64,000 bases of DNA from contig NC_092580.1 of assembly GCF_037975245.1 (NCBI RefSeq), positions 15,451,001-15,515,000 of the forward strand. Reading direction: 5' to 3'. Origin of the DNA: Apostichopus japonicus (taxonomy: Eukaryota > Echinodermata > Holothuroidea > Aspidochirotida > Stichopodidae). A program made the translations under genes and the position numbers. The notes beneath the pieces are model-generated. The model had not been told where the DNA came from. It was given only the letters and a program-made list of their open reading frames with translations, and made no database searches. This document shows, piece after piece, positions 1 through 64,000 of the stretch; within the stretch, counting starts at the first letter, position 1, and every line of letters starts with the position of its first letter.

Positions 1-1557
1 TTTGGACCATATCATGTGTAGCCTTTATTATGTGGGACAACCCATAGCTTTACCATATGTCTTTTCACATTTAAATAGTTCGAAAAGGACATGGACCCTT
101 GGTTATAACTAAGATAACACGTACCACACCGGGCATACTTTATCCACGGATATGACCCATTCAATTACACCGAGCAGCTGTCTAAATGAAAACGTCAACA
201 AAACTGAATTAGAGATGGCGCCACGTTTAGTGGTTATCGCGTTTCAATCACAGAATTACATTTTTTTTTGGTGGTGTGGAAGTGGGAAGAAAATATATAT
301 TGTTAGTCCTTTGAGTACCTGATTAACTTCCGGATGTTTCTCGTCCTCTCACAAACTGCAGCGATTTTGAAGCACAGGTAAGAAAGAGGAATAACCGTGT
401 GGCAATTTCTTTGGGATGTATACCTCGAAACCATAATGGTGATCTACTAGGGACGAACGCCTTCCCTTCCCATCGGAACTGCAACTTTCTCCGATAGCCT
501 TTTTCTAAATATAGTTTTCTTAGGCCGGGGTGGGAGGGGAAGGAATGTAAGCACATAAAATTTGGGGAAATTGAAACGTAGTTTCCTTCTTCTCGTTTTA
601 GAGCAAACTATTTTGGGGTTGGGCGGTATTTATCCCACTGATTTGAGAGCGACACACCCTCGTATTTACGCCACTGTCTTAAAACCTCAACACACTACCT
701 AAAAGTAGTATACTGAAAAGGGCTTGGCGAGTCAGATGCAACTGACGGCCGAACTCCAGCTGAAAATAAGAAAATATTTCAAATGAGCATTCTCTCTGTT
801 CATGTGCCGTCCTTTATGAGAGAGGGAGTAGTTCCATACTAAATAATTCACAATTACCAAGTTTTTTTAAAGTTTTTTTAAAGTTTTTTTTAAAGGATCA
901 TGACGAGGGCAAGCATTGTACAGGACACATTACTTTGGACCGTGAACTATAACATACGTTATTGAAGAAATATGTGTAGGCCTATACCAACTATGTTTAT
1001 ATTAGGATAGATTGAAGTCCCTTGTCAAACAATTCAACTTGAACAAATACTCCGCATTGTATGGATCAAAATTCTATCGAAACGGATCCCTGTTAGTGAC
1101 GTGCTGCCAGATCGCCACCTAAATAATAAAAATTGACGCCAGAATCTTGCTATTTTCCTCGGCAGTTTGCTAATTCATTGGATATTTTCTTTATTGTACT
1201 GCTGACGTGACAATTAATCGGAAGTCGAGTGATGACTGTATCAAACTAAAGGGTTTTTCTGAACAAGGAACTCCATAGTAACTCCCTGGTCTGAAACAAT
1301 CCTCGTAAGCTTTCATTACGTAATTACACAAGGCGATCTGTTTACTCAATAGATTTGCGTCAAAAAATTATGACGCAAAGAGGCTCGGCATAAACAGAGT
1401 AACCTTATTGGTCACACCTTTCAACGTCATGCATATTTGCATACGTTTAGCAATTCATGATGATTTGACACCGGCACTTGCTTCAATCGAGTACACAACG
1501 TTATGATATACATATTTTAGTTCATTCTTCCTCCTTGATAGGAGAGATTTAACCACG
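1..1557. other. Upstream flank of HDHD5, no gene seen
   Basis: No exon with recognisable protein similarity is visible on either strand. The flank holds a short T-rich direct repeat (about 862-893, three copies of a run of T followed by AAAG). The HDHD5 promoter presumably lies just upstream of 1558. I see no convincing TATA box or other core element, so no promoter is called. Confidence 0.4.
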
Positions 1558-3833
1558 ATGAATGGCACCGCAGCCATGCAAAATACATTTCGCGTCAGCA
1601 GGGTTATATGTAGAATCCACGAGCCGACAAGACAATTCCAACATTGCCGGTTTTCTTCAAGTGACACCAATGTTACAGAGGTAAGTTAAGCTACATAAGG
1701 CTCCGTGACAATTCGTCCAGCTGATCGATAGCGTAGGTTCAGTTTAGGCTAAATTTCACATTAGCGTTTACGTTAGTAAACTAGCTTAGGATAGACTACA
1801 GGCTAAAGTTTACATCGTTCGACGATTAATGTTAATGCCTGATACTATAATAATTTCCCCGTGGGATAGGCTTTATATTGCAGAACTAGGGCTATTGTGC
1901 CTAGAACTAGTGTCACAGAGATTGGCTACTTTCATGGTGAGAGCAATGTTCTCACAGTTACAGCAAGATCCTCTGTTAATGTGTTATGTTACTAGGTTAG
2001 GCCTCTACAGTATAGTCAGTATTGCGAAGTTCGCCATACTGCGAAGTTCGGGCACCCTAAGAAATACACGATTTTCACCATGAAAACCTACAGGAAGAGC
2101 CAAATTTCACCAAAAAGTACGAAGCTACAGTTATTTTCTCTCCAAAATGACCCGTGTGCAAGAAATTACTTACATATTTGTCAATAAAATGACGAAGATC
2201 TATGAAGTCTGTTATAATTACTGAAAGAGCAACAGCGCCACCAATTTTTACCAGCGCCACACTGTAGGTTGCGTGGCCGAAATTCGCAATACTCTAGCAA
2301 GAAATACCAGTTCCACAATCACGAAGAATCTTCTTGGAAAACAACGTGAAAACAGTTTGCAGGAAAGAAAGTTTGGCCGTGTATCGTACTAAAACACAAT
2401 TCTCCCACCATATGAAGTATATTTTCAAATGATTTATACCAGAAGATTTAGTTTTGGGGTGTTTTAAGTCTTATGTGGGCGAACTTCGAAGTCACCATCC
2501 TACTAGAACTAGTTCGCCTCACCTGAGTCAGAGTATGTTCTAAACAAATTTAAGTAGCTCAGCCTATTGCAAATAGTGGTAAATGTGTTCACATGTTGCC
2601 AATTGTCATTACCTCTACAATAAAGGCCATAGCAATCAACTTAATTGCTGCATAACAACTAGGGCCTACGTAGTAGTAGTAGTATAGTCAGTATTGCGAA
2701 GTTCGGCATACTGCGAAGTTCGGACACCCTAAGAAATACACGATATCACCATGAAAACCTACAGGAAGAGCCAAATTTCACCAAAAAGTAGGAAGCTACA
2801 GTTATTTTCTCTCCAAAATGACCCGTGTGCAAGAAATTACTTACATATTTGTCAATAAAATGACGAAGATCTATGAAGTCTGTTATAATTACTGAAAGAG
2901 CAACTGCGCCACCAATTTTATCACCAGCACCACACTGTGGGACCGGGTGTCCGAACTTCGCAATACTCTAGCCAAGAAATACCAGTTCCACAATCACGAA
3001 GAATCTTCTTGGAAAACAATGTAAAAACAGTTTGCAGGAAAGAAAGTTTGGCCGTGTATCGTACTATAACGCAATTCTCCCACCATATGAAGTATATTTT
3101 CAAGTGATTTATATCAGAAGATTTAGTTTTGGGGTGTTTTAAGTCTTAAGTGTCCGAACTTCGAAGTCACCATGCTACTAAGCTAGGGTTGCCATATCTG
3201 AACATTCAAATAAGAGGACATTCCCAAAGACATCCTGCCCCCACCCAGCCCATGCCTAGGTAGTAAGTAACACTGAAAAACAAATGCTAAAGTGATAAAT
3301 AAGTCATAAGTAAATATGGAAAATTTCATTTATGGCTGTAATACTAATAGCAATATGAACCAAAATTATAATAATGCATGTGGCTGAAGAACAAGGAAAA
3401 GAAATGCATGGCAGTGATGGCACTCCAGGCTAGCCCTAAATCTGCCAAGTCGACAGCACCGTACAGGCGTACATGTGACAAAAACTGAACAAGATCTGTA
3501 CGATTTCCACCTCACCTCTCTCTAAACATTGCTGTTTCAATTTCATGTTTGGTTTTTCTGGGGGCATAATGATGGAAGCTGAAATCCAGATAAACCAATA
3601 TTTTGTAGGAGAAGTGAATCATAGTAATATAGTGCTAGTTCACTTGGTGCTTTTCATCAGTAATTGTCAACCATTGTATTCTGCTGTAACTTCACAGATC
3701 ATTTGGGTTCCTTTATTATTAGCTGGCCTTTCTTAACGACTTCCTTTACTTAGCGATAACAAAAGAAAGGTTGCCTCGTTGCTGGTAGTTGTGCAGTGTG
3801 CAGTTGGTACAGTAGTAAGACTTTTGGCATTGC

Positions 3834-3876
<43 letters not shown>

Positions 3877-3916
3877 GTGCAGTGTGGAATTGGTACAGTA
3901 GTTAGACTCCTGACAT

Positions 3917-3956
<40 letters not shown>

Positions 3957-4143
3957 CAAACATTGGCTATTTTACCTCCAATAACTTACCTAATTCAATT
4001 ATTGTATCTCACTCGAGATCCAGCCTTTCTCTAAGTGCAGCATATTTGTTTAACAGTTTTTCTGTTATTCCTATATATATGTGTAAAAGTAAGTTGGCCT
4101 GAGGTTTCAATCCTAGCAGGATCTTCTTCAGAGGCTAAAGGAC

Positions 4144-4215
<72 letters not shown>

Positions 4216-7200
4216 ACAATTTATAGCCAAACCATTTCCCCCCGGTCCGGTGTTTTAAAGTCAATAATCAATAAGACCTTGTGTCTTTCTTCTTCTTCTT
4301 AGGTTAAGAAGCCACACTTTGGCCTTCTGTTTGACATAGATGGTGTCCTGGTGCGAGGAAAGCGCCTCCTTCCTCAAGCAGTTGAAGCATTTAGAAAAAT
4401 CAGTGCTTTCAATCCTAAGGCAAATAGAAGAGAGCTGACTGTACCTACGGTCTTTGTTACCAATGCTGGGAATGCTCTACGTCAAACAAAGGCTAGGCAA
4501 CTCTCAGAATGGTTGGGAGTACATGTGAGTACCGAAAGGGCTGAAACTTGCTTGGAATAGGAAAACTTGTACCTTTGTACAACAGTTTGAATTGAAACAT
4601 TTGTTATTGGTGAGACTTAATGTGGAGTAGTGATTGTATGCAGTAAATGAATTCTTGGAACTGCTTTAATTTGGGCAGAGAGTAAACAGGTTTAATAGGA
4701 TTAGTACCTGCATATATGGTGTTCTAAAGGTCATCACTGTAACTACTGTACAGTTAGTTTAATGTGGTTGCAGTGAATTGTTTCTGTTGCATCAACCCAA
4801 ATTTGTTAATATTGCTCCCTGATCAAATTATGTTCACAGGCAGGGTAATAGTTCTTCCCGCTGGAGACAGCAGTCAACAAAATCGATATTAACATCTGGA
4901 CTATCATTTTTCGTTGTTTGCAATCTGTTGGAGGCTGGATATATTCAAAATCACAATAAATCCAGAGCCTTAAAACAAGGCTTTTATGTCATTAGTACAG
5001 TAGTTTAATTCATTCCGTACAGACCATGGGGTGCGACCAGCAAAACACACGCTTATCTATATGATCTTCATCTATCTATATGATGTTGACTGTGCTTGTT
5101 CTTATCTTTAGTCACACTCACTGTACCACATGTGCTTGCATCAACCGCTGGATGTGTGCGTGGGTGTGTATACAGTACAGTAATATGTAGGTTGTTCTTG
5201 TGTGTTGGGTTTAAGGCCATGTATGCATTAAGTATTAAATCCCCTGACATCTGAACATGTGGTGTATGAATTGGGAGGGTTACATGCATCCTCAGGGAAA
5301 GGTGTGCCCAGTGATAGGTTAGTGAGTCTAACTTGTAGGGTCAAATGAGCACTGTAATTATGTCTTAACAAATGATGGAACTGTCATGGATACAGTATCC
5401 CTGTATTATTATTATATTACAGAACATATGTCTTCATAACAAGCTCTAGAATTGGAAATTATAATCATCAAATTTTATCTATGTAAAGCAGATGTAATTC
5501 TTTTCTTGTTTCTAAACGTCCACACTAGTGAGAACCCATGTTTGATATATGCGTGTCTCCTTCACTCTTCCCGACAGGTCTCGGAGAGTCAAGTGGTGAT
5601 GTCTCATAGTCCATTGAAGATTTTACCTCAGTTTCATGACAAGCATGTGTTAGTGTCCGGTCAAGGCCCGGTGAAAGATATAGCTCGTGGGTAAGACATT
5701 TCTGTCTCGTATTTGAATTTGTCGAGATCTTTACATTTTTTGCTGCTCCTCTCTCCTGCCATTACTCAGTCCTTTTCCACCTGATAAATGTATTTGGGAA
5801 TTTTGGATACATTTATATGCAAGCACTACTTGCCACACAGTGTGTGTCGATTACAGCAAAGCTGTCACATTTATGGCAGAAAAATCCAATTGGCCACATT
5901 TTACTTTTCTCTTTGTTTCAATATCCATCATTTCAATCTAAAATGTTAAAACAGTGTTGACATTAAAGCCATCATTATTAGGTAATGTTTACAGAGCAAT
6001 TTTATGGTAGGTATCTATCACCTAGATCAACGATGATGGTGGAGGTTGTTGAACTCCTTTTAGGGTATCATGACCTCTTAGACAAATGCCAGTTTTTTAT
6101 TCAATCAATCACACACAGTCAGAAAGAAAACAACTCATAGGATATATGTTTCACTTTCAGATTAGGGTTCAAGAAGATAACAACCATCGACGAGTTGAGT
6201 GACATGTTCCCACAGCTAGATGCCGTAGATCATAAACGTCGCACAAACACTCCACAGGTAAGAGGACACTGAAATGCCTAGAGATTCATAGGTTTCTTGT
6301 CTACTCATTTAAGAGAATTCTCGAGTGGACAAGTTAAATATTTTTATACAAACCTCTGGCTGAAAACATGGATTATAAACTCTAAAGATAAATTTTTAAT
6401 TTATAAAAATTAATCAATTGCCAAATGACGTAAATGCTTTTGCAAATCAAACATGGACGCTCAACCTAGATGTACAGTAGTTCTATGGCGAATCAAACAG
6501 TACATAGGCCTAGTAGAATCGGAGGTGCTAACTGATGTTAACAGGGTAAACCAACTATAGGGAGTTTCTTTAAAGTCTTTAAGGATAGGAGATAATATGA
6601 GCTCTACTCTGTTAGCAGAGAATGGTGCAGTAATTATTTCAGGGTATGAGGTTGGTTGAGTGGAAATGGTAAAGTGATTTCACTGTTGATGGTAAATCAG
6701 TTCCCTGAAGGCTTAACTCAATCAAGCAATAGGGAGAGATAACAGATTATTCCTTGGTTGCATTTAGCCATCGATGTACTCAAATAATGTCATGTGTATT
6801 CCTAGTCGCAGCAAATGACAATTTGCGATGAAATTCAACAGCTTTGAGAATCAAGGTTACACAGAAATTGTTATGGGTATGAAAGAATTAAAGATGAGAA
6901 GTATAAATTGTTTATTGTCCTGATCTTGAGTATCTGTCAGGAATGTTTAATCAAACTTGTGTTTTGTTTTAAACTTTCCAGAGTGAATTGGGCAATTATC
7001 TGGCTCCAATTGAAGCACTTATCCTGTTTGGAGAACCAGTCAGGTGGGAGACTGCCCTTCAGTTTATGATAGATGTGTTAGTGACCAACGGACGTCTCCA
7101 ATCCTCGCCCAAGGCGATTCCCGAACCCCATCTACCTGTTTTAGGCTGCAATATGGACCTCATGTGGATGAATGAGACGCATCTACCTCGGTAAAGACAT

Positions 7201-10185
7201 TAACCTTTACGTCTAATTCATATCTCCAGTCGATGTAAAGTAAGACTCGTATTTAGAAAGATCTGCTGACCGGGATCTTTCCCCACTAAAATTGACAGAA
7301 GTGGACCATGACATTTCTCAAGTGAAATTTCTGAAAGACAAATCTACATGACATTTCTAAAGTGGATCTTTTTCTGTTTTTTTTTATAGACAACTCAAGT
7401 CTTTGTCATAAAACAAGGCTATCTCTAGTTTGTTTCTTTAATTTGATTATCTCAATCCATTTAGTCTCCTTAGTAATATTGACAGTTTGCCTCAGTGTTT
7501 CAAAAGTCAAGATCAATTCCTTGCTCACTTGGGCAACCTTCACTTTTTCAGCTCACGTCCGTCCGTGCAAAAGATCAGTCATTATCGGGATTACTGTCGC
7601 TTACACGTTCATAATACGTAAAACTACCATAAATCAGTACCTGCAACTTTTGCATAGATAGATTGATGACTTTGTTTTATGATCCTCTCTAGGCTATCCT
7701 AAGCCCCGATTCATTTTAGCCGATGTTATACTTGAATATATTATTTCTTAATCTTGCAGGTTTGGACATGGTTCTTTTCTTGTATGTTTAGAGACTTTAT
7801 ATCAAGTAAGTTTATATCAAGTTTATATCAAACTTTATATCAAGAACTGATTACACAACTTATTGTTTATCTGTCGAGTCAACCTTGAGTGATGTTGACT
7901 TCTTCCTCCATATTTTATGCATTCTTTTTGATAATTTACCCTGTGCATGCCTGTCTTTCTAAGCTATAAACATGTTATTGATTTATTGGTCTCTTGGAAG
8001 TTAAAGCTGGTCAAATTTATGGACTGAAATGATTCATAATTATTATAAAGATCATCAGATTAAAGGTTTGCTTATGGTAGTCTGAATGAATATAGCAACA
8101 TGTTCTTTTGCAGTGAAAATAAAAGAGTAGGTTACACATTTTTATATTAATTAGTATAATTAGTAGAGAGAAAGTGATCTATGCCTAATTAAAAACATTA
8201 CAATAAATTGGTAGATAGTACAATTGTTTGAAGACAATAAGAAACACTGTGTCAACCAGTTAAATTAAAAGCTTATTTTGTGACACTTATATGATAACTG
8301 CTCTACAATATTTCCTTGTGTACAGAAAATAACTGGCCGAGAGCTGATTTATACTATATTGACTGGTAAACCTAGCCAGATTACCTACCATTATGCTGAA
8401 CATGTACTATCACAACAGGCCAAACAGATGGGAATAGTCAAGCCGTTACGGACTCTGTATGCTATAGGGTAAGTGAAAATAACACTCAGATTCATTATTA
8501 TAATAGATATAAATAAAACCAATACAGCTTATAGTTCTCAGGGATGTAATACCACGGACAATGACACTTGATGTGGGCTAAGCTATGAAGGGAAGGACGT
8601 TCAAAATGTCTTCCAAATCGTGCTGTGTGTGTTTGGGGGGGGGGGGGGGGAGGGAGTTAGAGAAAGGGGAAGTGGCTTGGCTATAGGGTGGATCTGATAC
8701 AGTGGTGAAGAGGCAAAGCTCCTACAGGTGGGTTAAATTAAAACAAAACTGCCAGTAAACTATGATAAGAACGGTATGGGAAAATAAACAAAGGTGAAGT
8801 CACACAGTTAAAGTTTCATCAATGGAGATGATAGTACAAGAGGCACAAAATATAAAGAGCTTTACAGAAGTGTTGGTGCTGGTTTCTACTGGAGCGGTTG
8901 CCTGGGAACTGGCTATATACCCTGCTGAATGACACAGGGGTAACAGAGGTAGAGCAGGAAAGACACCTTTTACCTAACCGGTGGCTGCTTTGTGCCTCAC
9001 TTGGTAACGTTGTTTAACTTACAAGTTCTCCAGTCACTGGGTTTGGTAAATCTGAGGTGTCTCAGACTTTCAAAAATGGAATTATGTCACCAGAAAACTA
9101 AGGTGCTCTTATTTCAAGAAGGTCATAAATAAGAGGTTTCTTTGTTGTTGTTTATTGTTGAGAGGAAGCAATTTTAAAGACACCTTTCGTCTGGAACTGC
9201 GGTTTATATGGAAGGAAATGTTTTTGTTTACAGGACCAGTGCCTTCTGTGGTTGTTGTTGTATCATCGTAATCTCAAACTAATTTTGTGGTTTGGCTTAT
9301 TGCCTAGTTGTGTTCATTATCAGTTATACAGATCTATTTGATAGTGCTTTATTACCAAAGATAAATATCTCTCTTGATATAGACTAGTAAAATGAGCTTA
9401 TGATCGATAACAGGGTAAATTTAGCCTTAACATGATAAATTTAGCTCTAACATGGTAAATTAAGCTCTAAAAGGGTGAGTTTGGCCCAGTAGAGCAACTG
9501 GTCGTATGTATGACTATAACAGTTGAAACAACGCATGTGATGGCTGTATATTTGTTGAGAGTACAGAATTCCTCCACTGTCTTATAATCTGAGGTTGGAT
9601 TACTTAAAATAGCTTTAAAAATAAGTAACGTTGACTCCCTTTAGAAGAGTTCAATATTGCCTCATGTTGTTCTTACTCAACCCACCCTCACTCTTGATGG
9701 GGGGGGGGGCAGGTCTTAGCTCATTTGTTGGTCTTCTATTTAGAAGTCATCTCTTATTGCCTTTGTTTTTCTTCTTCAGGGACAACCCCATGACAGACAT
9801 CTATGGTGCAAACCTTTACAACCAATACTTATCGCACAGAGGCATCAAGAGGTTGAAAAACACTGCCGATATAAAGAGCGCTATAGCTCAACAGAGCACC
9901 ATGAGATCCCCCAATGGTCATTCGGGTTACGTGGACAAAGTCGACATCACCTTCGGCGAGAGCGCCGAGATGATGGAGTCTGTGTTGGTCTACACCGGCG
10001 TGCACTCCAAGAGTGCCGCGGTGGAGATGATAGACTCTTCCGGAGATTTAACGGCCATCGATCACGGCCACCGAGACTTCAAGTACTGCCCAGACCTCTC
10101 CAGGCCTACCTTGGAGGTCAAAAATGTATTTGAAGCGGTCAAGACAATCTTCAGCAGGGAAAACTACGGTCCCGGTAACTTATAA
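1558..10185 (+). CDS. HDHD5: HDHD5 (CECR5), HAD-superfamily hydrolase, complete
   Basis: Eight coding exons: 1558-1680, 4303-4524, 5578-5690, 6161-6257, 6982-7190, 7760-7805, 8326-8468 and 9780-10185. All are bounded by AG/GT and all join in phase, giving 452 aa against about 423 aa in human. Exon 1 encodes a basic, Ser/Arg-rich leader that fits the mitochondrial targeting peptide of the family; a second ATG at 1576 could also serve. HAD motif I is FDIDGVLVRG, with nucleophile Asp52 and acid/base Asp54. Motif II is VFVTNAGN, with Thr94. Motif IV is GDNPMTDIYGAN, residues 318-329. LLVSGQGPV-like and GEPVRWET family signatures occur in exons 3 and 5. The family is catalogued as mitochondrial HAD hydrolases of poorly defined substrate. 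Introns hold two 494-bp element copies and TA microsatellites. The gene converges on RTCB. Family assignment is very secure; leader function is inferred. Confidence 0.95.
2011..2504. mobile_element. MITE-like element, copy 1
   Basis: A 494-bp segment that recurs at 2683-3176 with few differences. The motif GCGAAGTTCGGACAC near the start and its complement GTCCGAACTTCG near the end and in the middle form imperfect terminal and internal inverted repeats, which suggests a non-autonomous DNA transposon. It lies in HDHD5 intron 1 and has no credible coding capacity. Confidence 0.65.
2683..3176. mobile_element. MITE-like element, copy 2
   Basis: Second copy, in direct orientation, of the 494-bp segment at 2011-2504, separated from it by about 180 bp. 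It is preceded by a short TAG triplet run. Its ends carry the same inverted GAAGTTCG words. The high identity of the two copies points to a recent segmental duplication or two insertions of the same family. Confidence 0.65.
3787..3952. repeat. Tandem duplication with TA tails
   Basis: Two copies of a roughly 49-bp sequence (3787-3835 and 3872-3920, starting TAGTTGTGCAGTGTG), each followed by a run of about 16 TA dinucleotides. The array is in HDHD5 intron 1. Confidence 0.8.
4080..4213. repeat. Dispersed repeat fragment plus TA microsatellite
   Basis: Positions 4086-4141 carry a sequence (AAGTTGGCCTGAGGTTTC, then CTAGCAGGATCTTCTTCAG) whose reverse complement recurs near 51727 and which forms a palindrome near 37137. 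It is followed by about 70 bp of TA repeat (4144-4213), ending roughly 90 bp before the 3' splice site of HDHD5 exon 2. Confidence 0.75.
7796..7844. repeat. TTTATATCAAG repeat overlapping a splice donor
   Basis: Four near-exact copies of TTTATATCAAG. The first copy forms the last 10 bases of HDHD5 exon 6 plus the first base of the intron, so the 5' splice site sits inside the repeat. Confidence 0.8.
9411..9489. repeat. Degenerate ~22-bp tandem repeat
   Basis: About four copies of a unit like GGTAAATTTAGCTCTAACAT in the last intron of HDHD5, with diverging copies at the right end. Confidence 0.6.
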
Positions 10186-13100
10186 CGTTAATGACGCAAG
10201 ATAGATTTTATGCCATACTTCTTAGGATTAGTAGGATGTGGAAGCCGGGGGTCAAAAGTTTCTCCTGTTCTTTTTTAATATCATTTTTCCATCTATTTGG
10301 ACTGATAACATCAGCTCTGACAATAGGTTCAACATTATTCCCAAGAACTAATGCTAGAAAATTACGCAGGTTTCTCCTTTCGTCACCCATTTCTTTTGGG
10401 TGGAAAATTGAAAGACCAAACCTTGATATTTATTAGTCTAGTGTGCAAATATGATCTACTTATGGGATATTAATAGCGCTTGAACTACTGTTCCAACGAA
10501 CAATGTATTGCGACAGGGTAGCCATTTCTGCCGATGAAGCAGTCGTTTGACGGGACTGAAATATTCAAATCATTTACTTTCACGGAAAGCAAATTTCATC
10601 ATTGTTAGCATATGTAAAAGGGTAAGTTATTATGTTGCCAAGGAAACTTTCAGCCAAAAGATGGAAAATTTCCTCTCTCCATTATTTATATAGCTTCTTT
10701 GCGTAGATGTGACACTGTTTTATAGTCATATGTCTGGCAAGACTGGAAAAGCCTTCGTAAAAGGAAGATGTTAGATTAATCCATTTATTGTAGAAACAAG
10801 CAGGGCTTGCAGTGGAGTGGTTTTTAAGTATGAAGGAAGCCAGTGTACAGGGATAGAGGCTATTGCTATATGTTATTGTAAATTGTGGTTATTGTGAAAA
10901 TTCTGAACATTCCATAAAATCCTACAAATTTAACAAACATATATCTCTGTTGTTAAGCATAAAAAGAGGATTGAATATAAATATTAATATCAATATTCAT
11001 AACATAAAAGTTGTTCCTTAGAAGTTGATGGGACTAAGTTAATTGGGAAGTTTAACTTTCGCATGTTTTTCGATGTGACCTTTTGCAAATAAGTTCTGTA
11101 ACAGGACAGAATAATATAACCAAAGAATCGGAAACTGTGTCCCACTACGATCTGCAAAGAAGTGTCTGTACGCTAGGTGTTTGAGTCAGTTGTGTTCTTT
11201 TCACAATGTGTATTTATTTGAGTGCCTTCTGTATATGGTCTTCTTCCAAGTTTCTCTTCATAACACTCTTCAGTGAATTCAAATTTATTAGGCTTTCTAA
11301 AGTTCATTCATTTTAAAAGGTCATGGGGGGAGCAGGCCATGAATGTTGGTGTGCTAAAATTTTGCAAATAGATCAAATGTGCTTTCCAGGATTTCCCTAC
11401 CCGCTTTTAAATTATGTGACCGTAACTGTTTTGAAAAATGCATCCATGAGTGGCCATTTCTTAGACTCTAGCATATTTGAAGATAGTTACATGATGACCC
11501 TCTAGCAAACTTCATAATTACCAAGTTGCATTTAATTATCTATCTATGTATGCAATTAGTTTTTTTTTGTTACTGATAGACCAGCCACATTTTATTTGAC
11601 CAATTAATTAGTTTGTAAATTAAGAAAATTTCATTGTTTTTGTCACAAATCAGCAGCATGTGGAGTGATGAGCAGTATGCACCTTAAACACTAACTTAAG
11701 TGAGATTTATAACTTAAAGGTCTTCTTTGGTACTTTTGATGAGCAGGTGCATATAAGCCTGATATAAGAAGCCACTTTAATAATAATAATAATAAATGAG
11801 ACTTTTATAGCGCCAAATCAGTAAACAAAAGTTACTGCTCAAAGCGCTTTACAAAGAAAGTAAATTAATTTACAAAAGAACAAGTGAAAAAAATGGGTCT
11901 TAAGTAGACTTTTGAAAGTAGAAAGTTTGACCTTTTGCAAATAAGTTCTGTAACAGGACAGAATAATAACTTTAGAAGTCCATCCATCTTTGTCACAGGG
12001 TAAATAATAGTCCAGAGTTATCAAATATTGATTTATATGTGTCATTGACAAATCCATTCCATATGTAGGGAGACAAGGTGGTTGATAAAATTTAGTCACT
12101 TTCCAGTAAGCAGGTGTTATATTGATTTCTGGACTAGTGCAAGTTGTAAAAAAATATTGGTGATAGTTAATTTTTACATTTCATTTTGTTACAAAAAAAA
12201 ACAAAGCGCTACTACTAGAGATATTGATACATATCAAGTTATTGTAATCTAAAGATAATTTAAATTACACCTATTTCTAAAACAAATAGGATATCTTCTT
12301 AACAATGAATTGTTCTTGTGATTTGTGCATCATAACTCGTGTGATTTAGTTAGTGTTTTCAGGTATAATTACAGCACCCAGCACTGTCCTGACATGGAGT
12401 GGCTCTATAATGGTTTGGTACAATGCTAAGGTGATACCTTTTTTTTGACAGAATTATGTTCAGACCTTTATTATACAGTTCCCATTAATTTGAGTATCTA
12501 AAACCAACCAGTCATAAATAAATGCATGATTTTCTATCATCAAGACAGTCAAGTGTTTCTCCGTGAACCAGTGCAACACATCTGAGTGCATTGCGACATC
12601 ACTGCGAACTCTTGTTCAATTAATATTCAAATATGTTCAATCAATATTCAAATACGTTCAATTAATATTAAAAATGTCGGAATATTAATTTACGGGTGTT
12701 AGGACACTAGGCAGGACCCAGCCTTTAAGACAAGGGGAGTGGGGGGGGGGGGAAGAAATCAATTTGTATTTCACATTATAGGAACAATAGAATAAATGTT
12801 CCGAGCAATTAATTTTGCAACGTAAACTACACTGTAGAAACTGGGTTATACATACATCTGCAATGCAAGCATGGCTATGGGCTATGCTTAATGCTGCTAT
12901 CAATCTTTATGAACAATATAATACCTATTCCAGATCTTAAAACTGCTGTTTCAACATTAATGCGAGGTCCCATATAGTCTACTGTTGTAGGTAAAAGGGT
13001 ATGTAATGTTGCACTGCCATCAATACCTGATTCTAAAATTGGACATTCTGTTTATCTCAAACCATGGAAGTGACATTTTTTTTCCATTTCTTTTCTATTC

Positions 13101-14892
13101 ATTTTTTGTTTTTTTTAAAGGTGCATAGTACTCATTTGAGTTATTTTGTTGCTTTTATAGTGAAACCTTGGATTCTAGAAAGACATTTTCATCAGTTTTG
13201 AAGCTTTATGTATGAAACCTAAGCATGAGCAGCTACTAAATAGAAGTCTTTGATGTCATTGTCGATGAACATCTATCACTATACGAGGAGTTACTCGATT
13301 ATCTTTATTAAACAAGGGGGGGGGGGGAGCCTGTCGGCCATTGTCTCATATTGTCATTTTAAATGTTCATTTTTATGCCAAGGTATTTTTATATCTAAAG
13401 CACACTTCTAAAATAATGGTTGTTTGCTTTGCAGGATTGAGGTTCTGTTTTTATTCCAACTCGGTGTCTTTTTCCTTCGACGTTATTTTAAATGTATCGC
13501 AGAAGTATTATGCACTTGACATGTTTAAATGCAGCCAGCAGTCTTGTCCAAACACATCCATTTTCATGTATACAATTACCTAAAAACCATATTTTCAATG
13601 TGAGAAGTGAGGGGTGTACAGTTCCTCAGGTATGTGGTTACTTTGCATTATTTATTGTGTGTTATTATTATTAATATGTTAAATCATGTTTTAATGATTC
13701 TCAATAAATATATCCCAATAGATGAAACACTACTGGGCTTTACACTTGATAATGATACTTCATTATGACACTTTTTTTCTGAGCTTAAAGAATTGATCGG
13801 GTACCAAAGACTGGTTATAATTTTAGACAAGAAATTGATGAATTATGAGGCATTGGTAGACTATGAATGCAGTCTATTATGCAAGATTGTGCTACAAGGC
13901 AGGGGATATTTGGCTTTGGCAGCCCCCTCCCCCCTCCCAAAGAAAGAGTATCAATTTCAGGGCACTGGTACTTTTGCTGGGCAAATTTAACCAACTGTTC
14001 ATCGTGTCATGAGCTTAATACACTGTTAACACCATCATTACGGGAATTACACATGAAAATGGGATGGTAGGACAAATCAACTGGACGACTTAATTTGCTG
14101 AACGATACAAAGAGAATCGTAACTACACAACCTGGTATATTGAACTCTCTGCAGTTCAAGCTTTCTTACTATAATAGCAATAATACTTTACTGAAAGAAG
14201 TAACTAATATTAATAATACTTTACTGAAAGAGATTAAAAGTAACTATATTAATAATACTGTACTGAAAGGTTAAGTAACAGTGTAGTGATCACAGAATGC
14301 TATCAATGCAGTTTCTCAAACATCTTGTGACATGTTGGGGCAAGTCACAAGACATGTATTCCTATGGCACTCAAAGTAATCTTGCATGAAAAGTAATCAA
14401 ACTGAGATTTTAGTTTGTTAGGGGTGTTATCAAAATTTGGCACAGGTTCAGAAAGTCTGCCAACTTCTCTGAAATAACACTATTATGATTCATTGCATCA
14501 ATTTATAGTCTGCCAACTTCTCTGAAATTACACTGTAATGATTCATTGCATCAGCCTATAGAGCCACTATGCAACACACCATGCTGTGGATCTGCCAACT
14601 GATAACAAACGGACGGTCTTTTACTATATATAGCATTGGTGTGTGCTTTTATCAAACGCACATGCGATGACGATAGATTAAGCCATCAGCATGCTACTCG
14701 GAAGAGCTCTCTCTAAGTTTAGCTGTATTTATAAGAAAAGTAAACAGCCCTTTGTCAATTTATCTTTATCAATTTGAAACTTCAAATAAACAACTGTTTA
14801 CTTACAGAATGGAGAACAATGAGATGGGTTAATATAAACTTTTGATAACATAAGTTCATGAACCAGTGCTAAGAATGGATGTTTACCCTATA
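10186..14892. other. Spacer between convergent genes, left part
   Basis: This is the HDHD5 3' UTR and downstream sequence. No coding exon is recognised. It contains a 41-bp exact repeat (11076-11116 and 11938-11978), a TAA-tract dispersed repeat at 11774-11900, a roughly 40-bp tandem triplication at about 14176-14275, and a 55-bp tandem duplication at about 14453-14563. Several AATAAA-like hexamers occur (for example near 12791 and 13705), but none can be tied to the gene. Confidence 0.5.
11774..11900. repeat. Dispersed repeat with TAA tract and CAAAGCGCTTTACA
   Basis: A TAA microsatellite is followed by a block containing GCTCAAAGCGCTTTACAAA. The same block, again with a TAA tract, recurs at 38806-38890. 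It resembles a short interspersed element fragment; the class is inferred. Confidence 0.6.
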
Positions 14893-15263
14893 TTAAAGGC
14901 ATTGAAGACTCGTCCCAAACCGCGTGCCGCGCTCTGAAAAAGTTAACTTTCTGTTGCTTGCAAGCGAAGTTTTCTGCTTGTCGCTACAAAATGCAGTCAG
15001 TAATGAAACGTGATACCTTGTTATCTTTAGCTGGACCTGAGATGTCCATCGCTGTAACGTTTGTACACTGTGCTGAGGGTATTGACTGCAGCTGCATGTA
15101 CTGACTGTACACTTAGTGTCTAATTACCGAAGGTAGCAAGCTGTGTGTGTGTATTTTCTGGGATCGATGGTGGTGTCCAACACTTTTGTTACACCTCATT
15201 TGAAACTAGGTCAGATTACCGGCATTAGACGTTTCTTTTGGCACAAGTCTTCAAACCCTTTAA
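14893..15263. mobile_element. MITE with TTAA ends, copy 1
   Basis: The left end is TTAAAGGCATTGAAGACTCG. The right end carries the inverted version in decayed form (CAAGTCTTCAAACCCTTTAA). A second copy of similar length lies at 48837-49204. TTAA at both outer edges suggests piggyBac-type target duplication. It has no coding capacity. Confidence 0.75.
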
Positions 15264-17804
15264 TAGGTAAAGTAGGCTACAATATGGATTAATACAAATG
15301 CCAGCTACTTTTCCTTAACGTAGAACAAAATCAAATGATGTACACTGAATCCTAAAAAAATATTTCAGAAATGTACAGTTAATGCCATAGAAGTATTAAA
15401 TATTACAATGGATTTCATAGAGACGCTAATGTGGAATGCCTAACTATGCATGCCTGTTAGACTACATATACTATCCTACCTTCATTACTGTGTATGATGA
15501 ATCAGTGGCATGCCTATGGACCTCATTAAACAGTTCCAAATAAACAGTGGCACAAAAAGAGGTGACATGCCAGTCATGATATGTCAGTTATCATACAGTT
15601 TTGTACCTTACAATTTGCCTTAAAACCGTGTGTCATACCAGTTACTATGAAATATATCTGCCTTAAGCCCGGGTCACATCTGCGCGATTCAACACGCGAT
15701 TCAACTCGCAACTAAAATCACGCGAATCAGAAAAGCTGCTTCTGAGAAGTTGCGCTGATTAGGACATTGCTCTATTGCAAATCAACCCAAATCGACGGTG
15801 CAACTTTTATTGCGCAACAAGTTGATACCCGTGTCTAACATAGCACATCTACTTTGTTACCGGGCTTCCATCAAGGCAAAGGTGTACTACCCCTCCCATC
15901 TCCTTGTATGCAGACCTAATGCATAGCCTAAGTATGCCTAGGAAGAAACTATTATGTGTCTAAAAGTTTTTGTTTCTGGTGGAGGATCCCATATGGTGGA
16001 GGCCGCTTCGATGGTCTCAGGGCCCCCTCCCCCTTCCTCATCAAAATTTTTTGGATTTAGCCCTGGTAACAAATGTATCTTACTTGTATGTCACAATACA
16101 TAAGACAATACATTAAGTAACAGGCCATATATGTTCTCCATTAGCTACATGCATACAAATTTCTCATGACTTTATCATGTATTATGACATGCTATAAGCA
16201 GAAGTCCAATTCTGGAAAAGCAAAAGGAAAAATTCAAAAGGAGTGGGTAACAGTAACCCCATGCACATAATATTAGACATTTGGCCGCATAGCCAGGATG
16301 GACGGTGCAAATGCCCGTCTCTCACTGGGAAACCAGTTTATAATAAACTATGAATGCCTATCTACGATATGGAGAACCCCTTTATAATAAACTATGTTGC
16401 CTGCTTCAGACTGATCCTACTCTAGTATACTGGGTAAAAAAAAAATCCCCATATGTCCTACTAATGCATTCTCTCTACTTTTTATACTCATATAAATATC
16501 ATGATTTGACTTATAAATGAGAAATGCATTTTGCTATTAGTCCTTTAAAATTTAACATCAATTAAGCCTTACAATTAATAATTATACATATTCCAAGAGC
16601 ATGAAATAATGGTTAAGAGGTATCTTCCTTTCAATATCTGATGATTACGTGCTGTGTGAAACTTAAGACTAGCACACAAATTATCTTCACAATGGCAACG
16701 TAATTCTTCAATTGTACAATGGAGAAATGTACTGCTACTAAACTAAACTATTTGCCCATTTATGTCCTGTCAATACTAATTACTTTTAAGTAGTGTGTAG
16801 AAGGAATTTTTTTGTGGGGGAAGGGGCTGGGGGTGCAAGGACAGGTATTCAGCATGGGTTTAAACTTGTTGAAGATCATAAACTAGAGACTGTTCGGTTT
16901 GATTCTTTGTGACCGCTTTTGAAATACATTATGAATAGTAGCAGTCTTTGATACTTTTGGGAGTTCAGAATTAGTAGCATTAGGCTAGGAGAATAGTACT
17001 TTCAAACCATGAGTTGCAAAATATATATTAAAATATTTGCAATTTCAAGTCTGCACCAAAAAAAAAAAAAAGGTTTGTTTTAACAAGATGTTTCCAGATG
17101 AATATCTGACTTGTATTAAAGAATGTTCCTGCTTTTCAATAACAGTGACATCTTCAGAGAGGTTGTGCCCTTCCCTAAAGGAAATTACCAAGTGATAATA
17201 AAAAACCAGTCAAGGAGTTTGACATCCACTGACAATAGATGACTTTTTTTCTACCTCCAAAGTGCTGCTGATTTAGAGTTGAATTAGGATCTTTGTCTAT
17301 GTTGGGACCTCCATGCCCTGTGCTCATGTGAGCTTATATTGCCTACATTCTGCGCCTCCAAAATGTTTCTCTAATTTTGCTGTATCACCTCCCACTCCCC
17401 CACTTCCAAAAGTCGAGGCAAAAACACTGCTCAATAAGAGCTTATTTCCACAAAGTGTCTATGAAATAAATACAGAACATTGATTCAAAATAAGATAAAA
17501 CTCCCATGGACGAGATAAGATCTAGAAAGAATGCCGATGAAGGTAAATATTCACAACTCATAATTATTAATATGGTTGAACATTTGATCTTTTTTATGGT
17601 GCATAGAGTCAGCTGAATTTGTACAAACCATTATTTTGCAAAATCTCTCTCACAATATTTTAAATTATGAATGGAATTCTGTTAACATAAACAACCTTAC
17701 TCAAATATGTTCATACAATGATATGTTTTGCTTGAGAGAACATATCAGAAAGTGAACATATCTCTCTGTTTTAACGATCTGCATTGAGAAATCCGCCCAC
17801 TTTG
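15264..17804. other. Spacer downstream of RTCB, no gene seen
   Basis: AT-rich sequence with a poly-A run at about 17058-17071 and scattered repeat-like fragments. One, at about 15668, begins CCCGGGTCACATCTGCGCG. Another, at about 16285, resembles the ends of the GGGGCGTATCCAGG family. No exon is recognised on either strand. Confidence 0.45.
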
Positions 17805-17810
17805 TTTATT
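17805..17810 (-). promoter_or_regulatory. RTCB: Candidate RTCB polyadenylation signal
   Basis: A perfect AATAAA on the - strand, about 125 nt beyond the RTCB stop codon. This is a plausible distance for a short 3' UTR. Use of the site cannot be shown from sequence alone. Confidence 0.4.
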
Positions 17811-17933
17811 TATGCTGAGCAATGTAAGCAATAGTCAAAAAGAAGAAAGAATCATTGCAAAAGAAGTTAGGGTGCAACAGAATATTTCTTTCTCAGGAAA
17901 GATTGTTTTTTAAAGTTCGTGCTGGCTGCTATT

Positions 17934-40140
<22,207 letters not shown>

Positions 40141-40325
40141 GGTTACTTGTAGTGTGGAACCCAGATGTTCGATAATCTGATCACCAGCAAATGGATAAAA
40201 TAGAGGTCAAATCCACAGCTCTCTCACATGCAAATAATTAACAATTTCAAGCATACTGTAGATATAACACCTAACAATGGTCAATTAATTAAATATATAC
40301 CTTAACAACAAGACACAGTAAAGAC

Positions 40326-40654
40326 CAGTGTTGTAGCCAAGTACTTTAATCTGAATACTAACAAATACTAAGTACCAGTGTCCGAGGGTTTAGGATAGGA
40401 GTACTCAATACTTTTGCTACGCAAACCTCACGCTAATGCTTATAACTGCCCTGATGAAACAGTTGAATGTTATGACATTGCTCGGAATTTTGTTATTGTT
40501 TTGCAATTTCAGAGTGTCTCAATATTATCTGAAATTTTCTGATAATAGACTACAAGTATGAGAGCTTAATAATCTGAGTCTGAGTACTACAGCATCCAAG
40601 CACTTTTCATAGGATACGAGTACTTCCAAAAAGTACTTGAGTACTACAACACTG
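40326..40654. mobile_element. hAT-type MITE, 329 bp
   Basis: Terminal inverted repeats CAGTGTTGTAG / CTACAACACTG. Flanks are GTAAAGAC and ATAAAGAC, an 8-bp duplication with one mismatch. Internal sequence is rich in AGTACT words. It lies about 190 bp upstream of the RTCB start codon, so it may be near or inside the RTCB 5' region. Confidence 0.8.
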
Positions 40655-41336
40655 ATAAAGACAAGACAAGAACTACTCTCACATGTGAGTAAATTACTTG
40701 TTTAATTTCCACTCTTGAATGTTCATATTTGACAAGCAATACAAGGATTAAATCACATTTGCATTTATCAAGACCCAGAACATGTTGCTTCTAACATCTT
40801 TGTACAGCTGCTAGGAAAATAAGAGAATTTTTTGGCCAGAGGACATATTTTTAATGGTAGTCTAGTCTTTAGAGACTACCAAACTTCTTTGCGGACAACC
40901 AAACTCAGCTGTGGAGGCTGTCTGGTGGATGACTAGTTATTTATAGATTACACTATAACTAAACGCCCCCAAATAGACAAAATAAATTGGTATCATCACC
41001 AAACCATGTGTTTCTATTAACTAATCCTATGTTTCTCTCATTCAGTCAGTGTATAGTAGGCTATATGTACAACCAAATGTCAGGCATGGTTGTCAGAGGG
41101 GCAACCATATAAAATCCTTTATTTTTTTTGGACATGAATTGATATCACTAACCATCTATAGCATCAAAACAAAATATTGATATCGTTGTTACATATTTGA
41201 GAAAATTTGTTGACCGTTTTTTTGCAGCAATGGTCACCTGGTGTCAGAAGTTGGTCAAACTTCTGTTCTTTTAGTTTTGGGCATAGCTGTCGAATACCCC
41301 GCGTTATTGAAACTTAACCAAAATAGGTGCTACGGG

Positions 41337-41600
41337 CTACGAGGTAAAAGTGGATGAAAGAATGACTTTGTAGCCCGTTGGCTCGTAGCTACGAGGTAAA
41401 AGTGGATGAAAGAATGACTTCGTAGCCCGTTGGCTCGTAGCCAGTTTACTTAAAAACAAGGTTAGGGATAAGGTTAGGGATAGGGGTTAGGGGTAAGGGT
41501 TAGGGTAAGGGAACTTCTGACTTCGTAGCCCGTTGGCTCGTAGCCACTAAATTCTTCAACCCCTATTCCAACACTTCTGACTTCGTAGCCCGTTGGGTTT
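41337..41600. repeat. GTAGCCCGTTGG repeats with telomere-like core
   Basis: A 52-bp unit (from CTACGAGGTAAAAG) is duplicated at 41337 and 41389. CGTAGCCCGTTGG recurs five times. Between copies, 41461-41512 is a degenerate run of GGTTAGGG/GGGTAAGG words that resembles (TTAGGG)n. Confidence 0.8.
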
Positions 41601-42726
41601 ACTTAAAAACAAGGTTAGACCCAGTACAGTAGCCTGTTGCATGTCGCCCCAGATCCCCACGTTCCCGTTGGATGTCACCCCACATCTTCAGGCTTTACTT
41701 TCCTATATAGAATGACTGCGTAGCATGTTGGTTCGTAGGCAACAGAAACAAAACCGGACCACGTACCCCGTTGGATATCGCCCGTGTTACAAGTATATAT
41801 GCATTGTACATTCGAAAAAAGGGAAAAAAATGTTTAAGTCCAATAATCTTAACAATTTTATAATAGCGCCATTTACTCAAGCACATTATAAGACTGCGTT
41901 GGCTGTTGTTCGTCTCCGTCAAAACCACAATCTCGGATCCAGCGGGGTATTCTGCAGCTACTCCTTGTTTTGGTCAAACTTCTGTTCTGAAGTTGGTCAA
42001 ACTTCTCTCAAAGTTCTTCTTTTACGAACAACAAGCACAAAATAGGCAAAGGCTGGAACGAGTTGCAATTTTCTTTTTGCTCTTCGAATTTCGTTTATCG
42101 ATTTTTGCTTTTTTTTCGTAAAATTTCTGCAACGCCAGTCGCCACTAGTATTTAGGGTAGGCCTAATGTTAGGGACTTAGGCCTAGACCTAAGCTGGCCG
42201 AGGGCCTAACTAAACCCAAACTTTGGCACGAAGTTAGCATTTACCTTATTCTTAACGGAACTGAAAGGGAATTGAATTGATGTTACCTGTATTACCTTCC
42301 AAGAATCTAGCTCTGTTCACATTAAAAGGCAGGTAGGCCTGACTTAAGGCTAAATTTTGGGACCAGACGACAACAGACCAACTTTCGCACTGCTGCGTGT
42401 GTGACAATTATGCTCTCAGACTGAGTTTGCAATTGATTGCGAAACCGTGATGCATTGCGTGGTACATGGTGTTGTGCAATACTTTGCTAGCACATATAGA
42501 GTTACCAAGATAAGATTGTCATTATCGGCCAGATTTCGTGGCACTGCATAGTCTGCGGAAGAAAAGGGGAAATTACAAAGAGAAAGAAGAGGGGAAAGAG
42601 AAGCGAGAAAACAGCCAGATTCTTAACGTTCGACGAAAAACATCTCTAAACTCTTCCTTTAAATGTTGTCTGTATTTGGTAAAATATTGTACTTTCCTAA
42701 ATGTTCTGCTTTTCCTTTTTTTTCAG

Positions 42727-45700
42727 ATTAATACAGCTGTTCAAGTCGGATATGTTAAAAAAGTAGGAATCTTAAAAGGTAAATCTCGGTGTAAATCATA
42801 ATTACGAATTGATTGGCAATTAATTCCTTGTTGAAGTTTGATTATGCATCATCGAAATTTCTAACATGTTCTGGGGGAAATTCTACTGATGCTTTCATTT
42901 CTGAAAAAGTGCTATTAAATGATGCTAACATTTTGGGAACCCCTTACCCCTGACAGACAAAGTTCCTATCCAATTTATATTACAGCTTTATTGTGTCAGG
43001 CAAAGTTTTCTTCAAATAATTACAAAATTGTTATCAACGCCAACAGAGTTAAGTCTATGCCCAAGAACATCTGAGTTTATGTTGTTCTGATAGCATTGCA
43101 GAAATCAATTGGGTAGTAATGTTTTCATAGGCGTACGGGACCATTTCAGTTTGGGGGGCAGAACTTTTTGTGCCCGAAAGTTCCCATGACACTATCTAAG
43201 CGGAGCGCCACCATCGGTTGGCGCGTAGCGTACAAGAAAATTTTTGGCACACAGTGCCTCTCAGATTGCCGGAAACGGCACTTCTGAGGCCTTGCAAGTT
43301 GCATCTAAACATTCTTTATTTTACAATCTCACGTTTTAGAAATTTACACTTCCCCAAAAATTTGGTAAATTAGAAGAAGAAAAAATGGTAACATCACTTT
43401 GAAGGGGAAAAATTAAAAGTTTTCTTTTGAGACAAAATGAGGTGAAATCATGCTAGTTGCTAATGTAGGAATCTTCCGAATTAGAGTTTTTTTCTTGTTA
43501 ATATCTAAACAAATCTTTTCCATTCGAAATAGCTTTGAGTTTGACCCACAGAAATTCATTAAAAGTCACGGGCTTAGCCGGGATTTGCAAAGTTGTATGC
43601 ACGACTATCTGAGCGGAGCGCCACCATTGGCTGGCGCGGAGCGTACTAGAAATTTTTTGGTTTTACAAACCCCTCAGATGGCCGGAAACGGCCCTTCCCG
43701 AGTGTTCATTCTGGTTCCCTGGCCTCTTGCTAACTTGAGGCACCTCAATTTTTATGTAGAAAAAATGCACATTTTTAACCTGAGGAAAAGTGGGGGGCAC
43801 GTGCCCCCTGTGCCCCCCGGTTCCGCCGCCCTTGGTTCAGGTATACAATTGACTAGTTAGAAAAAAATTAATCGTGCAAAAAGCGTGGTAGCCCAGATGA
43901 ACTGCGCTTACGGTGGTGTTACATTGAAATATTCGGGCATCATGATGCTAAATAAAGAAAATCATGGAATTGTCGGGCAAAAATTTGAAAAAGATTCGGG
44001 CAAGCTACTGCATATTTATATATATATTTATATTTCCAGAGGACAAGAAATTCGGGCAAAAGTCCTGAACAATTCGGGCAGCCTAAGAGGAGAAAAAAAT
44101 ATATATATATATTTTTTTTTCTCCTCTTAGGCTGCCCGAATTTTTCTGGACTTTTGCCCGAATTTCTTGTCCTCTGGAAATTTGGGGGGGGGGGCAGTCT
44201 GCCCCCTGCCCCCCCCCCGCCTCGTACGCCTATGAATGTTTTGATATCGCGGAACCTCTAGGCTCCCTGGTTTTATGTATATGGCACTGTCAGGCCTATT
44301 GGGCTGGTTGCCGCCTTGGGACTATTTTTGATGGACCGACCTATAGCCATTTCTTTATTTCATTTTCCAGTCACAATCAACTTCATTGTAGCAGGAATCC
44401 AGACGGTACCATGATATGAATTTGGTCACTTATCAAGGCATGGATGAGGTGAACTTAGTTTGATTGGTTTCATGCTTGTAAAACCTATATAAAAAGTTAA
44501 CTTGTCTGCAATGACTAGTTCTATGATGTCATCATACACGGAGGGCAGGAGGGGGAGGGGGGGGGGGACGGGAGAAGAAAAAGAAACAAATTAAGTTAAC
44601 ACAGAGATAATGCAGAGTATTTTCATTTTTATTTTTATTAAATTAAATAACAAAATGGCAGTGGTTTATTTACATTCCTTTCATTATTTGAAACACACGT
44701 TTCAAATCTATAGACCACAACAATAAGGCCTAAAATATGCATAAATACATTAAAAAAAAAGGCTACCCATCCAACCGCTGATATATGTCAAAAATGAATA
44801 AAAAATGGGGGGGGGGGGAAATACACATAATTTTCAATTTTTTTTGTGTGTGCGTGTCATCAACTTTTTTCTTACTGAGCTTTTTCAATATAAACCATTC
44901 GCTGGGTTATGCATCTGAATACAAATGCCAGACATTCCTCTAGAAATTAAAACTGACATAAAAATTGTCTCCTGGCAAACCAAAAACATTCTATTAAAAT
45001 TCACTTTAAAAAAATAAAAAACAACTGTCATTTAGGCCTACTATTTAACCGACGTAATCCCAAACGTAAATTTAAAATATTACCATCAGGGGTAAGAGGA
45101 AGATTTTAACTTCTTTGATTCCATGCAGGATAATCCCAAGATTGTTACCTTTTTGGACAGTTTCTGACACTCCCTAATCCCATGTCCTCCCTGCCCCTAA
45201 CCACCTGACAGTCTTGCAAGTACCCTTTTCGTCCCCTGTCGGCATATACCCCTCTCCAACCCTTCCCCTCTTCCAAGCTATAAAATCTCCTTAAAATAAA
45301 ATAAAATAATAAATAAATGAAAAACCTTGAAATGTTGTACAAACGTCAAAAATAAACAAATCTCTTTCTTGCAGTATTATCTTGACCTAAACAGATATAA
45401 ATTGTAGATAAATATTAATTAGGCAGACTATATCCTACAGTTTATAAAGCACCATTACAGTCACAACATCTCTAAATTTATATCTTTCCAGAAGATATTT
45501 TACTTGAAAAGGAAAGGAGGAAGAAAAAAAACAAAGAAGTTATACTTGCATAAATTCATTACAGGCACACACACTCACACACAACATTCTACTTCCATGT
45601 TATAGCAGAGTATATCTAAAATATTTTATATCAAGCTTCAGCCTCATGAATGCTCAGTTGTACTGTATCTTATTATTATTAATATTATTATTATAAATGA

Positions 45701-48535
45701 GTCTTCTATTTGACCAGCAAATCGTTAACTCTTACCTTATTTGTGCTGAACATGTCATTGTGCATAATAATGCTGATTACACAATGTTTAAAATACAAAA
45801 AAACTGATACAAAACACAAAGAGAAAACTGTCAAATTTTCCACAAATGGATACCCATATGTTTCATTGTTTAACTCATATGGAAGTGTTCTTGCAACCTG
45901 GCTGTTTGCTCTATGGTTACATGCATGGATACTATCTCTACCTACTAGAGCAGGGTTGTCCAACCTTTTGCGGAGGCGGGCCACATGGAATGATTTTGAT
46001 GAAGGAGGGGGCGCTTGAATTTATTTTCCTTCCTGATAAAACAGATGAATAAAGTTCAGCCCCCCCCCCCCCACTCTCTGGTGAGACTGACCTGTAATGC
46101 AGTTTTATGGACCCAGAAAGTTCGAATGATTGATTATATAGCTTCAAATTGTTATCAATAAACCTGCTTACTAAAATTTCGCACCGTAGAGCATCTCTGG
46201 CGGGCCGGACGCAACCTTGCAGCAGGCCGGACTGTGGCCCGCGGGCCGTAGGTTGGACAACCCTGTACTAGAGTCACCTTGGGTTTTTTTGGCTCTTTTT
46301 TCTTTCTTTCTTTTTTCTGCAAAATGGTTTGGGGCTTTAAAGGTGGTTTTATTGTATTTTATTAATACTAATTATCAAGCATACCCACTGGAAAAGCCCT
46401 TTGTAAGCAAGTCCAGAAAACCTCCTCCCAAATCTCGATGTAATCAGTGCAAGAATACCTCTTTTCAAAGTCCTTTGTAAGTGTTTTTATTCCACTGAGA
46501 AGTGATTAACATAATCTTATAATTTATTTTATGCATAAACCTTTGAACCATAGACAGCTTCTATATACAATCTGACATTGTTTATATCTATATCACAACA
46601 GCAGGGGTTGACTGGGACAAAACCGTGCTGCCATCAGCTAAGAGAACCAACCAGCGGTGGCACTCTGGGCCTTGAAACAAGTGGCACATTTGGTGCCTCG
46701 GACAAGACCGGCACCGTTTTGCCACAAATAGCTTAGTAGTTGGTGTATCCCAGCACCACAACCTGGTTGCACTTTTAGAAGCGCCTCATAGTCGGTTGCA
46801 CAACGGTTGCAAACCGGTAAGACCAAATCCACCCCTGGACGACAGATCTTTCAATTCTGTGAAATGTCTCTAATTTGAGAGCAAACCATCAGCAAACAAT
46901 GAAACTACAGAAAAAAGCTCTTAGTGGTTATCATCAAAAGACTCTTGCTTTTGAATCATATAAGACTTGGATGATTTTAAAAGACCATGTCAAAGGTTAC
47001 ACTGACTTAATGTAAAAGTACTGACAATTTACATCTTGTAAGACGGAAGAGTAAGGAAGTTTTGGTTGATATATGCAGCATAGTTCGGTGGTGCTAAAAC
47101 AAACAATAGAAGGAAATAATAATTACAAATATTTGTCCAAAAAATAACTTACAAAGTCCACATATTGTAAAATACCATGACAAGTATAATTTAAAAAAAA
47201 ACATGTTTTGAGGTTGCTGTGTAGAAAATCATTTTACAAAAATTAAACGGTATTCAAAAACCCACAGAAAACATCATATCTGTATTAAGACATTTCAATG
47301 ACAAGTATTGGCAAATATCAATTGATAAAAGTCACTTTTTTTTTGTTCATAGAAATATATTAATGGGTGACCTGATACAAACGTCATGCAGTTTTCCCAG
47401 AATAGACATCCAAATGTACTTGAGAAAAACCTTAGATCAGTCTGTCCAAGAGTGTGACCATTAGTCTATAGATATAAATATTTATGGAACAAAACTTGGA
47501 AGAAGAAATGGTTGCAGCTGATTCAAATCCAATGTCAGTTGGACAAATAATTCCCTCGTAATTTGGTCGCCGAGTTTCATAGAGCCCTCAGTCCACTCCT
47601 GGCAGAGTTTACATACATAATAATTCACCGAAGACACAAGTCAAACTTACTCCACGAATATTAACGATTTATACTTCTTGCCTCACAGATTATTCCATCG
47701 GTTGATAATTAAACTAATTTACTTGATAACGATACCAACTAAGAGTGTTCTGTTGAGAAGTAGTCTATATCGTAGGCAGAGAAAAAAATGTCGCATAAAT
47801 GATTCCAGTTTTGAAAAGTCAAAAACTTTCTCGAAGCACATTTGAAGTGAGCAAAAAAAAAAAGAGTAAAAAATTTCCACAAATACCACATATATGTAAA
47901 ATGACATGGTGGAGGATACTGTGTTGTCAAATCCAATAAATTGGTTTCTAGATGGAGGGTGATGAGAGCGTAAAACTACACTCCTGAAACTGATACTGTT
48001 TGAGTGAAGCGGTCCAATTGGTTCTAGTCACAAGCGATAACGGTTTAAATCTACCAACAGACGGTACCCGTCTTTATTGCACTGATAGGTTTTGTGTAGA
48101 CACGAGTACACGATACGCAGCATGAAAAGTAAATAAAGCGTTAGAACCGCGTAGTGATGGCAGAGTTGATCAAACCGAGAGAAATACCCTGGCCTCAGAC
48201 ATAATTCATTATAATGTGAAGGGAAAATGTCATCCCACTTTATATATGATTATGAAATTCAGCAAAAATATTTAACTATCTTTATCGATTAATCTCAAAT
48301 TGAGAAAATTCTTTACTTATTTATTTTTATTTATTTATTTATATCTTCTTGTAGTAAACTTTGCATAATTATGTAGCTTGCATAGCAATTGTTTAGTTTG
48401 CATAGTTGAAAATATCTTAACCCAAGTCGGCGGGCCTTTACATTCCGTACAAGCTAAACTCATACTTTTTTGTCTTTCTTTAGGAGATGTGTAAAATACA
48501 AGAATTGTAAACAACGGTTTTGTAAAGACTGTTAA
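42727..48535 (+). CDS. Candidate three-exon gene end with cysteine-rich tail
   Basis: Unrecognised. Three segments have good splice signals and compatible phases: 42727-42778 (after TTTTTTTTCAG, before GTAAAT), 46380-46476 (after a TACTAAT branch-like site and AG, before GTAAGT) and 48484-48535 (after TTTCTTTAG, ending in TAA). Joined, they read 66 residues and end in a CX2C-X10-C-X5-C-X4-C-X2-C pattern, with SRCNQCKN in exon two and CVKYKNCKQRFCKDC at the end. That is compatible with a small zinc-binding tail, vaguely like those of piggyBac-derived proteins. The 5' exons are not found; the region between RTCB and here could hold a shared promoter. Phase agreement at both joins is the main support; no homologue is known to me. 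Confidence 0.4.
43126..44234. mobile_element. hAT-type element, 1.1 kb, perfect 8-bp target duplication
   Basis: The ends are CATAGGCGTACG and CGTACGCCTATG, flanked on both sides by AATGTTTT (43118-43125 and 44235-44242). It contains two copies of the GCGGAGCGCCACCAT block (about 43196 and 43610) and a long hairpin (44031-44181). The open frame at 43450-43860 is repeat sequence. Non-autonomous. Confidence 0.85.
44031..44181. repeat. Long near-perfect hairpin
   Basis: Two arms of about 68 bp (left includes AGGACAAGAAATTCGGGCAA and CAGCCTAAGAGGAG; right is the inverted copy) are separated only by an AT microsatellite at about 44098-44112. It lies inside the hAT-type element. Confidence 0.85.
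44243..45950. other. No gene seen
   Basis: AT-rich sequence with a G-run near 44550-44568, another near 44808, TATT/ATT microsatellites (about 45671-45695), and no recognised exon. It may be intronic to the candidate + strand gene. Confidence 0.4.
45951..46265. mobile_element. hAT-type MITE, 315 bp
   Basis: Terminal inverted repeats CAGGGTTGTCCAACC / GGTTGGACAACCCTG, flanked by a perfect 8-bp duplication, TACTAGAG. Internal GCGGGCC/GGCCCGC words are typical of hAT (Charlie-like) elements. It ends 114 bp before the candidate exon at 46380. Confidence 0.9.
46537..48480. other. No gene seen
   Basis: Largely AT-rich sequence. The segment at 46600-46840 has repeat-like composition (CAGCACCACAACCTGGTTGC) but no family is assigned. 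A TATTT microsatellite lies at about 48320-48345. It would be the last intron of the candidate + strand gene. Confidence 0.35.
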
Positions 48536-48836
48536 TAATGCATATATACATCAGGCAAGTCTTTGATAGTAGGTAAGTAATCTGCCTTGATTCTTGCATA
48601 TACTCTTAATTTATAAAGAGACCACCCAAAGGAACCCAAAATTGAGAACTAAAAGGAAAGAATTACTGATTAAAACAGAAATAAAACTGTGGTAACTACC
48701 ATGTTAACTGTGGTAAATACCATGTAAACTGTGGTAAATACCATGCCTGATGTTAAACAAATGTATCAGTTTCTAAGAAAAATGTTAGAATGGGTAACAC
48801 TCTTTATGGCTATTATTTTTCACAATGCCCTTTAGT

Positions 48837-49204
48837 TTAAGGCATTGAAGACTCGCCCCAAACAGCGTGCCGCCATCTGAAAAAGGTATCTTTCCGTTGC
48901 TTGCAAGTGAAGTTTTCTGCTTGTTGCTACAAAATGCAGACAGTAATGAAAAGTGATACCTTGTTATCTTTTATCTGGACCCGGGATGTCCATCGCTGTT
49001 ATGTACACTGTGTTGTGGATATTGACCGTAGATGCATGTACTGACTGTACACTAGTGTCTAATAAACGACGGTAGCAAGCTGTGTGTGTGTGTATTTTCT
49101 GGGATCGATGGTGGTGTCTAACACTTCTGTTACACCTCATTCGAAACTAGGTCAGATTACCGGCATGAGACGTTTCTTTGTGCGCGAGTCTTCAATGCCT
49201 TTAA
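48837..49204. mobile_element. MITE with TTAA ends, copy 2
   Basis: Outer ends TTAAGGCATTGAAGACTCG and CGAGTCTTCAATGCCTTTAA are inverted copies. The body matches 14893-15263 in the same orientation. The well-preserved ends define the element for both copies. Confidence 0.85.
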
Positions 49205-49435
49205 CTATTTCTTGGCTACCCTACTGACTTTTAGAAATATGTAAACTACATAATTGTAAACAGTAACTTTATGCAAAAAAAAACAGCTAAGGAGAGGTAA
49301 ACACTGGCTGAGGTGATCATCATCATTGTTGTAAAGACTCAAAACAATTCCATTTTCACAGAGTGCTTAAAAGTAATGATTTTCTGAAGTGGCAAGTTAG
49401 GGCTAATTCAAGTTACTTGTATGTTTGAAACTAAC

Positions 49436-49800
49436 CTTTAAATACCTGTGATATTCCTAAAATAATTTGAAACCAACCCATAGAGAAGCATGGTAACAAA
49501 CTTTTATCTGTGACAACCACAAAGTCTTAAAAACAAAACCCTACCCACCAGCAAAGAGTTACAAACCACCTATCCATGATATGCACAGAAAGTAGGTTGT
49601 CTGTTGCAACTAACCATTGGAAACCATGGCAACAATTAATCACATTTGAGCATAAAAAAAAAGTTATTGGAAACCAACTCACTTTAAAAGAGAATGTTCA
49701 TCTCTGAATATTCCTTGTCGAAGTTTGACCCAATCGTAACCATGGTAACAATTTTTATCTTTGTCATTCAAAACCAACTTGTTACTACAAATCTCACAAG
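49436..49800. repeat. Degenerate ~125-bp repeats with CATGGTAAC cores
   Basis: Three diverged blocks share AAACCAAC and CATGGTAACAA...TTTTATCT (about 49487, 49620 and 49740). The block at 49736-49749 reads GTAACCATGGTAAC, a perfect palindromic match to the RFX X-box pattern. Confidence 0.55.
49736..49749. promoter_or_regulatory. Perfect X-box (RFX site) sequence
   Basis: GTAACCATGGTAAC fits GTNRCC-(N0-3)-RGYAAC on both strands. It lies in the spacer downstream of the ADAMTS gene and of the candidate + strand gene, so no target is obvious. Function is unproven. Confidence 0.35.
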
Positions 49801-50118
49801 ACAATGCTACTGAACATGTTGAGTAAAATAGCCAGACACTTCACTTTTACCGTCACAGTAGAAATTCTTCACAAATCTATGGGAACTTAAAGGTGCCCTC
49901 AAAATGTTCAGATATTTACCATCAATATAGTTGCCATTTTCAACAAACTGTCTTTTATTGTTCAAATAAATATGTTAAAAATTGTCACCACGTTGTGAAT
50001 TCCTTGCATCTAACACGTGAGGAATTCATAATTTTATTGATATTTAATGATATTATTATGTTAAAAGGCAGCATTTTAGCATTGAATACGAGTCAGTAAA
50101 AGCACAGTTTTTATGTAG

Positions 50119-50124
50119 TTTATT
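50119..50124 (-). promoter_or_regulatory. Candidate polyadenylation signal for ADAMTS gene
   Basis: AATAAA on the - strand, about 360 nt past the proposed 3' UTR splice acceptor at 50483. Confidence 0.3.
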
Positions 50125-50482
50125 AAAAAACATTTAGTATCAAAAGAAAAAAAGGGAAAAACGAATGACACCTATAAAAATGGGCAGACTCTTCATAACC
50201 TTGTTTATGCAAAATGAATTAAAAAAAGAAGAGTGTGTGCATAAATATCAAAAGTAACTTCATTAAGAAAAATTTGACTCTAAAATCTTCAGAAATAGGT
50301 CTAAAGTTAAAACCTTGACAGAAAGACATAAATATATATTTTTGTTCATACGTTGTATGAAAAGGTTTTGTCAGTGCACCGGCGGTTCCTCAAAGAAACG
50401 GCTTCTGGCTAAGAGGATTAGTAAATAGCAGCATATCAAGAGTAAGGTGCTTGTAGTAGCTTCTCATTCGGAGTACTGTTAC

Positions 50483-51334
50483 CTACAAAACAGAAAAGCA
50501 CAAAGTCAACTGATTTTTTGGGATAACTGGTGGGGAAAAAATGAACAAAACCCATGAGGGTCATTTGAGCATTTTTGATTAAAAGAAAAGAAAAGAAAAG
50601 AGGCAACAATTAATATACAGGTATACCTGGAGTGGCACAGCCAGTCTGTGAGAACCTGTACCCCTCCCCCCCTCACACAAAGGATGAAATCTGCAGGGGG
50701 TGAACCCCCCTTGTATTACAATAGATGTACCAATAGTAGTGATACAAATATTGGAGGAAGCCCCTGCTCATTTCCATCAAAGTAACTTCCGCATGACCAT
50801 CTTGGCCTAAATGAAACTATCCAGTTTTTGTAACTCAGTATTATTACAGCTTTCCAAACTACTTTTACAGCTTTCTTGATCGTTCATGTTTATGAACTAA
50901 TGAATAACAACGTTTTGGTAGAGTTATTAAAACTTGATTAAAACAAAGCATTTACACTCATAGTAACTGAGTGCTGACTGTGGGAGCTGATCTCATCGTT
51001 GATTCACGTCTTAAAGGAGCATTCCAGGCATATAATATACTTTAAAGGTGACAATCTTGAAAACTCAACTAATAGCAAAATCAGCACACCTGCATTACTC
51101 ACACTTTTGCTTAATTTAATTGTAATTTGTCAGGTAATTAACATGCCAACACTAAAATTCAGTCTGAAGTCATCCATCAATATCTAATAACATTTTGCAA
51201 AAGAATACCATTGGCATTTCACTCTCGGCATACCACTCAGGCATGTCCAGTTCTCTTTTCTTTTGTTTTAGCCACATAGTCTTATTATTTTGATTATTTT
51301 CCCCGTCTTTAAGAATATTGAGAGACTTACTTAC
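50483..51334 (-). other. Possible 3' UTR intron of ADAMTS gene
   Basis: A strong donor (CCG|GTAAGTAAGT, GT at 51334-51333) lies 9 nt beyond the ADAMTS stop codon. A good acceptor (TTTTCTGTTTTGTAG) ends at 50483. If spliced, the stop would be less than 50 nt from the junction and should not trigger decay. Alternatively the donor is unused and the UTR runs on. Confidence 0.4.
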
Positions 51335-51343
51335 CGGAGGTCA

Positions 51344-54300
51344 TCATAAAACATCTAGTGGAAGTACTCTGCCTTTTAACCTGGATGGTAAGCAGACACC
51401 GCAATAGCCACCGCAGTGACCTCGTATCAATTGGTTTGACTGGGAAAAAGAAGACGAACATTGAAACTGCTGAGCGACTGACTTTAGTGCTATATCATAT
51501 GCTTATGTTATTATATGAATATGTAATTAGTGATTCTATTTGATTCTCTCTTCGTTGCATCATCCAAGGTAGTTTTCCTGACCACTATTTATCACTTTCT
51601 TTCTTTCTTCTCTCCATCCCTTGTCTACTAATCCCATTACATCTATCTCTTTGTGTTCACCATGCTCATTAACCTGTCTGTATTCTGTGCATGTTTTTGT
51701 CACGTCTGTTACTGTCACTTGTCAGGTAGCCTCTGAAGAAGATCCTGCTAGAATGGAAACGTCAGGCCAACTTACTTTTGCACATTCTCCTACACAGGCT
51801 CTCTAGTGGATAAGCAGTTTGCTAACAGTTTTATTGTATTTTTATTTTCACTATTTATCACATGTAAAAACACAGAATTATACAAATTTTGTGACTTTCC
51901 TTCACATCTTGAAATATCAATGAACTAGGCAAATAAATGAAAGGACTTTAGAAAAAGATAACATTAACAGAATTTTTTAAGTTTATTTAGTTTATTTTTA
52001 TTTTTATTATTTGCTGCTTATACTTGTGTGAAAGTAGGCAGGCAGGGTAAGAATTTTCTAATGTATGAAATTTGTTTCTTTCTCGAGGATATTTGATAAG
52101 TGTTAGAACCGTCATTACATCCACCATAGACTTGATGGTGACTTGCTAGTGTCTTGTACGACTATATAGACTTGTAAGGCTATATGAACATGTGTTGATA
52201 GGCCAAGTTTAAGGCTGAAAAGTCATGTATGTATGTATTATAGATCCTATACTGCAAGCAGGAACTGGCGAAGAAGCCATCATTGGCTTATCAAAGCCGC
52301 AAGCTGAGCGAAGTCAGTCTCTTAGATTCATATATTTAACGTCCACGAATATGAATTGTCAATTGTCAACAACTCTGTAACTGGACAACATATATCAATC
52401 TTGGAGTGGCTTTATGACTGAAAGTCATATAGGGTGATATGGGCATGAACAGACCATACGTGGCTAGAATGTCATGTAGAACTTTAAGTACAGCTATACG
52501 GTCATGTACGGCAATTTGGGCATGTACAGACCATGTAATACCACATTTACGATATGGTCACATATGGTGATATGGGCATGAACAGACCATATGGGCATGG
52601 GCAGGTATATTGGCATGTACTACCATAAATGGGCATTGACAGCTGCTATGAGGGCATCTATTAGCTGCTATATGAGCTTACCTCTGCGGTATCTATTGTT
52701 TTGGATACAGCATAACCCTGTGTAGTCCATTCAGCCTCTGAACTTATTGTAAACCCTGTATCCCTAAGGTTGATTCGGAAGTTTCCCTGAGGGCAGTTTT
52801 CCGCACTGTAGCAGTCTCCTGCCGTAGCAAACGGGACAAACACCCCGTTGCGAACTCTGGCAAAGGTACTATCCGTGGCTGTGGGATGAAACAGAAAATT
52901 AAACGTTTAATAGTCATCTTAAGGGTTGCCATGCATATTATGGTAGCAACGTGATCACATGTTCTCTACTAAGTACAAGACAGCCAGTGCTTAAAACTGC
53001 AATTCAAAGTAATAACACTACCATTATAGGGTTCCATGACACTAATGTTATAGGGTTCCTTGACAATACCATTATAGGGTTCATTGACACTAACATTATA
53101 GGGTTCCTTGACAGTACCATTATAGGGTTCCATGACACTAACGTTATAGGGTTCCATGACAATACCATTAAAGGGTTCATTGACACTAACATTATAGGGT
53201 TCCTTGACAGTACCATTATAGGGTTCATTGACACTAACATTATAGGGTTCCTTGACAATACCATTATAGGGTTCCATGACACTAACGTTATAGGGTTCCA
53301 TGACACTAACATTATAGGGTTCCATGACACTAACATTATAGGGTTCCTTGACAATACCATTATAGGGTTCATTGACACTAACATTATAGGGTTCCTTGAC
53401 AGTACCATTATAGGGTTCCATGACACTAACGTTATAGGGTTCCATGACAATACCATTATAGGGTTCCATGACACTAACGTTATAGGGTTCCTTGACAATA
53501 CCATTATAGGGTTCATTGACACTAACATTATAGGGTTCCTTGACAGTACCATTATAGGGTTCCATGACACTAACGTTATAGGGTTCCATGACAATACCAT
53601 TATAGGGTTCCATGACACTAACGTTATAGGGTTCCTTGACAATACCATTATAGGGTTCATTGACACTAACATTATAGGGTTCCTTGACAGTACCATTATA
53701 GGGTTCCATGACACTAACGTTATAGGGTTCCATGACAATACCATTATAGGGTTCCATGACACTAACGTTATAGGGTTCCTTGACAATACCATTATAGGGT
53801 TCATTGACACTAACATTATAGGGTTCCATGACAATACCATTAAAGGGTTCCTTGACACTAACATTATAGGGTTCCTTGACAGTACCATTATAGGGTTCCA
53901 TGACACTAACGTTATAGGGTTCCATGACAATACCATTATAGGGTTCCATGACACTAACGTTATAGGGTTCCTTGACAATACCATTATAGGGTTCATTGAC
54001 ACTAACATTATAGGGTTCCTTGACAGTACCATTATAGGGTTCCATGACACTAACGTTATAGGGTTCCATGACAATACCATTATAGGGTTCCATGACACTA
54101 ACGTTATAGGGTTCCTTGACAATACCATTATAGGGTTCATTGACACTAACATTATAGGGTTCCTTGACAGTACCATTATAGGGTTCCATGACACTAACGT
54201 TATAGGGTTCCATGACAATACCATTATAGGGTTCCATGACACTAACGTTATAGGGTTCCTTGACAATACCATTATAGGGTTCATTGACACTAACATTATA

Positions 54301-57300
54301 GGGTTCCTTGACAGTACCATTATAGGGTTCCATGACACTAACGTTATAGGGTTCCATGACAATACCATTATAGGGTTCCATGACACTAACGTTATAGGGT
54401 TCCTTGACAATACCATTATAGGGTTCATTGACACTAACATTATAGGGTTCCTTGACAGTACCATTATAGGGTTCCATGACACTAACGTTATAGGGTTCCA
54501 TGACAATACCATTATAGGGTTCCATGACACTAACGTTATAGGGTTCCTTGACAATACCATTATAGGGTTCATTGACACTAACATTATAGGGTTCCATGAC
54601 AATACCATTAAAGGGTTCCTTGACACTAACATTATAGGGTTCCTTGACAGTACCATTATAGGGTTCCATGACACTAACGTTATAGGGTTCCATGACAATA
54701 CCATTATAGGGTTCCATGACACTAACGTTATAGGGTTCCTTGACAATACCATTATAGGGTTCATTGACACTAACATTATAGGGTTCCTTGACAGTACCAT
54801 TATAGGGTTCCATGACACTAACGTTATAGGGTTCCATGACAATACCATTATAGGGTTCCATGACACTAACGTTATAGGGTTCCTTGACAATACCATTATA
54901 GGGTTCATTGACACTAACATTATAGGGTTCCTTGACAGTACCATTATAGGGTTCCATGACACTAACGTTATAGGGTTCCATGACAATACCATTATAGGGT
55001 TCCATGACACTAACGTTATAGGGTTCCTTGACAATACCATTATAGGGTTCATTGACACTAACATTATAGGGTTCCATGACAATACCATTAAAGGGTTCCT
55101 TGACACTAACATTATAGGGTTCCTTGACAGTACCATTATAGGGTTCCATGACACTAACGTTATAGGGTTCCATGACAATACCATTATAGGGTTCCTTGAC
55201 ACTACCATTATAGGGTTCTTTGAAAGGTTCTTCGCTCAGATCAATTCCCATCATGTACGTACTTGTAAATGCCGTAAATATTCCACAAGTAATAGATATT
55301 ATTCAGCCTTTTTATTTTCTGTAAGATCTTGGATGAGGAGCAGAGGCCAACACATCCATTCCCATTAACTTGTTTCCTAATTCAGTATTTTCTTATTTGT
55401 TCCAAAGTACATAATTTCTCAAGTTACTTAATCTACTAAAGTCCTCTCAAAGTTACTCAAGTTCTCAAAAGGGAGTGAGAGATACACCCAACCGCTCTGA
55501 TGTCGACAACATGCTACATTTAACATCTTGTTGGTACCATTCTATTATCATCAATTGCTGGTACAGAAATAAAGGTTAAATCCCAAATTGTTAACCTTCT
55601 TAAAAGTACAATGTTCCTGGTTCTTGCTTTAAGTATAACATTACACAAATAAAGGTTAAATCCCACATTGTTAACTTCCTTGTAAGTACAATTTTACAGT
55701 TTCTTGCCTAAAAGTATAAAATTACTTTTCTGTAATCTCTCTCTCTCTCTGTCACAATCATGTTTTCATTCTATCCAATCAATCACTTGTAAGTCTATCA
55801 GGATTAATTACATCTAAGCCAATGTTTGCCAATGTTTGCCTGGCCCCAGTTATACACAGAATTTAAAAATGGAGCCAATTCTTTTCAGATTCATGAAAGA
55901 AAAACCAAAGAAAATACACATGAATATCAAACATAAAGTTTCTTTTTAGGGTAGAAAAGACACTTACTGATGATTTCTAAGGTAGTTATATTTAGTCGCA
56001 CTTTTGAGAATGTAGTGAGTCCTGCCTCCTGATGACCAGCATTTGTACAGGCACAGGAATCATTTCTCCTGCCTTTGTATGGACATTGCAAAGGGGCTAG
56101 CAATCTGTTATAAAAGAAAGAATTGATATCACTGAAAGTGTTGTACAGGCACAGGAGTCATTCCTTCTCCCTTTGTATGGACATTGCAAAGGGGCTAGCA
56201 ATCTGTAATAAAAGAGAGAATTGATATCACTGAAAGTGTTGTACAGGCACAGGAGTCATTCCTTCTCCCTTTGTATGGACATTGCAAAGGGGCTAGCAAT
56301 CTGTAATAAAAGAGAGAATTGATATCACTGAAAGTGTTCTCAGGCACATGAGTCATTCCTCCTCCCTTTGTATAGACATTGCAAAGGGGTTAGCAATCTG
56401 TTATAAAAGAGAGAATTGATATCACTGAAAGTGTTGTACAGGCACAGGAGTCATTCCTTCTCCCTTTGTATGGACATTGCAAAGGGGCTAGCAATCTGTA
56501 ATAAAAGAGAGAATTGATATCACTGAAAGTGTTCTCAGGCACATGAGTCATTCCTCCTCCCTTTGTATGGACATTGCAAAGGGGCTAGCAATCTGTTACA
56601 AAGGAAATAATTGATATCACTGAAAGTGTTTTCAGGCACACGAGTCATTTCTTCTCCCTTTGTAAGGACATTGCAAAGGGGCTAGCAATCTGTTACAAAG
56701 GAAATAATTGATATCACTGAAAGTGTTTTCAGGCACACGAGTCATTTCTTCTCCCTTTGTATGGACATTGCAAAGGGGCTAGTAATCTGTTATAAAAGAG
56801 AGAATTGATATCAATGAAAGTGTTCTCAGGCACACGAGTCATTCCTCCTCCCTTTGTAAGGACATTGCAAAGGGGCTAGTAATCTGTTATAAAAGAAAGA
56901 ATATATCACTGAATGTGTTGTCAGGCACAGGAATCATTCCTTCTCCCTTTGTATGGACATTGCAAAGGGGCTAGCAATCTGTTACAAAGGAAATAATTGA
57001 TATCACTGAAAGTGTTCTCAGGCACCTGAGATTATTGTTTAAGTTCACTAAAAGACTTTTAATTATATAGACACAAACAACTGACAAAAGTATTGAGTGC
57101 AAGATCATTAACAAATGAAAAAGTTGATTTTCCTTTTTGTTTTTGCATACATCTAGTGATTTCAAAACTGTTACCAGGTTCTTTGTCTTCTTTGGCTATT
57201 AAATGGACAAAACATTTCCTGCTTTCATCAAATGATGGAATCTTTTCATGAATTCATCCCTAGAAAGAAATTAGGTAGTGAAACTGCCGGATACAACGAA

Positions 57301-60024
57301 AAAAATACTTTCAGAACCACTGCTTCTTAATATTATAAGAGATGCATCACTGCTATTAGAAACCGAAAACATTTCGTAAAGCCAAACCTATTCCTTTACT
57401 ATCAACTTATCTCCCGTAAAATAGCAGAAAAGTTAATACAATATACTATTACCTTTTGGAATAAATTTCAGAAAAATTTTCAATATCTTGTGGAAGTGTA
57501 AGAAATTCCTGAGGAGTAGTACTGGACATCTGATGACAGAATATATTGATGAACTGTCCCTTGATTAAGAGTCTGTATTCACCGTCCTCTGATATATTGC
57601 CCAAGTGCTGGAGGTCTTTGCAACTTGATTGCTGGCCTGAAAACATAAAAGAGAAGAACCAAGATGACTGACAAAGAAAGTATCTCAAACCAATAACCAG
57701 TAACCCTATCCCTAACTTATCACCCAGTTCATAAGTTAATGGGCAATACTATATTAACTGCACTTGCAGACAATGACACCTTTGTTAATATAATACAATC
57801 AATCTGCTTTTGGATGAAGACAAAGGTTTTAAATTTTTCTCAACAAAGCTGTACTTTAAATCAAATTTACAACATCAGTCATTAAAATTTGAGCAAGTAA
57901 TTCATTTATAATCTACTAGGAGATGTAGTTAACCAGGAATAAGTATATATTTTTAAGAAGTTCTAAGAGATGAATATTGTTGAACAATTAATCCAAAATG
58001 GGTCGTAAATTCTTGTTTTGGAAATACAGAACATATTAAGAATTGAGGGAAGAGAGACTAGATTTTGTAGCATGAAAAGGATAGGCCTTCAAGCATTCAA
58101 AAAGAATCAGCTTATGAAAAGATTTTGTTCAGAAGACTAGCACTTATAATACTGTCACCAATATTTTCTGTCTGATAGTTGATAAATCTGAATGGCAGAC
58201 GGTCATCTTAAAACAGGGAGATGTTGTAGGTTATACAACTGCATTATAACACTAAGAGCAATGCATACATATTCAAAGAAACATAGCACAAAGTAGTACT
58301 TGGTTTATTACAACACAATTAGGCACACAGCAGCGTTGCCAGGTTAGCGTTTTAAGCACCAAAAATGACCAATTTTGGGTTTCCCAAATTTCATAGGCCG
58401 GAGGAATATGAAACTAGGTCTAGCCAAACAGCATTTTCTTGATTTTTTTTAAGTCATTCATTCCGAATCAAGGTTGGATATAGCCCTACACATCAGTAAA
58501 AGCATTGGGACCTTTCTTGACCACTTTCCACTCCATATTGTTTATCTAATAGACCCCAAATTGCCACGAGTTACAAAACCACTTACTTCCTACTTATATG
58601 CAGGGTCAATTGTTATATAACAACAACCAATTACATATTTGGTTCATTCCACCCCCACCCCCCCTCTCGAAATCAGCTTCTAATTTGGCCGGTTGCACCA
58701 CAGAATAAAAATGGCAACCGCCCCACACAGGCTGCAACATTTAAACTTCTGATATCTATTTAAGATGAGAGTGTTCCTTGCACGGCTTCAAGTACTATGT
58801 ACTTACAGGCTCGTAGAGTACAATCCCTGGTTGTGATTGGTTTGATTGCTGGTACCCGACAGCTATCTTCTGATGTTCGTGAACCGTACCTATCTTGGCA
58901 TTCAACCTGCCTTATCTGAGTACCAAGACCACAGGTAGCTGAGCACTGCAAAGAAGAATGGTGCAAAAAGGTAGAGTCAAAACCACAGAGAATGGTGCAA
59001 AAAGGTAGAGTCATAACCACAGATAATGGTGCAAAAAGGTATAGTCAATAACACAGAGAATGGTGCCAAAGGGTATAGTCAATACCACAGAGAATGGTGC
59101 CAAAGGGTATAGTCAATACCACAGAGAATGGTACAAAAAGGTAGAGTCAAAACCACAGAGAATGTTGTAAAAAGGTAGAGTCAAAACCACAGAGATCTTT
59201 TCTGGACATGTATGAATATATTGGAGAAGGATTAGGGAGGAGGGGGTAGGAGGGGCATAGGCTGTTTGTAGTGGGAAGGGTGCCATTATGTCAACGTACA
59301 CGAGTGATGTAATATTGGCACACACAGGGGAAATCGTTTAGATTTTCTTTTGTTTCTCGTTTCATATTTGTATATTTATTTGAACAGTGTCGACAAACTT
59401 GATACTGAAGTCAATGCCAGTTTTTTTTTTATTTTAATAAGCTTCAACAATTTATTTTCAGCATTTGCAAAGAAAAAAATCCACTTAAAGTTAAAGCATA
59501 TGTGGATGTCACATTTCGACACTTAGACTTTAAAACTTGTCCATCTTCTGGAAGAAACATTAAAACGGTAATACTTTCCAAAAAGGAATAAGATTTTTTC
59601 TTAACTGTTTGGTGCAGTTGTTCTTCCCAAGTTTACCGATGATGACTGTAGGGATTGCTTCTCTTTAAGTGTCTTATCTTTCGAACAATGCTATCCATTT
59701 AAAGTCATAAATAGACAACTATCACAACTTGAATGTACTTCAGCATAGGCCTACGTTGCTTACATCATAGTAACATGATGTCAGACTATCTTCATGTATG
59801 AAAGCTCATGACTCTCCAAAGATCTAATGTCTTACCAGTGACCATGCTCCGGTGACCCATGCGGCATCATCTTCGCAGCCTCCTAGATTACAGCTCTGTT
59901 GTAACGTGGGCTTGATGGACTCATCACATATATCTGCCTCACCAGGGATTAACCAACCTTCCTCGCTGACAGCCTGACATATAACCTGCCTGACTTGTAT
60001 CCCAGCGTTACATGTTCTGGAGCA
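51344..60024 (-). CDS. ADAMTS9/20 (GON-1)-type protease, C-terminal part
   Basis: Secreted matrix metalloprotease family with a C-terminal GON domain. Only the 3' end is in the window. Exons: 60024-59836, 58945-58807, 57636-57453, 56104-55968, 52878-52682 and 51439-51344. They total 942 nt, exactly 313 codons plus TGA, with all phases matching. Exons 1-2 encode thrombospondin type-1 repeats: CSRTC...CQAVSEEG...C...C, then [25 protein letters not shown] fits the O-fucosylation motif; CSRTCN lacks its glycine. Exons 3-6 encode the GON domain: [56 protein letters not shown] and [10 protein letters not shown] near the end. The domain is characteristic of C. elegans GON-1 and vertebrate ADAMTS9/ADAMTS20. 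Upstream TSR, catalytic and propeptide exons must lie past 64000. Introns carry a minisatellite and a partial-exon array. Confidence 0.93.
51720..51845. repeat. Dispersed repeat, third copy
   Basis: GCCTCTGAAGAAGATCCTGC, AACGTCAGGCCAACTTAC and GTGGATAAGCAGTTTGCT are shared, in order, with 37150-37262; the first part is the reverse complement of 4086-4141. It is in the last ADAMTS intron. Confidence 0.75.
52425..52675. repeat. Degenerate GGGCATG repeat
   Basis: GTGATATGGGCATGAACAGA occurs at about 52434 and 52570, with intermediate diverged copies such as TTGGGCATGTACAGACCATG. It ends a few bases from the 5' splice site of the GON exon 52682-52878. Confidence 0.65.
53011..55219. repeat. 24-bp minisatellite with 144-bp higher-order repeat
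   Basis: About 92 copies of a 24-bp unit (core TTATAGGGTTCCATGACA). Five variant classes are ordered into a six-unit, 144-bp higher-order repeat. The GGGTTCATTGAC variant recurs every 144 bp, expanded to 192 bp at two or three points where an AAAGGG variant is inserted. The period is a multiple of 3, so long open frames occur on both strands; they are not genes. It lies in an ADAMTS intron. Confidence 0.95.
55567..55735. repeat. Tandem duplication, ~80 bp
   Basis: Two diverged copies begin AATAAAGGTTAAATCCCA and each contains AAGTATAA(C/A)ATTAC at its end. It is in the ADAMTS intron upstream of exon 55968-56104. Confidence 0.7.
56043..57035. repeat. 98-bp tandem array copying the 5' part of a GON exon
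   Basis: Ten copies of a 95-98-bp unit. The first (56043-56104) is the genuine first 62 nt of the GON exon plus its 3' splice site. Nine further copies extend upstream into the intron. On the - strand each repeat has the acceptor (TTATTACAG or TTGTAACAG), then codons for [16 protein letters not shown], then about 36 nt of intron. None has an evident 5' splice site. Confidence 0.9.
58957..59194. repeat. 34-bp tandem repeat next to a splice acceptor
   Basis: Exactly seven 34-bp units (core AATGGTGCAAAAAGGTAGAG, then TCAAAACCACAGAG). The array starts 11 bp upstream of the AG of the TSR exon 58945-58807, so the polypyrimidine tract region is made of repeat. Confidence 0.85.
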
Positions 60025-63000
60025 CTGAGGAAAGGAAAACAGTAAGAATGAACAATCAGACTCGCATGGATTTCTTCAATTAATCATAGATAAAAAAGTG
60101 ACTATTTATTATCAAGCAATATAGCTATGAATTTGTTCCCCAAATCTCCATATTGATTTATTTTGCTTTTGAATACTCTATTTTGAATGTCTGACATTTT
60201 GACCGACATTTAACATGTACCCTGTTGAACTAACAGAATCCTTGTACCATTAGCGAGTGAGAGGGGAAACAAAAAAGAAATAACATTACCATTGCTAACA
60301 ATGTTTCAAGCTTTTAGATATTTCCATGCCATTAGATTTTCAACAACAAACATAGAGCAAGCATGTCATGGAACTTCTCCCAGTCATCATGGATAACAAT
60401 AAAAGTCAATTTTTGTATCACCCCCTCTATATTTAACCCTTTTCTCACCAACTTTATTTAACACAGTTAGTGAAGCCACAGTAGATCAATGCAGTAGTCC
60501 TTAGCTTTGCAACAATAACCTTGGTTCTCTCTTAAAATGTAAGAAGCGCTGAACTGCATTGCCGTGTGTGCTAGCTACAGTATTAGGACCACCATCACAG
60601 TCGACCAGAAGCAGGTAGAGTTCAATCTTAATTACCTGCAAGGGTGTTTGGGAGTAAGCAATTCTCTGGGTTTAAGTAATTCTTAAATGACTTCAAACCA
60701 CAACAATCTTGACACACAGTTACAACAACCAGTGTGTGCTGGCATCAAGAGGTCATGAGGGCGATGGATATCGGTAATACTAGCAAGGCTTATTTTATCT
60801 TTAACATAACATGTCAAACGTGATGACACAGTAACACACACACACAGACACACATATATATATATATATATATATAAAATATGCAGTTAGCATATAAACA
60901 TATATCATTTGTTCAGAAACATTGTTGGATAACTATCAAAAGGCTTTGACTCTTCTGTGACATCGGCAAGGTCATAGCTAATATGTCTGCGGCGTTGAAC
61001 GCAAATCTAACAGCAGTACCGAAGTCTTTAAGTCTAGGAAACACTATTCTGAATTCTGGCAAATAGTTGTCGTACAATCTTTATGTCTTTACTTATTCCT
61101 TGAAAAGAGATACTGAAGCCACATGGCTTCTATAAAATATTCTGTTACTCTCGCATGTAACTACAACTTTGAAACATATCAGCAAGGTATCACTGGGACA
61201 TCCCATGTACTTAGATGGGAGAGATAAACCACAGAAGAGACAAAAAAGGTAAGGTGGGTTGGGTGGGTGGGTGGGGGGAGGGGGGGAAGGGAGGTTTACA
61301 TACTTCTTTGTAAATAACAGTGTTAGTGGATACAGAAAATATTAAAAAGCTAACGTAAAGTAACAGAAGGCAAAGATTCTCTCACCCCCTGGCACCATTA
61401 TCTATCCCCCATCCTTGGACCTTTACACCTCACGCTCCTTCAACACTACCAAGTTCTATTCTGACATAATACAATTACTAAAAATTCTGTTTGGCTAAGT
61501 ATCAAGATTGGTGACTTAAATCTCAATAATGACCAAGTAAATATATCCATGCCTGCATGATAGAGTGTGTCGTGGTATTAGTTTTATGAACTACAAATGC
61601 AGTTTCTTCCCCAATCTGGAAAATCCAAATATTTATAATTTAACATTCCATGAAAGTAAAGTACGTTACTGGTTCACTGTAAAGATCAGAGTGTGAGGAG
61701 AGGACGGCGCTTAAAAACGTTTCCAGAGAATGATACATTCCATAATTCATGATCCAGCTACTTAGAGTTGATTAAACGGGATCCTTGGAAATATCTTCTT
61801 TACGTCTGGAGAAAACTGAACGGTTTCGGGGAATTTGCCCCGGACCACCTTCCAATGGCTTGTCATGTCAGATCAAGAAGTGCTTCTGAGATGAGAGTTG
61901 TGTGTGTTCCATAAATTTCAGTTGATTATTACAGCTTAAAGCAGCTGGTTCTGTTACATCTCCCACCATCCAATATATTGTATGTTTTTTGTGTGTGTGT
62001 AAGCAATGGGTTTATACCATATATTTCCCTAGACATGTCCTCTTGTTTTGTCCCTATAATTTGTAACCATCCAGGTTTTTTAAGAAATGTCCAGATTTTT
62101 AGGTGTCCCACGAAAGTTGTAATTATAACAACAGTGAAAAAAAATTCTCCCCTGTGATTTGGCGATCTAGCGATTCAGATTCAAGGATAGAATTAACAGA
62201 CAAGTAAAACAGTGCTTTAACATATGCATTTTCTCCAACTTTACATTCAGTAGATATAACTAAATTTGAAGTGTATGATAGAAATGAAATTTCTAACTTC
62301 AAATCTAATATCATTTTTCAGGTAGGTACCCTTTAAAAGTCTAGTTTTAACCTCTAGGCCATCATATCTTCCCAAATTTTTCAGATAAAATTTGCATCTT
62401 TACACTATGTTTAATACCGTGAAAAATCAAGAAAGGCTCCACAATTTTCAACACAATAGCCTAGCACTACAATGGTTTGTAGGGAGTGAAATTACTAATA
62501 TATCAAAAGTAAACTAGATGAAAACTTGTAACTTTCACCAAGTCAAAAACATATTTGCCTCCTAAACTAAAACCCTTCCCTTTCCCACATGTCTCGGCAT
62601 ACAAATATATAATAGCATTTGTAAAATAATTCGACTTGGTGACTGGTAAACAAGGAATGCAAAGGCAATCAAATGTTTTCAAAATGTAGCAATCCAAACC
62701 ATAATTCAGAAGTATGGAATAATTTCATACTAATACGCTATACTGTTATACTTATACAGCGACTTGGTCAAGGGAAGCACAACCAGCCCCCCCCCCCATT
62801 CCCCCTCTCCCACCAGTTTGTAAAATTGGAGAACACTGTTCAAATACTCTAAACTGCCTTAAAGCAACATAACCATGCTGACATTTCAATATTAAATCAA
62901 TTTGGTACATTGATTCCTTTAAACATAATCCTGAAGGGGTCACCATTACCAAGAAGTACTTTTACACATACTTCTTGGTAACGCAATTAAAAGCTAACCA

Positions 63001-63322
63001 AACATTGATAGAACCCTTTGCACAGCCTCCTGGAGAACAGGTGCAGGTATTCTGACAATGAGTGGAATCCAGCCCTAGCCATGCCATCACCTGCTAGTGG
63101 AGTCATCTACATAACCATACCAAACACTGGACGGGTGATTAATTACTCCTCCAGAAACCAGTGACAAGATTTATGATTGCAAAATATATAATCTTAGAGC
63201 GATGAAACCAACAAAAGGCTGAGAAGATGGGGATGAGAAAGAGAGAGAGAAGAGAGAGAGGAGAGACTGCTAAAGTATACAGGATACAGAATGACATCTC
63301 TTGATAAATGGTGAGAAGATAA
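60025..63322. other. Probable ADAMTS intron, no exon recognised
   Basis: No further TSR exon is visible. It contains a TA microsatellite (about 60855-60879), a G-run near 61270 and a perfect 13-bp inverted repeat at 62946-62981. A Cys-rich frame on the - strand near 63000-63060 (THCQNTCTCSPGGCAKG) lacks convincing splice sites and a known domain. Confidence 0.45.
62946..62981. repeat. Perfect 13-bp inverted repeat
   Basis: TTACCAAGAAGTA and TACTTCTTGGTAA are separated by 10 bases. Confidence 0.8.
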
Positions 63323-64000
63323 ACCATATGAAGGACTGAGATATATACCACTGTAGCATATAGACAGACACAGAAACAATATGAATGAGATTGCTCAACA
63401 ATACATAACATACAGAACACAGAATGAATACCATATGAAGGACTGAAAGATACCACTGTAGCATATAGACAGACACAGAAACAATATGAATGAGATTGCT
63501 GAACAAAACATAACATACAGAACACAGAATGAATACCATATGAAGGACTGAAAGATACCACTGTAGCATACAGACAGACACAGAAACAATATGAATGAGA
63601 TTGCTGAACAATACATAACATACAGAACACAGAATGAATACCATATGAAGGACTGAGAGATAACACTGTAGCATATAGACAGACACAGGAACAATATGAA
63701 TGAGATTGCTGAACAATACATAACATACAGAACACAGAATGAATACCATATGAAGGACTGAGATATATACCACTGTAGCATATAGACAGACACAGAAACA
63801 ATATGAATGAGATTGCTGAACAATACATAACATACAGAACACAGAATGAATACCATATGAAGGACTGAGATATATACCACTGTAGCATATAGACAGACAC
63901 AGGAACAATATGAATGAGATTGCTCAACAATACATAACATACAGAACACAGAATGAATACCATATGAAGGACTGAAAGATACCACTGTAGCATATAGACA
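63323..64000. repeat. 105-107-bp tandem repeat, runs off the window
   Basis: At least six and a half copies of a unit starting ACCATATGAAGGACTGA and containing GTAGCATATAGACAGACACA. Units are 105 or 107 bp; the 2-bp difference is a TA in GATATATACC versus GAAAGATACC. Overlapping - strand open frames here are repeat artefacts. Confidence 0.95.

Follow-up and report, generated by a model that had tools for sequence, protein, structure and literature searches.

Silent Variation among Tandem Decoy Copies of a GON Exon Boundary in Apostichopus japonicus

In a GON-domain gene of the echinoderm Apostichopus japonicus, the 3′ splice junction of one exon is preceded by nine tandem partial copies of itself, and these decoys differ almost only in ways that are silent in the protein. 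Arrays of this kind, tandem units that straddle an intron-exon boundary and have been termed mirages, are known from amphioxus; we found no earlier account of the silent character of the differences, a pattern unlike that expected of free decoys. From the variant pattern, its mosaicism, and a simulation, we infer, at roughly even chances, a mirage-type array in which sequence often passes between the units and the working exon, with selection on that exon filtering all copies.

A tandem array ahead of a GON exon

The locus lies in a 64-kb stretch of contig NC_092580.1 (positions 15,451,001 to 15,515,000; here, the window), to which coordinates refer unless a contig is named. The original prediction had assigned the exon concerned to a GON domain, and profile searches bear this out. 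The Pfam GON family (PF08685) matched the open frame containing the upstream exon (184 nt, 57453..57636, minus strand; acceptor AG/GCC, donor AAG/GTAATA at 57452, both placed by site scores and frame) with 63.3 bits, and the working exon (137 nt, phase 2, 55968..56104, minus strand; donor TCA/GTAAGT at 55967) with 49.8 bits. When these are joined to the third GON exon (52682..52878, minus strand; donor GAG/GTAAGC at 52681), the three segments (57636-57453, 56104-55968, and from 52878) give one continuous GON domain of 212.3 bits, far over the gathering score of 22.6 and spanning profile positions 2-168 of 199.

Across the genome, PF08685 matches these three exons only, making this the sole GON-domain gene found; a second GON gene was accordingly rejected as a source of the variation. 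Of the nine ADAMTS spacer matches in the genome, one is found on this strand ∼50 kb upstream, and TSP_1 matches are located at C20:15546596 and C20:15562203. Because the GON domain is accompanied by the upstream spacer and TSP_1 matches, we take the gene to be ADAMTS9/20 or GON-1-like. With the GON domain as query, neither solved structures (by sequence, E up to 1) nor NCBIfam returned a match, and a Pfam search with a decoy stretch by itself (56538-56681) likewise came back empty at E up to 0.1.

Two side observations concern other contigs. TSP_1 matches also occur in regular tandem at G000:C11:1306634-1310912 (plus strand; eleven matches, steps of 316-447 nt) and at G000:C23:1130126-1132113 (minus strand; four matches, steps of ∼460 nt or twice that), which suggests tandem arrays of TSP exons or domains. 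Separately, COX1 is broken into successive pieces, with a further partial piece, at G000:C29:14745-16086 and 30842-31219 (minus strand), besides a full COX1 on contig C35; the C29 pieces are either mitochondrial sequence copied into the nucleus or a contig holding a fragment of the mitochondrial genome. The C35 COX1 is free of stops under genetic codes 5 and 9, and code 9 gives Asn at positions where Asn is conserved, which suggests an echinoderm.

The array itself is real and has the anatomy first described. On the minus strand it forms one tandem array at 56043-57025, with 10.1 copies of 97 nt at 92% matches according to TRF, so that the array was correctly placed while its proposed upper limit of 57035 lay ∼10 nt too far. 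Nine decoy units, c1 to c9 (56105..56978, minus strand), follow one another with lengths of 95, 97, 97, 97, 97, 98, 97, 98, and 98 nt and minus-strand starts at 56978, 56883, 56786, 56689, 56592, 56495, 56397, 56300, and 56202. Directly after the ninth unit, whose intron end provides the working acceptor, the working exon begins at 56104 as the tenth exon copy, terminated by its donor. At the other end, a partial first unit (c0, 56979..57025, minus strand, up to the TRF limit) contributes a junction remnant and the intron end that supplies c1 with its acceptor.

Each of c1 to c9 comprises the first 57-62 nt of the GON exon, a junction, and then ∼36 nt of intron end. The acceptor and first 62 nt of the exon had been proposed to be copied nine more times: the nine copies are there, and exon identity extends to 62 nt only in c6, c8, and c9, ending after 57 nt in c1-c5 and c7, where the junction reads TGA. 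The coding sequence is indeed largely intact, eight of the nine decoys encoding the exact same 19-residue peptide and c7 carrying two amino-acid changes. Both the alignment and a 195-nt period in TRF reveal c5-c6 and c7-c8 as a two-unit higher-order repeat. A search of the 671.6-Mb assembly with a 25-nt core pattern returned 10 matches, all within the array (further copies could be hidden in masked stretches), and a reversed 25-nt control pattern returned none; array copies elsewhere in the assembly were discarded as a candidate on this basis.

It is extremely improbable that the copies were created or miscounted in assembly. The array is known here from one assembly, and one amphioxus mirage was apparently misassembled in a draft genome (PMC3087553). 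Against this, the units differ mutually at many sites, the array is <1 kb, and the frame-specific silent variants described below would not arise from assembly error.

Ten acceptors and one donor

Scored with generic frequency tables rather than tables trained on this genome, so that small differences mean little, the ten array acceptors reach 5.23-7.23, with the working acceptor at 6.01 and three decoy acceptors higher, at 7.23. They make up ten of the top twelve among the 114 AGs in 55900-57700, and only 1.4% of the 3462 minus-strand AGs in the window, array acceptors counted in, score ≥5. By these tables the decoys score as well as the real site, in keeping with the earlier view that each copied acceptor is still plausible. 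That no copy has an evident donor also held: the best GT in 56105-56978 scores −2.39, compared with 1.69 at the donor of the working exon and 3.78 at that of the upstream exon, leaving no donor-like GT among the nine units. The partial first unit does contain CAG/GTGCCT at 57025, with a score of 1.14, but this site lies upstream of all ten acceptors.

When read through to the real donor, all nine decoys meet a premature stop 129-953 nt before it. The expected in-frame TAG of the next copy ends translation in c6, c8, and c9 (95 residues); the other six, c1-c5 and c7, stop earlier, where the TGA of the junction leaves 79 residues in the chosen frame. The usual rule for decay targeting requires 50-55 nt, and neither AATAAA nor ATTAAA occurs in the array or onward down to 55900. 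Because of these stop positions and the missing AATAAA/ATTAAA motifs, decoy-spliced transcripts would be candidates for decay, which seems likelier than the truncated secreted isoforms originally considered. Exonisation of the units as separate exons is unlikely since they carry no donor.

Could the decoys then have been kept because their acceptors are used, the early-stop transcript being degraded, or a short GON domain produced, to tune output? The strength of the ten acceptors, three of which beat the real site, and the stop behind every decoy fit this proposal, which we still regard as improbable. A decay-targeted transcript needs no kept amino acids, yet the pattern of variation is at the codon level; the array contains no donor-like GT and no AATAAA/ATTAAA; and RT-PCR suggested that amphioxus mirages do not interfere with regular splicing (PMC3087553).

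Other known arrangements describe the array only in part. Tandem (mutually exclusive) exon duplication likewise places repeated exon sequence in one intron, whereas the GON-exon units lack the exon 3′ part and the donor, each holding at most 62 of the 137 exon nt. All nine decoys resemble a poison exon or pseudo-exon in introducing a premature stop when read to the real donor, but none has the donor of its own that would make it a skippable cassette. With acceptors spaced 95-98 nt apart, the array also differs from NAGNAG-type tandem acceptors.

Variation confined almost entirely to silent positions

Over the 55-nt coding part before the junction, the ten copies show 10 variant states, 8 of them synonymous in the true frame. 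Every one of the seven states shared by two copies or more is synonymous; of the three private states, the exon's is silent, and c7 has the other two, both nonsynonymous. Conditional on the transition/transversion counts, the probability of such an excess is 9e-4 for 8/10, 4e-3 for the 7/9 states seen in decoys, and 8e-5 for the 7/7 shared states, values that derive from only 10 variants in one assembly and from a shared/private split chosen after seeing the variants. A transition weight of 8 raises them to 5e-3, 1.1e-2, and 6e-4, respectively, and over transition weights of 1 to 8 the value for 7/7 spans 3e-5 to 6e-4. The 2×2 contrast of shared and private states is not significant (about 0.07, by hand calculation). 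Mean pairwise difference among the ten copies amounts to 0.233 per synonymous versus 0.0094 per nonsynonymous site.

Among the sense frames, the excess is specific to the true one: either of the others renders 0/7 of the same shared variants synonymous. Of the antisense frames, two give 0/7 and one gives 4/7, which tells against our reading. Two further arrays of the window served for comparison. One, a 48-nt array of 46 copies at 53015-55223, in the intron that follows within this gene, has three frames that are stop-free over ∼735 codons; it is probably not coding because no frame tested makes more than 1 of the 6-7 shared variants silent (1/7, 1/6, and 0/7 in frames with few stops). The other, a 33-nt array of ∼88 copies with 91% matches at 29429-32326, yielded 4/9 and 2/9 in frames with few stops, based on the 52 and 53 of 87 units that were in register, the remainder having been dropped. 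A column-phase count over whole units, cruder than the codon test and applied only to arrays with at least four copies, put 5/7 shared variants of the 48-mer in one phase and 9/18 for the GON-exon array; at most 1 of the phase-biased 48-mer variants is synonymous in the frames tested.

These results bear on the simplest alternative, an ordinary neutral boundary-straddling minisatellite whose silent excess is due to chance or local mutation bias. Five arrays with units ≥33 nt and at least six copies, the GON-exon array included, are present in the 64-kb window, and one of them would therefore be expected to straddle a splice junction occasionally; moreover, there are only 10 variants. We nevertheless consider neutrality unlikely, although a real contender, given P values of 3e-5 to 1.1e-2 depending on subset (8/10, 7/9 decoy states, 7/7) and transition weight, an excess that is found in the true frame and is absent from the other two sense frames, and two control arrays without such an excess.

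The divergence of individual units can be set against the changes open to them. Single changes possible in the exon part number 127 nonsynonymous and 38 silent, or about three for each silent one. Unit c2 differs from the exon by 6 silent and 0 nonsynonymous changes, where ∼10 nonsynonymous ones would be expected had it been free since the split, for which reason selection at the codon level seems to have acted on the decoy lineages during the greater part of their history. We rejected a strict time series, with the exon shedding copies that then evolve freely: assuming equal rates and an equal split of the silent differences, it predicts 5-10 nonsynonymous changes per branch, and there are 0 in each of c1-c6. 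The decoys either are translated, with no donor or sensible product apparent, or pass through the working exon.

RNA structure offers a further explanation, namely, that the purine-rich exon segment pairs with the next polypyrimidine tract and so hides acceptors. Of the decoys, c9 and c3 were folded, and in both minimum-energy structures these segments are paired (z of −1.4 and −2.4); among the ten acceptors, the working one shows the least pairing. Exact 7-bp inverted arms, CCCTTTG and CAAAGGG, stand just past the acceptor in all nine decoys and fold as a hairpin in the two that were folded; in the working exon the outermost pair of these arms is broken. All the same, we hold a structural constraint to be very improbable. 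Native combinations of exon and tail gave no clear gain in stability over permuted ones, 7.3% of permutations being as good, and the hairpin was rejected as the cause of the silent pattern on this test. In addition, the tail of c9 is the working acceptor, yet it forms the same helix, and a helix does not predict change at third positions only.

Proposed exchange between decoys and the working exon

If decoy sequence passes through the exon, the silent variants should be reshuffled among units. Of 21 silent-site pairs, 10 display all four combinations of states, and 37G of the exon recurs in c2, c5, and c7, its 40A in c3 and c4, and its 46T in c1, as would be expected from sequence moving between units and exon. 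Recurrent silent mutation can also produce four-combination pairs.

We propose the following course of events. The mirage-like minisatellite would have been founded when a segment across the 3′ splice junction of a single GON exon was duplicated in tandem. As its letters read, only the last unit is joined to the remainder of the exon and a donor, forming the working exon, and the nine upstream units are decoys from which any splicing would end in a premature stop. Conversion and unequal exchange would often carry sequence between decoys and working exon, so that a damaged decoy would sooner or later be written into the exon and removed by selection. The whole array would then evolve like coding sequence, as one enlarged pool of silent variants.

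Whether such filtering can work was explored with a population model that placed selection solely on the last copy, taking the shared nonsynonymous/synonymous per-site ratio as the readout. Local unequal crossing-over with selection produced ratios of 1.04, 0.98, 0.80, and 0.41 at scaled rates of 1, 5, 20, and 60, and 0.46 at rate 20 with a lower mutation rate; without selection, ratios were 0.91-1.62. Because unequal crossing-over alone gives 0.41-1.04 with selection, it was rejected as too weak, and the explanation has to suppose frequent conversion. With conversion allowed between any two units, the ratio under selection was 0.87, 0.56, 0.30, and 0.09 at scaled rates of 0, 20, 100, and 240 (the last setting also had doubled mutation), as opposed to 0.87 (rate 100) and 0.82 (rate 240) without selection.

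Arrays as clean as the observed one were nonetheless few in this model. Of 24 arrays per setting, drawn from eight runs and so not independent, two in each of the two highest conversion settings with selection combined 0 shared nonsynonymous with at least three shared synonymous variants, and none did so in the other four of the six settings. With selection at the highest setting, arrays averaged 2.6 shared nonsynonymous, 8.6 shared silent, and 3.9 private variants of each type; the observed array has 0 shared nonsynonymous, 7 shared silent, 2 private nonsynonymous, and 1 private silent. Its intron half, with 5 shared variants in 36 columns versus ∼16 simulated, is likewise less variable than the model. 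In the model, then, exchange can do what is asked of it, but high rates are needed, and the observed array is cleaner than the simulated average.

Relation to known systems and significance

One earlier study reportedly found a minisatellite that multiplies splice donors; it shares the multiplication of splice sites with the GON-exon array, where acceptors are multiplied instead. A mirage in amphioxus Adh3 is said to have been described by Canestro et al. in 2002 (NAR 30:2871). The closest comparison is the amphioxus globin gene BflGb6, in which minisatellite-like tandem duplications comprise the 3′ end of an intron and the 5′ part of exon 2; such mirages are present in other amphioxus genes too, and a role in intron gain has been proposed for them (PMC3087553). 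The GON-exon array has the same makeup, in another gene and in an echinoderm, with tandem units spanning an intron-exon boundary beside the authentic exon and head-to-tail repeats within the roughly 10-100 nt of a minisatellite or VNTR. On these structural grounds it is a mirage-type minisatellite. Splice signals are kept in many units of both arrays, BflGb6 units being 81-100% identical; the differences are in unit length (150-160 bp in BflGb6 versus 95-98 nt) and unit number (6 and 3 in BflGb6 versus nine).

The amphioxus data speak to exchange in two ways. Mirage length is unstable there, one gene having 6 units in one haplotype and 3 in another, which by analogy would count for exchange in general. 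Amphioxus mirages also show concerted evolution from which the boundary units of the cluster are excluded, and this exclusion in BflGb6 argues against the frequent exchange with the end unit that our reading requires (PMC3087553). The known description of mirages leaves the silent-only variation of decoys unexplained, and the word "synonymous" is absent from that report. In the literature searched we found no description of such variation, without claiming its absence from print.

For the array as a whole, frequent exchange with the working exon under selection on that exon remains the reading to which we assign an even chance. Somewhat short of that, we tentatively put forward that purifying selection can act indirectly on untranslated partial exons through a constant trade of sequence between the array and the working exon. 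The approximately ten copies would then behave as one coding-sequence pool, with silent diversity at this exon enlarged several-fold and damaging variants purged even from copies that are never translated.

The locus extends the mirage structure described in amphioxus to an echinoderm, and it constitutes a natural test of 3′ splice site choice, with ten near-identical acceptors and a complete exon plus donor behind the last only. If the exchange reading is true, conversion between repeat and exon would be directly measurable at this locus, and a codon-level signature of selection would not prove translation, which would matter for calling exons and pseudo-exons by conservation.
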